64,000 bases of DNA from the NCBI GenBank assembly GCA_012840485.1, contig DULG01000019.1:124001-188000 (forward strand). The letters are read 5' to 3'. The stretch comes from Clostridia bacterium (GTDB lineage: Bacteria > Bacillota > Thermoanaerobacteria > Thermoanaerobacterales > Thermoanaerobacteraceae). The position numbers and the translations under genes are program-made. This document shows positions 1-64,000 of this stretch, in pieces (the first letter of the stretch is position 1; every line of letters begins with the position of its first letter). The notes under the pieces are model-generated. The model ran no database searches. It was not told where the DNA came from and saw only the letters and a program-made list of their open reading frames with translations.

Positions 1-93
1 GGTTTAATAGACGAAATAGGTGGAATTAAAGAAGCATTGGAACGGTTACACACAATGATAGAAATAAAAGAAAAAAAGAAAGGTGAAGATTAA
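1..93 (+). CDS. tepA: TepA/ClpP-like serine protease, C-terminal end (partial)
   Basis: The window opens inside a gene whose last 30 codons read GLIDEIGGIKEALERL and then a Lys/Glu-rich tail. The GLIDEIGG-x-KEAL ending is typical of SppA/ClpP-type proteases of the TepA (translocation-enhancing) family, whose active-site part lies outside the window. The stop codon TAA overlaps the ATG of the next gene by one base, so the two are probably translationally coupled. The identity rests mainly on gene order: tepA-ylzJ-spoIIIE is the Bacillus/Clostridia arrangement. Confidence 0.6.
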   Translation, partial: GLIDEIGGIKEALERLHTMIEIKEKKKGED

Positions 94-302
94 TGCTGTA
101 CACAATAATTCCCTATGAACTGATTTTTGAAAAAAGAGAAGATATACCTACTAATTTTATAGAATTAAAAATGGGCAATAAGCAATTAGTAGTGGAAAAG
201 CTATCAAATGGAAATTATATAATTCAAAGAATGTATTCCACAAATCCTTTTGATTACCTTGATATAAATTACAGTCCAGGAAGCATAATAAGTATTTTTT
301 AA
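93..302 (+). CDS. ylzJ: YlzJ-like small protein
   Basis: A 69-residue protein that starts MLYTIIPYELIF, the usual opening of the YlzJ family of uncharacterised small Firmicute proteins. It has no signal peptide or membrane segment. Its start ATG shares one base with the preceding tepA stop, and ftsK/spoIIIE follows, as in Bacillus. The function is unknown. The family is recognised from its N-terminus, size and position, and I cannot assign a biochemical activity. Confidence 0.7.
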   Translation: MLYTIIPYELIFEKREDIPTNFIELKMGNKQLVVEKLSNGNYIIQRMYSTNPFDYLDINYSPGSIISIF

Positions 303-326
303 GTAACTTTTACTTGTATTTTATGT

Positions 327-366
327 TATAATAGATGTGCTTACTAAATTGTACATCTATTTTTTT
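327..366 (+). promoter_or_regulatory. Extended -10 promoter and/or weak terminator between ylzJ and ftsK
   Basis: TATAAT at 327-332 is preceded by TG at 324-325, which makes an extended -10 element without a clear -35. Starting inside it, arms 331-338 and 353-360 (ATAGATGT/ACATCTAT) form an 8 bp AT-rich stem followed by six T, which resembles a weak intrinsic terminator for ylzJ. Both readings are possible. The rest of the 128 bp gap shows nothing else. Confidence 0.4.
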
Positions 367-430
367 GTTGCTATTTTACACAATTAATACTAAAATTTTT
401 TATAGAAGAAACTATTAACAGGTGGTATTT

Positions 431-2563
431 ATGGTTGACAAAAAGCAAAACTCTCTTAAAAATGAGATAATAGGAATCATTTTTTTAACCTTTACTCTTA
501 TTTCTTTTTTAAGCCTTTACACTAACACAACCGGCACTTTAGGCAAAAATATAGAAATTTTTTTAAAAGGATCTTTTGGCATTGGAGCTTATATAATTTC
601 CGCATTGCTTTTAATATTTGCTTTAATGTTTCTTTTTAACAGTCGAAATTTTATAAAATTAAAAAAAACCTTATCGCTGTTTGGGCTTTTTTTGACCATT
701 ATAAGTTTAGACCATTTATACTATTTCCCAATCACAGATGAATTGAAGTTATATTTAACAGTTGCTTACTTAAGTGGAATAAGCAACATCGGTGGGGGAA
801 TTGTAGCTGCATTAGTAGTGTATTTTTTTATCAAAGTCTTAGGTATTACAGGAAGTTATATATTTTTAATAGCCTTTTTTATAATTTTTTCTGTCATCAT
901 TACTGACATATCTTTTGTAAACCTAATAAAAACTTTATATTCTAAGCTTAAACATAGCCAAAAAAAAATAAAAAAGACTTCTCAAATAAAGACCGGAGTT
1001 TCAGATTCCGGTTTGGAAGGTTTTTCTTCTTCCGAAATTGCCACAACTAAAGAAAAAATTCGGGAAAAGGATATACCAATAGACATAATTGAACAAGTAG
1101 AAGAAGAAAGGAAGATATATGAAAAACACTTTAAAGAAGAAGAAATAAAAGGTGAATACATTGCTCCTCCTATAACTCTTTTAAAAGAAGCTATTCCTCC
1201 ACCAAAAATAAAGAATGAAATATTACTGGAAAAAGCTAGAAAAATCGAAGAGACCCTTAGAAATTTTGGAGTAGAAGCTAAAGTTATACAAGTAACAAAA
1301 GGTCCTGCAATAACTCGATTTGAATTGCAACCCAGCGCAGGCGTCAAAGTAAGCAGGATCATAAGTTTAACTGACGATATTGCCCTAAGTTTAGCTGCTT
1401 CCTCAGTGAGAATAGAAGCGCCTATTCCCGGTAAGTCTGCAATAGGAATAGAGGTTCCAAATGAAAAAATAACTCCTGTATATCTCAGAGAAATAATCGA
1501 CAGCAAAAAATTTAGAAACTTCAAATCAGAGCTAGCTATAGGATTAGGAAAAGATATTGCAGGTAATATAGTTATAGCCGATTTATCAAAAATGCCTCAC
1601 TTGCTAATTGCCGGAGCTACGGGATCTGGAAAAAGTGTCTGTATAAATTCCCTCATTATAAGCCTTTTGTATAAAGCTTCTCCGCAACATGTAAAGATGA
1701 TATTAGTAGACCCTAAAGTAGTGGAGTTAAATATTTACAATGGTATTCCTCATCTTTTAACTCCTGTAGTTACAAATCCTAAAAAAGCGGCTGAAGTTTT
1801 AAATTGGGCTGTTCAAGAAATGACCAGGCGTTACAACTTATTCGCGCAACAGGGAGTCAGAGATATAGACAGCTATAACGAAAAATACAAAGAAAATAAT
1901 TTATATAAAATTGTGATCATAATTGATGAACTTTCTGACTTAATGATGGTTTCTCCTGCAGAAGTAGAAGAATATATATTTAGGTTAGCTCAAATGGCAA
2001 GAGCAGCTGGCATTCATTTGGTCATTGCTACCCAAAGACCCTCTGTTGATGTAATAACGGGAGTTATTAAAGCCAACATCCCTTCAAGGATTTCTTTTGC
2101 TGTATCTTCTCAAATTGACTCAAGAACAATCTTGGATATGGCAGGAGCAGAAAAACTTTTAGGGAAGGGTGATATGCTTTTTGATCCTATAGGAGCAGCA
2201 AAACCTATGCGAATTCAAGGGGCTTTCATTTCCGCAGAAGAAGTTGAAGCAGTGGTTAATTTTTTAAAAAATCAAGCCGATCCCCAGTATGAGGAAATAG
2301 AAATTGAAGAAAAAACAAATGACAAAATTTTTGAACAGCAGGAAGATGAACTATTAGAAGATGCTATTTCTGTAATTTTAGAGACAGGGCAAGCCTCTAT
2401 TTCGATGTTGCAAAGGAAGCTTAGAATTGGCTATGCAAGAGCTGCTCGAATTATAGATCAATTAGAGGATAAAGGCATTATAAGCGGATATGATGGGTCA
2501 AAGCCACGACAGATCCTTTTATCAAAGGAAGAAATAAAAAAATTGCTACAAGATAAAAGTTAA
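431..2563 (+). CDS. ftsK: DNA translocase FtsK/SpoIIIE
   Basis: A hexameric ATP-driven DNA pump that moves the chromosome through the division or sporulation septum. About 710 residues, a normal length. The first ~160 residues are hydrophobic with about four membrane segments. A charged linker follows, then the RecA-like motor with Walker A GATGSGKS near residue 395 and a Walker B-type [13 protein letters not shown]-terminal winged-helix gamma domain (about residues 640-705) would read KOPS/SRS-type polarity sequences. A GTG exists at 422, but AGGTGG at 419-424 is spaced correctly for the ATG at 431, so I chose the latter. SpoIIIE and FtsK roles cannot be separated by sequence here, although gene order matches spoIIIE. 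Confidence 0.93.
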
Positions 2564-2587
2564 TCAAACTGTAGAAAGGGATTTTAT

Positions 2588-3898
2588 ATGAAAAACGTAG
2601 GAATCATATCTCTTGGGTGTCCTAAAAACACAGTTGATTCAGAAAAAATGTTGGGAATTTTAAAGGAAAAAGGTTACAACATAGTAAATGATGAAAATAA
2701 AGCTGACATACTCATTATAAATACTTGTGGCTTTATAGAGGATGCAAAAAGAGAGTCGATAGAGTACATCATTGAGATGGGGAAACTCAAAAACCGCAGG
2801 CTAAAATACCTTATTGCAACTGGTTGCTTGTCTGAAAGATATAATAAAGAATTATTAAAAGAACTTCCCGAATTAGATGCAGTAATTGGCACTGGAGATT
2901 TCCCCAAAATTGCAGAAATAATAGAAAAAATAGAAAAAGGAAAAACTGTTTTAGAATATGGACACGCTAATTTACTAAACGATGAAGGAATACAGCGCAT
3001 TTTAACTATGCCAAATTATTACGCCTATTTAAAAATTGCAGAAGGTTGCAGTAATGCTTGCTCTTTTTGCATAATTCCAAAGATTAGGGGAAGATACAGA
3101 AGTCGCAAAATGGAGGACATACTTAGAGAAACTGAGGAACTCGTCAAAAAAGGTGCAAAAGAACTTATACTCATTGCTCAAGACACTACAAAATATGGAG
3201 TAGACGTTTATAAAAAATTTATGCTGCCCCAACTTTTAAAAGAAATTTCTAAGATTGATGGCTTAAAGTGGATTAGGTTACTTTATGCATATCCTGATAG
3301 TGTAACAGAAGAACTTGTTGAAGAGATAAAAAACAATGAAAAAATAGTAAAATATATTGATATTCCGCTACAACATTCTCATGATGAAGTCCTTAAAAGA
3401 ATGAATAGAAATACTGATAGACAAAAAATAGAAGAGGTTATAAGTAGATTGCGTAGCATTCCAAACATGGTAATACGCACTACTTTTATGGTAGGCTTCC
3501 CTGGAGAGACAGAAGAAGAATTTGAGGATTTAAAACAGTTCATAAAAGAAAAAAGATTTGAGAGAGTAGGAGTTTTCACATATTCTCGAGAAGAGGGAAC
3601 TAAATCGTATTATATGAAACCTCAAATTAAAAAGAGTGTCAAAATTAAAAGACAGCAAGAATTAATGGAGATACAAAAAGAAATTTCTTATCAACATAAT
3701 CTTTCAAAAGTGGGAAAGCAGTTAGAGGTACTAATTGAAGGTTTTGAAGATGGAATATATTATGGCAGAAGTTATATGGATGCCCCTGAGATTGATGGTG
3801 TTGTTTATGTAAAAAGCGATAAAAAACTCAAAGCTGGAGATCTTGTGGTAGCAACTATAACAGATGCCTATGAGTACGATTTGGTGGGGGAATATTAA
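2588..3898 (+). CDS. rimO: Ribosomal protein S12 methylthiotransferase RimO
   Basis: A radical-SAM enzyme that adds a methylthio group to the conserved aspartate of ribosomal protein S12. Length 436 residues, as expected. The N-terminal UPF0004 domain starts with [13 protein letters not shown] and has cysteines near residues 10, 46 and 80 for one Fe-S cluster. The radical-SAM motif is [20 protein letters not shown] near residues 155-175 (CxxxCxxC), and a C-terminal TRAM domain follows. The CPKN-VDSE and RGRYRSR signatures separate RimO from the MiaB copy at 24.4-25.8 kb. RBS AAAGGG precedes the ATG. The stop overlaps the pgsA start by one base (TAATG). Confidence 0.95.
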
Positions 3899-4434
3899 TG
3901 AATTTAGCAAACAAATTTACAATGTTAAGACTTTTTTTAATACCTATTTTTATGTTTTTTATGCTTGTCAGAGGTCCCTACAACGATTTTATAGCTGCAG
4001 GAATATTTGCACTTGCAGCATTGACCGACAAATTTGATGGATATGTGGCAAGAAAGTTTAATCAAATAACTAATTTTGGGAAATTTATGGACCCACTGGT
4101 AGACAAAATAATGGTTTCTTCTGCTCTAATAGCCTTAGTACAAATGGGACGCATTCAAAGTTGGATTGTAGTAGTTATATTAGCAAGGGAATTTTTAATA
4201 ACAGGTATTAGGACAGTTGCTGCTGATAAGGGAATTGTCATTGCTGCCAGTAATTACGGAAAATATAAAACTACTTTTCAAATGATAGCAGTAATTGCAC
4301 TGATGCTTAATAATTACCCTTTTAGCCTTATAAATTTTCCTTTCGACACTATAATGGTATATATAGCTTTAATTTTGACAATTTATTCGGGTGTAGATTA
4401 CATTATAAAATCTAAAAATTTATTCAAAGATTAA
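3898..4434 (+). CDS. pgsA: CDP-diacylglycerol--glycerol-3-phosphate 3-phosphatidyltransferase
   Basis: A membrane enzyme making phosphatidylglycerol phosphate from CDP-diacylglycerol and glycerol-3-phosphate. Length 178 residues with four or more hydrophobic segments. The CDP-alcohol phosphotransferase signature DG-x2-AR-x8-G-x3-D-x3-D is visible as DKFDGYVARKFNQITNFGKF followed by MDPLVDK (about residues 43-70). Translation is coupled to rimO through a one-base overlap, and cinA follows after 13 bases. rimO-pgsA-cinA-recA is a conserved Firmicute order. Confidence 0.94.
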   Translation: MNLANKFTMLRLFLIPIFMFFMLVRGPYNDFIAAGIFALAALTDKFDGYVARKFNQITNFGKFMDPLVDKIMVSSALIALVQMGRIQSWIVVVILAREFLITGIRTVAADKGIVIAASNYGKYKTTFQMIAVIALMLNNYPFSLINFPFDTIMVYIALILTIYSGVDYIIKSKNLFKD

Positions 4435-4447
4435 AGAGGTGCTTTAA

Positions 4448-5689
4448 TTGAAAGGAGAAATTATTTCTGTTGGCACAGAGCTTTTATTAGGACAAATTTT
4501 AAATACTAACGCTAAATATTTATCTGAAAAATTGGCTCTTTTAGGTATAGATATATATTTCCATATTAACGTTGGAGATAACGAAGAAAGATTAAAAGAA
4601 TGTTTAAATATTGCATTTAACCGCTCTGACCTTATAATAACAACAGGTGGATTAGGCCCTACTGTTGATGACATTACAAAAGAGACAGTGGCTTCTTTTT
4701 TAGGTCTTCCTCTTGTAGAAAATGCTGAAGCGAAAGAAGAGATAATAAGATTTTTTGAAAAAATAGGACAAACACCTACTATGAACAATTTCAAACAAGC
4801 CTTTTTCCCAGAAGGCGCAAAGATTATACCAAATAAAAATGGAACAGCTCCTGGCTGTATAATAGAAAAAGATAACAAAATCATCATAATTTTGCCTGGT
4901 CCACCTTCGGAGCTAATTCCAATGTTTGAGGAATCTGTATATCCTTATCTTAAAAGCAAAACTAATGAAACTATAAAATCACGCGTAATCAAAATATTTG
5001 GCTTGGGTGAATCAAAAGTAGAAGAAATGGTAAGACCCCTTTTGTTTAATTCTAATCCTACTGTTGCTCCTTTAGTAGGTGATGGATACGTAACTTTGAG
5101 AATAACTGCAAAAGGACATGATGACAAAGAAATTTTAGAAATGATTGAGGATATGGAATCAAGGATTAGAGGTATCATAGGTGACTATATATATGCTGTA
5201 GATGAGGAAGAAATGGAAGAAGTCGTGGTAAAATTACTACAGAAAAACAAATTAACTCTTGCTGTCTCTGAATCTTGTACAGGTGGTTTATTGGCAAAAA
5301 AGATAACAGATGTATCAGGTGCTTCAAAAGTCTTTAATTTAAGTATTGTTTCTTACAGTAATGAAGCCAAAGAAAAAATTTTAGGAGTTAAAAAATCTAC
5401 TTTAGAAACTTATGGAGCAGTAAGCTATGAGACAGCAAAGGAAATGGCAGAAAATGTAAGAAAATTGGCCAATGCTGATTTTGGTTTGTCTACTACTGGA
5501 ATTGCAGGACCTACAGGTGGAACACCTGAAAAGCCGGTAGGATTGGTCTATGTAGGATTTTCTACTTCAGAAAAAGTCTATGTAAAAAAATTGATGTTAA
5601 GTGGTAATAGAGATAAGATAAGGATAAGGACAGTACTACATGCTTTAGACATTGTAAGAAGATATCTTCTGGGAATAAAAATTGACTAG
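4448..5689 (+). CDS. cinA: CinA-like competence/damage-inducible protein
   Basis: 413 residues with the two usual CinA parts. An N-terminal MoCF-type domain begins EIISVGTELLLGQILNTN and has TTGGLGPTVDDITKE. A C-terminal CinA amidohydrolase domain has AVSESCTGGLLAKKITDVSG and GIAGPTGGTPEKPVGLV. In characterised relatives these domains act in ADP-ribose hydrolysis and NMN deamidation, which is family knowledge rather than something shown here. The start is TTG, supported by AAAGAGGTG a few bases upstream. The last codons contain the -35 element of the recA promoter. Confidence 0.93.
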   Translation: MKGEIISVGTELLLGQILNTNAKYLSEKLALLGIDIYFHINVGDNEERLKECLNIAFNRSDLIITTGGLGPTVDDITKETVASFLGLPLVENAEAKEEIIRFFEKIGQTPTMNNFKQAFFPEGAKIIPNKNGTAPGCIIEKDNKIIIILPGPPSELIPMFEESVYPYLKSKTNETIKSRVIKIFGLGESKVEEMVRPLLFNSNPTVAPLVGDGYVTLRITAKGHDDKEILEMIEDMESRIRGIIGDYIYAVDEEEMEEVVVKLLQKNKLTLAVSESCTGGLLAKKITDVSGASKVFNLSIVSYSNEAKEKILGVKKSTLETYGAVSYETAKEMAENVRKLANADFGLSTTGIAGPTGGTPEKPVGLVYVGFSTSEKVYVKKLMLSGNRDKIRIRTVLHALDIVRRYLLGIKID

Positions 5690-5710
5690 TTATGACCATT
5701 AATATATAAT
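5682..5710 (+). promoter_or_regulatory. Sigma-A promoter of recA
   Basis: TTGACT at 5682-5687, a 17-base spacer, and TATAAT at 5705-5710: close to consensus. The -35 lies inside the end of cinA. No GAAC-N4-GTTC type LexA box is apparent between it and recA, so SOS control is not visible by eye. Confidence 0.75.
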
Positions 5711-5753
5711 TAATTTAATACAATACCTTGTATCCTTGGGAGGTAAATAATAA

Positions 5754-6779
5754 ATGATAGAAAAACAAAAGGCTTTAGAAATGGCTATAAGTCAGATAGA
5801 GAGGCAGTTTGGCAAGGGCTCTATCATGAGATTGGGAGATACTGCAAAATTGAACGTAGAAGTAATACCTACAGGTTCTCTTGAATTAGACATTGCTTTA
5901 GGTGTCGGAGGAGTCCCCAGAGGGAGGATAATAGAAATTTTTGGCCCTGAGTCTTCAGGAAAAACCACCTTAGCGCTACATATGATAGCAGAAGCACAAA
6001 AAATGGGAGGAACGGGTGCTTTTATAGATGCAGAACATGCTCTTGATCCTGTATATGCAAAAAATCTTGGGGTCAATATTGAGGACTTATTAGTGGCGCA
6101 GCCTGATACTGGCGAACAAGCCTTAGAAATTGCAGAAGCCCTTGTTAGAAGTGGTGCTGTTGATATAATTGTAATAGACTCTGTTGCTGCTTTAGTACCT
6201 AAGGCGGAGATTGAAGGAGAAATGGGAGATAGCCACGTAGGACTTCAAGCAAGACTTATGTCTCAAGCTTTGAGAAAATTGGCAGGGGTCACTAGTAAGT
6301 CTAAAACTATTGTGGTCTTTATAAACCAGCTTAGAGAAAAAGTAGGTGTTCCGTTTGGAAATCCTGAGACAACGCCTGGTGGAAGAGCTCTAAAATTTTA
6401 TGCCACTATAAGGCTAGATGTAAGAAAAGGAGACCCGATAAAACAAGGAAATGAAGTTGTGGGAAATAGAACACGAGTTAAAGTAGTAAAAAATAAAATT
6501 GCTCCACCTTTTAAACAAGCAGAATTCGATATAATGTATGGAGAAGGTATTTCAAGAGAAGGAAGCATTTTGGATATTGGCGCAAGTATAGACATAATTG
6601 AAAAAAGTGGTGCTTGGTATTCATATGGAGATATACGATTAGGACAAGGAAGAGAAAACGCAAAGCAATTTTTAAAAGAAAACAAAGAAATTGCTGATGA
6701 AATTGAAAGAAAAATTAGAGAAAATTTCAATCTAGCTTATAATAAAATAAAATCCTCCCCTGATGCAATAGTAGAATGA
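5754..6779 (+). CDS. recA: Recombinase RecA
   Basis: A strand-exchange ATPase and co-protease, 341 residues, typical length. Walker A GPESSGKT is at residues 64-71. The filament/ATPase motifs [20 protein letters not shown] and [20 protein letters not shown] (loop L1/L2 region) are intact. The RBS GGGAGG precedes the ATG. It follows cinA with its own strong promoter, and a short terminator follows, so recX can be expressed at a lower level by read-through. Confidence 0.98.
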
Positions 6780-6804
6780 CCCCTTGTTTTGGGGTTATTT
6801 TATT
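6779..6804 (+). terminator. Intrinsic terminator between recA and recX
   Basis: ACCCC (6779-6783) pairs with GGGGT (6791-6795) around a TTGTTTT loop and is followed by TATTTTATT. It overlaps the recA stop codon. The stem is short, so some read-through into recX is likely. Confidence 0.6.
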
Positions 6805-6821
6805 CCAAAGGAGAAATATAT

Positions 6822-7415
6822 ATGATAATAACTAATATAGAAAAGCAGAAAAAAAACAAAGAAAAATATAATGTCTATATAGATGGAGAATACGCCTTTA
6901 GTTGCAGTTTAGAGGATTTAAGCTATTTAGGAATAGAAGAAGGAAAAGAGATAAGCAGTAAACAATATAATTATTATGTAAACTATATCTCTATAAGAGA
7001 AGCAACCAATTACACCTTTAATCTTTTGTCTAGAAAAATGCTTACAGAAAAAGAACTCCTCATAAAACTAAAACAAAGGGGGGTTAGTGAGGAGGCTGCA
7101 AAAAATGTGCTTGAAAAAATGAAAAATTACAATTATATTAATGACAAACTTTATGCTAAACTTTTTGTAGAACAAAAGATGACCCAACTTTACAGTAGGC
7201 AAAGAATATATTATGAATTGTTGAAAAAAGGTATAGATAAAGAAATAATTCACGAAACTATTGAAAATTTGTATCCTGAAGATAAAGAAGTAGAAATAAT
7301 AAAAAAATTGATAGACAAAAAATTAAATGTATTACCTCAAAAATTAAAAAAATATCTTTATAATAGTGGCTTTCAAATTGAGAATATAAATACAGTTTTA
7401 CATGCGGAAGATTAA
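6822..7415 (+). CDS. recX: Regulatory protein RecX
   Basis: A RecA modulator of about 197 residues built from small three-helix repeats. Visible family segments include SRKMLTEKELLIKLKQRGVS and YINDKLYAKLFVEQK. The open frame extends to a TTG at 6789, but AAAGGAG at 6807-6813 is placed for the ATG at 6822, and the extra residues would come from the terminator loop, so 6822 is chosen. It lies directly after recA. RecX proteins usually limit RecA filaments. Identity is by position plus repeat pattern. Confidence 0.85.
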   Translation: MIITNIEKQKKNKEKYNVYIDGEYAFSCSLEDLSYLGIEEGKEISSKQYNYYVNYISIREATNYTFNLLSRKMLTEKELLIKLKQRGVSEEAAKNVLEKMKNYNYINDKLYAKLFVEQKMTQLYSRQRIYYELLKKGIDKEIIHETIENLYPEDKEVEIIKKLIDKKLNVLPQKLKKYLYNSGFQIENINTVLHAED

Positions 7416-7500
7416 TAACTTGACATAATTTTGGAAAGGGGCTAAAATAAAATATGAATATCCACTAAGGAGGTGTAAGAGTATACGATATGTAGGAGTT

Positions 7501-9030
7501 ATGTATATAATCACAGCATTTATTGGAATAATAATCGGCTTTCTAATTGGCTTCTTTGTGCGAAAAATTATTGCAGAGTCAAAAATAAAAAGCGCTGAAG
7601 AATTAGCACGAACCATATTAGAAAGCGCCAAAAGGGATGCTGAAAATAAAAAAAGAGAACTTTTATTAGAAGCAAAGGAAGAAATTCACCGTCTGCGAAG
7701 TGATTTAGACAAAGAAATAAGGGATCGCAGGGGTGAATTACAACGATTAGAAAAAAGACTTCTCCAAAAAGAGGAAAGTTTAGACAAAAGATCTGAAACT
7801 TTAGAACAAAAAGAAGAACTGCTAGAAGAAAAGCAAAAAGAACTTCAACAATTAGAAGAACAAATTGCCATCTTACATCAAAAAGAAATAGAAGAATTAG
7901 AGAAAATTTCGGGATTAAGCCGTGAGGAAGCAAAAGCGATTTTATTAGAAAATGTTCAAAAGGATATACAGCATGAAATGGCTGTGATGATCAAAGAAAT
8001 GGAAACTAAAGCAAAAGAAGAAGCAGAAATGAAAGCAAGAGAAATAATTAGTAACGCTATTCAGCGATGCGCGGCTGATCACGCTGCAGAGACAACTGTA
8101 TCTGTAGTAACCCTTCCCAATGATGAAATGAAAGGCCGTATAATCGGGAGGGAAGGTAGAAATATAAGAACAATTGAGACCTTAACAGGAATCGACCTCA
8201 TAATTGATGATACTCCCGAAGCTGTTGTTATTTCTGGTTTTGATCCCATTAGAAGAGAAGTAGCAAGAATTGCTCTCGAAAAATTAATTGAAGATGGCAG
8301 GATACACCCTGCAAGAATAGAAGAAATGGTAGAAAAAGCAAAAAAAGAAGTAGACAATATGATAATCAAAGCAGGAGAAGAGGCAGCATTCGAAGTTGGA
8401 GTTCATGGTTTGCATCCCGAACTCATTAAATTATTAGGAAGACTTAAATTTAGAACTAGTTATGGACAGAATGTATTGAAACATTCAATAGAAGTAGCTC
8501 ATTTAGCAGGCCTCATGGCTTATGAACTAGGGGCAGATGCTTCTATTGCTAAAAGAGCAGGGCTTTTACATGACATGGGTAAAGCAGTAGACCATGAAGT
8601 TGAAGGTCCTCATGTAATGATAGGTGCAGAATTAGCAAAAAGATATCATGAGTCTGATGCTGTAATTCACGCCATAATGGCTCACCATAATGACGTGGAA
8701 CCCCAGACTATTGAAGCGGTATTAGTCCAGGCAGCAGATGCCATCTCTGCTGCAAGACCAGGGGCGAGAAGAGAAGCCTTAGAGACTTATATCAAGCGCT
8801 TAGATAAATTAGAACAAATAGCTAATTCTTTTGATGGTGTTGAAAAGGCTTATGCAATACAAGCAGGAAGAGAAATTAGGATAATGGTAAAACCTGAAAT
8901 AGTCAATGATGACGAGATAGTCCTTTTGGCACGAAATATAAGCAAAAAAATTGAGGAAGAAGTTGAATATCCAGGTCAAATAAAGGTAACTGTTATTAGA
9001 GAGACAGTAGCCGTAGATTATGCAAAATAA
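7501..9030 (+). CDS. rny: Ribonuclease Y
   Basis: A membrane-anchored endoribonuclease that initiates mRNA decay, 509 residues. One N-terminal membrane helix (about residues 2-20) is followed by a long Glu/Lys/Arg-rich coiled coil (25-195). A KH domain holds [19 protein letters not shown] near residue 210. The HD domain has [10 protein letters not shown] near 327 and [10 protein letters not shown] near 356. The ATG at 7501 has AGGAG four bases before it. A stronger AAGGAGG at 7467-7473 serves no canonical start. ymdB and spoVS follow, as in Bacillus. Confidence 0.95.
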
Positions 9031-9044
9031 AAAGGGTTGAAAAA

Positions 9045-9075
9045 AAAGCGTGCGACAAGCACGCTTTAAAAGTTT
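9045..9075 (+). terminator. Terminator after rny
   Basis: AAAGCGTGC (9045-9053), loop GACAA, GCACGCTTT (9059-9067): a perfect 9 bp stem followed by AAAAGTTTTTAT. The T run starts three or four bases beyond the stem. Confidence 0.8.
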
Positions 9076-9097
9076 TTATCATAATTTTTATTAGTTA

Positions 9098-9126
9098 TTG
9101 TTTTAATAGCAAGATTTGTGTAATAA
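9098..9126 (+). promoter_or_regulatory. Possible sigma-A promoter before ymdB
   Basis: TTGTTT (9098-9103), 17 bases, TAATAA (9121-9126) with TG just upstream of the -10. It lies between the rny terminator and the ymdB RBS. The match is moderate, but position and the preceding terminator support it. Confidence 0.45.
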
Positions 9127-9160
9127 TAAGCTTAGAAAAATTATTTTTTGGAGGTTTAGA

Positions 9161-9940
9161 ATGAAGATACTTATAATTGGCGATATTGTCGGAAGGCCAG
9201 GAAGGAATATATTGAAAGATCATTTACAAGAATTAATATCCCAATACAATATTGATATAACAATAGCCAATGGAGAAAATGCAGCAGGCGGAAATGGCCT
9301 TACTCGCAAAATTGCTGATGAACTTTTTGAAATAGGAATATCAGCTTTGACTATGGGAAATCACGTGTGGGATCAAAAAGAAATATTAAAATTTATTGAT
9401 GAAGAAATGCGAATTGTAAGACCTGCGAATTATTTAGAAGGAACACCCGGTAGGGGATCTATAGCACTTAATTTTAAAAATACAAAAATTGGAATTATAA
9501 ATTTACAGGGAATTACTTTTATGCCTTGCAATAGAAATCCCTTTTTTGTAGCCTTAGAGGAAGTAGAAAAGTTAAAAAAAGAGACAAATATAATTTTAGT
9601 AGATTTTCACGCAGAAGCTACCTCAGAAAAAATAGCGATGGGGTATTTTTTAGATGGAAAAGTAAGCTGTGTTTTTGGAACTCATACCCATGTCCAGACA
9701 GCAGATGAAAAAATTTTGCCTAATGGAACATCATACATAACAGATGTAGGCATGACAGGTCCTACTGATTCTATATTGGGCATAGACAAAGAATTGATAA
9801 TTAAAAAATTTACTTCTTCTGTACCTGTACGCTTTGAAGTTGCAAAAGGTCTTGCCCAGATAAATGCCATTGTAATTTCTGTAGACGAAATAACAGGAAA
9901 GTGCACAAGTATAGAAAGAATTAATAAAATTTATACGTAA
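9161..9940 (+). CDS. ymdB: YmdB-type metallophosphoesterase (2',3'-cAMP phosphodiesterase family)
   Basis: About 259 residues. It begins MKILIIGDIVGRPGRNILKD, the YmdB family N-terminus with the first metal aspartate. It continues with ANGENAAGGNGLT, MGNHVWDQ (GNHxxD-type motif), VDFHAEATSEK and FGTHTHVQTAD. These Asp/Asn/His residues form the dinuclear metal site of calcineurin-like phosphoesterases. An upstream in-frame TTG at 9116 exists, but TTTGGAGG at 9147-9154 fixes the ATG at 9161. In Bacillus the homologue is linked to biofilm choice and cyclic nucleotide turnover. Its place between rny and spoVS is conserved. Confidence 0.92.
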   Translation: MKILIIGDIVGRPGRNILKDHLQELISQYNIDITIANGENAAGGNGLTRKIADELFEIGISALTMGNHVWDQKEILKFIDEEMRIVRPANYLEGTPGRGSIALNFKNTKIGIINLQGITFMPCNRNPFFVALEEVEKLKKETNIILVDFHAEATSEKIAMGYFLDGKVSCVFGTHTHVQTADEKILPNGTSYITDVGMTGPTDSILGIDKELIIKKFTSSVPVRFEVAKGLAQINAIVISVDEITGKCTSIERINKIYT

Positions 9941-9942
9941 AA

Positions 9943-9971
9943 GAAGGATTTTTTAAAGAGATGTAGAATAT
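9943..9971 (+). promoter_or_regulatory. Sigma-H promoter of spoVS
   Basis: GAAGGATTT (9943-9951), 11 bases, GTAGAATAT (9963-9971). This matches every position of the sigma-H consensus RNAGGAWWW-N11/12-RNNGAATWW. In Bacillus spoVS is sigma-H dependent, so the match is biologically consistent. Confidence 0.75.
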
Positions 9972-10010
9972 TAACATGAGAAAACAATTGGTTTTAAGGG
10001 GGAAAAAACA

Positions 10011-10271
10011 ATGGAAGTATTAAAAGTTTCAGCAAAATCTAATCCAAATGCTGTAGCAGGAGCATTGGCAGGGGTGTTAAGGGAGCGTGGAGGTGCAGAA
10101 GTACAAGCGATAGGTGCAGGAGCAATAAACCAAGCTGTAAAAGCTGTTGCAATTGCAAGGGGTTTTGTAGCTCCAAGCGGAATTGACTTGATATGCATTC
10201 CTGCTTTTACAGACATTGAAATAGACGGTGAAGAGAGGACAGCAATAAAGTTAATTGTAGAGCCAAGATAA
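10011..10271 (+). CDS. spoVS: Stage V sporulation protein S
   Basis: An 86-residue Alba-fold protein: MEVLKVSAKSNPNAVAGALAG and VQAIGAGAINQAVKA are the nearly invariant SpoVS sequence. It is a small regulator of septation, coat assembly and cortex formation in sporulating bacteria, acting by an unknown mechanism. RBS AAGGGGG precedes the ATG. It has its own sigma-H promoter upstream and a strong terminator downstream, so it is a single-gene unit. Confidence 0.96.
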   Translation: MEVLKVSAKSNPNAVAGALAGVLRERGGAEVQAIGAGAINQAVKAVAIARGFVAPSGIDLICIPAFTDIEIDGEERTAIKLIVEPR

Positions 10272-10303
10272 AAAATAACCTGCATTTTGCAGGTTATTTT
10301 AAA
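10272..10303 (+). terminator. Terminator after spoVS
   Basis: Arms 10272-10283 and 10289-10300 form a perfect 12 bp stem, AAAATAACCTGC/GCAGGTTATTTT, with a five-base ATTTT loop and a T-rich end. It starts one base after the stop codon. Confidence 0.85.
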
Positions 10304-10341
10304 TTATAGCTAAAATTTAAATAAAAGAAAGGTTGGTATAA

Positions 10342-11172
10342 ATGTTTGCAGATTTACACATGCACTCAAAAGCTTCAGATGGAACTAATTCACCTTTGGA
10401 AGTAGTTAGGCTTGCAAAAGATCATGACCTTAACTGTATAGCCCTTACAGACCATGACACAATTGATGGTCTAGAAGAAGCTATAAAAGCCTCTTATGAG
10501 TATAAAATAGAAGTCATCCCTGGAATTGAATTTAATTGCTATTACAAAGACCAAGAAGTCCACATCTTGGGTTATTTTATAAATTATCACGATAAAAAAT
10601 TCGTTGAAAAATTAGAAGAAATGAAGAGATTGAGAAATAACAGGGCAAGAGCCATATTAAAAAAATTAAATAACCTGGGCTTTGATATCACTATAGAAGA
10701 TGTATTGGAATTTACAAGTGAAAAATTTATAGGAAGACCTCACATAGCAAGGGCTATGGTGAAGAAAAATTACGTAGAAAGTGTAAAAGAAGCCTTTGAA
10801 AAATACATAGGAGTAGGAGCCCCTGCTTATGTAGAAAGATATAGAATCACTCCTTTTGAAGCAATAGAATATATTTTGCAAAATGGGGGTGTATCTGTCT
10901 TAGCTCATCCAGGACTGCTTCAAAATGATAGCATTATTGAAGAATTAACCTACAAAGGTTTAGTAGGTATAGAGGTTTACCATTCAAAACATACTTCTGA
11001 GGATGTAAAAAAATATCTAGCCGAAGCTAAAAAATACAATTTAATTATAACTGGTGGGTCGGATTTTCATGGAGTAGAAGTAGATGGAAGAGACCTTTTA
11101 GGAACAATAAAGTTAGATTATGAATATGTAGAAATATTAAAAAGTAAGGCTAAATCAAATATAGAACTTTAA
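10342..11172 (+). CDS. PHP-domain phosphoesterase (YciV/RnaAM-like)
   Basis: 276 residues. It begins MFADLHMHSKASDGTNSPLE (the HxH metal pair of PHP domains), then ALTDHDTIDGL, PGIEFNCYY, LAHPG and GGSDFHG. All PHP metal motifs are present. Relatives of this length hydrolyse 3',5'-nucleoside bisphosphates or act as 5'-3' oligoribonuclease; which applies here is not visible. RBS AAAGG precedes the ATG. It sits alone between spoVS and aspB. Confidence 0.85.
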   Translation: MFADLHMHSKASDGTNSPLEVVRLAKDHDLNCIALTDHDTIDGLEEAIKASYEYKIEVIPGIEFNCYYKDQEVHILGYFINYHDKKFVEKLEEMKRLRNNRARAILKKLNNLGFDITIEDVLEFTSEKFIGRPHIARAMVKKNYVESVKEAFEKYIGVGAPAYVERYRITPFEAIEYILQNGGVSVLAHPGLLQNDSIIEELTYKGLVGIEVYHSKHTSEDVKKYLAEAKKYNLIITGGSDFHGVEVDGRDLLGTIKLDYEYVEILKSKAKSNIEL

Positions 11173-11290
11173 CTAATGTTTTTTAAAAAACTTTTATGTG
11201 ACTAAACTTAAAATTTTTGTAGAAATCTCAAAATAATTAAGTTAAAATAGTAGTTGTGATATGTATAACAAATGTAGGGAGGTGCAAAAA
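11173..11290. other. Intergenic region before aspB, no confident element
   Basis: A 118 bp AT-rich gap. A short T/A palindrome (GTTTTTTAAAAAAC, about 11178-11191) may be a weak terminator for the PHP gene. TATAAC- and TAAAAT-like hexamers are present but lack well-spaced -35 partners. I see no T-box or riboswitch. Confidence 0.4.
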
Positions 11291-12478
11291 TTGAACTTAT
11301 CACAAAATGCTTTGCAGATTACCCCTTCTATGACATTAGAGATAACTGCTAAAGCAAAGCAGTTAAAGACACAAGGTGTAGATGTAATAGACTTTGGTGT
11401 AGGAGAACCAGACTTTGACACTCCTGATTACATAAAGGAAGCAGCAATTGAAGCTATAAAAAAAGGCTACACAAAATACACACCTTCTTCAGGAATTATT
11501 GAACTAAAAAAGGTAGTCTGTGAAAAACTTCTAAGGGACAATGAGCTTAAATACCAACCCGAACAAATTGTCATATCAAATGGTGCTAAACATTCAATAT
11601 ACAATGCCTTATGTGCAATTCTAAATCCTGGAGATGAAGTTATTATATCTGTACCCTATTGGTTAAGCTATCCTGAGATGGTAAGACTAGCTTATGGAAA
11701 ACCTGTCTTTGTAAAAACTAAACAAGAAAATGACTTTAAAATTACAGCAGAAGAATTAAAAAGCACCATAACTTCAAAAACAAAAGCTTTGATTTTAAAC
11801 AGTCCAAATAACCCTACAGGCGCAGTGTATACCAAAAAAGAATTAGAAGAACTTGCAAAAGTCATTGAAGAAGCAAATATTTTTGTCATTTCAGATGAAA
11901 TATATGAGAAATTAATATACGAGGGAGAACACGTAAGTATAGCTTCTTTAGGAGAAAAAATTAAAGACCTTACAATTGTAGTAAACGGTATGTCCAAAGC
12001 CTATGCTATGACAGGATGGAGAATAGGTTATACCGCTTCTTCATTAGAACTTGCAAAAGTCATGTCTAACATACAAAGTCACACCACTTCAAATCCTAAC
12101 TCAATTGCCCAATACGCTAGCGTAGTTGCTTTATCAGGGGATGAAAGTGTCATTAGAAAGATGGCAGAAGAGTTCAATAGAAGAAGAATTTACATGGTGG
12201 ATAGGATAAACAAGATAAAAGGATTAAAATCAAATAAACCTCAAGGGGCTTTTTATGTGATGGTAAATATAGAGGAATATATAGGTAAAGAGATAAATGG
12301 GAGGATTATAAGAGGCTCATTAGACTTTGCAAATGCTTTAATTGAAGGTGCAAATGTAGCTGTGGTCCCCGCTTTACCTTTTGGAATGGACAACTACATT
12401 AGAATTTCTTATGCTACTTCCCTTGAGAATATTGAAAAAGGTTTAAATAGAATTGAAGAGTTTTTAAATAAAGCATAA
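11291..12478 (+). CDS. aspB: Pyridoxal-phosphate aspartate aminotransferase (class I)
   Basis: A fold-type I aminotransferase interconverting aspartate/2-oxoglutarate and oxaloacetate/glutamate. 395 residues. The N-terminus is LSQNALQITPSMTLEITAKA. Signatures include VGEPDFDTPDYI, NSPNNPTGAVY, SDEIYEKLIY and NGMSKAYAMTGWRIGY, whose Lys (about residue 235) binds PLP. The frame is open from 11261, but GGGAGGTG at 11278-11285 points to the TTG at 11291, which also gives the family N-terminus. purB follows after 13 bases, linking aspartate supply to a purine enzyme that uses it. Confidence 0.92.
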   Translation: MNLSQNALQITPSMTLEITAKAKQLKTQGVDVIDFGVGEPDFDTPDYIKEAAIEAIKKGYTKYTPSSGIIELKKVVCEKLLRDNELKYQPEQIVISNGAKHSIYNALCAILNPGDEVIISVPYWLSYPEMVRLAYGKPVFVKTKQENDFKITAEELKSTITSKTKALILNSPNNPTGAVYTKKELEELAKVIEEANIFVISDEIYEKLIYEGEHVSIASLGEKIKDLTIVVNGMSKAYAMTGWRIGYTASSLELAKVMSNIQSHTTSNPNSIAQYASVVALSGDESVIRKMAEEFNRRRIYMVDRINKIKGLKSNKPQGAFYVMVNIEEYIGKEINGRIIRGSLDFANALIEGANVAVVPALPFGMDNYIRISYATSLENIEKGLNRIEEFLNKA

Positions 12479-12491
12479 CGAGGAGGTAAAT

Positions 12492-13913
12492 ATGCGAGAT
12501 ACTTATCAAAGCCCTTTAATTATAAGATATGCCAGTAAAGAAATGGCTCAAATTTTTTCTGACGATGAAAAATTTAAAACTTGGAGAAAGCTATGGGTCG
12601 CATTAGCAAAGAGCCAAAAAAAATTAGGGCTTAATATTACAGATGAACAAATAAAAGAAATGGAAGAAAATATAGACAATATAAATTATGAAGATGCAGA
12701 AAAATTTGAAAAGGAATTTAGACACGATGTAATGGCTCATATACACGCCTATGGTCTTTTATGCCCAAAGGCAAAACCTATAATTCATTTAGGAGCCACC
12801 TCTGCCTTTGTAGATGACAATACAGATATAATACTTATGGACAGAGGTCTTCAACTTATTGAGAAAAAACTTCTCAAGACAATAAAAGTGTTATCTGAAT
12901 TTGCTTTAAAATATAAAGATGTGCCTACTCTAGGTTATACCCACTTTCAGCCAGCTCAACTCACAACAGTAGGAAAAAGAGCTTGCCTGTGGATACAAGA
13001 TTTGATTTTAGACTTACAAGAATTAAGATACAGAAGAGAAAACATAATGTTGAGAGGAGTAAAAGGCACTACTGGCACACAGGCAAGCTTTATGGAACTT
13101 TTTAATGGAGATGAAGAAAAAGTAAAGGAGTTAGACAGATTAGTTGTAGAAAAAATAGGATACAAAAGGTCCTTTCCGGTAACAGGACAAACTTATACCC
13201 GAAAGTATGACTTTATGATTTTATCTGTGTTAAGTGGCATTGCCCAAAGTGCTCACAAATTCAGCAATGACATAAGACTTTTACAGCATTTGAGAGAAAT
13301 TGAAGAACCTTTTGAAGAAAAACAGATAGGATCTTCAGCCATGGCTTATAAAAGGAATCCTATGAGAAGTGAAAGAATGGCTGCACTAAGTAGATACGTC
13401 ATTGTCACACTCTTAAATACATCTATTACTTCTTCTAACCAATGGTTTGAAAGAACGTTGGATGATTCAGCTAACAGGAGAATTGTAATACCTGAGATGT
13501 TTCTTGCGACAGACGCAATACTAAATCTTTATATAAACATAGCCTCTGGATTAAAGGTAAATAAAAAAGTGATTGGAAAAAATGTAATGAAGGAACTTCC
13601 TTTCATGGCTACAGAAAAGATTTTAATGGCAGCAGTAATGAGTGGCGGAGATAGGCAAGAATTGCATGAGGCCATAAGAGTGTATTCTATAAAAGCAGCA
13701 GAAGAAGTTAAAAATGGAGAGGAAAATAGATTGCTTCAATATATCCAGCAGGATGAAAGATTCAGACTTCCAGAAGATAAAATTAAAGAGTTAATTGACC
13801 CTATAAAATTTACAGGAAGAGCTGTAAGCCAAACGGAGGAATATATTAGAGAAATTGTAAATCCTGTTTTAGCAGATTTTAAAGAAGACATAGAAGTAAA
13901 TATTCAAGTATAA
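12492..13913 (+). CDS. purB: Adenylosuccinate lyase, long eukaryote-like form
   Basis: Catalyses fumarate release from adenylosuccinate and SAICAR in purine synthesis. 473 residues, longer than the ~430-residue Bacillus PurB. The fumarase/aspartase signature GSSAMAYKRNPMRSERM is near residue 280. The surrounding sequence (WFERTLDDSANRR, ELPFMATEKILMAAV) resembles the animal/human ADSL clade rather than Bacillus PurB. RBS GAGGAGG precedes the ATG. It is not in a pur operon but pairs with aspB. Confidence 0.92.
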   Translation: MRDTYQSPLIIRYASKEMAQIFSDDEKFKTWRKLWVALAKSQKKLGLNITDEQIKEMEENIDNINYEDAEKFEKEFRHDVMAHIHAYGLLCPKAKPIIHLGATSAFVDDNTDIILMDRGLQLIEKKLLKTIKVLSEFALKYKDVPTLGYTHFQPAQLTTVGKRACLWIQDLILDLQELRYRRENIMLRGVKGTTGTQASFMELFNGDEEKVKELDRLVVEKIGYKRSFPVTGQTYTRKYDFMILSVLSGIAQSAHKFSNDIRLLQHLREIEEPFEEKQIGSSAMAYKRNPMRSERMAALSRYVIVTLLNTSITSSNQWFERTLDDSANRRIVIPEMFLATDAILNLYINIASGLKVNKKVIGKNVMKELPFMATEKILMAAVMSGGDRQELHEAIRVYSIKAAEEVKNGEENRLLQYIQQDERFRLPEDKIKELIDPIKFTGRAVSQTEEYIREIVNPVLADFKEDIEVNIQV

Positions 13914-13927
13914 AATTCATTCACTTT

Positions 13928-13976
13928 CCACATCCCAATATCATAGAATAACAATAAAAATGGTATTGGGATGTGG
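13928..13976. promoter_or_regulatory. Long inverted repeat just before the spoVK-like gene
   Basis: Arms 13928-13944 and 13960-13976 (17 bases each, one central mismatch; CCACATCCCAATA/TATTGGGATGTGG) flank an A-rich 15-base loop. There is no T tract. The right arm ends seven bases before the ATG and covers the G-rich ribosome binding area, so it could be a purB terminator, an operator or a translation-blocking hairpin. Confidence 0.6.
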
Positions 13977-13982
13977 TGGTAG

Positions 13983-14879
13983 ATGGGAGTATGGCCAATT
14001 TTTTTTAAAGAATATAGGATCGAGAAAATAACAGATGATAAACCAAAAGAAGTAGATCCTCCTATAGATGATAAAAAGTTACAGGAAGAGGCTTTAAAAG
14101 AGTTAAATTCTTTGATAGGCCTTAATAAGGTAAAAGAGATTATACACGAAATCTATGCTTTTTCTCAACTTCAAATAAAGAGAAAAAAAGAAGGATTGGC
14201 AACTGATCCCATTGTATTACATATGATATTTAAAGGCAATCCCGGTACTGGCAAAACTACTGTAGCACGGATACTAGGTAAACTACTAAAAAGCATAGGG
14301 GTATTGGAAAAAGGCCATGTGGTGGAAGTTGAAAGAGCAGATTTGGTAGGAGAATACATAGGGCATACTGCTCACAGAGTCCGTGAAAATGTAAAAAAGG
14401 CATTAGACGGGATTTTATTTGTGGATGAAGCTTATTCCTTAGCGCGAGGTGGAGAAAAAGATTTTGGAAAAGAGGCCATCGATACCCTTGTAAAAGAGAT
14501 GGAAGACAACAGAAATAAATTTATTCTCATATTAGCAGGCTATAAATATGAAATGGAATACTTTTTAAACACAAATCCAGGGCTTCGATCTAGATTTCCA
14601 ATACAAATAGATTTTCCTGATTACACAATTGATGAGCTTTTACAAATTGCAGAGGTAATGGTAAAAAATAGACAATATAAGCTTACAGAAAGCGCAAAAA
14701 GAAAATTGATGAAAATATTGATTAGAGATGATAATTCAAGAGAGATGGGAAATGCTAGACTTGTAAGAAACATCATAGAAAGATCAATTAGAAAGCAGGC
14801 TGTAAGGGTTTTAAACAAAGTAAACATTACTAAGGAAGATTTAATCACCATAGACAGCACAGACATCAGAGAGGATTGA
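13983..14879 (+). CDS. spoVK: SpoVK-like AAA ATPase (CbxX/CfqX family)
   Basis: 298 residues. A short N-terminal region is followed by an AAA module with Walker A GNPGTGKTT near residue 85, Walker B GILFVDEAYSLARGG near 142, and sensor/arginine motifs NPGLRSRFP. LIGLNKVKEIIHEI is the CbxX/SpoVK signature. In Bacillus SpoVK is a mother-cell protein needed for spore maturation. RBS is poor (GGTGG), and a strong hairpin covers the leader. The ynbB-like gene follows at once, as in the Bacillus spoVK-ynbA-ynbB region but without the GTPase gene. Confidence 0.85.
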   Translation: MGVWPIFFKEYRIEKITDDKPKEVDPPIDDKKLQEEALKELNSLIGLNKVKEIIHEIYAFSQLQIKRKKEGLATDPIVLHMIFKGNPGTGKTTVARILGKLLKSIGVLEKGHVVEVERADLVGEYIGHTAHRVRENVKKALDGILFVDEAYSLARGGEKDFGKEAIDTLVKEMEDNRNKFILILAGYKYEMEYFLNTNPGLRSRFPIQIDFPDYTIDELLQIAEVMVKNRQYKLTESAKRKLMKILIRDDNSREMGNARLVRNIIERSIRKQAVRVLNKVNITKEDLITIDSTDIRED

Positions 14880-14883
14880 GAAA

Positions 14884-16158
14884 ATGAACACAAAAGAGTT
14901 TTTACAAAATAATTTTCACATCATAACAGATATAATTGACCTAATAGAAAATGCAGAAATAGATTGTTATCCTATATTTCAAAAAATTGATAAGATTGCG
15001 GAATACAATCAGTACAAAGTCCTATATCATTTTCAAAAAAATAAATTGAGTGATATTCACTTTAATGGCACAACAGGCTACGGTTATGGAGACATTGGGC
15101 GAGACACAATTGAAAAGATATACGCAGGAATTTTTGGAATCGATGACGCCCTAGTAAGGCCTCAAATCGTTTCTGGAACCCATGCCATAGCAATAACACT
15201 ATTCGGCAATTTAAAACCAAATGAAGAGCTAATTTCGGCTTGTGGAAGGCCTTATGATACGTTAGAAGAAGTTATAGGAATAAAAGGGGAGGGGAGAGGA
15301 AGTCTAAAAGAATATGGGGTCATATACAAAGAAGTTCCCCTCCTAAAGGATGGAGAAATAGACATAGAAAATGTAAAAAGAGCAATAACGCCAAAAACTA
15401 AAATGGTGATGATTCAGCGCTCAAAAGGATACGACTACAGAAAATCATTGAAGATAGAGGATATAGAAAGAGCAATTTATGAAATTAAGAGTGTAAAAGA
15501 AGATGTAATAGTATTTGTGGATAATTGTTATGGAGAGTTTACTGAAACAAAAGAACCAACAGAAGTAGGAGCTGACATTATGGCAGGGTCTTTAATTAAA
15601 AACGCTGGTGGAGGAATTGCGCCAACAGGAGGATATGTAGTAGGAAAAAAAGAATTAGTTGAAAATGCCGCTTATAAGCTATATGCTCCTGGCATTGGAA
15701 AAGAAGTAGGACCTTCTTTGGACTTAAACCGGTTGATTTTGCAAGGGTTATTTTTTGCACCTCAAGTGGTAGGACAAGCTTTAAAAGGAGCTGTTCTTTT
15801 AGCGAAAATTATGTCAGACTTAGGCTATGAAGTTACTCCAAAATATGACGAAGAAAGAACTGACATAGTTCAAGCTATCAAATTTAAAACTGCTGAAGAG
15901 TTGATATCTTTTATCCAGGGAATACAAATGGGGTCACCAGTAGACTCTCATGTAATTCCTGAACCGTGGGACATGCCAGGATATCAGGATAAAGTCATAA
16001 TGGCAGCAGGAGGATTTATACAAGGATCTTCTATAGAGTTAAGTGCAGATGCACCTATAAGAGAACCTTATATCGCATACGTGCAAGGTGGTCTTACTTA
16101 TCCTCAAGTAAAATTGGCAATAGCTATTGCTTTAAATAATATTAAGGAAAATAGCTGA
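14884..16158 (+). CDS. ynbB: YnbB-type PLP-dependent protein (methionine gamma-lyase / aluminium resistance family)
   Basis: 424 residues. Family signatures are GYGYGDIGRDTIEKIYAGIFG, RPQIVSGTHAIA, VMIQRSKGYDYRKS and GSLIKNAGGGIAPTGGY, whose Lys (about residue 238) should hold PLP. The family is annotated as aluminium resistance protein or methionine gamma-lyase-like, but the reaction is not firmly established. Four bases separate it from spoVK. The stop codon lies inside the terminator stem. Confidence 0.85.
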   Translation: MNTKEFLQNNFHIITDIIDLIENAEIDCYPIFQKIDKIAEYNQYKVLYHFQKNKLSDIHFNGTTGYGYGDIGRDTIEKIYAGIFGIDDALVRPQIVSGTHAIAITLFGNLKPNEELISACGRPYDTLEEVIGIKGEGRGSLKEYGVIYKEVPLLKDGEIDIENVKRAITPKTKMVMIQRSKGYDYRKSLKIEDIERAIYEIKSVKEDVIVFVDNCYGEFTETKEPTEVGADIMAGSLIKNAGGGIAPTGGYVVGKKELVENAAYKLYAPGIGKEVGPSLDLNRLILQGLFFAPQVVGQALKGAVLLAKIMSDLGYEVTPKYDEERTDIVQAIKFKTAEELISFIQGIQMGSPVDSHVIPEPWDMPGYQDKVIMAAGGFIQGSSIELSADAPIREPYIAYVQGGLTYPQVKLAIAIALNNIKENS

Positions 16159-16192
16159 AAGGAAAATTTTCTCCTTTCAGCTATTTTTTTAA
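16149..16192. terminator. Bidirectional terminator between ynbB and the recombinase gene
   Basis: Perfect 15 bp arms AAATAGCTGAAAGGA (16149-16163) and TCCTTTCAGCTATTT (16172-16186) with T7 after it on the plus strand. A shorter U-rich end forms on the minus strand. It separates the convergent ynbB-like and recombinase genes. Confidence 0.88.
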
Positions 16193-17178
16193 TCCTTTTG
16201 TGACAATGGATTTTTATTTACAGCTTCTTTTAATTGCGAATCATCTACATGGGTATAAATTTGCGTCGTAGACACGTTAGAATGCCCTAGGAGCTTTTGT
16301 AAAGTCCTTATATCTACATTACCATACCTGTACATCAAAGTGGCGGCCGTATGGCGCAATTTATGGGCAGAGTATTTTTTACCCTCTAGATTGGCATTTT
16401 TTAAGTGCTTTTTTACAGTATACTGTACAGTTTTAACACTTATTCTTTTAAGCCTTTTACTCAAAAACAAAGCTTTTTTATCTTTTACTCCTTCTTTAGG
16501 TCTTACCTGCAAATACCTATTTATTGCATCAATACAGGCTTCATTTAAGTAAACTGTCCTCTGTTTATTTCCTTTGCCAATGACAGTTAATTTATCGTCT
16601 TTAATATCATCTAAATTTATATTCACCAGTTCAGACACCCTAAAGCCGCAGTTTAAAAACAAGGTGATAATAGCATAGTCTCTTTCTTTAAAAGGTCCAT
16701 CTATGGAGTTTAAAAGTTTTTTACTTTCTTCAAGAGTGAGGTAAATAGGCTGTCTTACAGAAAGTTTTGGTGATTCTAATTCCTGAGTAGGATTTTTATT
16801 TATAAGTTTAGCTTTTTTGTAAAGGTAATTATAAAAAGACCTTAAACTAGCCACTTTTCGAGCGCGAGCAGGGGGAGTATTAGATCTTTCATTTGTGACA
16901 AAATTGAGAAAAGCATATAGGTCGTTTAAATCAACAGATTCTATTAAATCAATATCAACATCAGAAATGTCTATCTCGTCAAATTCAACATTAGGGTCGA
17001 CTTTCCCGTGCCTTTGTTTTAAAAAGCGCAGAAATAAAACCAAATCATAAGCATATGCTTTTACCGTATTAGGAGACCTTGCTTTTACAGTAGAGAAGTA
17101 GTTTAAAAATTCCTCAAGAAGAGAAGGATATTTCATAGTAGAAGTATTATCATGAGCTTCATAATGAGTATCAGCCAT
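16189..17178 (-). CDS. Tyrosine recombinase, XerC/D type, catalytically intact
   Basis: 329 residues, somewhat long for Xer because of an acidic insert (DISDVDIDLIESVDLND, about residues 70-90) in the N-terminal SAM-like domain. The catalytic set is complete: Arg in GFRVSELV, Lys in GKGNKQRT, HKLRH, GHSNVSTTQ and the nucleophile Tyr in IYTHVDDSQ. RBS AAAGGAG precedes the ATG. A 32 bp palindrome overlaps its predicted transcription start. It may be the working Xer enzyme of this cell, since the xerD-like protein at 58.6-59.4 kb has lost these residues. The target site is unknown. Confidence 0.88.
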   Translation of the reverse strand: MADTHYEAHDNTSTMKYPSLLEEFLNYFSTVKARSPNTVKAYAYDLVLFLRFLKQRHGKVDPNVEFDEIDISDVDIDLIESVDLNDLYAFLNFVTNERSNTPPARARKVASLRSFYNYLYKKAKLINKNPTQELESPKLSVRQPIYLTLEESKKLLNSIDGPFKERDYAIITLFLNCGFRVSELVNINLDDIKDDKLTVIGKGNKQRTVYLNEACIDAINRYLQVRPKEGVKDKKALFLSKRLKRISVKTVQYTVKKHLKNANLEGKKYSAHKLRHTAATLMYRYGNVDIRTLQKLLGHSNVSTTQIYTHVDDSQLKEAVNKNPLSQKD

Positions 17179-17202
17179 TATAAAAACTCCTTTCCGTAAA
17201 TC

Positions 17203-17234
17203 TAATTATACGAAATAGTTATTTCGTATAATTA
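17203..17234. promoter_or_regulatory. 32 bp near-perfect palindrome at the recombinase promoter
   Basis: 15 bp arms TAATTATACGAAATA (17203-17217) and TATTTCGTATAATTA (17220-17234) around a GT centre. On the minus strand it lies about 10 bases after the -10 element, over the expected transcription start, where a repressor would bind. The size also fits a tyrosine-recombinase site. It does not resemble a GAAC-N4-GTTC LexA box. Confidence 0.65.
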
Positions 17235-17243
17235 TTTGCATAT

Positions 17244-17273
17244 ATCATAACACAGTTTCTAAGCCAAAATCAA
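17244..17273 (-). promoter_or_regulatory. Sigma-A promoter of the recombinase gene
   Basis: Read on the minus strand: TTGATT (17273-17268), 18 bases, TATGAT (17249-17244). The 17203-17234 palindrome follows directly. Confidence 0.6.
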
Positions 17274-17280
17274 GTATTTT

Positions 17281-17327
17281 ACAAAACCCCAAGGCAAATT
17301 TATAAAACTCACTCCCTGGGGTTTTGT
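17281..17327. terminator. Hairpin at the end of rnhA
   Basis: ACAAAACCCCAAGG (17281-17294) and CCCTGGGGTTTTGT (17314-17327) pair over about 13 of 14 positions. On the minus strand the stem begins inside the last rnhA codons and ends in TTTTGT, so it probably ends the rnhA transcript. The -35 of the recombinase promoter lies just beyond it. Confidence 0.65.
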
Positions 17328-17779
17328 TTTGTATTTCTTTTTATTTGTTCTGTGGCAAGTTTATCACATAAATTGTTATACTCATTATCGGCATGACCTT
17401 TTACTTTAATCCAATTAATCTGATGATCTTTTGAAATCTCTAAAAGCTCTTTCCATAAGTCCTGATTTTCTACTGGTGTTTTATCAGATTTAAGCCAATT
17501 GTTTTTTTGCCACTTTTCAATCCATTCCTCTTTAAAAGCGTTTATCAAATAACTGCTATCACTGTATAAATTAACTCTACAAGACCTTTTTAAAGCTTTT
17601 AAACCCTCTATAGCAGCTTTTAATTCCATTCTATTGTTTGTAGTATTTTCTTCAAAGCCTGATATTTCTTTTTTTATTCCTTTGTAGATTAAAACTGCTG
17701 CCCAGCCGCCAGGACCGGGATTGCCACTGCAAGCCCCGTCTGTGTATATTTCCACTATTTCCTCATTAGAATTGCCCAT
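17309..17779 (-). CDS. rnhA: Ribonuclease H (type HI)
   Basis: Cuts the RNA strand of RNA-DNA hybrids. 156 residues. The catalytic carboxylates are in IYTDGACSGNPGPGG (Asp), NNRMELKAAIEGL (Glu), LYSDSSY (Asp) and KGHADNEYNNLCDKLA (the His-x-Asp region). The start could be the ATG at 17779, coupled to the proC stop two bases upstream, or the GTG at 17755, which has GAGG five bases before it. Both leave the fold intact. It is the last gene of the proC-rnhA pair. Confidence 0.93.
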   Translation of the reverse strand: MGNSNEEIVEIYTDGACSGNPGPGGWAAVLIYKGIKKEISGFEENTTNNRMELKAAIEGLKALKRSCRVNLYSDSSYLINAFKEEWIEKWQKNNWLKSDKTPVENQDLWKELLEISKDHQINWIKVKGHADNEYNNLCDKLATEQIKRNTKQNPRE

Positions 17780-17780
17780 A

Positions 17781-18575
17781 TCATTTCAGTCCTTTTGTTT
17801 TTTGATACGCAGCTGACACTGCTTCAATGACTGTACTTCTCATGGCATTTTTTTCTAAAACTCTTATTCCCTCAATAGTTGTTCCGCCTGGAGATGTTAC
17901 CATATCTTTTAATTGTCCTGGATGAAATCCTGTCTTTAATACCATGTTTCCTGCACCAGATACAGCCTTTGAGGCTAACTTATAGGCGACATCTCTCGGC
18001 AAACCTAAAAGCACTCCGCCATCTGCCAAAGCTTCAATAAACATATAAACAAAGGCTGGACTGCAGCTTGAAACAGCCATCGCAGCATCAATCAACCTTT
18101 CTTCTACTTCTACAATTTCCCCACAGGTTTTGAAAATGTTCTCAACAATTTCTTTATCCTCTGGTTGGATTTCTTTCGAATAGCTTATAGCACTGATACC
18201 TTCTCCTATTAAAGCAGGAGTATTAGGTATTGTCCTCACTATTTTCCCTGTTTTTAAAATATCCTTGACGTGGCTTATGGTTATGCCCGGTGCTATAGTA
18301 ATTATTATTTTTTCTTCAGTTACTTTTCCTTTTATTTCTTCCAATACTGCATTGTAAATATTAGGTTTTACCGCTAAGATAATAACATCCGATTTTTCAG
18401 TTAAGTCAATGTTATCTTTTGCAACTAAAACTCCAAACTCTTTCTCTAATCCTTCGGTTTTTTCTTTCACTGGGTCATAGAGAATCAAATCCTCTGCCTC
18501 TACCAAGTCCGACCTTAATATCCCCTTTATGAGTGCAAGCCCCATATTTCCAACACCTATAAAACCAATCTTCAT
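17781..18575 (-). CDS. proC: Pyrroline-5-carboxylate reductase
   Basis: The last step of proline synthesis, using NAD(P)H. About 264 residues. Rossmann motif KIGFIGVGNMGLALIKG is at the N-terminus. The family C-terminal signature is AYKLASKAVSGAGNMVLKTG followed by HPGQLKDMVTSPGGTTI. A TTG at 18581 is also in frame, but GGGGAG is placed better for the ATG at 18575. rnhA follows directly. Confidence 0.94.
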   Translation of the reverse strand: MKIGFIGVGNMGLALIKGILRSDLVEAEDLILYDPVKEKTEGLEKEFGVLVAKDNIDLTEKSDVIILAVKPNIYNAVLEEIKGKVTEEKIIITIAPGITISHVKDILKTGKIVRTIPNTPALIGEGISAISYSKEIQPEDKEIVENIFKTCGEIVEVEERLIDAAMAVSSCSPAFVYMFIEALADGGVLLGLPRDVAYKLASKAVSGAGNMVLKTGFHPGQLKDMVTSPGGTTIEGIRVLEKNAMRSTVIEAVSAAYQKTKGLK

Positions 18576-18607
18576 CTTCAAAACTCCCCTATTTTCTTTA
18601 TTGCTTC

Positions 18608-18644
18608 AAAAAAACAGTATTAGGGTAACTAATACTGTTTTTTT
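18608..18644 (-). terminator. Terminator between hfq and proC
   Basis: Perfect arms 18608-18623 and 18629-18644 (core CAGTATTAG/CTAATACTG, loop GGTAA) with long A/T runs on both sides, so it works in either direction. It ends the mutS-mutL-miaA-hfq cluster. Confidence 0.88.
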
Positions 18645-18650
18645 GTTTTT

Positions 18651-18911
18651 TCACTCTTCTCTCTTCTCATCTTTATCAGAAGCAGAGAAGATCACAGGCT
18701 TTTGGGGTGTAATTGTCGAAATAGCATGTTTGTAGATAAGAAGTTGCTGTTTGTTTTCTGACTCCAACACCACTGTAAAATTGTCAAATCCTTTTACTAA
18801 ACCCTTTAATTGGAATCCGTTGATTAAGTACACAGTTACTGCTACATGCTCTTTCCTCACTTGATTTAAAAAGATATCCTGTAAATTAATAGCTGCTTTT
18901 GAACTTGCCAT
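18651..18911 (-). CDS. hfq: RNA chaperone Hfq
   Basis: An 86-residue Sm-like hexamer that binds small RNAs and mRNAs. The start [20 protein letters not shown] matches the family. The Sm1 part has [17 protein letters not shown] and the Sm2 motif is YKHAISTI. The short acidic tail DKDEKREE is variable in Firmicutes. RBS AAGGGGG precedes the ATG. Its place after miaA is the common miaA-hfq pair. Confidence 0.97.
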
Positions 18912-18953
18912 CTTTATCCCCCTTCTTTAATATGTATCATTAGTTATATTCTA

Positions 18954-19901
18954 TCAAAAATTTAATTTTCCTGCTAAATATTCAATAATATTTTTTTTGA
19001 GAGCCTCATAATCTTTATAGTCATCTACAAAAAACCATTTTATAAAGTCATAACCTTTAAACCAAGTAATTTGCCTTTTTGCATACCTCCTTGTGCCTTT
19101 TTTAATCTTTTCAACTGCTTCTTCTAAAGAAATCTCCCCTTTTAAATATTCGACAATTTCTTTATATCCTAAAGCCTGCATAGCAGTACTGTCTTTATTA
19201 TACCCGATTTTTAGCAAGTTTACCACTTCTTCAACTAAATTATTTTTTATCATTTCCTCCACTCTTTGATTAATCCTGTCATATAAAATTTGCCTATCTC
19301 TAAAATTGAGGCCTATCATTATAGGATCATACTCTGGATTTAAGCGCATACCGCTCATTTTTTGATAGTAAGAAATAGGTTTGCCTGTAAATTCATAGAC
19401 TTCTAGGGCTCTTATGATTCTTCTAATATCATTTGGATGTATTTTTTTTACTGCCTCTGGATCTATACTTTTTAATTTTTCATAAAGATATTGACTACCA
19501 TAAGTATCTGCTAATTCTTTCATTCTCTCTCTAAATTCTTTGCTTCCTTCAAAATCAGAAAAGTGCATGATGTAAATTATTGAATTGATATATAAACCAG
19601 TTCCCCCTACAATTATAGGAAGTTTCCCTCTTTTGTAAATATCCTTTATAATCTCTTTCGCTCTTTTTTCATACTCTGCTACGCTAAACTCCTCATTTGG
19701 TTCTACAATATCTATCAAATAATGAGGAACATCTTGCATCTCTTCTTTTGTAATTTTTGCTGTACCAACATCCATATACTGATAAATTTGCATAGAATCA
19801 GCAGAAATAATTTCCCCATCAAATTCCTTAGCTATATCTACTGCTATTTTAGATTTACCAGAAGCTGTAGGGCCAACAATAAGCACAATTTGTATAGCCA
19901 T
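18954..19901 (-). CDS. miaA: tRNA dimethylallyltransferase
   Basis: Adds a dimethylallyl group to A37 of tRNAs reading UNN codons. 315 residues. P-loop GPTASGKS is near residue 8. Further signatures are ISADSMQIYQYMDVGTAK, VGGTGLYINSI and RRYAKRQITWFKGY. It provides the substrate for MiaB, encoded about 4.5 kb upstream in the same direction. It sits between mutL and hfq. Confidence 0.96.
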   Translation of the reverse strand: MAIQIVLIVGPTASGKSKIAVDIAKEFDGEIISADSMQIYQYMDVGTAKITKEEMQDVPHYLIDIVEPNEEFSVAEYEKRAKEIIKDIYKRGKLPIIVGGTGLYINSIIYIMHFSDFEGSKEFRERMKELADTYGSQYLYEKLKSIDPEAVKKIHPNDIRRIIRALEVYEFTGKPISYYQKMSGMRLNPEYDPIMIGLNFRDRQILYDRINQRVEEMIKNNLVEEVVNLLKIGYNKDSTAMQALGYKEIVEYLKGEISLEEAVEKIKKGTRRYAKRQITWFKGYDFIKWFFVDDYKDYEALKKNIIEYLAGKLNF

Positions 19902-19916
19902 CCCATCACCCTTATA

Positions 19917-21737
19917 TTACATAATTCTTTTAAATATCTTCTCTAACTGAGTCTTTGTTATAGCAATTATAACAGGTCTTCCATGAGGACAAGTATAAGG
20001 ATTTTCTGTAATCTTTAAATCTTCAAAAAGCTTGTAAATTTCTGTTTCAGATAAATTATCCATAGCTTTTACTGCAGCTTTGCAAGCCATCATTGCGATG
20101 TTTTCTTCTTTTAAAGAAATTTTATTTACAAGTTCTTTATCTTTGAGCTTCTCTACAATATCTATAAATAGTTGCCTTGCTTCCGGCTGCCCTAAAATCA
20201 TAGGTACTTCTCTTAATATAATAGAATTGTTTCCAAATTCCTCAAATGCATACCCAAATCTATTTAAAAGTTCCCTTTCCTGTTGGACTAATTCTAAATC
20301 ACTTGGTCCTAGCTCTATCACAATAGGAAATGTCACTTGCCTTGTCTGAACTTTTTCATACTTGGAAGTAAATTTTTCATATAAAATTCTTTCATGAGCA
20401 GCATGCTGGTCAATAATATAAAACACATCTTCTTTTTCTACAATTATATAAGTTGAAAACAATGTACCTACTATCCTTATATCACTTATTTTTTTTGCAA
20501 GGTCACTTTTACTTACTTTTTCTTCTTCCTTATAACTAACAGAATTATCTATATTACTACTTTTTTCTTTCTCTAACTCTCCCTCTTTTATGAAGCTTTC
20601 TTCCTTAAATTTAGTATCAGATTTATATCTTTTTTCTGGTGTTTTATCAAAAGAAGTCAAATATAATTTCATTTGTTCAGCTGAAATGTTTGGAGTTTCA
20701 CTTTTAAAAATACTTTTCTTTTCTTCAATTTTTACCTCTGGTATTAAGTCGTGCCTTTGAAAACTAGACTTTATAGTTTTATAAACTGCTTCAAAAATTC
20801 TTCTCTCATCTGAAAATTTTATTTCCAATTTAGAAGGATGGATATTCACGTCAATCTGCCTAGGATCTATCTCCATATACAAAAAAACAGCAGGATATCG
20901 ATTTACAGGCATATAGGTTTTAAAAGCTTCGTCTATAGCAGCAGATAAAGTTTTATTTTTCACATATCTTCCATTCACATAGAAAAACTGCATATTCCTA
21001 TTTGAATAATTTAAAGAATTTTTACCTGCTAAAATCTTTAATTTCAAATCTTCACTTTCAAAAGAAGCTGACATAAGAGAAGAGTAGACTTCATTTCCAA
21101 AAAGCCTCAAAATTACATCTTCTATATTTCCATTGCCTGATGTTATAAACTGTAGTTTCCTGTCTTTTACATATTTAAAAGAAATACCTGGATGAGAAAG
21201 GCAAAGTTTAGTCACAACATCAGTTATATACATAGCTTCTGTTGAAGGCTTTTTTAAAAACTTTCTCCGCGCTGGTGTATTAAAAAATACATCTCTTACT
21301 TCAATACTAGTTCCCTTGGAACAGCCACAAGTAGTTTTTTCTACTACTTTTCCTCCTTCTACGACAACTCTAGTGCCAAAGTTCTTTCCTTCTTCTTTAG
21401 TCTGTAGAATTACACGAGAAATTGCTGCAATACTAGCCAAAGCTTCTCCCCTAAAGCCAAGCGTTCCTATGTTATATAAATCGTTATCCGATTTTATCTT
21501 GCTGGTAGCATGCCTTTCAAAGGCTAAAATAGCATCTATTTCATTCATTCCACAGCCATCGTCAGATACCTTTATAAAAGGTATCCCCCCTTCTAAAATT
21601 TCTACTGTAATATTTTTACTCCCAGCATCAATAGAATTTTCAATTAATTCTTTCACTATAGAAGCTGGTCTTTCTACAACTTCTCCTGCAGAAATTTTAT
21701 TGATTAGCTTTTCGTCCAAAAGGTGAATTTTATTCAT
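19917..21737 (-). CDS. mutL: DNA mismatch repair protein MutL
   Basis: 606 residues. The GHKL ATPase domain has VVERPASIVKELIENSIDAG, DDGCGM, RHATSKI and GFRGEALASI (about residues 20-105). A linker of low complexity spans 345-415. The C-terminal dimerisation/endonuclease domain has DQHAAHERILYEKF (DQHAxxE-type motif), ACKAAVKA and CPHGRP, the metal-binding set of nicking MutL proteins. ATG overlaps the mutS stop by four bases (ATGA). Confidence 0.96.
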   Translation of the reverse strand: MNKIHLLDEKLINKISAGEVVERPASIVKELIENSIDAGSKNITVEILEGGIPFIKVSDDGCGMNEIDAILAFERHATSKIKSDNDLYNIGTLGFRGEALASIAAISRVILQTKEEGKNFGTRVVVEGGKVVEKTTCGCSKGTSIEVRDVFFNTPARRKFLKKPSTEAMYITDVVTKLCLSHPGISFKYVKDRKLQFITSGNGNIEDVILRLFGNEVYSSLMSASFESEDLKLKILAGKNSLNYSNRNMQFFYVNGRYVKNKTLSAAIDEAFKTYMPVNRYPAVFLYMEIDPRQIDVNIHPSKLEIKFSDERRIFEAVYKTIKSSFQRHDLIPEVKIEEKKSIFKSETPNISAEQMKLYLTSFDKTPEKRYKSDTKFKEESFIKEGELEKEKSSNIDNSVSYKEEEKVSKSDLAKKISDIRIVGTLFSTYIIVEKEDVFYIIDQHAAHERILYEKFTSKYEKVQTRQVTFPIVIELGPSDLELVQQERELLNRFGYAFEEFGNNSIILREVPMILGQPEARQLFIDIVEKLKDKELVNKISLKEENIAMMACKAAVKAMDNLSETEIYKLFEDLKITENPYTCPHGRPVIIAITKTQLEKIFKRIM

Positions 21738-24337
21738 AATACTCCGCTCCTCAAGGAGATTGCTTTCTCTTTTAATTCATATAAATAATTTAGAGCCTGA
21801 ATAGGAGTCATGTTGTCTAAATCGCAATTGGCTATGTCCTCAATTAGCGAATCCTTTGCAGTGGAGAAAATATCTATTTGAGTAAAAGCAATTTGTTCTT
21901 TTACACTTTGGAATTCAGATTTTATTACTTTGTCATTTTCTAAACTATTCAATATCTCTTTCGCTCTTTCGACGATGCTATGGGGCAATCCTGCCAGTTT
22001 TGAAACCTGTATACCATAACTTTTATCAGCGCCACCAGGTACTATTTTCCGTAAAAATATTATATCATCTTCTCTTTCCTCTACAGAAACGTTGTAATTT
22101 TTTACTCCTTTTAGCTTCCCTTCAAGGTTGGTCAATTCGTGATAATGAGTAGCAAATAAAGTCTTGGCTTTTATCTTTTCATGTATATATTCAATAACCG
22201 CATGAGCAATACTCATCCCATCATAAGTACTTGTACCCCTACCTATCTCATCCAATATTATCAAGCTCTTACTAGTAGCAGATTTTAATATATTAGCAAC
22301 CTCAGACATTTCCACCATAAAGGTACTCTGTCCTGCAAAAATATCATCAGAGGCTCCAACTCTGGTAAAAATTTTATCTACAATTCCTATTTTCGCATAA
22401 GAAGCAGGGACAAAAGAACCCACCTGTGCCATCAGCACAATTAAAGCGACCTGTCTCATATAGGTAGACTTGCCTGCCATATTAGGACCAGTTATTATCA
22501 TAATTGGATTTTCAGGCCCAACATCTATGTCATTTGCCACAAAAGTCTCCTCAGAAATTGTCTCTATTACTGGATGTCTACCTTCATTTATGATAATCCT
22601 ATCGCTGTAGTCAACAATAGGTTTTATATACCTATTAGTTTCTGCAACTTCTGCAAAAGAAATGAGAACATCTATTGTGGCTATATACTTTGCTGTGTTT
22701 TGTATCCTTACAATTTGTAGTTCAACTTTCTCTCTTATTTCATTAAAAAGGTCATATTCCAGTTCAATTAATTTTTCTTCTGCTCCTAAAATTGTTTCTT
22801 CTATTTCTTTAAGCTCAGGCGTCGCATATCTTTCTGCATTCGCTAAAGTCTGTTTTCTCATATATCTATCAGGTACTTGAGGTATATTGGACTTAGTAAC
22901 CTCAATATAGTATCCAAAAACTTTATTATAGCCTATCCTTAAATTTTTAATCCCTGTCTTTTCTCTTTCTTCAGCCTCTAAGCTTGCAATCCAATTTTTC
23001 CCTTCAATAGAGGCCCTTCTTAATTTATCAACTGTTTCATTATATCCATCTTTTATGATATTTCCTTCTTTTAATTGATTTGAAGGGTCATCCTTAATTG
23101 ACTTATCTATTAATTCATATATATCTTGTAAAGTATCAAATTTCTCAGCTATTTCTTTCAAAAGCCTTGAATTGAACTTTTCTAATATTTCTTTGATGTA
23201 AGGCAAATTTTGCAGAGATAGCTTTATAGAAATAAAATCTTTTGGATTAATACTCTGGTAGACAATTTTGCTAGCCAATCTTTCTAAATCGTATATTTTG
23301 TTTAAAAATTGTTTTAAATCTTGGCGATTTTTATAGTCATTAAAAAGTTCTTCAACTGCTTGCAACCGAGCATCAATGTGCTCTTTGCTAAGCAAAGGCT
23401 CTTCCAGCCATTTTTTTAAAAGCCTTCCTCCCATAGGAGTTACAGTTTTATCTAAAACTCCTAATAAAGAGCCTTTTTTTGACTTGTTTCTATTAGACTC
23501 TAAAATTTCTAAATTTCTTATCGCATTGCTGTCTAATCCCATGTAGGAGTTATCTTCATATATAAGCAATTTGTTTATATGCTTTAAAGCAGTTTTTTGT
23601 AATTCTTGTAAATAGCTAAAAAGAGCCGCTAACGAATTAGCCATATAAGGCTTATCTTTTATACCTAATTCTTCGGATTTTTTATTAAATTGAGTTTCTA
23701 TAAATTTAATTTTTTCTTCATAATCAAGCTGCTTTTCATAGATATTTACAGCACAGCTATTATTCTTGAAAATTTTTATGTATTTGTTATTTTTAAAAAA
23801 AACTTCATTAGCAATTATTTCCGAAGGAGCATACTTTGTTACTTCATCATAAACTCTTTTAGTGTCTTTACAATTTTTAAGTTCTGTAGCGTATAAATCT
23901 CCCGTTGTTACATCAACAGCACAAATTCCATAATTGTCCCTTTCTTTAAAAACAGACACAAGGTAGTTATTTGTTTTTTCATCCATTGATTCAGGATTTA
24001 TTATTGTCCCCGGAGTATATATTCTTACTACATCTCTTTTTACCAATCCTTTTGCTTTTGCAGGGTCTTCTAATTGCTCACAAATAGCAACTTTATATCC
24101 TTTCTTTATCAACTTGTCTATATAAAAGTCTGCTGCATGGTAAGGAACACCAGCCATTGGGGCTCTTTCTTCCGTTCCTGCGTCTCTCCCTGTCAAAGCT
24201 ATTTCAAGCTCTTTAGCAGCAATTTCCGCATCTTCGTAAAACATCTCATAAAAATCTCCTAGGCGGAAAAAGAGTATTGCATCTTTATATTTTTCTTTTA
24301 TTTTAAGATATTGTTCCATCATTGGAGTGACGGCCAT
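21734..24337 (-). CDS. mutS: DNA mismatch repair protein MutS
   Basis: 867 residues. The N-terminal mismatch-binding domain has FFRLGDFYEMF (the Phe-x-Glu that contacts mispairs) near residue 20. Connector, lever and clamp regions follow. The ATPase has Walker A GPNMAGKSTYMRQ, ILDEIGRGTSTYDGMS and a FATHYHELT switch. The frame is open a further 17 codons, but GGAGGTG precedes the ATG at 24337, which gives the usual MAVTPMMEQY start. It is first in mutS-mutL-miaA-hfq. Confidence 0.97.
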   Translation of the reverse strand: MAVTPMMEQYLKIKEKYKDAILFFRLGDFYEMFYEDAEIAAKELEIALTGRDAGTEERAPMAGVPYHAADFYIDKLIKKGYKVAICEQLEDPAKAKGLVKRDVVRIYTPGTIINPESMDEKTNNYLVSVFKERDNYGICAVDVTTGDLYATELKNCKDTKRVYDEVTKYAPSEIIANEVFFKNNKYIKIFKNNSCAVNIYEKQLDYEEKIKFIETQFNKKSEELGIKDKPYMANSLAALFSYLQELQKTALKHINKLLIYEDNSYMGLDSNAIRNLEILESNRNKSKKGSLLGVLDKTVTPMGGRLLKKWLEEPLLSKEHIDARLQAVEELFNDYKNRQDLKQFLNKIYDLERLASKIVYQSINPKDFISIKLSLQNLPYIKEILEKFNSRLLKEIAEKFDTLQDIYELIDKSIKDDPSNQLKEGNIIKDGYNETVDKLRRASIEGKNWIASLEAEEREKTGIKNLRIGYNKVFGYYIEVTKSNIPQVPDRYMRKQTLANAERYATPELKEIEETILGAEEKLIELEYDLFNEIREKVELQIVRIQNTAKYIATIDVLISFAEVAETNRYIKPIVDYSDRIIINEGRHPVIETISEETFVANDIDVGPENPIMIITGPNMAGKSTYMRQVALIVLMAQVGSFVPASYAKIGIVDKIFTRVGASDDIFAGQSTFMVEMSEVANILKSATSKSLIILDEIGRGTSTYDGMSIAHAVIEYIHEKIKAKTLFATHYHELTNLEGKLKGVKNYNVSVEEREDDIIFLRKIVPGGADKSYGIQVSKLAGLPHSIVERAKEILNSLENDKVIKSEFQSVKEQIAFTQIDIFSTAKDSLIEDIANCDLDNMTPIQALNYLYELKEKAISLRSGVL

Positions 24338-24400
24338 TTTTTTGCACCTCCGACTCCTCTTTATTATATCATAAAAATTAGCGCCCATATAGGCGCAGTT

Positions 24401-25816
24401 TTATCTTATAACTTCTACTAATTCTCCCTGCATTGTCCAAGCCTTTGTTTCAGTTATTTTAACATTAGCAAGTTTGCCGATAAGGCTTTCATCTCCCACA
24501 AAGTGGACTACTTTATTGGTTCGAGTTCGAGAGGTCAATTTATTACTGTCTCTTTTACTAATTCCTTCTATCAATACTTCCACGATTTTTCCTCTCAATT
24601 CAGCACTTTTTTCTAAGCTGATTTTGTTTTGCAACTCTATAAGTCTTTCTAAACGCTCATGTTTTACAGCATCATCTACTTGGTCTGGCATATTTGCCGC
24701 AACAGTGCCCGCTCTTTTAGAGTAAATAAAAGTATAAGCGGCATCAAATCGCACTCTTTCTACTAAATCCAACGTCTCTAAAAAATCCTCTTCTGTTTCA
24801 CCTGGAAAACCTACGATTATATCTGTTGTTATCGCAATATCTGGAATGTTACTTCTTACTTTGTCAATAATTTCTAAATAGTGCTCTTTAGTGTATTTTC
24901 TATTCATCTTTTTTAAAATCTTGTTACTACCAGCTTGTACAGGTAAATGCAAATGTTCACAAACTTTATCCAGATCCCTCATGGCATATATTAATTCATC
25001 GGAAATATCTTTAGGATGAGAAGTCATAAACCTTATTCTCTCAATTCCTTCAATATCATTTAGCCTATAAAGTAGTTTTGCAAATGTTATATCTTCATCA
25101 AGGTCTTTTCCGTAAGAATTTACATTTTGTCCCAATAAAGTGATTTCCTTATACCCTTTTTGGGCTAATTCTTTTACTTCTGCTATTATATCTTCTGGCT
25201 TTCTGCTCTTTTCTCTGCCTCTTGTATATGGCACTATGCAATAGGTGCAAAAATTATTGCAACCATAAATAATATTAACCCATGCCTTTAAATTGCTGTC
25301 TCTTTTGACAGGTAACTCTTCAATTACATTTTTTGTATCTTCTATAATATCTATAACTATATCTTGAGAGTTCAAAGCCTCCCATAAAAGCTGTGGAAAT
25401 TTATATATATTATGAGTGCCAAAAACAATGTCTATATAGGAATATTTTTCTTTAATAGCTTCTACTACATTTTTTTCTTGCATCATACAACCAGATATAC
25501 CAATAATTAAATTAGGATTTCTAGCCTTCAATTCTTTCATTTGTGATACTCTTCCCAATACTCTTATTTCAGCATGTTCTCTTACAGCACAAGTGTTAAA
25601 AAGTAAAACATCAGCTTGTTCCAGATTTTCAGTATATTTATATCCCATCTCTTCTAACATACCTGCCAGTTTTTCTGAATCATGGACATTCATTTGGCAA
25701 CCGTAAGTTTCAATGTGATAATAAAGGTTTTTACCCTTATTTTCTTCTGCAATTTCTTTCATTATTTTTTCTTGTTTTTTTAATTCTTCTTCAGTCACAT
25801 AAATATTGGTAGGCAT
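24401..25816 (-). CDS. miaB: tRNA-2-methylthio-N6-dimethylallyladenosine synthase MiaB
   Basis: A radical-SAM methylthiotransferase acting on i6A37 of tRNA. 471 residues. The N-terminal cysteine domain starts [17 protein letters not shown]. The radical-SAM cluster motif is [20 protein letters not shown], and a TRAM domain ends the protein. The frame begins at a GTG (25828), but AGAGGTG is placed for the ATG at 25816. The paralogue RimO at 2.6-3.9 kb differs in its CPKN signature. miaB precedes mutS by 63 bases. Confidence 0.96.
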
Positions 25817-25833
25817 TATTATTAACACCTCTT

Positions 25834-26613
25834 TTATCCCTGTGGAATGATTTTTTTATAGAAAAAAGTTTTAATTGGTTCAAAATTGTACCTATATGGC
25901 AATATTATTTGCTCTGTGCTACCTACAAAAAATATACCGCTATCATTTAAAGACTCATAAAATTTTTTATATATTTTATCTTTAGCTGTATCATTAAAAT
26001 ATATTAACACATTTCTACAAATTAATAAATCTATATTTTTAGGATATTCATCTTTTAGCAAGTCATGCTTTTCAAATAGTACACTTTTTCTAATATCTTC
26101 ACTTATTTGATAACTTTTGTCATCAATTTTTCTAAAGAATTTTTTTAAATATTCTTGAGGTACTTTTTTAACAGTCTCAGCCGAATATATACCTTTTTTG
26201 GCTTTTTCTAATACTCTTCCATCTATGTCTGTAGCAATAATTGTCACATCTTTTAAATCTATAAACTTTGTTAAAAGCATGGCTACAGAATAAGGTTCTT
26301 CCCCAGTAGAACAAGCTGCACTCCACACTCTAAAACCTTTTTTTATAATGTTAGGTAAAATGTCTTTCTCTAAGATTTCCCACTGTAAAGGATTCCTAAA
26401 AAATTCTGTTACATTAATAGTAATATAATTTAGAAACTCCTCATATAATGTCTTATTGACAGTAAGTTCATTAAAATACTCCTCATAAGAGTTAAATTTG
26501 TGACTAGTGATTAAAGATTCTAATCTTCTTTTCATCTGCTTGTCTTTGTATGAAGACAAATCTATTCCAGTTAATTTATGTATTTTTTTAACAAAGTCCT
26601 CATAACCTACCAT
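25834..26613 (-). CDS. cheR: CheR-type protein-glutamate methyltransferase, orphan
   Basis: 259 residues. An N-terminal all-helical CheR domain (about 5-55) is followed by a SAM-binding domain with [35 protein letters not shown] and [12 protein letters not shown]. These are the family's binding motifs. It would methylate glutamates of chemoreceptors. No other chemotaxis gene lies in the window, so its partner is unknown. A GTG at 26625 is in frame, but AGGGG favours the ATG at 26613. Confidence 0.9.
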
Positions 26614-26634
26614 AAATATGTTCACCCCTAATTA

Positions 26635-26660
26635 TAGAAAAAAGTGGCTTTAAAAGCCAC
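26635..26660 (-). terminator. Terminator after speD
   Basis: On the minus strand GTGGCT-TTTAA-AGCCAC (26660-26644) is followed by TTTTTTC. It isolates speD from cheR. Confidence 0.8.
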
Positions 26661-26694
26661 AAAGGAATCAAAACCTTCATACTATGAAATTTAA

Positions 26695-27069
26695 TCAGTA
26701 GTTAACCACCTTCACTGGTTTTTCAAATACTCCACGTTTCACCTCTGTTGCAGTCATGTTTTGTGCTCTTAACATTTTCGCTATATAGTTACAGGCATCC
26801 CACGGATTGACATCATCACCACAAGTAAATACGTCAACCGCGGCATAACCCAGTTCTGGCCAAGTATGGATAGTTATATGAGATTCTGATATGACCACTA
26901 CTCCGCTTACGCCCTGGGGATTAAATTTATGGAAAGCAACTTCCCGTATCTCTGCGCCTGTCACTATTGCAGACTGAACCATTATGTCTTCGATTAATTC
27001 CAAGTTGTCTAAAATATTGCTATCGCACCCATAAATTTCTGCCAAAATGTGGCGACCCAAAGCATTCAT
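26695..27069 (-). CDS. speD: S-adenosylmethionine decarboxylase proenzyme
   Basis: Makes decarboxylated SAM, the aminopropyl donor for spermidine. 124 residues, the short SpeH class of Bacillus and archaea. Self-cleavage is expected in VISESHITIHTW, at Glu62/Ser63, giving the pyruvoyl group. His68 and Cys83 of the class are present. The frame is open to an ATG at 27108, but AAAGGAGG lies correctly for 27069, which gives the class N-terminus MNALGRHILAE. Two copies of a complete promoter stand upstream. Confidence 0.95.
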   Translation of the reverse strand: MNALGRHILAEIYGCDSNILDNLELIEDIMVQSAIVTGAEIREVAFHKFNPQGVSGVVVISESHITIHTWPELGYAAVDVFTCGDDVNPWDACNYIAKMLRAQNMTATEVKRGVFEKPVKVVNY

Positions 27070-27120
27070 TTTGTATCGTGCCTCCTTTACTAAAATATTT
27101 GTACGCATTCAATGACTTTA

Positions 27121-27148
27121 ATTTTATCAAATTTTTTTCTTTTGTCAA
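27121..27148 (-). promoter_or_regulatory. speD promoter, proximal copy
   Basis: Minus strand: TTGACA (27148-27143), 16 bases of A-rich spacer, TAAAAT (27126-27121). It is the closer of two identical promoters. Confidence 0.75.
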
Positions 27149-27169
27149 GGCTTTTTACATGACAGTTTA

Positions 27170-27197
27170 ATTTTATCAAATTTTTTTCTTTTGTCAA
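27170..27197 (-). promoter_or_regulatory. speD promoter, distal copy
   Basis: An identical TTGACA-N16-TAAAAT, 49 bases upstream of the proximal promoter (minus strand: -35 at 27197-27192, -10 at 27175-27170). Confidence 0.7.
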
Positions 27198-27215
27198 GGC
27201 TTTTTACATGACAGT

Positions 27216-28328
27216 TTAAAAATTTTTCTTAAATATTTCTCCTATAGTTATTTTTAGCTCTTTAGGCTCAATTTTAGGCACATTTTCTTCGTCTATCTCT
27301 TCAAGAGGCACTTCTTTAAGATTTATCTTCTTATTTTGTGGGTCCACAGTTAATACTTCTACTTTCATAATATCATCAACTTTATAAAATTTGATACTGT
27401 TTTCTAAATTATTTTTGTGAACTAAACCTTCAATTCCCGGTTCAAGTTCCACAAAAGCCCCAAAAGGCGTAATGTTAGTAATAGTGCCTTTTACAACATC
27501 CCCCTCATGATACCTATTTTCTATATCCTCCCATGGGTCTGGCAATACCTTTCTTAAACTCAATGTAACTTTTTCATTTTCTTGATCCACTTTTAAGACA
27601 TAAACTGATACTTTATCCCCTATTTTTAGAACTTCACTGGGACTTTTAATTCTTCTAAAACTAATTTCACCAAGAGGAATAAAGCCATCCACTCCACCTA
27701 TATCAATAAAAGCCCCTTTATCTATTAAGTTTTTTTCTTTTCCTACTATTACTTCTCCTTCTCTTAGCTTAGATAAAACCTCTTTTTTCTCTTTTTCCTT
27801 TTCTAATTTAAGCACTTCTTTTTGAGAAGCAACAATCTTTTTATCAGAAATGTATTCGATTATTTGCATCCGCAAAGTTTTACCTAAATATTCATTTAAT
27901 TTATCGACATAATGTAATTCCAGTTGAGAAGCAGGAATAAAAACCTTAGCTCCTAATGAGTAGGCAATCACTCCGCCTTTTACAACCTCAATAATTTCTC
28001 CTTCAATTATCTCTTTATTTTTATAGGCTTTTTCAATTTTTTCTCTGCTCAGCTTATCATCAGCCATAACTTTAGAGGCTAATACATTTCCTTCATCATT
28101 TTCTACACTTATTATATATAAATCTAACTCATCCTCAACATTGAAGGTCTTTTTTACATCAAAATTAGGATTTAAAGAAAGTTCATTTTTAGGCACAAAA
28201 GCATCTGATTTATAGCCAATATTTGCAATAATCCCCTCATCAGAAACTTTTATCACTTTTCCCCTGACAATGTCTCCAGGTCGCAACGTCTTAAAAGTAT
28301 AACCTTCTAAAAAATCACTCATCCCCAT
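27216..28328 (-). CDS. S1-domain RNA-binding protein (short ribosomal protein S1-like)
   Basis: 370 residues with four S1 OB-fold repeats at roughly 16-85, 100-168, 185-254 and 270-340. The best are GDIVRGKVIKVSDEGIIANI and GDVVKGTITNITPFGAFVEL. It is shorter than the six-repeat S1 of proteobacteria and of the type usual in Firmicutes. It overlaps the end of ispH by 14 bases. An ATG two codons later (28322) is an equally good start. ispH next to an S1 gene is a recurring Clostridia arrangement, in some genomes as a fusion. Confidence 0.9.
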   Translation of the reverse strand: MGMSDFLEGYTFKTLRPGDIVRGKVIKVSDEGIIANIGYKSDAFVPKNELSLNPNFDVKKTFNVEDELDLYIISVENDEGNVLASKVMADDKLSREKIEKAYKNKEIIEGEIIEVVKGGVIAYSLGAKVFIPASQLELHYVDKLNEYLGKTLRMQIIEYISDKKIVASQKEVLKLEKEKEKKEVLSKLREGEVIVGKEKNLIDKGAFIDIGGVDGFIPLGEISFRRIKSPSEVLKIGDKVSVYVLKVDQENEKVTLSLRKVLPDPWEDIENRYHEGDVVKGTITNITPFGAFVELEPGIEGLVHKNNLENSIKFYKVDDIMKVEVLTVDPQNKKINLKEVPLEEIDEENVPKIEPKELKITIGEIFKKNF

Positions 28329-29181
28329 CTTCCCCTTTTAAAAATCTAATTTTCTCTATCACGTCTTCTATCACATAATCGGGGGTTGAAGCTCCTGCTG
28401 TTACTCCTATAATCTCATGGTCTTTTACCATCTCAAGAGTCAATTCCTCTGCATCTTCTATATGAAAAGTGTTTTTACAATTTTTTTCACATATCTTTTT
28501 TAGTTTTTGAGTATTAGAACTATGTTTCCCCCCAATTACAAACATTACATCTACCTTTTTTGAAAGCTCATCAGCAGCATCTTGTCTTTTTTGTGTAGCA
28601 TCGCATATAGTATTAAAAAAAATAAGGTCTTTAACTTTTAGCTTTATTACTTCTAAAATATCTTTCCAATGCTTTTCAATGAGAGTAGTTTGAGCAACTG
28701 CACATGCCTTTTCTAATTGAGGTAATTCATAAGCTTCTTCAATTGAATTTACCACATAAGCGGTGTCATCACACCATCCGTTTACTCCTATTACTTCTGG
28801 ATGATTTCTATCTCCTACAATGATAATAGAGTAGCCCTTGTGGTAGTACTCATAAACTATATTTTGGACCTTTTTTACAAATGGGCAGGTAACATCTATG
28901 ACTTCAACTCCTTTTTTAGCGAGAAAGTCGTATAATTTTTTAGACACCCCATGACTTCGGATAATTAATTTATCGCCCTCAGTCAATTTATCCAGCTCTT
29001 CTTCTTCAATAACATTAACCCTTTTTTTCGATAAGTCCGATATAACTTGTGGATTATGAATAATTTCACCTAAAGTATATATTTTCTTTCCATCACCTTT
29101 TTCAATTTCCTGATATGCAGTTTCAATAGCTCTTTTTACTCCAAAGCAAAAACCTGCATACTCAGCAATCAATATTTTCAT
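28315..29181 (-). CDS. ispH: 4-hydroxy-3-methylbut-2-enyl diphosphate reductase
   Basis: The last step of the MEP isoprenoid pathway, a 4Fe-4S enzyme giving IPP and DMAPP. 288 residues. The three cluster cysteines are in AGFCFGVKRAI, DVTCPFVKK and NTICDATQKRQDA. HNP, RSHG and GASTPDY motifs are present. It lies between plsC and the S1 gene, with ten bases to plsC. Confidence 0.96.
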   Translation of the reverse strand: MKILIAEYAGFCFGVKRAIETAYQEIEKGDGKKIYTLGEIIHNPQVISDLSKKRVNVIEEEELDKLTEGDKLIIRSHGVSKKLYDFLAKKGVEVIDVTCPFVKKVQNIVYEYYHKGYSIIIVGDRNHPEVIGVNGWCDDTAYVVNSIEEAYELPQLEKACAVAQTTLIEKHWKDILEVIKLKVKDLIFFNTICDATQKRQDAADELSKKVDVMFVIGGKHSSNTQKLKKICEKNCKNTFHIEDAEELTLEMVKDHEIIGVTAGASTPDYVIEDVIEKIRFLKGEDGDE

Positions 29182-29191
29182 TCTTTACCTC

Positions 29192-29770
29192 CTACAGCAA
29201 TTTTGCAATTTCTTGCATTATTTCCTCTCCAATAGCAGAAAGTCTCTCAGAGGAAAGTTTAGAATTAGCATATTTTTCAAAAGTTATTGGTTTACCGATA
29301 TTTATAATAATCTTAGAAAAAAGGCGATATTTCCCTTTAATTCCTATAGGTACTACAGGAGCATTCCCTTTAATTGCTAATAAGGCAACCCCTGGTTCAG
29401 CCTTTTGAAGTTTTCCGGTTTTACTTCTTGTGCCTTCAGGGAAAATTCCAATTGCTCTTCCTTTTTTTAAGTAAGATAAAGCAGTCTTGATAGCTGATAA
29501 ATCAGCTGTACCTCTTTTGACAGGAAAAGCTCCTAAGCCTGTCCCTAAGAGAAGCTTTAAAAAAGGATTTTTAAAAAGTTCCTCTTTTGCCATAAAATAT
29601 ATTCGCCTATTTAAAAGTGCTCCTATGACAGGAGGATCTAAAAGACTTATATGGTTAGGGCATATGATTACTGGGCCTTTTTTAGGGATATTTTTAAGTC
29701 CTCTTACTTCTACTCTAAATATCATTTTTATAATTACTAATACTATAATTTTAGCAATATAATAAAACAT
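29192..29770 (-). CDS. plsC: 1-acyl-sn-glycerol-3-phosphate acyltransferase
   Basis: Makes phosphatidic acid at the membrane. 192 residues. One N-terminal hydrophobic segment is followed by the acyltransferase motifs NHISLLDPP (the catalytic His-x4-Asp) and FPEGTRS. It follows cmk by two bases. cmk-plsC-ispH-S1 is a common Clostridia series. Confidence 0.92.
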   Translation of the reverse strand: MFYYIAKIIVLVIIKMIFRVEVRGLKNIPKKGPVIICPNHISLLDPPVIGALLNRRIYFMAKEELFKNPFLKLLLGTGLGAFPVKRGTADLSAIKTALSYLKKGRAIGIFPEGTRSKTGKLQKAEPGVALLAIKGNAPVVPIGIKGKYRLFSKIIINIGKPITFEKYANSKLSSERLSAIGEEIMQEIAKLL

Positions 29771-29772
29771 AC

Positions 29773-30438
29773 TTAAATTTCCCCTTTTAATCCTTCCTTT
29801 ATAATATTATACAGTTTTTCTAAAACTTCCTCTTCTGAAAGATATGTAGTATCAATGACGATAGAATCTTCAGCAATTTTTAGAGGAGATGTATCTCTCT
29901 GTGAATCTATAGTGTCACGATTTTCTATTTCTTTTAACACCTCATAATAACTCACATTTACATTTTTAGTCTTAAACTCTCTATATCGCCGTTTTGCCCT
30001 TTCTTCTAAAGAAGCGGTCAAAAAAAATTTAAACTGTGCATCAGGAAGCACAACTGTTCCTATGTCTCTTCCATCCATTACTACATTTTTGCCTTCAGCA
30101 ATTTTCCTTTGTTTTTGCACTAAAATTTCTCTCACTTTAGGTATTTTAGATACCAAAGATACTTTTTCAGAAACCTCCGGTTTTCTTATTTCTTCAGAAA
30201 TATCTTTTCCATCTAAAAAAATTTTTTCTCCTTCTAAGATGATGTCAGCACTTTGCACAATATCAGCTATTTTGTTTTCTTCAATAAGATTTACTCCATG
30301 TTGTATGGCCTTATATGTAATGGCTCTATACATAGCACCTGTATCAATATAGGTATAATTTAAAAGCTTAGCTAATTTTTTTGCAACAGTGCTTTTGCCA
30401 GCCCCCGCCGGCCCATCTATTGCTATTTTTACAGTCAA
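29773..30438 (-). CDS. cmk: Cytidylate kinase
   Basis: Phosphorylates CMP/dCMP with ATP. About 221 residues. P-loop IDGPAGAGKSTVAKKLA is at the N-terminus. Later motifs are YIDTGAMYRAITYKA, VMDGRDIGTVVLPDA and RDTSPL. The frame is open from a GTG at 30447, but GAGGTG in that stretch is an RBS for the TTG at 30438, which gives a normal N-terminus. It begins right after the aroH stop codon. Confidence 0.94.
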   Translation of the reverse strand: MTVKIAIDGPAGAGKSTVAKKLAKLLNYTYIDTGAMYRAITYKAIQHGVNLIEENKIADIVQSADIILEGEKIFLDGKDISEEIRKPEVSEKVSLVSKIPKVREILVQKQRKIAEGKNVVMDGRDIGTVVLPDAQFKFFLTASLEERAKRRYREFKTKNVNVSYYEVLKEIENRDTIDSQRDTSPLKIAEDSIVIDTTYLSEEEVLEKLYNIIKEGLKGEI

Positions 30439-30448
30439 TACTATCACC

Positions 30449-30803
30449 TCAAACTAAGTCTGGACGCAGTTTTTTTGCTTCTTTCAAATAAACATGTTTA
30501 ACCTCTTTATCTTCACTTAAATTTGTAAAAACCGCAACTCTTATGCAATGGCTGAGACTGCCTTTTACCTCCATTTCTTGTAGGCACATCATAGGTATTG
30601 AGGTCATACCCATATTCCTAACTGCTTCGGCAGGGTAAACCGCATCTAAATCACAAGTTGCACTAAAAAAAATAGAAATTATGTTTTCCTCTTCTAATTC
30701 ATTTGCTTTAATAATTTCTTCAATGAGAATAGTAGTATCCTTTAAAATATCTTCTTTTGTATTTTTGGAAGTTATAGCACCTCTTATGACTTTTATAGGG
30801 CAT
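30449..30803 (-). CDS. aroH: Chorismate mutase, AroH type, with start codon out of frame by one base
   Basis: Converts chorismate to prephenate. The frame ending at 30449 encodes VIRGAITSKNTKEDILKDT, FFSATCDLDAVYPAEAVR, CLQEMEVKGSLSHCIRV and HVYLKEAKKLRPDLV, which matches the AroH family over its full length (about 118 residues). No ATG, GTG or TTG opens this frame at the right place. The ATG at 30803-30801 has a good RBS (AGGAG) but is in another frame, and the shift occurs at its second codon, CCC-T. Explanations: an inserted C (error or mutation), +1 slippage, or an ATA start at 30796, eight bases after a GGAG. Later ATGs would remove half the fold. Confidence 0.85.
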
Positions 30804-30835
30804 TCTCCTCTCCTATCATCTTTTGTCTTTTTTAT

Positions 30836-30841
30836 ATTATA
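30836..30841 (-). promoter_or_regulatory. Extended -10 promoter upstream of aroH
   Basis: Minus strand TGCTATAAT: TATAAT at 30841-30836 with TG-N before it. There is no convincing -35. It lies about 33 bases before the aroH ATG. Confidence 0.5.
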
Positions 30842-30865
30842 GCATAATTGACCTTCTCGAATAAA

Positions 30866-31327
30866 TCACTTTAATCTAACTATGCATATTTTTTGTATAT
30901 TCTTATCTACTTTCACCACTGCTGTATTTTGGGGCTCAATTACGTTTTCACTAATCGATGTAACCTTAAAATAAAGAGGCTCATTTTCTCTTGTTCCATC
31001 TATCTCTAAAATTTGATTAGGTCTTACTGTAATAGTGACTGCCTTCTTATAAAAATTTGTGACAGATTCACCATTTAAAAGAACAAAAGAGTTGAGGGCT
31101 TTGTCCTTTTCTACTACCTCAATTGTCACTTTGCCTTCTTGTGAAAGATTAGAATTTAAATTAATGCCCTCTAATCTTTGTGTAGAACTTAAAAAAACTC
31201 TTATGTCGTCATTTGTCATCAAAAGTTGAGTTATAGCTATACTTAAAAGCCCTAACATTATCAATACTACAAGAATACTTTCACTGTCAATATATCTGTA
31301 TTTTTTCCTTTTGACTCTTTTTCCCAT
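30866..31327 (-). CDS. Membrane-anchored protein of unknown function
   Basis: I do not recognise a family. 153 residues. A basic start (MGKRVKRKKYRY) is followed by one membrane segment (ILVVLIMLGLLSIAITQLL, about residues 18-37). An exported, mostly beta-strand-like domain of about 110 residues has no cysteines forming a motif and no catalytic signature. The orientation should be type II (basic end inside). RBS GGAGGG precedes the ATG. It stands between a terminator and the aroH promoter, so it is probably a single-gene unit. Confidence 0.75.
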   Translation of the reverse strand: MGKRVKRKKYRYIDSESILVVLIMLGLLSIAITQLLMTNDDIRVFLSSTQRLEGINLNSNLSQEGKVTIEVVEKDKALNSFVLLNGESVTNFYKKAVTITVRPNQILEIDGTRENEPLYFKVTSISENVIEPQNTAVVKVDKNIQKICIVRLK

Positions 31328-31372
31328 ATTTACCCTCCTTTTCTTTATTATATCTTATGCATATAAAATAAA

Positions 31373-31394
31373 AAAATGCGGAAAACCGCATTTT
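31373..31394 (-). terminator. Terminator after the HI0933-family flavoprotein gene
   Basis: AAAATGCGG (31373-31381), loop AAAA, CCGCATTTT (31386-31394). On the minus strand it is followed by TTTTATTTTA. Confidence 0.85.
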
Positions 31395-31396
31395 AG

Positions 31397-32617
31397 TCAT
31401 ACATTAACTCCTGCTACATAGCCAGTAGAGAAGGCAATTTGCAAATTAAATCCTCCTGTAAATCCATCTACATCTATAATTTCACCTGCAAAAAATAGAC
31501 CTTTTATTATTTTGGATTCCATGGTAGAGGGATTAATCTCTTTAACACTTACACCTCCACCTGTTACAATTGCTTCTTTTATAGGTCTTAGGCCTTTTAC
31601 CTTAAAAGTAAGATTTTTTAAGCTATTGACCAATTTTTTTCTTTCATTTTTGGTTATTTCCCTAACTTTTTTATCAGGGTCTATATTCGCCCTTTTTATA
31701 ACATATAGGATTAATGAATGAGGCAATAAATCTTCCAAGGCATTTTTCAGATTTTTATTTTGGTACTTATTAAAATCTCTTAATACTCTTTCCTCCAGCT
31801 TTTCAACATTAAGTCCCGGCTTTAAGTCAATTTTTATTACCACTTCTCCCTTACCTAAGTAGTCATGTAAAAACCTGCTTAAGGTGAGTATTGCAGGGCC
31901 TGACAACCCAAAATGGGTAAAAAGCATTTCTCCAAACTCTTCTCTTATTAATTTCTCTCCAAAAAAAGCAGAAACTTTGACATTTTTAAGAGTGAGTCCC
32001 ATCAATTCTCTTACATTTTCATATGTAACAATCGGCACTAATGAAGGAAATGGCTCTATAATTGTGTGCCCCAATTTCTTAGCAATTTCATACCCATCAC
32101 CAGTAGAGCCAGTCGTAGGATATGACATTCCTCCTGTTGCTAATATTACACTATCGCAGTTTAAAACACTATCATCAACACTTATGCCCTTTACGTGTTT
32201 ATTTTCCACTATCACATCACTTACTCTGCAGTTATAATTTATCTTTACTCCATATTTTTTAAGCATCTTCACAAAAAAATCTCTCACTTCTATTGATTTA
32301 TCTGAAACCGGAAAAACCCTTAAACCTCTTTCTATTTTAGTTTTAAGCCCATTTTTATTTAAAAACTCTATTAAATCCTTATTAGAAAACTTGCCAAAAG
32401 CGCTATATAAAAATTTACTATTTCCTGGAATATTCTCGAAAAATTCTTCTTTGTCAGCAAAATTAGTAATATTACACCTTCCATTGCCTGTAACTAATAA
32501 TTTTTTACCTAAAATGTTATTTCTCTCAAATATACTTACTTCTTTTCCCATCATAGCTGCTGATAAAGCTGCCATCATTCCTGCTGGGCCGCCGCCTACT
32601 ACAAATACTTTTTTCAT
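31397..32617 (-). CDS. HI0933/BaiN-family NAD(P)/FAD-dependent oxidoreductase
   Basis: 406 residues. It has the FAD Rossmann motif VVGGGPAGMMAALSAA and KLLVTGNGRCNITN, the hallmark of the HI0933 (YhiN/YtfP/BaiN) flavoprotein family. The C-terminal FAD motif is GLFFAGEIIDVDGFTGGFNLQIAFSTG. No substrate is established for most members. The ATG overlaps the end of the histidine phosphatase gene by four bases. Confidence 0.88.
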   Translation of the reverse strand: MKKVFVVGGGPAGMMAALSAAMMGKEVSIFERNNILGKKLLVTGNGRCNITNFADKEEFFENIPGNSKFLYSAFGKFSNKDLIEFLNKNGLKTKIERGLRVFPVSDKSIEVRDFFVKMLKKYGVKINYNCRVSDVIVENKHVKGISVDDSVLNCDSVILATGGMSYPTTGSTGDGYEIAKKLGHTIIEPFPSLVPIVTYENVRELMGLTLKNVKVSAFFGEKLIREEFGEMLFTHFGLSGPAILTLSRFLHDYLGKGEVVIKIDLKPGLNVEKLEERVLRDFNKYQNKNLKNALEDLLPHSLILYVIKRANIDPDKKVREITKNERKKLVNSLKNLTFKVKGLRPIKEAIVTGGGVSVKEINPSTMESKIIKGLFFAGEIIDVDGFTGGFNLQIAFSTGYVAGVNV

Positions 32618-33243
32618 ATTATTTTTTCATCTCTCCTTAAATGACAAGTATCGTTAAATAGCACCAGAATAGTTTTACCATCTTCCTTAACATCTACTAT
32701 ATTAAGAGAAGTATTATCAAGTCTAAATCTAGGATAAAAACTTAAGTCAATTCCTAAAAGCCCCAAAATCAGTGCTTTTATAGAAGTCCCATGAGAAACA
32801 ATCAATACACTTTTGCCATCATTCTCTTTAACTATCTCCAATGTCTTTTTTAGCATTCTCTTTTGAACTTCTTCTAAAGTTTCTCCTTTTTCTATATTAG
32901 CTTTAACAGGATTTATTTTCCATAATGTATATATTTCTTTATACAATTCATTGATTTCTTCCGCTGTAAGTCCTTCCCATATACCAAAGGACATTTCTCT
33001 AAACTCAGGAATTTTTTGAACTTCTAATCCAAATTCTTTTGCAATTATTTGTGCAGTTATATACGCTCTTTTTAAATCACTTGAATATATACAATCTATT
33101 TTCTCATTTTTTAATCGACTTGCCAGTAGTTCAGCCTGTTTTAAACCTGTAGGTGTCAAATCAATATCCTGCACACCTTGCATTTTATTGTGTAAATTCC
33201 ACTCTGATTGCCCGTGACGTGCTATATATAGTCGTGTAGTCAT
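32614..33243 (-). CDS. Histidine phosphatase family protein (phosphoglycerate mutase-like)
   Basis: 209 residues. It begins with the RHGQSEWN phosphohistidine motif (His near residue 10). Asp/Arg partners appear in YSSDLKRAYITAQII, the catalytic Glu in FREMSFGIWEG, and the second His in LIVSHGTSIKAL. Members include cofactor-dependent phosphoglycerate mutase-like, CobC and broad phosphatases. The substrate cannot be told from sequence. It is four bases overlapped with the flavoprotein gene. Confidence 0.85.
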   Translation of the reverse strand: MTTRLYIARHGQSEWNLHNKMQGVQDIDLTPTGLKQAELLASRLKNEKIDCIYSSDLKRAYITAQIIAKEFGLEVQKIPEFREMSFGIWEGLTAEEINELYKEIYTLWKINPVKANIEKGETLEEVQKRMLKKTLEIVKENDGKSVLIVSHGTSIKALILGLLGIDLSFYPRFRLDNTSLNIVDVKEDGKTILVLFNDTCHLRRDEKII

Positions 33244-33261
33244 ACAATTCCTCCTTAAATT

Positions 33262-33969
33262 TTATGCGAAATTAAGGTAAAAGATTTGATCTGCGTAAGA
33301 AAGCTTTGACACCTCCCACTTTCTCTCTCTTATTGCAATTTTCTTAAAAGGCAAGCCTAACTCATTTATAAATTTTTCAAATCTTTCATCCAGCCAAGGA
33401 GGTGTCCAAGTACCCGACCTACAAATGTGTATAACCCCTATTAAATTCTCTTTTGGTAATTCTTCTACAGATTTATAATACTGTATATTGTAAAGATTGT
33501 TAAAGTATTCAAAATCTGAAGGCTTTTCAAAGGTGTAAGGGCTATATACAATTTTGGCTCTTTTTACTATATTTTCTTTTAAAAGCTTACCTAGCCAATT
33601 AGCGCAATTTAATTCAAAATCCAGTGAAGGTAGTCCTCCATATACTAAATCAGAATGGGCATCAAAAGAAACCACTTCAGAACATCCAAAATTTTTTGCT
33701 AAATAATAGGCAACTTTGTGGGATTCGGAAACAAAAACTTTAATGTTTTTATCAAACTCCAACTGTACCTTTATTTTATCCCAGAAGCCTTTTATGACTT
33801 TACCTACTTTTATAGTCTTTTCCAAATCTTCTCCCTCTAATTTCCCTTTTATATATCTCTTATACCACAGTTGAGTCAAATTTTTATCATTTTCTATATA
33901 AGAGAAAAACCACTCTTTTTTAGAAGGTATAAAATAATCCCAATCTACAGTTAGAAGACTCCTTACCAT
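33262..33969 (-). CDS. Unknown protein with arginase-like metal motif (UPF0489-like)
   Basis: About 235 residues, not firmly assigned. VDWDYFIPS near the start and VSFDAHSDLVYGG in the middle look like the Asp-x-Asp and DAHxD metal motifs of arginase/deacetylase-fold proteins such as UPF0489. HICRSGTWTPPWLDERF near the end resembles the UPF0489 pattern. No signal peptide or membrane segment. The frame is open to 34011, but GAGGAGG fixes the ATG at 33969. It follows gdhA beyond a terminator. Confidence 0.6.
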   Translation of the reverse strand: MVRSLLTVDWDYFIPSKKEWFFSYIENDKNLTQLWYKRYIKGKLEGEDLEKTIKVGKVIKGFWDKIKVQLEFDKNIKVFVSESHKVAYYLAKNFGCSEVVSFDAHSDLVYGGLPSLDFELNCANWLGKLLKENIVKRAKIVYSPYTFEKPSDFEYFNNLYNIQYYKSVEELPKENLIGVIHICRSGTWTPPWLDERFEKFINELGLPFKKIAIRERKWEVSKLSYADQIFYLNFA

Positions 33970-34013
33970 AAAGAAGCCTCCTCTGATAAGCTTTTTATAA
34001 TATTTTACCATAT

Positions 34014-34043
34014 AAAAAAAAGACCTTCAATTGAAGGCCTTTA
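34014..34043 (-). terminator. Terminator after gdhA
   Basis: Minus strand AAAGGCCTTCAA-TTGAAGGTCTTTTTTT: a palindromic stem with one mismatch and a long T run, overlapping the gdhA stop codon. Confidence 0.85.
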
Positions 34044-35291
34044 AAACCAACCTCTAATTTTCATAGCTTCATAGACTCGTTTAATCGATATCATGTAAGC
34101 AGCTGTCCTCATATCAACTTTGTACTGCTGTGCTAATTCATATATAGCGTTAAAAGCATTTACCATCATAATTTCCTGTCTTTCTTCTACTTCTTTTTCT
34201 GTCCAATAATAATTCATGAGATTTTGTACCCATTCAAAATATGAGACTATTACTCCTCCTGAATTAGCTAAAATATCTGGAACTACAAACACGCCTTTTT
34301 CTGCTAAAATTTTATCTGCTTCAGGGGTGGTAGGACCATTTGCTCCCTCGCAAATTATTTTCGCCTTTACATCTGGCGCATTTGCAGAAGTTATCTGGTT
34401 TTCTAAAGCTGCTAAAGCTAAAATATCTACATCCATTGTTAAAAGCTCTTCATTTGTTATACTGGTTGTTCCCTCAAAATTGCAAACTGTTCCTGTCTTA
34501 TTTACGTGATCTACTAATTTTTCGACATCAATTCCATCTTTATTGTATATACCTCCATACACATCGCTTACTGCTACAATTTTAGCTCCCAATCTGTGAA
34601 GATTTAAAGCAGTATGGCTTCCAACATTCCCAAAACCTTGTATAGCTACTGTACAATTTTTTAAATCCATTTGCAAACGTTTTACAGCTTCGCGAGCCAT
34701 TAACGCAACGCCATAGCCTGTAGCAGCAGTTCTCCCTTTAGAACCTCCATATATCAAAGGTTTCCCGGTTATGACTCCTGGACTATTGTAGCCTACAATT
34801 TTGTTATACTCGTCTACCATCCAAGCCATAATTTGACTATTTGTGTTTACATCAGGTGCAGGTATATCTTTATTAGGTCCAATTATGCTGACTATTGCTC
34901 TTATATAACCTCTGCTTAACTTTTGCAATTCTTCTGTAGACAATTCTTTAGGATTTACAACTATTCCTCCTTTGCCACCACCATAAGGCAATCCAACTAC
35001 CCCACACTTAAATGTCATCCACATGGATAAGGCTTTTACTTCATCTAATGTAACATCAGGATGAAATCTTATTCCACCTTTTGTGGGCCCTAGTGCGTCA
35101 TTGTGTTGGGACCTATAGCCTTTAAAAACTTTTACTGTTCCATCATCCATTTGTACAGGAATAGAAACCTCCAAAACTCTCATAGGCTCCTTTAAAATTT
35201 CATATACAGATTGTTCCAACCCCAGCAAATCACAAGCATTTTTAATCTGTTTTTGGGCAATAAGTAATGGATTTAAAGATTCTTTTGACAT
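34041..35291 (-). CDS. gdhA: Glutamate dehydrogenase
   Basis: Interconverts glutamate and 2-oxoglutarate plus ammonia. 416 residues, the small hexameric class. Catalytic-lysine motif LPYGGGKGGIVVNP is near residue 105. KGGIRFHPDV precedes it. The nucleotide fold has AIQGFGNVGSHTA and CEGANGPTTPEAD. The coenzyme choice is not clear by eye. It is a single-gene unit with its own terminator, near the 2-oxoglutarate-type Kor genes, which could consume its product. Confidence 0.95.
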   Translation of the reverse strand: MSKESLNPLLIAQKQIKNACDLLGLEQSVYEILKEPMRVLEVSIPVQMDDGTVKVFKGYRSQHNDALGPTKGGIRFHPDVTLDEVKALSMWMTFKCGVVGLPYGGGKGGIVVNPKELSTEELQKLSRGYIRAIVSIIGPNKDIPAPDVNTNSQIMAWMVDEYNKIVGYNSPGVITGKPLIYGGSKGRTAATGYGVALMAREAVKRLQMDLKNCTVAIQGFGNVGSHTALNLHRLGAKIVAVSDVYGGIYNKDGIDVEKLVDHVNKTGTVCNFEGTTSITNEELLTMDVDILALAALENQITSANAPDVKAKIICEGANGPTTPEADKILAEKGVFVVPDILANSGGVIVSYFEWVQNLMNYYWTEKEVEERQEIMMVNAFNAIYELAQQYKVDMRTAAYMISIKRVYEAMKIRGWF

Positions 35292-35365
35292 ATTTTTATC
35301 CTCCTATTTTAAAATTTTCAATTATATAATTCTACAAAAATTTTAATAATCCTTCAAAATTTTTA

Positions 35366-36229
35366 TTAATTTGTCTTAGAAAAATACACTCCGTATTCAT
35401 TCCATATATTTTCTAATTTTTCAAAAGTATCTGTTATTTTTTCTTTCTCTTTAAGTCCAACTGCTACTACAAGTGCATTGACAAGACTTAAAGGTGCTAC
35501 CAATGAATCCACAAAGGAAGCCATGTGGCTCTTTGCAATTAATACTTCATCTGCTACAGAAGTAAGAGGAGAAATTAAGCTGTCTGTTATTGTAACAATT
35601 TTTGCATTTTGAGATTTTGCATATTTCAAAACTTCTAATGTCCTTTTAGAGTATCTTGGAAAACCAATTCCTATTACTACGTCATTTTCGCCAACTCTAA
35701 GAATCTGTTCAAATACATCAGATACACCAGCTTTGACAACTGAGACATTTTCCTTTATTAAATTTAAATAAAAGCCTAAATACTCTGCAATGACAATAGA
35801 ACTTCGTGAACCTACTATATAAATTTTTTCTGCATTTAAAATATCAGAGACTACTTTCTTAAAATCTTCTTTATTTATTTCATTCAAAGTTTCCCTTATA
35901 TTTTCTATATCGGCTTTTAATACGTTGTTTAAAATAGAAATTTCATCTGTCTCTTCTGTCATTTCTAACCTTTGGACTGTTGTAAGTTTATTTTTTATAA
36001 GCTCTTGCAGTGCATTTTGAAGTTCTGGATATCCATTATAGCCTAAAGTATTAGCAAATCTTACAACAGTTGATTCACTTATATTTATGCTGGCTCCCAA
36101 TTTTGCAGCTGTCATAAAAGCTGCCTTATCATAATGATTTATAATGTACTCTGCTATTATCTTTTGGCTTTTGCTCAATTTTGTATAATTGTCTTGTATT
36201 CTCTTTATCAAATCATCTGCCTTTGCCAT
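35366..36229 (-). CDS. RpiR/MurR-family transcriptional regulator
   Basis: 287 residues. The N-terminal RpiR helix-turn-helix is at about 1-77 (TAAKLGASINISESTVVRFANTLGYNGYPELQ). The C-terminal SIS sugar-phosphate domain is at about 120-265 (IYIVGSRSSIVIAEYLGFYL and NDVVIGIGFPRYSKRT). It starts 22 bases inside the end of korC, so it is expressed with the kor genes. The effector would be a phosphosugar by family, which is unexpected beside a 2-oxoacid oxidoreductase. Confidence 0.9.
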   Translation of the reverse strand: MAKADDLIKRIQDNYTKLSKSQKIIAEYIINHYDKAAFMTAAKLGASINISESTVVRFANTLGYNGYPELQNALQELIKNKLTTVQRLEMTEETDEISILNNVLKADIENIRETLNEINKEDFKKVVSDILNAEKIYIVGSRSSIVIAEYLGFYLNLIKENVSVVKAGVSDVFEQILRVGENDVVIGIGFPRYSKRTLEVLKYAKSQNAKIVTITDSLISPLTSVADEVLIAKSHMASFVDSLVAPLSLVNALVVAVGLKEKEKITDTFEKLENIWNEYGVYFSKTN

Positions 36230-36774
36230 ACTTCACTACCTCTCATTTTTACAAGATTATACCCTTCTAGCAAAGCCTTTCTGTTAATTTCTTCTGTTCC
36301 CGGAGGCACACGGTTTAAAACTGCTTTTTCAAGAGAGTCTTTTGTAACCAATTTAGTCAATTCTGCTAAAACCCCCAAAGAAACGATATTTGCCACAAAA
36401 GATTTACCGATGACTTCTTGAGCAGTTTTTATTATGGGAAATTGTATAACTTTAACTGAACTTTGCTCTTCAGGAAGAATTATTGACTCATCTACTATAA
36501 TCATTCCATTTTCCTTTACATCCTTTTTATAACATGAATAAGCAGAAAAGGCAAGAGTTAGAAGTATATCTGGCCTTAACACTTTTGGATAAGTAATATA
36601 TCCGTCACTTATTATAACCTCTGCTTTGCTAGAGCCCCCTCTTGCTTCAGGACCATAAGACTGGCTTTGTACACTAATTTTACCATCTAATATTGCTGCT
36701 TCTGCTAAAATTATTCCTGCAAGTATTAAACCTTGCCCTCCAGAACCACCTAATCTTATCTCTACAGTACTCAT
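36208..36774 (-). CDS. korC: 2-oxoacid:ferredoxin oxidoreductase, gamma subunit
   Basis: 188 residues. It starts VEIRLGGSGGQGLILAGIILAEAA, the gamma-domain signature, followed by QSQSYGPEARGGSSKAEVI. It contributes to the CoA site of the four-subunit enzyme. ATG overlaps the korB stop by four bases, and the regulator overlaps its end. Confidence 0.92.
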   Translation of the reverse strand: MSTVEIRLGGSGGQGLILAGIILAEAAILDGKISVQSQSYGPEARGGSSKAEVIISDGYITYPKVLRPDILLTLAFSAYSCYKKDVKENGMIIVDESIILPEEQSSVKVIQFPIIKTAQEVIGKSFVANIVSLGVLAELTKLVTKDSLEKAVLNRVPPGTEEINRKALLEGYNLVKMRGSEVWQRQMI

Positions 36775-37595
36775 TTATAATTCACCCTCAAATTCTCTAT
36801 CATTTTTTCATATTCTTCTACATACTCCGGCTCTTCCACATTTAAAAACTCTCCAATTATAAACTTGCCATTGAGTTCTTCTGCCGTCATCTTACTTGCT
36901 TGTTTTATATCTACAGTATGGTCTTTCAACCACTTTAACATATCTGCAGGGCTCCCCTTTTTATTTCTTCGCCCATAATAGGTAGGACAGGTGCTCAAAG
37001 CCTCTATGAAAGAAAATCCTTTATGGGAAATACCCTTTTCAATTAATTTTGTTAACTGCTGTACGTGATAAGCAGTACTTCTAGCCACATAGGTAGCACC
37101 CGCTCCAATTGCCAATTTGCAAATATCAAAATATCTGTCAATATTCCCATATGGAGCAGTAGTAGCTCTGTCAAACCTAGGAGTTGTTGGAGAATATTGT
37201 CCTCCTGTCATCCCATAAATGTGATTGTTATACATAACTACTGTCAAATCTATATTTCTTCTACAAGCATGAATAAAATGATTTCCCCCAATAGCTGCAT
37301 TGTCTCCGTCACCAGTTATAACTATTACAGTAAGTTCAGGATTGGCAAATTTTATTCCCGTAGCAAAGGCAATAGCTCTTCCATGAGTAGTGTGTAAAGT
37401 ATTAAAATCTAAGTAACCAGATGCTCTAGAAGAACAACCTATACCTGATACAATACACACCTTATCTTTATCAAGTCCTAAATTGTCAATAGCTCTCACA
37501 ATAGCAGCTGTCACTGTCCCATTGCTACAACCTGGGCACCAAATATTTGGCAATGTCTCTTTTCTAAAATACTTTTCTACTAATTCAGATGCCAT
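36771..37595 (-). CDS. korB: 2-oxoacid:ferredoxin oxidoreductase, beta (TPP) subunit
   Basis: 274 residues. TPP-binding motif VITGDGDNAAIGGNHFIHA has GDG-x-NN-like spacing, and MYNNHIYGMTGGQYSPTTP follows. The cluster-linked CPGCSNGTV is at the N-terminus. The GMTGGQ/SPTTP form is typical of Kor/Vor-type enzymes. It overlaps korA by 11 bases. The likely substrate is 2-oxoglutarate, though branched 2-oxoacids are possible. Confidence 0.92.
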   Translation of the reverse strand: MASELVEKYFRKETLPNIWCPGCSNGTVTAAIVRAIDNLGLDKDKVCIVSGIGCSSRASGYLDFNTLHTTHGRAIAFATGIKFANPELTVIVITGDGDNAAIGGNHFIHACRRNIDLTVVMYNNHIYGMTGGQYSPTTPRFDRATTAPYGNIDRYFDICKLAIGAGATYVARSTAYHVQQLTKLIEKGISHKGFSFIEALSTCPTYYGRRNKKGSPADMLKWLKDHTVDIKQASKMTAEELNGKFIIGEFLNVEEPEYVEEYEKMIENLRVNYK

Positions 37596-38724
37596 TTTTA
37601 AAACTCTCCTTTATTTTTTCTGCAATTTCACAGGGCGTAAAAAATTCTCCATTGAACTTATTAATCTTGCCAACATAGGTATCTCCTTTTACAATACGAT
37701 CCACTTCATAGTAAAGTTGGCCCGTGTTCATTTCTACTACAAACACTTTTTTAAACTTAGGATATATCTCTTTTAATCTTTCATCAGGAAAAGGCCATAT
37801 AGCTATTGGTCTAAAAAGCCCAGCTTGTATCCCCTCTTTTTTAAGATTTTCTATTGCAGCTTCGCAGGCTCTAGCAGAAGACCCAAAAGAGATAATAAGC
37901 ACATCTCCGCCTTCTGTATATTTTTCTTCAAACATAACTATATCCCTTTTGTTATTTTCAATTTTTCCAACTAGCCTTTCAATTAATTTCTCCGCAACTT
38001 TAGGGTCATTTGTAGGCAAACCATCTTCATTATGAACAAGCCCTGTCACATGAAATCTAAAACCTTTACCAAAAGGGGCTAAAGGCGCTACTCCATTTTC
38101 TATATGCTGGTAAGGTAAGTAATTTTCTTTGTCTTGGGGCATCGTCCTTTCAATAATTTCTATGTCTTTATATTCCTCCAAATTTACTGCTTCCCTTAGG
38201 TGCCCTATAACTTCATCCATGAGTATAATTACAGGCGTCCTATATTTTTCTGAAAGATTAAAAGCTTGAATAGTGACGTAATAAGCTTCTTTCACAGAAG
38301 AAGGTGATAAAACAATAATAGAATGGTCTCCATGAGTCCCCCATCTGGATTGCATAACATCCCCTTGTGCTGGTGATGTAGGCATTCCCGTGCTGGGACC
38401 TCTTCTTTGGACATCTGCTATAACGCATGGAACCTCTGCAATAGCAGCAAAACCTATGTTTTCTTGTTTTAAAGAAAATCCAGGGCCTGAGGTGGCAGTC
38501 ATCGCCTTTAATCCTGTCAAAGAAGCCCCTATGACTGCTGCCATGCTGGCGATTTCATCCTCCATCTGAATAAACTTTCCTCCTACAAAAGGAAGCTTCT
38601 CTGCACAAAGTTCAGCAATCTCAGTAGAGGGAGTTATCGGATAACCTGCATAAAATTTTAATCCAGCAGCTATAGCTCCTTCCACTACTGCTTCATTTCC
38701 TTGCATTAATCTCGTAGCCATCAT
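37585..38724 (-). CDS. korA: 2-oxoacid:ferredoxin oxidoreductase, alpha subunit
   Basis: 379 residues. GNEAVVEGAIAAGLKFYAGYPITPSTEIAE is the alpha-subunit start. TATSGPGFSLKQENIGFA follows, with RRGPSTGMPTSPAQGD as the substrate/TPP contact segment. ATGATG gives two adjacent starts; the first overlaps the ferredoxin stop as ATGA. It catalyses oxidative decarboxylation to acyl-CoA with ferredoxin reduction together with korB, korC and korD. Confidence 0.93.
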   Translation of the reverse strand: MMATRLMQGNEAVVEGAIAAGLKFYAGYPITPSTEIAELCAEKLPFVGGKFIQMEDEIASMAAVIGASLTGLKAMTATSGPGFSLKQENIGFAAIAEVPCVIADVQRRGPSTGMPTSPAQGDVMQSRWGTHGDHSIIVLSPSSVKEAYYVTIQAFNLSEKYRTPVIILMDEVIGHLREAVNLEEYKDIEIIERTMPQDKENYLPYQHIENGVAPLAPFGKGFRFHVTGLVHNEDGLPTNDPKVAEKLIERLVGKIENNKRDIVMFEEKYTEGGDVLIISFGSSARACEAAIENLKKEGIQAGLFRPIAIWPFPDERLKEIYPKFKKVFVVEMNTGQLYYEVDRIVKGDTYVGKINKFNGEFFTPCEIAEKIKESFKNGI

Positions 38725-38918
38725 TCCTTCACCTCTAAGTATATAGCAAAATCAGGACATCTAAGTTCACAAATCCCACACTTGATACATTTATCAGCAT
38801 CTATCAGTCTGACCTTGTCGTTTTTTATCTCCAAGACTTTGACAGGGCAAAACTCTACACAAATACCACACCCTTTGCACCATTCTTCTATTATTACTAG
38901 TTCCTTATTTTTTACCAA
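38721..38918 (-). CDS. korD: 2-oxoacid:ferredoxin oxidoreductase, ferredoxin-like delta subunit
   Basis: 65 residues with two 4Fe-4S motifs, CKGCGICVEFCP and CIKCGICELRCP, that pass electrons out of the catalytic core. The start is TTG with GAGGTG upstream. It is first in korDABC and then the RpiR gene. Confidence 0.93.
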   Translation of the reverse strand: MVKNKELVIIEEWCKGCGICVEFCPVKVLEIKNDKVRLIDADKCIKCGICELRCPDFAIYLEVKE

Positions 38919-39053
38919 TCTATCACCTCATTAAACTTTTCTTTGCAATATATAATATTCTATATAAAAATAAAAAATCCTCCATAAAATGAATGATAAA
39001 TGTCATGAATATTTTTGATACAATTCTTGCATCATATAGAATTAAATAAATAT
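38919..39053. other. Intergenic region between surE and korD
   Basis: 135 bp, very AT-rich. TTGTAT-like and TTTATC-like hexamers 17 bases apart (minus strand, about 39020-38990) may form the kor promoter, but the match is weak. I see no terminator for surE that I would trust. Confidence 0.3.
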
Positions 39054-39812
39054 TCATTCTATTTTTATGCTCCAAGAATCTAAATCTTTTATCATGTCAT
39101 ATTGGGTCAAGTCAAAATGGATTGGAGTTATAGAAATATAACCTTCTTTTACAGAAACAATATCTGTGCCCTCATCTTCTTCTATTTTTGAAATTTTCCC
39201 TGCCATCCAATAATATTCTTTACCTCTTGGGTCATAATTTTTCTGAAAAGTTTCAATATAAATCCTTTTCCCAAGTTTCGTAGCCTTTATCCCTTTTACT
39301 CCTTCTTGAAAATCAGGTATATTCACATTTAGTAAAATATCTTTAGGCAACCCTTTTTTTAAAATTATCTCTATCAAACTTTCTAAAAATTTATATATCC
39401 GCTTATCTTCGATATCTGCAGTTTCCGAAAGAGACACTGCAATAGCAGGAATTCCATATAAAGAAGCTTCTATGGCTGCAGAAACAGTTCCAGAATATAG
39501 TATATCAGTTCCTAAATTTAAGCCGTTATTAATTCCTGAAACTACCATGTCCGGCTTTCTGCCTAATACCACTTCAACTCCTAATTTTATACAATCAGAA
39601 GGTGTACCATTTACAGCAAATATTTTTAAATTTTGTTCCTCCTTTATCTTTTTTAATCGCAAAGGTTTGTGAAGTGTGATAGCGTGGCTTATAGCACTTC
39701 TTTCTTTTTCTGGTGCTACCACTGTAACATCATATTTGCCTTTAAGGTATTCAGCTAGCTTTAACATTCCTAATCCCTGTACTCCATCGTCATTTGTAAG
39801 AAGAATTTTCAT
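39054..39812 (-). CDS. surE: 5'/3'-nucleotidase SurE
   Basis: 252 residues. It starts MKILLTNDDGVQGLGM (the metal-binding DD of SurE), with VSGINNGLNLGTDILYSGTV and SAISHAITLHKPL. It is a metal-dependent nucleoside monophosphatase. RBS GGAGG precedes the ATG. Its promoter region is shared with the interrupted gene on the other strand. Confidence 0.95.
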   Translation of the reverse strand: MKILLTNDDGVQGLGMLKLAEYLKGKYDVTVVAPEKERSAISHAITLHKPLRLKKIKEEQNLKIFAVNGTPSDCIKLGVEVVLGRKPDMVVSGINNGLNLGTDILYSGTVSAAIEASLYGIPAIAVSLSETADIEDKRIYKFLESLIEIILKKGLPKDILLNVNIPDFQEGVKGIKATKLGKRIYIETFQKNYDPRGKEYYWMAGKISKIEEDEGTDIVSVKEGYISITPIHFDLTQYDMIKDLDSWSIKIE

Positions 39813-39846
39813 TTTTTACCTCCTCTAATCAATAGGTATAATTACT

Positions 39847-39878
39847 TTGATTTTATTATAAAATTTATATATAGACAA
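39847..39878. promoter_or_regulatory. Face-to-face overlapping promoters between surE and the interrupted gene
   Basis: Plus strand: TTGATT (39847-39852), 17 bases, TATAGA (39870-39875). Minus strand: TTGTCT (39878-39873), 17 bases, TAAAAT (39855-39850). Each -35 overlaps the -10 of the other, so the two promoters cannot be occupied together. Confidence 0.55.
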
Positions 39879-39889
39879 GGAGTGATAAA

Positions 39890-40528
39890 GTGATACAAAT
39901 AGATGACGCGGGAAGCGGAAGCTTAGTAGGTGGAACGTGTATTGGGGTTATGAGAGTAGAAACTGGAGAATTTTTCTGTGATATAATTCCCATAGAATAT
40001 TATAACGAAGAAAACTTTAAAAATAAATTGTATTTAAGAAAAGCCTGTTAAATTGGGAAAAAACTTTTAGAAAAACTTAAAGTGAGTAAAACTGAAAAAA
40101 TACAAGTTTGTAGAGGTTACATGTTTGACACTTTTAGAAAATGGTTAGAACAAGAAGAGTATAATTGGGAAAGTACCCAAATATTAAATCCTCTTCAGGA
40201 TATAATAGAAAATTCTTTTGAAAATTACGCTTTATCTTTAGGATTGCCAGAAAAGTTTTTAAGATACACAAAATATCCTTTTCATTTTCATCGATTGCTG
40301 AGATGGGTATATGCCGATTATGAAAACAGAGCCAAATTGTGCAAAACTGGGTGGAATAGCTGGAAAGAATATGGAAAATTAGAGGTAGAAATAAGCTACA
40401 CTTATTTGCAAGAAAGCAAAAATTACCTATGCTTAAAATGTGGAAAAAATATTCAACCAGGGACTGTAAAAGTTATAAAATATACAAGTAATTATCCTAA
40501 TACTATATATCTTCACATTAATTGTTAA
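39890..40528 (+). pseudogene. Conserved hypothetical gene broken by one in-frame TAA
   Basis: A GTG at 39890 with AAGGAGTG upstream opens a frame of 53 codons (IDDAGSGSLVGGTCIGVMRVE and so on). It ends at TAA 40049-40051. The same frame, with no shift, goes on to 40528: IGKKLLEKLK, then VCRGYMFDTFRKWLEQ, a FHRLLRWVYADYENR block and a final CLKCGKN...C. I read the whole as one ~212-residue protein with a nonsense codon near residue 54. A GTG at 40082 could still produce a 148-residue C-terminal part. The function is unknown. The IDDAGSGSLVGG opening hints at a nuclease-like acidic motif, but I make no claim. Confidence 0.75.
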
Positions 40529-40558
40529 GGCACCTTAAAAGGTGCCTTAACAATTAAT
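40517..40558. terminator. Bidirectional terminator, 42 bp perfect palindrome
   Basis: 20 bp arms (40517-40536 and 40539-40558) around AA; the core is AAGGCACCTT/AAGGTGCCTT with AT-rich ends. It lies between the convergent interrupted gene and the LysM gene. Confidence 0.85.
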
Positions 40559-40560
40559 AT

Positions 40561-41160
40561 TTAGGCAGAAGGTATACATATTTGTTGTCCTGGGTATATC
40601 AAATTAGGATCTGGTATTTGTGGATTTGCTCTTATCAATGCATCAAGACTTACGCCAAACATATTAGCTATTGACCACATACTGTCTCCCGGTTTTACTG
40701 TGTATATTGCCTTGCAGGTCTCTGGAGACACTGGTGGACAGTAGAAAGGTATGCAAATTTGTTGCCCTGGATATATTAAATTAGGATCTGATATTTGAGG
40801 ATTAGCTCTTATTAAACAGTCAAGACTTACGCCAAACATATTAGCTATTGACCACATACTGTCTCCCGGTTTTACTGTGTATATTGTTTTGCAGGTTTCA
40901 GGAGATACTGGTGGACAATAGAAAGGTATACATATTTGTTGCCCGGGATATATCAAATTAGGATCCGATATTTGAGGATTAGCTCTTATTAAACAGTCAA
41001 GACTTATTCCAAACATATTAGCTATTGACCACATGCTATCTCCCGGCTGCACTGTATAAAAAGTCTTACAATGTCCCGGATGAGGATGATGTGGATAATA
41101 GGGATGATGGTAAGGATACTTAGGATAGTTAGGATTATAATAAGATCCATCTATTGTCAT
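40561..41160 (-). CDS. Triple LysM-domain protein, spore-coat type
   Basis: 199 residues. A His/Pro/Tyr-rich start (PYHHPYYPHHPHPGH) without a signal peptide is followed by three nearly identical units of 59 residues. Each unit is one LysM domain (YTV-x-PGDSMWSIANMFG ... NLIYPGQQICIP) plus a FYCPPVSPET linker. LysM domains bind peptidoglycan-type glycans. The lack of a signal and the His/Tyr-rich head suggest mother-cell deposition on the forespore, like SafA, which is an inference. RBS AAAGGAGGG precedes the ATG. Confidence 0.9.
   Translation of the reverse strand: MTIDGSYYNPNYPKYPYHHPYYPHHPHPGHCKTFYTVQPGDSMWSIANMFGISLDCLIRANPQISDPNLIYPGQQICIPFYCPPVSPETCKTIYTVKPGDSMWSIANMFGVSLDCLIRANPQISDPNLIYPGQQICIPFYCPPVSPETCKAIYTVKPGDSMWSIANMFGVSLDALIRANPQIPDPNLIYPGQQICIPSA
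40571..41070. repeat. Three 177 bp direct repeats in the LysM gene
   Basis: The LysM units repeat at about 177 bp with very high nucleotide identity, including synonymous positions. This suggests recent duplication or gene conversion, and copy number may vary between strains. Confidence 0.85.
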
Positions 41161-41207
41161 CCTATTTCCCTCCTTTAAATTTTCTACTACATGTTATGAA
41201 GGATAAA

Positions 41208-41231
41208 AATATATGTTACAGGAGGGATTTA
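41208..41231 (-). promoter_or_regulatory. Possible sigma-E/K promoter of the LysM gene
   Basis: Minus strand CATATATT (41215-41208) is 7 of 8 to the sigma-E -10 CATACANT. A GTATATT-like -35 lies 16 bases upstream, a longer spacer than usual. Weak. Confidence 0.3.
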
Positions 41232-41244
41232 AATATACACAAAA

Positions 41245-41268
41245 AACAGGGAAATAATTTTCCCTGTT
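41245..41268 (-). terminator. Terminator after the oxaloacetate decarboxylase-type gene
   Basis: AACAGGGAAA (41245-41254) and TTTCCCTGTT (41259-41268), loop four. On the minus strand it overlaps the stop codon and is followed by TTTT. Confidence 0.82.
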
Positions 41269-42664
41269 AAACTGGATATGTCATATATTCCATATTAAGA
41301 AGAGTTGCATCTATTTGATATTTTTTTGCTCTTCTGTATTCAAAAAACTTCTTTGCTATTTGTGGGAAAAGAGCATAAGATAAAACATCTTCTTCTTGTT
41401 CATAATACTCTTTAATTTCTTCTTTAATCGCTTCAAATTGCGGTTTTAAAAGGTCTGCTGGTCTGACATCTATTATCTCTTCATATCCTATTATTTTTTT
41501 CTTTATTTCCTCTGAAATTGGAGCAGGTGGTCTACCATACAGTCCTTTTACATAATCTTTTACTTCTTTCGGCACTATTTTATACCTTTCCCCAGTTATT
41601 ACATTTAACACTGCTTGAGTTCCTACCATCTGACTCATGGGAGTAACAAGAGGTGGATACCCTAATTCTTCTCTAACTTTAGGAATTTCTTTTAAAACTT
41701 CTGGATATTTCTCTAAAGCATTTTGTTGTTTCAATTGAGAAATTAAATTTGATAGCATTCCCCCAGGAACTTGATAAATTAATACATCTGTATCTACCCC
41801 TATGACCATAGATAAATCTATCTCTTTGCTGTAATTTTGCTTTACTTTTTTAAAGTATGAAGCAATTTCTGACAACACTTCCATATCCAAACCAGTATCA
41901 TATTTAGTACCTTTTAAAGCCGCTACCATCGTTTCTGTGGCAGGTTGGGAAGTACCCAATGCTAAAGGTGAAATAGCAGTATCTATTATATCTACTCCTG
42001 CTTCTATTGCTTTTAAATAGGTCATAGAAGCCATTCCACTCGTATAATGGCTGTGCAACTGTATAGGTACATTTACTGCAGCTTTAAGATTTTTTACCAG
42101 ATCGTAAGCCATATAAGGAGTCAATATCCCCGACATATCTTTTATACAAATAGAATCCACCCCCAATTCTACCATCTCTTTTGCTACTTTAATATAATGG
42201 TCAATGTTGTGAACAGGACTTATAGTATAAACAAGGGCACCTTGAGCGTGAGCTCCCACTTTTTTAGTAGCTTTTATAGCAACTTCAAGATTTCGTACAT
42301 CATTTAAAGCATCAAAAATTCTTATTATATCTATTCCATTGTAAACAGCTTTCTCAATAAATCTTTCTACTATATCATCAGGATAATGCCTATATCCTAA
42401 TAGATTTTGTCCTCTCAAAAGCATTTGAAGAGGCGTATTTTTTATCCTCTTCTTTAATCTTCTTAATCTTTCCCAAGGGTCTTCGCCTAAAAATCTCATA
42501 CAAGCATCAAAAGTTGCTCCTCCCCATGCTTCAATAGAATGATATCCAACTTTGTCTAATTTTTCTGCAATAGGTAACATTTCTTCTGTTGTCATCCTGG
42601 TTGCTAACAAAGATTGGTGAGCATCTCTTAATACAGTTTCTGTAATTTTAATTTTACTTCTCAT
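41267..42664 (-). CDS. Carboxyltransferase subunit: pyruvate carboxylase B / oxaloacetate decarboxylase alpha type
   Basis: 465 residues. It starts IKITETVLRDAHQSLLATRMTTEEM, the HMGL-like carboxyltransferase domain. EAWGGATFDACMRFL and the LHSHYTSGM metal site follow, with a PYC-OADA helical C-domain (GLYGRPPAPI). The biotinyl-lysine AMKM domain is absent, so a separate biotin carrier is required. No partner gene is adjacent. It could work in oxaloacetate decarboxylation or as part of a split pyruvate or methylmalonyl-CoA system. Confidence 0.88.
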   Translation of the reverse strand: MRSKIKITETVLRDAHQSLLATRMTTEEMLPIAEKLDKVGYHSIEAWGGATFDACMRFLGEDPWERLRRLKKRIKNTPLQMLLRGQNLLGYRHYPDDIVERFIEKAVYNGIDIIRIFDALNDVRNLEVAIKATKKVGAHAQGALVYTISPVHNIDHYIKVAKEMVELGVDSICIKDMSGILTPYMAYDLVKNLKAAVNVPIQLHSHYTSGMASMTYLKAIEAGVDIIDTAISPLALGTSQPATETMVAALKGTKYDTGLDMEVLSEIASYFKKVKQNYSKEIDLSMVIGVDTDVLIYQVPGGMLSNLISQLKQQNALEKYPEVLKEIPKVREELGYPPLVTPMSQMVGTQAVLNVITGERYKIVPKEVKDYVKGLYGRPPAPISEEIKKKIIGYEEIIDVRPADLLKPQFEAIKEEIKEYYEQEEDVLSYALFPQIAKKFFEYRRAKKYQIDATLLNMEYMTYPV

Positions 42665-42685
42665 ATTAATACCTCCTCATAATAT

Positions 42686-42713
42686 ATTATACTATTTTTT
42701 CTAGAAAAAACAA
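42686..42713 (-). promoter_or_regulatory. Sigma-A promoter of the carboxyltransferase gene
   Basis: Minus strand TTGTTT (42713-42708), 16 bases, TATAAT (42691-42686). It lies about 22 bases before the ATG. Confidence 0.6.
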
Positions 42714-42716
42714 AAT

Positions 42717-42736
42717 AAAAAAGAGCCTGAAAGCTC
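42717..42736 (-). terminator. Short terminator after speB
   Basis: GAGC/GCTC arms (42723-42726, 42733-42736) with an adjacent A run giving a long U tail on the minus strand. The stem is short. Confidence 0.5.
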
Positions 42737-42742
42737 AAAATT

Positions 42743-43609
42743 TTATAAAAAGGAAAGGATGGATTCTCTTATGAGTTTAGCTGCTAAAATTGAGGTTATT
42801 CCACCCACATCATGAGATGGTGAAACTTCTACTAAATCCATCCCAACTACATTCAAATCTTTTAAAAGGTGAATAGCTTTTAATGCTTCTTTTGCAGTTA
42901 TTCCACCAGGCTCCGGTGTTCCTGTTCCTGGAGCAAAAGCAGGATCTACAACGTCTATATCCCAACTAATATAAATAGGATAATCTTTTATATCGTTAAT
43001 TACCTCTTTTAAAGGTTCAACTACCTCATACAAAAACATGTAAGTATTGTTTTTAGCAAATTCAAATTCTTCTTTTTCTCCTGATCTAATTCCAAAATGA
43101 TACATCTTTATGCCTTTAGAGAGGTTCCATACCTTTCTCATAACTGTAGCATGAGAATAAACTTCTCCAAAAAATTCCTCTCTCAAATCTGTATGGGCAT
43201 CAAAATGAAGAATTACAAGGTCATTTCCATATTTTCTTAGGTATTCTCTTAAAATTCCGTAAGTCACTAAATGTTCTCCACCTAAAAACAATCCCTTTTT
43301 CCCACTTTTTAGAATATCTTGTGTAACGTTAGAAATCAAATCTAAGCTCTTTTCCACATTTCCGTAAGGAAGCACTAAATCTCCTTTATCGTAAAAATAC
43401 TTGTTTTCTAATCTTCTGTCCAAATAGACACTGTAATATTCTAAACCATAAGAAGCTTGTCTTATAGCAGATGGTCCAAAGCGACTTCCTGCTTTAAAGC
43501 TTACCGTATAATCCATAGGTAATCCTACTATAACTACCTCTGCCTTTTCATAATCATCAGTAGAACCTAAAAATTTACCTGCGTTAATGAAACTGTTAAT
43601 CTCCATCAT
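42743..43609 (-). CDS. speB: Agmatinase-family ureohydrolase
   Basis: 288 residues. Dinuclear Mn-site motifs FLGGEHLVTYG, LHFDAHTDLREE and ISWDIDVVDPAFAPGTGTPEP are all present. It hydrolyses agmatine, or in some thermophiles N1-aminopropylagmatine, releasing urea. It follows speE by three bases, so the two are one unit. The adjacency in this order fits either putrescine supply or the aminopropylagmatine route. No arginine decarboxylase is in the window. Confidence 0.9.
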   Translation of the reverse strand: MMEINSFINAGKFLGSTDDYEKAEVVIVGLPMDYTVSFKAGSRFGPSAIRQASYGLEYYSVYLDRRLENKYFYDKGDLVLPYGNVEKSLDLISNVTQDILKSGKKGLFLGGEHLVTYGILREYLRKYGNDLVILHFDAHTDLREEFFGEVYSHATVMRKVWNLSKGIKMYHFGIRSGEKEEFEFAKNNTYMFLYEVVEPLKEVINDIKDYPIYISWDIDVVDPAFAPGTGTPEPGGITAKEALKAIHLLKDLNVVGMDLVEVSPSHDVGGITSILAAKLIRESILSFL

Positions 43610-43612
43610 ATT

Positions 43613-44446
43613 TTACACCTCATCGAAAATGTCTTTTACAAATTTAGGCAGTACAAAAGCTGCTTTGTGAATCTCTGGTGTATAATATTTAGTCTCTATT
43701 CTTGGAATTTCATCTATATTTACTTCTTCTGGGTCATATTTTTTAGACCCCATTGTGAAAGTCCATAAGCTTCCTGGATAAGTAGGTATTGTAGCTATAT
43801 AAGCTTTTGTTATAGGATATATCTCTTTAAACATTTTGCTGATTTTATTTATCAAGCTTCCATAAATAAAAGGTGACTCTGTCTGGGCTACAATAATACC
43901 ATCTTCTTTCAAACATTCATATGCAGCCTTGTAAAAATCAGAAGTAAAAAGTCCTACAGCTGGTCCAATTGGATCAGTAGAATCTACAATTAAAACATCA
44001 AATTCATTTTTGTGATCATTAACATACTTTATTCCATCCCCAATCATTATCTCTACTTTTGGGTCTTCTAAAGCTTGACTTATTGTGGGGAGATATTTTT
44101 TTGAATTTCTCACTACTGCTTCGTCAATTTCTGCTAAAACTACCCTTTCTACAGAGGAATGCTTTAAAACTTCTCTTACAGAACCTCCATCTCCTCCTCC
44201 GACAATTAAGACACTTTTTGGATTTTTATGTGTAAAGAGAGGCACATGTATTATCATCTCATGATATACAAATTCATCCTTTTCAGTAGTCTGAAGTATG
44301 CCATCCAAAACCAAGATTCTGCCAAATTGATATGTATCAAGTATAGCTAAATGCTGATAAGGAGTTTCTTCCACTACTAGTGTTTCTTTGACTTTCACAG
44401 AAAACCTCAAATTTTTATCCTGATGTTCTGTAAACCATAACTCCAT
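43613..44446 (-). CDS. speE: Spermidine synthase / aminopropyltransferase
   Basis: 277 residues. It has an N-terminal beta domain, then the decarboxylated-SAM site [18 protein letters not shown] and [15 protein letters not shown] with its catalytic Asp. It uses the SpeD product. RBS GGAGGTG precedes the ATG. speE-speB is an operon. Confidence 0.95.
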
Positions 44447-44489
44447 TTAAAAACACCTCCAACATTTTTAATATATTTTAAAAAATATT

Positions 44490-44867
44490 TTACTCCCCAA
44501 AAAACTGTTTTAATTCAATCGTCTGAAAATCACCTTTTTCTTCAAAACCTAATTTACAAAAAAAATCTTTATAAGAGGGTATATTTACAAAAGCGTTTTT
44601 TAAACCCATATCTAATGCATGATTAAGCATTACTCTTACCATTAAATTTTCAAACCCTTTCTCTTTATAAGAAGATAAAATTGCTAAATTAGTTATTACA
44701 GCATTATTATTCTCCACCTTCATAGAAATAAAACCAAAAGGCTTGTCTTCTCTTGCAATCATAAAAATTTCTTCTACAAAATTTAAATTTTTTTTTAGAT
44801 TGGACTCATTAGCAATTTTCTCAATGACTTCAAAATCTTCTGCCTTAGCAAATTTAACTGAAAACAT
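44490..44867 (-). CDS. GNAT-family N-acetyltransferase, small
   Basis: 125 residues. VTNLAILSSYKEKGFENLMVRVML is a GNAT-like acetyl-CoA segment, although the usual R/Q-x-x-G-x-G/A loop is poor (SYKEKGFE). YKDFFCKLGFEE fits the C-terminal strand. RBS GAGGTG precedes the ATG. It is three bases from rluB. The substrate is unknown, and the degenerate loop leaves activity open. Confidence 0.7.
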   Translation of the reverse strand: MFSVKFAKAEDFEVIEKIANESNLKKNLNFVEEIFMIAREDKPFGFISMKVENNNAVITNLAILSSYKEKGFENLMVRVMLNHALDMGLKNAFVNIPSYKDFFCKLGFEEKGDFQTIELKQFFGE

Positions 44868-44870
44868 ATT

Positions 44871-45581
44871 TCACCTCAAGCTTTTTAAATATTCAATTTC
44901 TTTTGGTGTTAAATATTTCCATTCCCCTGGTTTTAATTTTCCTAAAGATAACTCACCAATTTTAGTTCTTGTAAGAAAAATAACGGGATGTCCAATAGCT
45001 TCACACATTTTTCTTACCTGTCTATTTTTCCCTTCGTGAATTTTTATCTCTACAACACATGTCCTATTTTCAATTGATAAAATTTCTATTTCTGCTTTTG
45101 AAGTCAAATAACCATCTATCAAAAGTCCATTTCTAAACCTTTCTAATTCCTTTTCTGTAGGAATTCCCTTTATCTTTGCAATATAAGTCTTCACAATTTC
45201 ATGTCGAGGGTGCATCAATATATTAGCCAATCCTCCATCATTTGTAAGTAATAAAAGCCCTGAAGTATCATAGTCTAAGCGGCCAACAGGATATATTCTC
45301 TCCTTAATTTTAATTAAATCCATCACTGTAGGCCTGCCAAATTGGTCTTTTGCAGAAGTAATATATCCTGTTGGCTTATTTAACATGATATAAATCTTTT
45401 TATTTTCTCTTCTCACAATTTTACCATCAAATTCAATTATGTCAACCTCAGGATTGATTTTTACTCCCAATTCTCTTACAACTCTTCCATTTACCTTTAC
45501 CCGACCTTGTAAGATATAATCTTCACATTTCCTTCGCGAAGCTATTCCACACTCTGCTAAGTATTTTTGCAACCTTCCCAT
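44871..45581 (-). CDS. rluB: Pseudouridine synthase RluB/RsuA family
   Basis: 236 residues. N-terminal S4 RNA-binding domain (RLQKYLAECGIASRRKCEDYI, about 3-60). The catalytic Asp is in GRLDYDTSGLLLLTNDG near residue 100, and NRQVRKMCEAIGHPV is in the C-terminal part. It modifies 23S or 16S rRNA. In many Firmicutes it lies next to scpB; here it is about 5 kb away. Confidence 0.92.
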   Translation of the reverse strand: MGRLQKYLAECGIASRRKCEDYILQGRVKVNGRVVRELGVKINPEVDIIEFDGKIVRRENKKIYIMLNKPTGYITSAKDQFGRPTVMDLIKIKERIYPVGRLDYDTSGLLLLTNDGGLANILMHPRHEIVKTYIAKIKGIPTEKELERFRNGLLIDGYLTSKAEIEILSIENRTCVVEIKIHEGKNRQVRKMCEAIGHPVIFLTRTKIGELSLGKLKPGEWKYLTPKEIEYLKSLR

Positions 45582-45601
45582 TTGTTTTCACCTGTTTTTA
45601 T

Positions 45602-46885
45602 CTATACGAGTTTTTCTTCATAGATTTTCAATAAATTATTTCTCATAACCTTTTGTTTTATTAAATTAGTATCAGTAGTATAAAGACCTAATTGTTTCAT
45701 TCTTTCAAAATATTCTGCTCCTGCAAAAGTATACCTTTTTTTCAAACCCTCTTTTGTCTTTATGCTCTCATTGGCATATGCTATCAAGTCACCAGAAACT
45801 AAATTCCTTGGCAACTCTAAAAGAGGCATGCCAAGAGCCAACCTTACACTATTGTGCCCAGCAAGGCAGCCTGTCACCATTGCTTCAGTGTGACCAGTAA
45901 ACAATCCAGACTTTTCTCCTGCACACAATAAATTATCCAAACCTACCACTTTCATTGTATTATCCCTTGGCGCCATTGATAAATATCTTACAGAATTCCC
46001 CTTACCTCCAGAGTAAGGGTCATCGTATCTTGCCCTTTCTAAACCAGGAATTTTTCTTAGTTTTTCTAATGGATAAAAAGGAGTCATTAATTTTACATAA
46101 CCAGTATCTAATAGTATAACATTTTCGGCGTATTCTGGCAATGCATATTGTTGACAAACTTTAAAATCTAATTTCTCCATATTTATATCCTCTTTGGGAA
46201 CAGGCAAAATTACTACTCCCTCTTTTTCTAATTTTTCTCTTATCTCTTTACTTAAAGACTCTTTATTTAACTTGGTAGAACCGCTAAAAGCACCATAAAC
46301 CTCATCTACTCTCATTCCCAAAAGGTCTTCTACCCCTGCTCTATAACTTATGCTGATTCGAGGACCAAAAGAAGGGCATCTCAAAATGCACATAGCGCAT
46401 CCATTTCCATATCTTAGGCAATTTCCCATAGGTCCTGTAGATCCAGTGGTCTCTATAAAGACGTCTCCATACTCTATAGTATCATCTGCTAAAACTATCC
46501 CTTTTATTCTTTTGCTGTTTTCCATTACCACATCTGTAGCTCTTGTCATTAATTTGACAGTAACTCCCTTTTTAAGTAACAATTCTCTTATCATTGGCTC
46601 TACCATTGTGACATCATACAAACTCGCATGGGCGTGGCCTGGAAAATTTACATTTACATGTCTTGTGGTTTTATCTGCTATTTCAATAAGTTCATTACCT
46701 CCAAGATATATGAGCTCTTCTGCAGCAGTATATCTTCCATTATTTCTCATTATACCTCCCACAAGACCGCATCCTAAAAGCATGTCAGTCTTTTCTAAAA
46801 GTACCACCTCTGCTCCTGCTTTTCTAGCCGTTAAAGCAGCAGCACATCCCGCCCAACCTCCGCCTATTACGACAACCTTAACCAT
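45602..46885 (-). CDS. FAD-dependent oxidoreductase with a CxxCxxxC segment, unknown substrate
   Basis: 427 residues. FAD Rossmann motif VVVIGGGWAGCAAALTA is at the N-terminus. The C-terminal GLDNLLCAGEKSGLFTGHTEAMVTG block resembles GidA/TrmFO-type flavoproteins. A GNGCAMCILRCPSFGPR segment near residue 165 carries three cysteines that might bind a metal or cluster. It starts eight bases inside the preceding FAD/NAD-binding gene, so they form one unit. I cannot name a reaction. It is not a standard MnmG because the length and ends differ. Confidence 0.8.
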   Translation of the reverse strand: MVKVVVIGGGWAGCAAALTARKAGAEVVLLEKTDMLLGCGLVGGIMRNNGRYTAAEELIYLGGNELIEIADKTTRHVNVNFPGHAHASLYDVTMVEPMIRELLLKKGVTVKLMTRATDVVMENSKRIKGIVLADDTIEYGDVFIETTGSTGPMGNCLRYGNGCAMCILRCPSFGPRISISYRAGVEDLLGMRVDEVYGAFSGSTKLNKESLSKEIREKLEKEGVVILPVPKEDINMEKLDFKVCQQYALPEYAENVILLDTGYVKLMTPFYPLEKLRKIPGLERARYDDPYSGGKGNSVRYLSMAPRDNTMKVVGLDNLLCAGEKSGLFTGHTEAMVTGCLAGHNSVRLALGMPLLELPRNLVSGDLIAYANESIKTKEGLKKRYTFAGAEYFERMKQLGLYTTDTNLIKQKVMRNNLLKIYEEKLV

Positions 46886-47849
46886 ACAACATCTTCCTTT
46901 CCAAAGCTTTTCTAATATCTACTTGAACCTTACAGGTTTTCACCTTTTGGTCTCCAATTTGCACTTCACAACTGCCACATATTCCTTCACCACAGCATAT
47001 GGTGTTGTTATTTGAAACTGCTAAATAAGCCTCTTGATTGTATAAATCTAAATAATTTAAAATATTTATATGTTGTTCATCTGAACCACCGCTGTATACA
47101 ATTGTTACTTCTTTATCTTTTATCAAATCTTTTAGAATTTCTTGCCCTTCTTCACTTAAAAGATCTGTCTCAATTATTGTCATATTGAATTCTTTTAAAT
47201 AGTCATTTATAAAATTTATACCTACTTTCCCTTTGTCTATGATAGCTATAACTTTATTTTTGTTGCGTATTAGCTTAGAAATAACAATTACTCCTGGAGC
47301 TTGTGCAATCCCTCTTAAAACAACTAACGCCTTAGAATTATATGTTCCTTTAATATACCTATGTCCTAAAAGCCCATTCCAATAAGGCCCTCTTACATAA
47401 ACCTCTTCTTCCTCCTTAGCTTTTTGAATCAATTTTGTCTTTGGACCACTTACTTGTATAGCTATTTTAATTATTCCTTCTAACTCATCCACATACATCA
47501 CTGACATGGGAGTGTCAAAAAAAGCTGGACTTGAAATTCCTCTCAAAAAAACAAAAGACCCAGGTTCATTTAAATCTCTCGCCAGTTTATTCGGTACTTT
47601 AAGAGTTAAAATTATAACTTCGTCGTTGATTTCTTCCCTTTTTATCACTGTAGAAAAAATCGTACTTCGGGTAGCCTTAGCTTTATATCCTGCCCAAACA
47701 AACTCCTGAAAAATGCAAACTCCGCGCCAGTTACAATCGCAAAAATTTTTCCCTTGAAGTTGAGAACATACTATACACTCATTTAACTCAGCTAAATAGC
47801 AAGGGCAATAATCATTACCAGCGTCAATGCACTCTAATCTATTAGCCAA
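46878..47849 (-). CDS. FAD/NAD-binding reductase (dihydroorotate dehydrogenase electron-transfer/sulfide dehydrogenase-like) with Cys-rich head
   Basis: About 323 residues. A cysteine-rich head (CIDAGNDYCPCYLAELNE and CIVCSQLQGKNFCDC, about residues 5-40) is followed by a ferredoxin-reductase-like FAD domain and an NAD domain. The C-terminal CCGEGICGSCEV plus KTCKVQ is a [2Fe-2S]-type motif as in PyrK. It would pass electrons between NAD(P)H and the flavoprotein encoded just after. The frame is open to 47960, but GGAGGTG points to the TTG at 47849, which removes a hydrophobic non-family extension. Confidence 0.78.
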   Translation of the reverse strand: MANRLECIDAGNDYCPCYLAELNECIVCSQLQGKNFCDCNWRGVCIFQEFVWAGYKAKATRSTIFSTVIKREEINDEVIILTLKVPNKLARDLNEPGSFVFLRGISSPAFFDTPMSVMYVDELEGIIKIAIQVSGPKTKLIQKAKEEEEVYVRGPYWNGLLGHRYIKGTYNSKALVVLRGIAQAPGVIVISKLIRNKNKVIAIIDKGKVGINFINDYLKEFNMTIIETDLLSEEGQEILKDLIKDKEVTIVYSGGSDEQHINILNYLDLYNQEAYLAVSNNNTICCGEGICGSCEVQIGDQKVKTCKVQVDIRKALERKMLYG

Positions 47850-47916
47850 TTCCTTCACCTCCAATTTCACACTAATAAAATATTCTATAAACTTAAAAAC
47901 TATTACAAAACAAAAA

Positions 47917-47941
47917 CCCCTCTTGAATAATTTCAAGAGGG
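47917..47941 (-). terminator. Terminator after the second D,D-carboxypeptidase gene
   Basis: CCCTCTTGA (47918-47926) and TCAAGAGGG (47933-47941). On the minus strand it overlaps the stop codon and is followed by GTTTTTG. Confidence 0.8.
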
Positions 47942-49075
47942 AATCAAAACTTCCAACCATTTTTTTATTATCTTTTGAAAGTTATAACCAAAATCTTCTT
48001 TTTCCACTTTCTCTTGTGCTATGCAATTTACATCACAAATTTTTTTCTCTCCTATTTTTACTTCAATATAGCCTATTTTTTCACCTTTTTCTATAGGAGC
48101 TTTTAAATTTTCTGGAATATAGATTTCTAATTTCACCTTTTCTTTTTCTTCTTCTAAAACTGGAATTATACATTCTTTTTCGCTTATGCCCAACACTTCA
48201 GCTTTTTTCCCATCTTCCACTCTAATTTTTTTAATCAATTCTCCTCTTTCTAGTACTTTATAAGGTTTGTATTTAGAAAATGCATAATCTAATATTTTCA
48301 TTGAATCCTCCCACATAGAAGGACTATTCAAAACAACAGCAATAAATCTCCTTCCCTCTCTTGTAGCAGAAGATACAAGACACCTACCTGCTTTATTAGT
48401 AAATCCAGTTTTTACCCCATCGGCTCCTTCGTATATCCATAAGAGCTTATTTTTATTCCTCAAATATCTATCCCATTCTTTCCCTTCCCAAGGAATTGTC
48501 TTTTCTTTTGTTGATACAATCTCTGCAAATTTAGGATATCTAAAAGCATATCTTGTTATTAAAGCTAAATCATAAGCAGTAGTATAATGATCATCAATAC
48601 CAATGTCTAAACCAGAAGGTGTTACAAAATGGGTGTTATATGCCCCTATTTCTTTTGCTTTTTGGTTCATCATCTCAACAAAATTTTCCACACTGCCGCC
48701 TATATGTTCGGCAATTGCTGTAGCTGCATCATTCCCCGAGTTTAACATGAGTCCATAAAGCAAGCTTTCCATGTCAATTTTTTCTCCGGGAAATAGCCAA
48801 ATAGATGAACCTCCAACACTTGCAGCCCTTTTACTGACAGTTACAATATCGTTTAAATTACCTTTTTCTAATGCTATTAGTAAAGTCATTATCTTTGTAG
48901 TACTTGCCATAGGCAACTTCTCATGAGAATTTTTTCCGTACAGCACCCTACCAGTTTCTTGGTCCATTACAATTGCCGCTTTAGTCGAAATATAAGGATA
49001 ATCAGTATCAGCATACACTCTTACAGAAGACATAAAATACAGCAAAATAAAAAGGCAAAATACAAATTTCTTCAT
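47933..49075 (-). CDS. D-alanyl-D-alanine carboxypeptidase (DacF/DacB-like)
   Basis: 380 residues with a signal peptide (about 1-22, ending VYA). Penicillin-binding motifs are STTKIM (SxxK), SGNDAAT (SxN) and VKTGFT (KTG). A C-terminal beta domain (PBP5_C) and an amphipathic tail FGYNFQKIIKKWLEVLI should hold it to the membrane. It trims peptidoglycan peptides. RBS AAAGGAGG precedes the ATG. It follows gerW across a terminator. A paralogue lies at 57.4-58.5 kb. Confidence 0.92.
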   Translation of the reverse strand: MKKFVFCLFILLYFMSSVRVYADTDYPYISTKAAIVMDQETGRVLYGKNSHEKLPMASTTKIMTLLIALEKGNLNDIVTVSKRAASVGGSSIWLFPGEKIDMESLLYGLMLNSGNDAATAIAEHIGGSVENFVEMMNQKAKEIGAYNTHFVTPSGLDIGIDDHYTTAYDLALITRYAFRYPKFAEIVSTKEKTIPWEGKEWDRYLRNKNKLLWIYEGADGVKTGFTNKAGRCLVSSATREGRRFIAVVLNSPSMWEDSMKILDYAFSKYKPYKVLERGELIKKIRVEDGKKAEVLGISEKECIIPVLEEEKEKVKLEIYIPENLKAPIEKGEKIGYIEVKIGEKKICDVNCIAQEKVEKEDFGYNFQKIIKKWLEVLIPS

Positions 49076-49100
49076 TTTATGCCTCCTTTATATATATACA

Positions 49101-49124
49101 AAAAAGTGGGATTCCCCACTTTTT
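49101..49124 (-). terminator. Terminator after gerW/ytfJ
   Basis: AAAAAGTGGG (49101-49110), loop ATTC, CCCACTTTTT (49115-49124). It overlaps the gerW stop codon on the minus strand. Confidence 0.85.
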
Positions 49125-49569
49125 AAATATCATTATTGCTTGTTATAATTGGATTTTGCGTCTTCTTTATCGATTTGCCTTTATTAAATAAATTCTGTAT
49201 CTCCTCTATCAATTTAGGTGTCAGGTCTATTATTCTCTCCAACATAGCGCTTTGTGTAACTGGCAACAGTCTGATTTGTCCTTGTCCTACCACCATAAAG
49301 GCAACAGGTTGTACAGAAACTCCTGCACCACTGCCTCCTGCAAAAGGCATGCTTTGAGACGAATCTTGTTCTGCACCTTTTTTATCATTCTTTGGCAAGT
49401 TAATTTCCCCGCCTCCCGCAGCAAAACCAAAGGTTACACGAGAGATAGGAATTATTATTGTTCCATCAGGAGTCTCAACAGCATCTCCAACTATTGTATT
49501 TACATCTATCATGTCTTTTAAGCTTTCCATGGTAGTTTTCATCAAAGCATCAATTGGGTGGTCACTCAT
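49123..49569 (-). CDS. ytfJ: Sporulation protein YtfJ/GerW family
   Basis: 148 residues. HPIDALMKTTMESLKDMIDVN, a DGTIIIPISRVTFGFAAGG block and PFAGGSGAGVSVQPVAFMVV are the clear family sequence. In Bacillus it is made in the forespore and is needed for germination through some receptors. It follows the DUF2953-type gene by five bases, an order also seen in Bacillus. RBS GGGGAGGTG precedes the ATG. Confidence 0.93.
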   Translation of the reverse strand: MSDHPIDALMKTTMESLKDMIDVNTIVGDAVETPDGTIIIPISRVTFGFAAGGGEINLPKNDKKGAEQDSSQSMPFAGGSGAGVSVQPVAFMVVGQGQIRLLPVTQSAMLERIIDLTPKLIEEIQNLFNKGKSIKKTQNPIITSNNDI

Positions 49570-49574
49570 CTATT

Positions 49575-50201
49575 TCACCTCCCCTTTAAACTACCCAAAA
49601 ACTTTATTCCATTAATAATAATATTACCACAGGTTACTCTAAATATGCAAATTAAATTTCCCTCTATCATATTTTGACCATAACAAGGATTAATATAAAC
49701 TTCTGGTAAAGTGGTAAAAGTGGCATTATTATATATAGGCATAAGGGCTGTATATACTATACCCCATAAGGATCCACTTAATATAGCAGTCCACGCTGCA
49801 TCTTCTAGGCCGATCTTTATACTAAGGTAAAACTTATAAACAACCGTATTCCTTAATATATCTTTTAACAGATCTATAATTTTAAAAAAATCCCTATATT
49901 CTAAATCTAACAAATTCGAAAAAAAGTATTTATCATCTTCTTTTTTTTCTCCCTTCTTCTTGGCTTCTTTTGTTCTTTTCCTTTTTACAAATGGTATACC
50001 TAATACGCGGAAAAATAGCTCTTCTTTTCCTGATATGAAGCTAAATCTAATAAATAAGAAATTTACAAAAAATATATTAGTTTCTATTTCCAGGGAAATA
50101 TTCTTTTCTTCTTTATCTACCTTTATTTTAATTTTAAGGGGCAAAAAATATAGTAAAATCAAAAAAATAAGAATTACAAAAACAATAGACAAGTATTTCA
50201 T
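49575..50201 (-). CDS. DUF2953-type membrane protein
   Basis: 208 residues. One N-terminal membrane segment (SIVFVILIFLILLYFL) is followed by a beta-rich region and a highly basic stretch (KRKRTKEAKKKGEKKEDD, about 75-92). The C-terminal part GLEDAAWTAILSGSLWGIVYT is typical of the YtfI/DUF2953 family. The function is unknown. Its linkage to ytfJ suggests a sporulation role. RBS GAGGTG precedes the ATG. Confidence 0.8.
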   Translation of the reverse strand: MKYLSIVFVILIFLILLYFLPLKIKIKVDKEEKNISLEIETNIFFVNFLFIRFSFISGKEELFFRVLGIPFVKRKRTKEAKKKGEKKEDDKYFFSNLLDLEYRDFFKIIDLLKDILRNTVVYKFYLSIKIGLEDAAWTAILSGSLWGIVYTALMPIYNNATFTTLPEVYINPCYGQNMIEGNLICIFRVTCGNIIINGIKFLGSLKGR

Positions 50202-50299
50202 TATTTCACCTCATATTACGCTGTTTATCAACCTTTTAAAAAAATATTGGCCTTTATTATAGTTTCAGTAAAAAAATTGAAAGTTATTAAAATTTCTTT
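50202..50299. other. Intergenic region before the DUF2953 gene
   Basis: 98 bp. A TATAAT occurs on the minus strand near 50258-50263 without a convincing -35. I found no sigma-F or sigma-G site here despite the expected forespore role of ytfJ. Confidence 0.3.
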
Positions 50300-50806
50300 T
50301 TATAGTGTAATTTCAACTGGAGGCAATTCCTTTAAAGATTTAATTCCAAAATACTTTAAAAAATCTTCTGTAGTAGTATACAGTATTGGCCTGCCAGGAG
50401 ATAAAGCCCTTCCGCTTTCTTTGATCAAATTATACTCCAGCAAAGTATTTATAGCTTTATCGCTTTTTACACCCCTTATTCTTTCAATTTCTGCCCTTGT
50501 AATAGGTTGATTATAAGCTATTATAGCCAAAACCTCTAATGCTGCTTGAGAAAGTCCTTGTTTTATTTCTAATCCCAAAGCTTGTCTAACTATTTCTCCA
50601 TAATTATCATTTGTACACATTTGAACTTTATCTTCAAAAAATATAATATCTAAACCGCGATTTTCTCGGTCGTAATATTCTTTTAATTTGTTTGCAACAT
50701 CTACTATTTCCTCTTGAGAAAGTCCTACTACTTCGGATAAGGTTTTTAATTTTACTGGTCCCCCTGCTGCGAACAATATAGCTTCTATTTTTCCTTCATT
50801 GCTCAT
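50300..50806 (-). CDS. scpB: Segregation and condensation protein B
   Basis: About 168 residues, two winged-helix domains that bind ScpA in the SMC condensin. GKIEAILFAAGGPV, LEVLAIIAYNQPITRAEIERIRGV and GRPILYTTTEDFLKYFG are family sequence. The frame is open to 50848, but GGAGAGGAG fixes the ATG at 50806, which overlaps the scpA end by 11 bases. Confidence 0.94.
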   Translation of the reverse strand: MSNEGKIEAILFAAGGPVKLKTLSEVVGLSQEEIVDVANKLKEYYDRENRGLDIIFFEDKVQMCTNDNYGEIVRQALGLEIKQGLSQAALEVLAIIAYNQPITRAEIERIRGVKSDKAINTLLEYNLIKESGRALSPGRPILYTTTEDFLKYFGIKSLKELPPVEITL

Positions 50807-51527
50807 TTTTTTCTCCTCTCCTAAAGGATTTAATAAGTATATCCCCATAAGTAGTCTTTTGTTCCGCTATAATTCTATTTAATCTCACTAACTCTAAAAC
50901 AGCGATAAAAGAAACAATAATTTCTCCTTTTGCTCGACTTTTCTTAATAAGTTCACTAAACCAAAGGAAAGGCTTTTTTACTAATTTCACTAATAACTCT
51001 TTAATCTTATTCTCTACAGTATATTCATCTTTTTTTATTTCTATTTCATTTTCTCTGGCGTTATTTTTTGAAATAACTTTAAGATACGCTTTATATATAT
51101 CTTCACTAGAGTAGTTTAAAGCAATTTTTTTATCTATATATTTTACTTCAGACTCTTCTCTAAAAAAACGAGAACCAATTTTGCACATTTCTTTAAAAGT
51201 CTGGGCAATAATTTTATATTTCTTGTACTCAATCAATTTAGTTACCAATTCTTCTCTTGGGTCTACTTCTTCTATTTCCAATTGTTGTCCATCAAACTGC
51301 TGCTTAGGAAGCAACATTTTAGATTTAATTTCTAATAAAGTAGCTGCCATTACAATAAATTCTGATGCTACATCTAAATCCATTTCCTGCAAAGTTTTAA
51401 TATATTCCATATATTGATCTAAAATAACTGAAATCGGAATATCCATCAAATCAATTTCATTTTTTTCTATAAGGTGAAAAAGTAAATCAAAAGGTCCTTC
51501 AAACACTTCTAATTTTACGTTGTACAT
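50796..51527 (-). CDS. scpA: Segregation and condensation protein A
   Basis: 243 residues, the kleisin that bridges the SMC heads. FEGPFDLLFHLIEKNEIDLMDIPI is the N-terminal signature, and ATLLEIKSKMLLP follows. The C-terminal winged helix has SFIAVLELVRL. A GTG at 51533 overlaps the upstream stop, but GGGG is better placed for the ATG at 51527. The S2P-scpA-scpB order is common in Clostridia. Confidence 0.94.
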   Translation of the reverse strand: MYNVKLEVFEGPFDLLFHLIEKNEIDLMDIPISVILDQYMEYIKTLQEMDLDVASEFIVMAATLLEIKSKMLLPKQQFDGQQLEIEEVDPREELVTKLIEYKKYKIIAQTFKEMCKIGSRFFREESEVKYIDKKIALNYSSEDIYKAYLKVISKNNARENEIEIKKDEYTVENKIKELLVKLVKKPFLWFSELIKKSRAKGEIIVSFIAVLELVRLNRIIAEQKTTYGDILIKSFRRGEKNEQ

Positions 51528-51529
51528 CT

Positions 51530-52138
51530 TCACACCCCAAAAGGTTTTAAAATAAGAGTTATAAAAGAGTCCAAAGCATTCATAAGAGGCCCCATGATTT
51601 GTCCTATAACCCCAGTGAAAACAAGAAGGAGCAAAATAACCTGTCCATACATTTCATATTGAGAAATCATATAAGCTTCTCTTGGGGGTAACAAACTCCA
51701 CAGTACTTTTGAACCATCCAAAGGCGGCACCGGTATTATATTGAAAACAGCAAAAATTAAATTGTAAATGTACAATAGATATAAAAGTGGATACAGTATT
51801 GGAACATCTTTAAATGCTATCATCAATATTCGAGAAACGATAGCCAACAAGACGTTGGAAAGAGGACCTGCTAAGGATACAAGCAATACACCTTTTTTTC
51901 TATCTCTAAAATATAAAGGATTAATAGGAACAGGTTTCGCCCACCCAAACCTTAAAAGCCAAAGCATTAAAAGACCAAGGGGGTCAATATGAGCTAACGG
52001 ATTTAATGTAAGCCTACCACTTTGCCTTGGAGTAGGGTCCCCCAATTTATCTGCCACATAACCATGGCTAAATTCGTGGAAACTCATCGCAATAAGAAGT
52101 GCAGGTATTCTATATAAAAAATCTATAAAATCTATCAA
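51530..52138 (-). CDS. Site-2 protease family membrane metalloprotease (M50)
   Basis: 202 residues, about five membrane segments. Zinc motif MSFHEFSHGYVADKLGDPTP is near residue 18 (HExxH as HEFSH), and the second motif is NIIPVPPLDGSKVLW. It is the short YwhC/rhomboid-like S2P form without a PDZ domain. The substrate is unknown. It lies two bases after cca and just before scpA. Confidence 0.9.
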   Translation of the reverse strand: MIDFIDFLYRIPALLIAMSFHEFSHGYVADKLGDPTPRQSGRLTLNPLAHIDPLGLLMLWLLRFGWAKPVPINPLYFRDRKKGVLLVSLAGPLSNVLLAIVSRILMIAFKDVPILYPLLYLLYIYNLIFAVFNIIPVPPLDGSKVLWSLLPPREAYMISQYEMYGQVILLLLVFTGVIGQIMGPLMNALDSFITLILKPFGV

Positions 52139-52140
52139 AT

Positions 52141-53307
52141 TTATTCTCCTTTCTTTAATTTTTCTATCAGTTTTTTCAAAAATGCAATTTCTTCATCTCT
52201 TGTAGCAATAATTCCATTAATTTTCGCTTCAAACACATTATCCATTAATCCCCCATATAAAGAACCGGGAGGAAGTCCTAAATTTGCTATGTCTTTTCCC
52301 TTTACAGTCAATTTCCCCTTTATAATTTTTTCGGCTTTTTCTCCTTCCATTACTTCAATAGCTTTTAAAACTTCTTCTTTTGTTTCTTCTATAGTTTCTC
52401 TTATTTTTCTGATATTTTTATTTTGGCAATTGAGTTGCTCTCTCAAAAAAACCAAGTCTTTTAAAGCCTTGAGATAAATTTTATTTATTCGCAACCTCTT
52501 TTCAATTTCATTAATATCTTTTTCTTTTAGATAGTAAAAAAGCACTAAAAATCTGTATAATTCAATTTCTAAATTTACATATACTGTATCGAGATGTTGA
52601 GTATTAAGTGTAATTCCATCAAAAATAACTTTATCAATACCGTAATAAATAAGCTTATCAATCATCTCTTTGGCTTTACTTTCTTTTAAAATTAAAAAGA
52701 TTTCATTCCTTATTCTATCAGCAGACAAAAGTCTGATATTTTCTATCGATTCCTTCATCAAATTATGCGTCTTTTCTTCGATCTCAAAAGAATATCTAGT
52801 AGCATATCTTATAGCTCTAAATATTCTGGTAGGGTCATCAATAAAACTTTTAGGATGAAGGACTCTAATTAAACCCTTTTTTAAGTCCTCTAATCCATTA
52901 AAATAATCCAAAATCTTCTCTTCTATTACATCATAAGCCAAAGTGTTTATAGTAAAATCTCTTCTTGCCATGTCATCGTATATATTTGAAAATTCGATTG
53001 TTGGCAGTGCAGCAGGACGTTCATAATACTCTTTACGAGCAGATATAACATCAATAGAAATACCGTCATAACTTAAGGTAGCAGTCCTAAAAGCTTCATA
53101 CACTACAATATCACCTTTTAAATAAGAAAGCAATATATAAGCAAACTCAATACCGTCTCCTTCCACTACTACATCAATATCAAGGTTTTTAACCCCTAAT
53201 AAAAAGTCTCTTACAACTCCACCTACAATATAAGATTTAATTTTTGTTTTTAAAGAAATTTCTTTCAGCAGTTTAATTAAATCTATTTCATTAACCTCTA
53301 TACGCAA
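52141..53307 (-). CDS. cca: tRNA nucleotidyltransferase / poly(A) polymerase family
   Basis: 388 residues. The head domain has SYIVGGVVRDFLLGVKNLDID (GG-x-VRD and the DxD metal pair). RRDFTINTLAYDV and DDPTRIFRAIRYATRY give the neck and template-reading region. It could be a full CCA-adding enzyme or an A-adding one of a split pair. Sequence alone does not settle it. An extended -10 promoter lies upstream. Confidence 0.9.
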   Translation of the reverse strand: MRIEVNEIDLIKLLKEISLKTKIKSYIVGGVVRDFLLGVKNLDIDVVVEGDGIEFAYILLSYLKGDIVVYEAFRTATLSYDGISIDVISARKEYYERPAALPTIEFSNIYDDMARRDFTINTLAYDVIEEKILDYFNGLEDLKKGLIRVLHPKSFIDDPTRIFRAIRYATRYSFEIEEKTHNLMKESIENIRLLSADRIRNEIFLILKESKAKEMIDKLIYYGIDKVIFDGITLNTQHLDTVYVNLEIELYRFLVLFYYLKEKDINEIEKRLRINKIYLKALKDLVFLREQLNCQNKNIRKIRETIEETKEEVLKAIEVMEGEKAEKIIKGKLTVKGKDIANLGLPPGSLYGGLMDNVFEAKINGIIATRDEEIAFLKKLIEKLKKGE

Positions 53308-53349
53308 AAAATCACCCTTTTACCAACAAAATAATTCCTTGCTTTTTAT

Positions 53350-53355
53350 ATTATA
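53350..53355 (-). promoter_or_regulatory. Extended -10 promoter of cca
   Basis: Minus strand TGGTATAAT (TATAAT at 53355-53350). No clear -35. It is about 43 bases before the cca ATG. Confidence 0.5.
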
Positions 53356-53376
53356 CCATAGGAAAAGATAAAAAAA

Positions 53377-53416
53377 TAAGTATAAGTTAAAATTCATTAA
53401 CCTATACTTATTTCTT
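53377..53416 (-). terminator. Terminator after spoVAE
   Basis: AT-rich arms about 53381-53397 and 53401-53416 (AAATAAGTATA/TATACTTATTT core) with one mismatch and a T-rich run on the minus strand. It ends the spoVA unit. Confidence 0.7.
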
Positions 53417-53764
53417 AGTCTTTGAATTAAAAATTAAAGAAAAAATGTACCCAAAAAATACTGCAGCAGAAATTCCTCCGGCAGTGGCTGTCAATCCTCC
53501 TGTAAAAACTCCAATCAATCCATCTTTCTCAACAGCTTTTATTACACCTTGGGCAAGGGAATTTCCAAAGCCCAAAAGGGGTATTGTAGCTCCTGCACCA
53601 CCTATATCTATCAATTTTTTATAAACTCCAAGGCCTCTAAGTATTGCTCCTAATGTCACATATGTTACTAATATTCTTGCAGGAGTCAATTTAGTCTTAT
53701 CAATCAAAATTTGTGCAATAGCACAAATCAAACCTCCCATTAAAAACGCTTTTATATAATCCAT
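53408..53764 (-). CDS. spoVAE: Stage V sporulation protein AE
   Basis: 118 residues, three or four hydrophobic segments. DYIKAFLMGGLICAIAQILID, LGAILRGLGVYKKLIDIGGAGA and PLLGFGNSLAQGV are family sequence. It is a membrane part of the SpoVA channel moving dipicolinic acid into the spore and out on germination. The frame is open far upstream, overlapping spoVAD, but AAGGAGG fixes the ATG at 53764. Confidence 0.94.
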   Translation of the reverse strand: MDYIKAFLMGGLICAIAQILIDKTKLTPARILVTYVTLGAILRGLGVYKKLIDIGGAGATIPLLGFGNSLAQGVIKAVEKDGLIGVFTGGLTATAGGISAAVFFGYIFSLIFNSKTKK

Positions 53765-53774
53765 ATTGACCTCC

Positions 53775-54788
53775 TTATAATGTTGTCGATATTGTAATAG
53801 CATGGGCAATCCCAGGAATAGATTCCCCTTGCTGGCTGCTGGTAGGAGATAAAAGAGCTCCCGTCGCCATAAATAAAACTTTTTTATAGACTCCATTTTG
53901 TATTTGAGATAACAGCCATCCATTCAAAACCACTGCAGAACAAGCCGCACCGCTGCCACCAGAGTGAACGTCTTGTGATTCATCAAAAATTTCTATTCCA
54001 CAATCTTTATACTTACTCTCTATATCATAGCCCTCTTTATATAATAACTCTAAAAGTATGTCTCTCCCTACTCTTCCCATGTCTCCCGTCATAATAAGGT
54101 CATAGTCTTCTATTGTAAAACCTGTATCTTTAAAATGAGTGATAATTGTATCTGCTGCAGCAGGTGCCATTGCCGCTCCCATGTTATTGGCATCCTTCAT
54201 CCCCAAATCTACAACTTTGCCAGTAGTAGCATGGGTAATATAAGGGCCTTCTCCTGTGGAGGCTAAAATTGTAGCTCCTGCACCTGTCACCGTCCACTGT
54301 GAAGTAAAAGGCCTTTGAATGCCTTGTTCTAAAGGATATCTAAACTGTCTTTCTGCAGTAGAAAAATGGCTGGAAGTTGCCGCTATTATATAGTCAGCAT
54401 AGCCTCCATCAATAAGCATAGCCCCTAAAGTCAATCCCTCTGTCATAGTAGAACAAGCACCATACAATCCGAAATGTGGCACATTCAGTTGTCGCGCAGC
54501 AAAATTTGCACTTATAATTTGATTTAACAAATCACCACCTAATAGGTAATCAATTTCTGAAATCTTGAGATTGGCCTTTTTTAATGCTAAATTTACAGCA
54601 TCTTGAAACATTTTTGACTCTGCTTTTTCCCAACTTTTTTCTCCATAAGTATCGTCTACTAAAATCATATCAAAATAATCTCTTAAAGGTCCTTCTCCTT
54701 CTTTAGGTCCTACAATAGTGCCTCCAGCTATTATAGAAGGAGGATTTTTAAACTTAACAGTTTGTGTGCCTAATTTTTTTTCTGCCAT
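53775..54788 (-). CDS. spoVAD: Stage V sporulation protein AD
   Basis: 337 residues, thiolase-like fold without catalytic use. GTQTVKFKNPPSIIAGGTIVG, DMILVDDTYGEKSWEKAESK, a YGACSTMTEGLTLGAM block and DVHSGGSGAACSAVVL are typical. It is a dipicolinic-acid-binding peripheral protein of the SpoVA complex. Ten bases separate it from spoVAE and 15 from spoVAC. Confidence 0.96.
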   Translation of the reverse strand: MAEKKLGTQTVKFKNPPSIIAGGTIVGPKEGEGPLRDYFDMILVDDTYGEKSWEKAESKMFQDAVNLALKKANLKISEIDYLLGGDLLNQIISANFAARQLNVPHFGLYGACSTMTEGLTLGAMLIDGGYADYIIAATSSHFSTAERQFRYPLEQGIQRPFTSQWTVTGAGATILASTGEGPYITHATTGKVVDLGMKDANNMGAAMAPAAADTIITHFKDTGFTIEDYDLIMTGDMGRVGRDILLELLYKEGYDIESKYKDCGIEIFDESQDVHSGGSGAACSAVVLNGWLLSQIQNGVYKKVLFMATGALLSPTSSQQGESIPGIAHAITISTTL

Positions 54789-54803
54789 ATCTAACTTCCC
54801 CTT

Positions 54804-55250
54804 TTACTTTAAAAAATAATATATCAAACCTATAATAATTGAAGTACTGACCCCATATACAATAACAGGTCCTGCAATTGTAAACATCTTTGCTGCCGCC
54901 CCAAAAACAAAACCTTCCCTTTTAAACTCCATTGCCGGTGACACAATAGAATTTGCAAAACCTGTTATTGGCACTATAGAACCTGCCCCTGCAAACTTCC
55001 CTATATCGTCATAGACCCCAATTCCAGTTAAAAAAGCCCCAAGAAATACCATAGTAATTGATACAAGAGTATTGGCATCTTGCATAGAATAACCTCTTGA
55101 TAGGTAAAAATTTAAAAAGAACTGCCCTATGTCGCTTATCAATCCTCCTACTACAAAAGCCATTACTACGTTTTTAAGCAAAGCAGGTTTAGGCTCATAT
55201 TTCTGTGCTATGTTTTTATATTCTTGCTCTTTTTTTACATCTCTTTCCAT
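54804..55250 (-). CDS. spoVAC: Stage V sporulation protein AC
   Basis: 148 residues, about four membrane segments. KNVVMAFVVGGLISDIGQFF and VPITGFANSIVSPAMEFKREG are family sequence. In Bacillus it behaves as a mechanosensitive channel component for dipicolinic acid release. A GTG at 55259 is in frame, but AGGAAGGG favours the ATG at 55250. The reduced AC-AD-AE set is normal for Clostridia. Confidence 0.95.
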   Translation of the reverse strand: MERDVKKEQEYKNIAQKYEPKPALLKNVVMAFVVGGLISDIGQFFLNFYLSRGYSMQDANTLVSITMVFLGAFLTGIGVYDDIGKFAGAGSIVPITGFANSIVSPAMEFKREGFVFGAAAKMFTIAGPVIVYGVSTSIIIGLIYYFLK

Positions 55251-55274
55251 TAATTTCACCCTTCCTTATGACAA

Positions 55275-55294
55275 GAGCACCATAGACGGTGCTC
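55275..55294 (-). terminator. Hairpin between dodecin and spoVAC
   Basis: GAGCACC/GGTGCTC arms (55275-55281, 55288-55294) with only a weak TTGTC tail on the minus strand. It may attenuate rather than end transcription, leaving read-through into spoVA. Confidence 0.5.
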
Positions 55295-55302
55295 CTTTAT
55301 TT

Positions 55303-55515
55303 TCAACCTAATTCTTTATCTGCTCTATAAGCTATTTGTATATTAGCTTTATATTCTACTATTTTACCGTTTTTTACATTTGCTGTTTGATTGACAACTT
55401 CAATTCCTGATATATTGTCAATAGACTTAGCTGCCTCTTCTACAGCTTTGTGTATTGCATCTTCCCAGCTCACTGTTGAATCCCCTACAACATTTAATAC
55501 TTTCACAACTGCCAT
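55303..55515 (-). CDS. Dodecin, possibly also made with an N-terminal membrane segment
   Basis: The 70 residues from the ATG at 55515 are a full dodecin: AVVKVLNVVGDSTVSWEDAI, HKAVEEAAKSIDNISGIEVV and KANIQIAYR. GGGAGGAGG seven bases before it supports this start. Dodecins are 12-mers storing flavins. The frame stays open upstream without a stop to 55662 and encodes, from an ATG at 55644, a basic start and a strong membrane helix (LIIIVAILLIFAVSYFY). That longer 113-residue form would begin just after a sigma-G promoter. Both products may exist. Confidence 0.85.
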   Translation of the reverse strand: MAVVKVLNVVGDSTVSWEDAIHKAVEEAAKSIDNISGIEVVNQTANVKNGKIVEYKANIQIAYRADKELG

Positions 55516-55665
55516 ACAATTTCCTCCTCCCTTATATACCAAATCAGCACTGTCAGGTATTTTTTTATTGGTTTTATGCATATAAAAATAGCTAACAGCA
55601 AAAATTAGCAATATTGCCACGATTATAATTAACATCTTTTTCATTTTCATTTCACCAGCCATTAT

Positions 55666-55695
55666 TAGTATGTGAAGATAAGCAAAATTAATTCA
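55666..55695 (-). promoter_or_regulatory. Sigma-G promoter ahead of the dodecin-spoVA unit
   Basis: Minus strand TGAATT (55695-55690), 17 bases, CATACTA (55672-55666). This is close to the sigma-G consensus TGNATA-N17/18-CATNNTA. spoVA genes are sigma-G dependent in Bacillus. Confidence 0.72.
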
Positions 55696-55730
55696 AAAAA
55701 AGTGTAGTATTTGTGTTAAAATACTACACT
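55694..55730 (-). terminator. Terminator after sigF
   Basis: Perfect 12 bp arms AGTGTAGTATTT (55701-55712) and AAATACTACACT (55719-55730) with TTTTTTT on the minus strand. It ends the spoIIA operon just before the sigma-G promoter. Confidence 0.92.
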
Positions 55731-56464
55731 TCTTCCAATTCTTTTCTTAGTTTTTGTAAAACTTTTTTCTCAATTCTAGATACTTGCACTTGGGAAATTC
55801 CTAAAACACTTGCCACCTCCATCTGCGTCATATCCTTGAAATATCTCAAAAATATTATTTGTTTTTCTCGTGGTTTAAGTTTATTTATAACCATCTGTAA
55901 AGCTAATTTATCGTCTATATCAACTTCTTTTTCCTCTTCACTCACCATTTCAATTAAAAGCCTGTCATTTTCGTCATGAGTTGCGTTGTCATATAATGAC
56001 TCAGCAGTAGCAGCCGATTCAAAAGCCATAGCAATTTCTTCAGGACTTACATTTAATCTTTCAGCAATTTCATTAATAGTTGGCTCTCTATTTAATTCAT
56101 TGCTTAAAATCTCTTTAACATAAAAAGCTTTTGTAGAAAGCTCCTTTAGAGAACGGCTCACTTTTATTAATCCATCATCTCTTAGAAATCTCTTAATTTC
56201 TCCCATTATTATAGGTACTGCATAGGTTGACAATTTTACATTGTAAGATTCATCAAATTTTTGAATTGCCTTTACAAATCCCATACAACCAATTTGATAT
56301 AAATCCTCTAATTCATAACCTCTGCTGGCAAACTTTTTGACAATGCTCCAAATAAGACCATTATTTCCTAAAATTAGCTTCTCCAAGCTTTCTTTATCAT
56401 TTTTTTGAGCTGCCCTTATTAATTCCAAATTTTCTTCATTCTTATCTAAATTTTCTTCTTTCAT
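55724..56464 (-). CDS. sigF: RNA polymerase sporulation sigma factor SigF
   Basis: 246 residues. Region 2 has IWSIVKKFASRGYELEDLYQ and IGCMGFVKAIQKFDESYNVKL. Region 4 has the helix-turn-helix TQMEVASVLGISQVQVSRIEKK. It directs the first forespore-specific transcription. It is the third gene after spoIIAA and spoIIAB, and position excludes sigG. Confidence 0.95.
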   Translation of the reverse strand: MKEENLDKNEENLELIRAAQKNDKESLEKLILGNNGLIWSIVKKFASRGYELEDLYQIGCMGFVKAIQKFDESYNVKLSTYAVPIIMGEIKRFLRDDGLIKVSRSLKELSTKAFYVKEILSNELNREPTINEIAERLNVSPEEIAMAFESAATAESLYDNATHDENDRLLIEMVSEEEKEVDIDDKLALQMVINKLKPREKQIIFLRYFKDMTQMEVASVLGISQVQVSRIEKKVLQKLRKELEEV

Positions 56465-56473
56465 AAGGTCACC

Positions 56474-56905
56474 TCATTTAGCCGGCCTTATATACTTTAC
56501 CATCCGAACAAGTGTTCCTTTCCCTGGAGTCGATTGTACCTCCAATTCATCCATAAAGGTCTGCATGACAGTAAAACCCATTCCTGCTCGCTCTTCTTCT
56601 AAGCGAGTAGTAAAAAGAGGTTGCATAGCCTTCTCAATATCTTCAATCCCTTTTCCCTCATCTATGACTTCAATTGTTATTTTGTTACCTGAAATAAAAG
56701 CTTTAATAGTAATGATGCCGATTTTATTCTCATATCCGTGAATTATGCAGTTAGTAACTGCTTCTGAAACAGCCGTTTTTATATCTGCAATTTCCTCAAT
56801 TGTCGGATCTAGTTGAGCAGCAAAAGCTGCAACAACAGTCCTTGCAAAAGACTCATTTTGCGACTTACTTAAAAATTTTAACTCCATCATGTTTGTGTAT
56901 TCCAT
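56474..56905 (-). CDS. spoIIAB: Anti-sigma F factor SpoIIAB
   Basis: 143 residues, GHKL kinase fold. The N-box region is [20 protein letters not shown], then [16 protein letters not shown] and the ATP lid [15 protein letters not shown]. It holds SigF and phosphorylates SpoIIAA. Thirteen bases after spoIIAA. Confidence 0.95.
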
Positions 56906-56918
56906 GATAATCCCCCTT

Positions 56919-57254
56919 CTATATTTCCTTTAAGGCTTCTTCAATGTCATTATAACATTTAATTATACGCAACAATCCAGAAACTTCAATAATTTTATGT
57001 AATTGTTTATTGGCATTTACAATCATTACCTTTCCTTTATTTTCTTTAACTTTTTTATATCTCCCTATTATAACTCCAATTCCAGAACTGTCCATAAAAC
57101 TTACATTTTTAAAATCAAAAATTAAATTTTTATAGGACTTTTTCTCGTACTCTTCATCAACAATGGCCTTTATTTTTTCTGCCACGTGATGATCTAACTC
57201 CCCATCAATTTTTGCTATTAAAATATCGCCTTTTTTTACAAATTTAACTTCCAT
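56919..57254 (-). CDS. spoIIAA: Anti-sigma F factor antagonist SpoIIAA
   Basis: 111 residues, STAS fold. The phosphorylated serine lies in [17 protein letters not shown] (Ser57 by comparison with Ser58 of Bacillus). It releases SigF from SpoIIAB when dephosphorylated. RBS GGGGGAGGGTGG precedes the ATG. A sigma-H promoter stands just upstream, so the operon starts here, not at dacF. Confidence 0.95.
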
Positions 57255-57274
57255 TTCACCACCCTCCCCCTATT

Positions 57275-57303
57275 ATATTCGATATGAATTTAAAAATTCC
57301 TCC
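57275..57303 (-). promoter_or_regulatory. Sigma-H promoter of the spoIIA operon
   Basis: Minus strand GGAGGAATT (57303-57295), 11 bases, ATCGAATAT (57283-57275). Every position fits RNAGGAWWW-N11/12-RNNGAATWW, as expected for spoIIA. Confidence 0.8.
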
Positions 57304-57330
57304 TTTTTTACAATATTTTTCTAAGAAATA

Positions 57331-57359
57331 TAAAAAGCACTAAACACCTGTTTAGTGCT
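57331..57359 (-). terminator. Terminator between dacF and spoIIAA
   Basis: AGCACTAAAC (57336-57345), loop ACCT, GTTTAGTGCT (57350-57359), with TTTTTATA on the minus strand. It separates dacF from spoIIA, unlike a simple dacF-spoIIA read-through layout. Confidence 0.88.
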
Positions 57360-57367
57360 CACGTAAA

Positions 57368-58513
57368 TTACTGATATTTTAACCATCCAAAAAAGATTCT
57401 ATTGAGATTTTCAAAAAAATTAGCCTTTTCTACTATTTCTTTAGGATATAAATCAAATGTCTTTATAACCTTTCCCTCCTGTATTACCTTAACCACACCT
57501 ATTGACATCTTTCTACCTAAAGGAGCAAATATAAAATCTTTTAGTTCCACTTCTGTTTTTATATTTTTACCTTCTCCCTTTTTAATAAGTATATATTCAT
57601 CATTGTAACAGATGGCATTGGTAACCTGCTTTCTCCCTTTTAAAACTTTGACAGTTCCAAAACTTTGCCCTTTTGATGCTACTTTTATAGTTTCATAATT
57701 AGCAAATCCATAGTCCAGTAACTTAGCAGTTTCATTAAATCTCGTTTCTGAATCAGGAGCCCCAAATACTACTGCTATCAACCTTGTATCCCCTCTTTTT
57801 GCAGTTGCCGCCATACAATAGAGGGCCTCTGAAGTAGAACCTGTTTTAATTCCATCTACTCCCTTATAGCGCCATAGCAATTTATTAGTATTTATAAGGC
57901 TAAACTTCCCATTTCTTAGAGAATCAAGCTTATTAGTTAAATACTTAAATATGCTTTCATGTTTCACTAATTCTTGTGAAATCATCGCAATATCATATAC
58001 AGTGGTTAAATGCCCTTCTTCAGGTAATCCCGTGGCATTTTTAAAAGTTGTATTTTTTGCTCCCAATTCTTTAGCCCTTTTATTCATCATTTCAACAAAA
58101 TTTTCCTCTGTACCCGCAATATACTCAGCTAAAGCAACAGAAGCATCATTTGCCGAATTCATCGCTATAGCCTTCATTAAATCATCTACTGTCATTTCCT
58201 CTCCTATTTCTAAATATATTTGTGTACCTCCCATATCAAAGGCATGTTTACTTGTAACAACTTTATCTGTCATTTTAATTTTGCCAGAATCTATTGCTTC
58301 AATCGCCAGTAAAAGAGTCATTACTTTGGTAACACTGGCAGGCGGTAAGGGCTTATGGCTATCTTTTTCATAAAGAATTTGCCCACTACTAGCTTCCATT
58401 AAAATTGCAGACTTTGCTTTTAAATTTAAAGTATCGGCATAAGCTGCATTGTCTAAAATAAAAGTAATAGACACAATTAAACTTATTATCATCGTTAAAA
58501 ATCTTTTAAACAT
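57368..58513 (-). CDS. dacF: D-alanyl-D-alanine carboxypeptidase DacF
   Basis: 381 residues with a signal peptide (about 1-27, ending AYA). Motifs are SVTKVM (SxxK), SANDAS (SxN) and IKTGST (KTG), followed by a PBP5_C domain and an amphipathic end NLNRIFFGWLKYQ. In spore formers it sets cortex cross-linking from the forespore side. The frame opens earlier, but GAGGAGGG fixes the ATG at 58513. Position next to spoIIA marks it as dacF. Confidence 0.94.
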   Translation of the reverse strand: MFKRFLTMIISLIVSITFILDNAAYADTLNLKAKSAILMEASSGQILYEKDSHKPLPPASVTKVMTLLLAIEAIDSGKIKMTDKVVTSKHAFDMGGTQIYLEIGEEMTVDDLMKAIAMNSANDASVALAEYIAGTEENFVEMMNKRAKELGAKNTTFKNATGLPEEGHLTTVYDIAMISQELVKHESIFKYLTNKLDSLRNGKFSLINTNKLLWRYKGVDGIKTGSTSEALYCMAATAKRGDTRLIAVVFGAPDSETRFNETAKLLDYGFANYETIKVASKGQSFGTVKVLKGRKQVTNAICYNDEYILIKKGEGKNIKTEVELKDFIFAPLGRKMSIGVVKVIQEGKVIKTFDLYPKEIVEKANFFENLNRIFFGWLKYQ

Positions 58514-58536
58514 AAAATCACCCTCCTCATCACTAT

Positions 58537-58565
58537 TATTTTGTGCGGGAGGGTAAATATTATGC
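58537..58565 (-). promoter_or_regulatory. Putative sigma-F/G promoter of dacF
   Basis: Minus strand GCATA (58565-58561), 14 bases, GCACAAAATA (58546-58537). It fits GYWTA and most of GGNRANANTW with a spacer one base short of 15. Bacillus dacF is sigma-F/G dependent. Confidence 0.5.
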
Positions 58566-58568
58566 TTT

Positions 58569-59441
58569 TTAAGCACGAGGATGAAATTTATTATAAACTT
58601 CTTTTATTTTTGATTTTGAAATCAAAGATAGCAAATTTGCATTTAAATCTGTTTGATAACCTAACATTTCTTGAACTGCTCTAATATCTGCACCATTTTG
58701 AAGCATGTGCTGTGCAAAAGATTGCCTTAAAGTATTGGGAGTAACAGCAAAACCAGGGTTAATTCTATCGGTGTACTCTCTTATTATCTTCCAGCATCCT
58801 TGTCTTGTAAGTTTTTGCCCTCTCAAATTTAAAAAGAGGGTGTTTTCTTCATTCTTTGACCTTCTTCCCTTTTTAATGTAATTTTTTAAAGCCTCAATTG
58901 CATGTGAACCTATGGGGATAACTCTCTCCTTATTGGACCTGATAACCACATATCCATAAGAAAGATTTACATCTTCCAATTTTAAGGAAATAACTTCTGA
59001 TACTTTAAGTCCTGTAGCATACATAAGTTCAATAAGTGCTTTATCTCTCAGTCCCTTTTCATCATCTCCAAAATCCAGTGAAAGTAACATATCCACCTGT
59101 TCCACTGTCAACGTCGTAGGTGGCTTCTTTTCCACTTTAGGGGTATTAATCATATAAGTTGGATCTTCTTCTATTTTTTTCTTCATAAACAGATAATGAT
59201 AAAAGGCTTTAAGGGAGGAAAGATTTCGTGAAACAGTCGCTTGTGATTTGCCCTGTTTTTTTAAATAGTATAGATAATTTAGCACTGTCGATTTTTTAAC
59301 AGTCTCATAAGAAATACTAAGACCTTCAAGATAATTTAAAAATTGTTTTATATCTCTATTATAAGATTCTAAAGTGTTTTTAGATAACTTTTTGTTTCTC
59401 TTTAAAAATTCTAAAAAATCCCCCACCACATTATTTAACAT
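58569..59441 (-). CDS. XerD-like tyrosine recombinase homologue with degraded active site
   Basis: 290 residues, full XerD length and architecture, open throughout. The N-terminal SAM-like domain spans about 5-95. The C-terminal domain keeps ADIRAVQEMLG and ends EVYNKFHPRA, as in XerD. The catalytic residues are mostly gone: the first Arg is Lys146 (ATGLKVSEV), HxxR is Asn236-Arg239 (PNTLRQ), the LGH His is Tyr262 (LGYQTD), and the nucleophile Tyr aligns with Leu271. Only the Lys (about 171) and second Arg remain. It should be unable to cut DNA. It sits in the usual xerD-dacF position. Confidence 0.9.
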   Translation of the reverse strand: MLNNVVGDFLEFLKRNKKLSKNTLESYNRDIKQFLNYLEGLSISYETVKKSTVLNYLYYLKKQGKSQATVSRNLSSLKAFYHYLFMKKKIEEDPTYMINTPKVEKKPPTTLTVEQVDMLLSLDFGDDEKGLRDKALIELMYATGLKVSEVISLKLEDVNLSYGYVVIRSNKERVIPIGSHAIEALKNYIKKGRRSKNEENTLFLNLRGQKLTRQGCWKIIREYTDRINPGFAVTPNTLRQSFAQHMLQNGADIRAVQEMLGYQTDLNANLLSLISKSKIKEVYNKFHPRA

Positions 59442-59515
59442 ATTCTTTACCCCTAAATATTTATAATTGATGTATTAATTATAAATATTCAACATAAATC
59501 GGCATTTTCCTTCTT

Positions 59516-60139
59516 TTATACTGAAAAAATAGGCAAAAGTAACACATATGGCGACAAATAAGACTCTATTAAGCAACCTATCAATATGATTAAAAATCCT
59601 GCATACACCATAAAGGTATAAGATATAAATTGGGATATCAATTCTTTAAAGTAAAACTTGCGATTCTTCAAAAGATATAATGAAAAATTAATTGCTGTAA
59701 CAGATATGAATAAGATTCCTAATAAGATAAAAATATTCTGAGGTAAAATTCCCATCAAAACAAGTAATATCCCTTTACCATTAAATTCTTTTATCAAAAT
59801 TCCAATAGAAAAGCCTAAAACAAAACCTCTTATTCCAACTAAGAAAAAGATAAAAGGAATACCTATGATTGTGGCTCCTAAAATCCATAGAACAAAAACA
59901 GTGACAAAATTGTTTAGAAGAGATTGTTTAAAAATCTGTGAGGAATTTAAATCGATAGATTTCGCAATTTGGTAAAATTTCGAAATATATTGTACTATTT
60001 GCTCTTTTTGAATATCAGTAATATTATTGACAGTAAAAGCTCCTGCTGCTATCCCAATCATTAAAGACATTAAAACAAAAACATACAAGAAAAAATTATT
60101 TTGAATATGCAAATAAATGTTCCCTTTTAAACTTTTCAA
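59516..60139 (-). CDS. spoIIM: Stage II sporulation protein M
   Basis: 207 residues, about five membrane segments. FFLVGIRGFVLGFSIGIL and GILPQNIFILLGILFISV are family sequence. With SpoIID and SpoIIP it drives septal peptidoglycan removal and engulfment. The start is TTG with AGGGGGA upstream. It is next to the xerD-like gene, as in Bacillus, and has a sigma-E promoter. Confidence 0.92.
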   Translation of the reverse strand: MKSLKGNIYLHIQNNFFLYVFVLMSLMIGIAAGAFTVNNITDIQKEQIVQYISKFYQIAKSIDLNSSQIFKQSLLNNFVTVFVLWILGATIIGIPFIFFLVGIRGFVLGFSIGILIKEFNGKGILLVLMGILPQNIFILLGILFISVTAINFSLYLLKNRKFYFKELISQFISYTFMVYAGFLIILIGCLIESYLSPYVLLLPIFSV

Positions 60140-60176
60140 GGATATTTCCCCCTCTGTCTTTTATAAAGTTAATTTA

Positions 60177-60205
60177 AATCTATGATTCAAAGAGGGACAA
60201 TATTC
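60177..60205 (-). promoter_or_regulatory. Sigma-E promoter of spoIIM
   Basis: Minus strand GAATATT (60205-60199), 14 bases, CATAGATT (60184-60177). The -35 matches KMATATT and the -10 is 7 of 8 to CATACANT. spoIIM is sigma-E dependent in Bacillus. Confidence 0.65.
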
Positions 60206-60215
60206 CTTTTAAATC

Positions 60216-61385
60216 TCATAAGGAAACTTTTCCGTATATTCCTCCTCCTCCTGCAGAAAAATCTAATTTACCTTCCCTGGCTTTTAAAATATTTAATGCA
60301 TTAGAAGGCCCTACTACTTTTTCTAACTCCTCATAAGAAGCATGATGAAGAGCATATAACTCATTACCAAAAGAATTTATTAACCTTTCAACTGTTCTTC
60401 TGCCAATATTAGGAATGAATTCTAAAGGAATCTGATATCTGTAAGGAGGTCTAAAAGGAGGATGTTTTGTATCATGATCTTTTAATTCTTCTATTCTATC
60501 CTTTACTCCCATAACTATATTTGAACTTCCGCATTTTAAACATCTTTTTACAGGAGGTTTTTCTTTCGCGATATAGCCGCAATCCAAACAAAAAGTTCTA
60601 TGATATTTACCCAATTTAGGATTTAGACCATAATTTTCTACAATCTCTCTTCCCCTTTCTCTTTTTATAGCCAAAAAAATTTCTTCAAAATTTGCCTCTT
60701 CTATATCAAAAGCATTAAATTCTCTTCCTATCTTTTCTAAAGAATGGGCATCTGAATTGGAAAGAAAGGTCTTTTTATGTAGCTCCTCAATTTGATCACC
60801 CATATCAGAATCTGCGCTAAGGCCCAGTTCGACTCCATAAATATATTTATAAAAATCTTTAAAAACATCCTTGAGTCTGTCAATACAATTGCCATAATAA
60901 CTTTTAAAGGGAGTAAAAACGTGAGCAGGAATCACAAGACCCTCATATTTTTTCGCAACTTCCACAACTTGTATACTTGTAAGATTTACCCGCTGTGAGC
61001 TTAAATTTATATTTTTAATATATCTGGAAATTTCTTTAGAAAAAGAAGAAATACTCTCAATATCTTTAAAATAACATATTAAATGTGGAGACCCCTTTCC
61101 CTCTTTGCCAATTTCCATCTCTCCACCTAAAATCAAAGTGACTTTGTTTTTATATTTAAGTCCCCCTCCTTCGAGAGGGACTAATATACCATCTTGTATA
61201 TATCCCTTTAGTTCCTCCAAAATAACAGGAGAGATACTATCTACAATGCCAACTATATCAATTCCCTTCGATATGCTCTTTTCTAATATATTTAAAACAG
61301 TCAAATTTTTTGAAGCAGCAATTTTTACAGGAACTCCTTTTAAACTTCTTGCAACATGAACATGCAAATCTCCATAAAATTTCAT
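60216..61385 (-). CDS. Endonuclease Q-like PHP nuclease (TIGR00375 type)
   Basis: 389 residues. PHP domain: YGDLHVHVARSLKG, VGIVDS, VIPAHVFTP and LSNSDAHSLEKIGRE give the metal-binding residues. A zinc ribbon follows (CLDCGYIAKEKPPVKRCLKC, about 270-290), then a helix-hairpin-helix (IPNIGRRTVERLINSFGNEL) and a GGGGIYGKV end. This PHP-Zn-HhH order is that of endonuclease Q, which nicks DNA at deaminated bases. I infer, not show, that activity. It overlaps nudF by four bases. Confidence 0.82.
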   Translation of the reverse strand: MKFYGDLHVHVARSLKGVPVKIAASKNLTVLNILEKSISKGIDIVGIVDSISPVILEELKGYIQDGILVPLEGGGLKYKNKVTLILGGEMEIGKEGKGSPHLICYFKDIESISSFSKEISRYIKNINLSSQRVNLTSIQVVEVAKKYEGLVIPAHVFTPFKSYYGNCIDRLKDVFKDFYKYIYGVELGLSADSDMGDQIEELHKKTFLSNSDAHSLEKIGREFNAFDIEEANFEEIFLAIKRERGREIVENYGLNPKLGKYHRTFCLDCGYIAKEKPPVKRCLKCGSSNIVMGVKDRIEELKDHDTKHPPFRPPYRYQIPLEFIPNIGRRTVERLINSFGNELYALHHASYEELEKVVGPSNALNILKAREGKLDFSAGGGGIYGKVSL

Positions 61386-61921
61386 AGACTACTCCTCATT
61401 CTTAAATAATATAAAATTCCAATTACCGTTTTAGAATCTTTGATTTCATTTTGTAGAATCATTTCCCACAATTTCTCTGGAGTATATTCATATACTTCTA
61501 AAAATTCATCCTCATCAGGTTGAGCAGTGTATTTTTTTAAATCTTTAGCAAAATACAGATACATCTTTTCGTTAGAAAAACCAGGGGTAGTATAAAACGT
61601 GATCAAATGTTTTATAAAACCAGCTTCATAACCAGTCTCTTCCAATAATTCCCTTTTAGCGCAAACTAAAGGGTCTTCTTCCTTTTCTAACTTTCCTGCC
61701 GGTATTTCTAATAAAGACTCCTCTGCAGGTTTTCTATACTGTCTGACTAATAAAATCTTTCCTTCTTCATTAACTGCTACTATGGATACACCGCCAGGAT
61801 GCTCAACTATTTCTCGCGTAGTAACCTTTCCATTAGGCAGTTTTACCTCATCTACTCTTAAATTTATTATTTTTCCTTTAAAAATCTTATTGGTGTTAAC
61901 TGTAATTTCTTTTTGTTCCAA
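61382..61921 (-). CDS. nudF: Nudix hydrolase, ADP-ribose pyrophosphatase type
   Basis: 179 residues. It has VEHPGGVSIVAVNEEGKILL and the Nudix box GKLEKEEDPLVCAKRELLEE-TGY (about 78-101). This subfamily splits ADP-ribose to AMP and ribose-5-phosphate. The start is TTG with AAAGGAAG upstream. It overlaps the EndoQ-like gene and is probably its operon partner. Confidence 0.9.
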   Translation of the reverse strand: MEQKEITVNTNKIFKGKIINLRVDEVKLPNGKVTTREIVEHPGGVSIVAVNEEGKILLVRQYRKPAEESLLEIPAGKLEKEEDPLVCAKRELLEETGYEAGFIKHLITFYTTPGFSNEKMYLYFAKDLKKYTAQPDEDEFLEVYEYTPEKLWEMILQNEIKDSKTVIGILYYLRMRSSL

Positions 61922-61987
61922 AATTCATCTTCCTTTCTATGTATAATTTTAGCAATAAATACATACTATAGAAATGAGGTGAGAAAA

Positions 61988-62110
61988 ATGATTATAGTGG
62001 GAAACACTCTTTATTATGCTGGAAAATTCTCTACCCTATTATTTTTATTAGAAGAACTAAACAAAAAATATAAGACTTTAGGAGAACTGATAAAATCAGT
62101 TTCCGAATAA
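61988..62110 (+). CDS. Possible 40-residue small protein
   Basis: ATG at 61988 has GAGGTGAG seven bases before it, and the frame gives IIVGNTLYYAGKFSTLLFLL and a short Lys/Glu-rich helix to TAA at 62110. A TATAAT-like hexamer stands about 40 bases upstream (61940-61945). It lies divergent from nudF and overlaps the end of the DUF3866-type gene by 15 bases. No family is recognised. RBS and codon pattern are the only support. Confidence 0.45.
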   Translation: MIIVGNTLYYAGKFSTLLFLLEELNKKYKTLGELIKSVSE

Positions 62111-63172
62111 TTTAGAAGACACATATAAGGCTGCAGCCCCACAAGCATTAAAAAAATCCGGCTCATTTTCATAATCCCTTCCCATTGTTGTCATTTTAAA
62201 TCCAGATTCTTCGATATATCTTTTAGTGATAGAAGAATCTATAAATTCTATTGTAAATCGTGAAAACACCGGATTTAAAGATATCTGGTCTTTTACTAAT
62301 TCTTCTTTTTTCTTCTCCATTGTAGGAAAAACTACAACACAGGAACTATTACACAGTTCTAAAACAGTCATAGTATGGTGACTAATTCCCTGATGTCTCT
62401 CTCTTTTATCATTAAACCCAATTCTCGGAATTAGCACAGGTTTACCTCCTAATTTATTTACAGCATCTATTATATGAGCTTGATCTACTCCCGAAAACCC
62501 ATATTTAGTACCTGTTCCAACTATTCCCGGTCCCATCGCTACTATCACCACATCTGTTTTTAACACTTCCTTTGAACCTATCAAAGCAGTATAAACATTT
62601 ATACACTCATAGTCTCCTCCAAAAGCATGGCCAATTGTAATCGTGTTATCTATTATTCCCCTCATTTTAAGTTCAAAAATCGTCTTGCTAAAACTAATAG
62701 GTAGACATCCTCCATCTGTCATCACATATGTAATTTTTAATTTTGGATTTATACTTTTTAACACTAAAGCTACAGGAGCCACCATGCTGTGGAGCTCGCC
62801 AACTATTACAGGTAAACCTTCTAAGCTTTTGAAATTTTCAAAAACAGTATGATAAGGACTGTTTTGCTCCTCCATAGTCAACACATTTATCTGAAAAGGC
62901 GTATATCTCAATTTCATAATATGCCCATTTCCCACAGCATCGTATTCAGAGTATTTGAGATTTACAAGTATAAAGTCATAGCCACCTGTTCCAAGACTTA
63001 AAAGCCGAGCAGTGCGATTAACATAAACCTTATCCCCTATTTCTATTTTCCCCGTCACATCCTCATAATTTAAAGCCAATGCTTTTTCTTTTTCTGACTC
63101 AACCTCTACAATAGTTATACCTTCTCTTTGTGATACAATTTTACTCACCTTACCAAGATAAATGCTAATCAC
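62096..63172 (-). CDS. DUF3866-type protein
   Basis: About 358 residues. A beta-rich N-terminus (VISIYLGKVSKIVSQREG) is followed by KLRYTPFQINVLTMEEQNSP, TDGGCLPISFSKT and VAMGPGIVGTGTKYGFSG. The last block is typical of the conserved DUF3866 family of spore formers. The biochemical role is unknown. The frame is open to 63232, but GAAGGGAAG favours the GTG at 63172, one base after the stop of the preceding gene. Confidence 0.78.
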   Translation of the reverse strand: MISIYLGKVSKIVSQREGITIVEVESEKEKALALNYEDVTGKIEIGDKVYVNRTARLLSLGTGGYDFILVNLKYSEYDAVGNGHIMKLRYTPFQINVLTMEEQNSPYHTVFENFKSLEGLPVIVGELHSMVAPVALVLKSINPKLKITYVMTDGGCLPISFSKTIFELKMRGIIDNTITIGHAFGGDYECINVYTALIGSKEVLKTDVVIVAMGPGIVGTGTKYGFSGVDQAHIIDAVNKLGGKPVLIPRIGFNDKRERHQGISHHTMTVLELCNSSCVVVFPTMEKKKEELVKDQISLNPVFSRFTIEFIDSSITKRYIEESGFKMTTMGRDYENEPDFFNACGAAALYVSSKLFGN

Positions 63173-63173
63173 T

Positions 63174-63998
63174 TTAACTTTCTTCCCTTCTTCCCAACTT
63201 ATCGAAATAATTAAAAACTTTGTCCTTTTCAATTAAAGCAGTTAAAGAATATTTTTCTGTAAAAATATGTAATAAAATTAGCAACGCCAGTATTATCAAC
63301 CTGCCATATAAATCAAAAATAAGAATACTGCTTATTCCTAAAGACATCCCCAACACATTTGATCCAGTATCCCCCATCATCACCTTTGCTTTTAAATCCT
63401 CTGGCAAATACACTGCAAGAATCATGACAAGCAAGGCTAAAAAAGAAGGGTGCATTTCCCCGATTACCAGAAAAATTAAAGAAATAACTAAAAAGGTTTT
63501 TCCGCACCTTCCTGGTCGCAAGTCTACAAGGTTTAAGAAATTCGTAAAAAGAGCAATTATCAAGGTATTTATAAATAATTCCTCTATATTATTTTTCCCT
63601 ACATTAAAACTTATAAAAAAAGCAATAAAAATACCTGCTAAAGCCTTTAAACCGCCAGTAGTAGGCTTCCCCTTTAAAAGCATAGTTATATGCCCTTTTA
63701 AACCTCTTACACTTCTATCTCCTAATATATCATCTATAAAACCAACAAAAGAAATTAAAGATAGACTTAATAAAACAACTTCTTGATATTCTACACTAAT
63801 TCCTAGCCCATTGAGAAGCACAATTGACATAAATAAAGCAGGAACAAATACAATTCCTCCACAAACAGGTATCATATTTTTTTTGTAGTTTTCTTTTAAG
63901 CATAAAGGTTTATCTATAATTTTGTAAAAAAATTTTTTTGCTATAAAAGCTATTACTAAAGAAACCGGTATCGCAATCCAAAACACTATCTCACCCAC
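63174..63998 (-). CDS. MraY/WecA-like glycosyl-phosphate transferase (may start outside the window)
   Basis: At least 274 residues, eight or more membrane segments. VGFIDDILGDRSVRGLKGH and LVDLRPGRCGKTFL resemble the cytoplasmic loops, with MMGDTGSNVLGMSLG as the DxGS-type motif, of the glycosyltransferase-4 (MraY/TagO/WecA) family. The nucleotide sugar and lipid acceptor are unknown. A GTG at 63998 can start it, but the frame is not closed at the window edge. Confidence 0.8.
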   Translation of the reverse strand: MGEIVFWIAIPVSLVIAFIAKKFFYKIIDKPLCLKENYKKNMIPVCGGIVFVPALFMSIVLLNGLGISVEYQEVVLLSLSLISFVGFIDDILGDRSVRGLKGHITMLLKGKPTTGGLKALAGIFIAFFISFNVGKNNIEELFINTLIIALFTNFLNLVDLRPGRCGKTFLVISLIFLVIGEMHPSFLALLVMILAVYLPEDLKAKVMMGDTGSNVLGMSLGISSILIFDLYGRLIILALLILLHIFTEKYSLTALIEKDKVFNYFDKLGRREES

Positions 63999-64000
63999 TA

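Follow-up and report, generated by a model that had tools for sequence, protein, structure and literature searches.

The window, by which we mean the whole 64,000-nucleotide stretch of DNA analysed here, carries psi-xerD, a gene for a XerD homologue predicted to lack a working active site, at positions 58569–59441 on the minus strand. Its reading frame is intact, running from an ATG start through 290 aa with zero internal stops, and it is flanked on the same strand by spoIIM upstream (59516–60139) and dacF downstream (57368–58513, with the start set at the conserved MFKRF), an arrangement common to both genera, g1 and g3, in which the gene was found. The spoIIM–dacF slot is the usual place of active xerD in Firmicutes. 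The full length, unbroken frame, fold motifs, XerD C-terminal ending and xerD place before dacF were all as described in the original prediction, which had been made from the sequence of the window. An intact tyrosine recombinase gene of a separate lineage, xer, lies 41 kb from psi-xerD (16189–17178, minus strand), a perfect 28-bp palindrome lies between xer and rnhA (17205–17232), and ftsK with a C-terminal gamma domain (about 2339–2521) is found at 422–2563 on the plus strand.

Family assignment and active site of psi-XerD

By profile, structure and phylogenetic place, psi-XerD is a XerD homologue. It scored 325.3 bits against the XerD model TIGR02225, below the curated cut-off of 329.6, and matched Pfam Phage_integrase at 2e-35 and the XerD structure PDB 1a0p at 2e-54. 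An AlphaFold2 model (mean pLDDT 86.5, pTM 0.62) gave XerD as the top PDB match in Foldseek, with TM-scores of 0.44–0.54 to Xer structures, and these low values were put down to how the model positions its two domains against each other, in keeping with its pTM. A search of the same genome returned no XerC-like match and no XerD besides psi-XerD, so that the other intact XerD for which the original prediction had advised a search was not found there.

The catalytic set R-K-H-R-H-Y of tyrosine recombinases reads K-R-N-R-Y-L in psi-XerD, with five of the six residues differing, two of them by Arg/Lys swaps. On the minus strand, catalytic Arg I is replaced by Lys at codon 146 (59004–59006), the catalytic Lys by Arg at codon 168 (58938–58940), His II by Asn at codon 236 (58734–58736), His III by Tyr at codon 262 (58656–58658), and the nucleophile Tyr by Leu at codon 271 (58629–58631), leaving R239 (58725–58727), at the Arg II position, as the sole unchanged residue. 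Four of these substitutions (K146, N236, Y262 and L271) had been called exactly in the original prediction, which understated the loss by the fifth. Residue 168 aligns with E. coli XerD K172, a column holding Lys in 132 of 137 intact XerDs, Arg in the window and in all copies of genus g1 (9/9), and Lys in all copies of genus g3 (9/9); it lies in a hairpin that is two residues shorter.

Judged by these residues, psi-XerD is almost certainly no longer able to cut DNA. Continued catalysis through another nucleophile is hardly credible: the hydroxyl residues Y262, S272, S275 and S277 lie near the lost site and could be proposed for that part, but both His, the Tyr and Arg I are all gone, and the 264–269 loop is variable among copies and poorly predicted in the model.

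Spread, phylogeny and selection

Within family f1, psi-xerD was found in 10/10 genomes of genus g1, which takes in Thermoanaerobacter (T. thermocopriae, T. wiegelii and others) and Caldanaerobacter subterraneus, and in 9/9 genomes of genus g3, which appears to be Thermoanaerobacterium. Open frames were present in 18 copies across the two genera, with 60–92% identity to the window protein. In all 18, His II is replaced by Asn or Ser (Ser in genus g3), His III by Tyr, and the nucleophile by Leu or Ile, and Arg I is Lys in every open copy except L020, which retains Arg. In T. wiegelii (G002, locus L008), a 1-bp deletion in a T run near L008 6600–6612 splits the frame, and could reflect either a genuine loss in this strain or an error of sequencing.

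Among 137 XerDs surveyed in the rest of the phylum and in family f4 (apparently Caldicellulosiruptor), the H-R-H-Y set was complete in 136. The lone exception, L230 in G176 (family f85), has Lys at Arg I, Phe at His II and Tyr at His III, retains the nucleophile Tyr and has an altered C-terminal tail; the degraded XerD of G176 (L238:4041–4934) has the same residues in the congener G281 (L240). The G176 and G281 copies fall apart from the f1 psi-XerD clade in the tree, and on residues and placement they are read as an independent case in an unrelated family. Partial loss was also observed in two other relatives in the order of G176, L246 and L257, in which Arg I is Lys, His II is Gln or Asn, and the Tyr is retained.

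In the same tree, the 18 f1 copies form one clade inside XerD (support 100/100) on a long stem of 0.77, and this placement points to a single origin of the dead XerD. Pairwise dN/dS ratios (Nei–Gojobori, within g1 and within g3) were 0.037–0.163 for psi-xerD and 0.029–0.106 for intact xer; these ratios are rough, since many dS values are saturated, and none is near 1.

Using 75 positions at least 90% conserved in the 137 intact XerDs as a reference set, 53 were kept in all 18 copies, 11 were changed in all, and 11 were mixed. Nine of the 11 positions changed in every copy fall within residues 236–271, the catalytic stretch, and the retained positions include R213-Q214-G215-W217-K218 in the region of the TRQ motif, a DNA-contacting element of XerD, and Y283-H287-P288-R289-A290 at the C-terminus. 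A further 13 positions are invariant in psi-XerD copies and rare among intact XerDs. This pattern reads as that of a protein freed from catalysis yet still constrained, with its putative DNA-reading and docking elements retained.

The kept, non-catalytic protein of the original prediction is borne out by the alignment and dN/dS comparison that it had called for, as the substitutions are shared across the clade under strong purifying selection. It had also set out when the gene should be taken for a recent pseudogene or sequence error, namely if close relatives had an intact active site or if strains carried stop codons; no open close relative has an intact site, and one strain, T. wiegelii, does have a broken frame. 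That deletion, together with the absence of the gene from genus g2 and families f2 and f3, is what a decaying pseudogene or assembly error would have in its favour, and such an account is very improbable against 18 open frames in two genera with dN/dS of 0.04–0.16, the same three sites lost in all of them, and the 13 clade-specific invariant residues. As a general account it is refuted, and psi-xerD is, as far as its sequence tells, neither a sequence error nor a fresh pseudogene; T. wiegelii alone may carry a real pseudogene.

The intact recombinase Xer

Xer has the full catalytic set (R180, K202, H272, R275, H299 and Y308), in agreement with the original prediction that the recombinase at 16189–17178 has all its residues, and it is the sole full-length catalytic Xer found in the genome. 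Its lineage lies apart in the tree from XerD and from the second Xer-type proteins of other sampled members of the phylum. None of the XerC, XerD, XerA and XerS models gave Xer a score reaching its cut-off, the value being 152.8 bits against a cut-off of 267 for the XerS model PRK05084.

FtsK had been named in the original prediction as another possible partner of psi-XerD; its gamma domain was present in all 17 genomes tested, with or without XerD, and was rejected as a discriminator. E183 and E184 of E. coli XerD contact this domain (PMC5052618); psi-XerD has S179-H180 in those columns, which were uninformative as a signal, the XerDs of f4 also being without the two glutamates. As a separate observation, three tandem tyrosine recombinase genes resembling a recombinase-trio element were seen at G016:C1:584347–587106 and G011:C1:81545–84326, near a CATAACC...TTATG repeat.

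A palindrome at the GC-skew switch

The palindrome at 17205–17232 has an 11-6-11 layout, ATTATACGAAA-TAGTTA-TTTCGTATAAT, and no comparable palindrome was found in shuffled sequences. It lies at the GC-skew switch of the window, where the skew flips sign near xer from +0.19 on the left to -0.25 on the right; in G004, the switch is at 1.2213 Mb (within the 400 kb read). Of 24 genomes of the order, 23 yielded the core, TATACGAAATA-NN-TATTTCGTATA, with one mismatch in G015, two in G021 and none in the others; in the remaining genome, G023, the contig starts inside xer. The palindrome was 63–1765 bp from the skew extreme in 8/8 genomes measured, and at 0.48–0.64 of the chromosome in eight complete genomes whose numbering apparently starts at the origin. 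The site and psi-xerD are 36–56 kb apart, with both xer and psi-xerD near the terminus.

Two genomes of family f2 separate the palindrome from xer by 6.6 kb (G020) and 2.7 kb (G021) and place it between convergent genes, and there the skew switch tracks the palindrome (63 and 278 bp, respectively) and not xer. A role as a mere xer operator was therefore rejected in favour of a putative dif. With one exact copy per genome, found at the terminus and near xer, the palindrome has the appearance of a dif used by a single recombinase, and is a candidate dif for the whole order.

Searches for other sites were carried out alongside. The canonical Firmicutes dif, ACTTCCTATAA-N6-TTATGTWAACT, had no match in G000 with up to three mismatches, and the two three-mismatch matches in the order and one in f4 were no better than a reversed-pattern control. 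A looser XerD-arm pattern gave scattered matches, the conserved ones inspected being coding or intergenic-stem-like. Near the G004 terminus, 15 of 47 XerD-arm motifs lay within 50 kb, against 7 of 41 for the reversed control, which is not clearly enriched, and this half-site search around the G004 terminus gave no psi-XerD binding site. The palindrome was not found in viral contigs. Copies with two or three mismatches occur elsewhere in some genomes, and a second relative of the palindrome at that level of mismatch (TATACGAAATCATAATTTCGTATA type) recurs across the family, at G002:C1:805252 and in similar places in G000, G001, G012, G013, G014, G016, G017 and G018. In f4, an intergenic 19-bp inverted repeat (CCCATAATTCATATTATGT) is conserved in L074, L077, L082 and L083 near position 1500.

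Fate of XerD in related lineages

The genomes of genus g2, like those of families f2 and f3, have no XerD. The f2 genomes have dacF immediately after spoIIM, with no gene between; in g2, the slot between them holds an unrelated 203-aa ORF; and in f3, dacF has different neighbours. By eye, the g2 ORF (L105, reverse complement 787–1395, G001) resembles DUF445 proteins. All three lineages carry the same Xer, with the same palindrome wherever the flank was readable. In the Xer tree, g2 stands beside g3 (support 83/86), suggesting that the XerD copy lost from g2 had been dead beforehand. These XerD-less lineages, together with the T. wiegelii frameshift, imply that any role of psi-XerD is dispensable or replaceable.

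Family f4 retains an intact XerD, and three of the five genomes read have a palindrome, ATTGCACAAAA-N6-TTTTGTGCAAT, immediately upstream of xer (G034:C1:1259556, G033:C1:1287584 and G029:C1:1374843); a fourth has it with one mismatch. Its layout is the same as that of the candidate dif, and it lies within several kb of a blurred skew switch. A palindromic site is thus not by itself a predictor of XerD decay, and it may predate the decay of the XerD active site.

The symmetry of the site and its presence in lineages without XerD bear on the proposal, made in the original prediction, that psi-XerD is a structural partner of the other recombinase. Such a partner would sit on one dif arm and, itself making no cuts, hold the intact Xer within a mixed tetramer. 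The retained C-terminal tail (KEVYxKxHPRA type) and TRQ motif would suit such a partner, as would the location of xer and psi-xerD near the terminus, with 36–56 kb from site to psi-xerD. In the XerCD scheme, the second strand exchange needs a catalytically active partner; a dead one could not perform it, and another enzyme would be needed to resolve the junction. The two arms of the candidate dif are, moreover, identical, and this same site and Xer occur in relatives that lack XerD altogether, both of which make the partnership less likely. The proposal is weakened to the point that we consider it quite unlikely.

Discussion

The reading we prefer is that psi-XerD has probably been retained for a function other than catalysis, once the single Xer had assumed the resolution of dimers. 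An ancestral XerD would have lost DNA cleavage and stayed under selection as a DNA-binding protein, a pseudo-recombinase. Xer alone would resolve chromosome dimers at the palindrome, in the manner of XerS and XerH, each of which acts at a site of its own, and once Xer had taken over there, XerD catalysis would likely have become dispensable and free to decay. The palindrome at 17205–17232 and the GC-skew switch, which the original prediction had not seen, suggest in this way why catalysis could be lost. The retained psi-XerD would still bind DNA without cutting it.

What psi-XerD would do once bound is a narrower question. XerD unloads SMC complexes near the B. subtilis terminus (Karaboja 2021, as cited in PMC8357415, PMC12322038 and PMC13342612), which makes unloading the simplest retained role and the likeliest job for psi-XerD, followed by a regulatory one in which the protein, by sitting on DNA, would control Xer or the expression of genes. 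By this analogy, a specific SMC or terminus job is a possibility that we hold tentatively. A role at the terminus beyond recombination, conjectural for psi-XerD, would be what the two proteins share, the B. subtilis unloader being, unlike psi-XerD, a full recombinase. The most specific form of the reading, in which psi-XerD would be dedicated to the terminus and would act there without cutting, in the simplest case as an SMC unloader, and would hence be a natural separation-of-function form with its recombinase activity removed and its chromosome-organising activity kept after a single Xer and a palindromic dif took over dimer resolution, is somewhat doubtful.

Alternatively, psi-XerD may be a DNA-binding transcription regulator, perhaps of its sporulation-linked neighbourhood (spoIIM, dacF and spoIIA), a reading that we regard as unlikely. 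The gene lies between spoIIM and dacF in both genera, and no terminator was predicted between psi-xerD and dacF, but this slot carries little weight, being also that of active xerD in Firmicutes, and no operator was found. The path from recombinase fold to repressor does have a precedent in MrpR (YopR), the repressor of prophage SPbeta, which has a tyrosine-recombinase fold with Arg and His losses that include the same His-to-Asn change (PMC10516654). Like psi-XerD, MrpR combines a recombinase fold with lost catalytic residues, and it shows no recombination activity; it is phage-encoded, less than 25% identical to recombinases, and keeps the Tyr and Lys, whereas psi-XerD is a chromosomal XerD ortholog.

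Compared with known systems, psi-XerD resembles XerD/RipX (TIGR02225) in length, two-domain fold, TRQ motif, HPRA ending, position inside the XerD clade and spoIIM–dacF slot, and differs in having lost Arg I, the two catalytic His residues and the nucleophilic Tyr, in the Lys-to-Arg change in g1, in a score just below the curated cut-off, and in a genome without a detected XerC. Xer and its palindrome resemble XerS/difSL and XerH/difH in pairing one Xer with an atypical dif-like site that lies at the terminus, close to the gene for that Xer, and differ in that Xer belongs to another lineage (153 bits with the XerS model, cut-off 267), the 28-bp site is perfectly symmetric and is a candidate known from sequence, and the genome still carries a dead XerD.

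Dead recombinases and single-Xer systems have each been described before; what appears new is their combination, with a dead XerD retained by vertical descent next to a single-Xer system. A literature search, with subscription papers mostly outside it, found no description of this dead XerD or of the palindromic site, and the Xer/dif pair of these thermophilic anaerobes is apparently an undescribed single-recombinase system with a directly testable site. For annotation, the likely error is that dead xerD genes are recorded as encoding active recombinases. XerD is usually viewed as a recombinase, and a clade that conserves it without catalysis would provide a natural test of the roles of XerD besides recombination.
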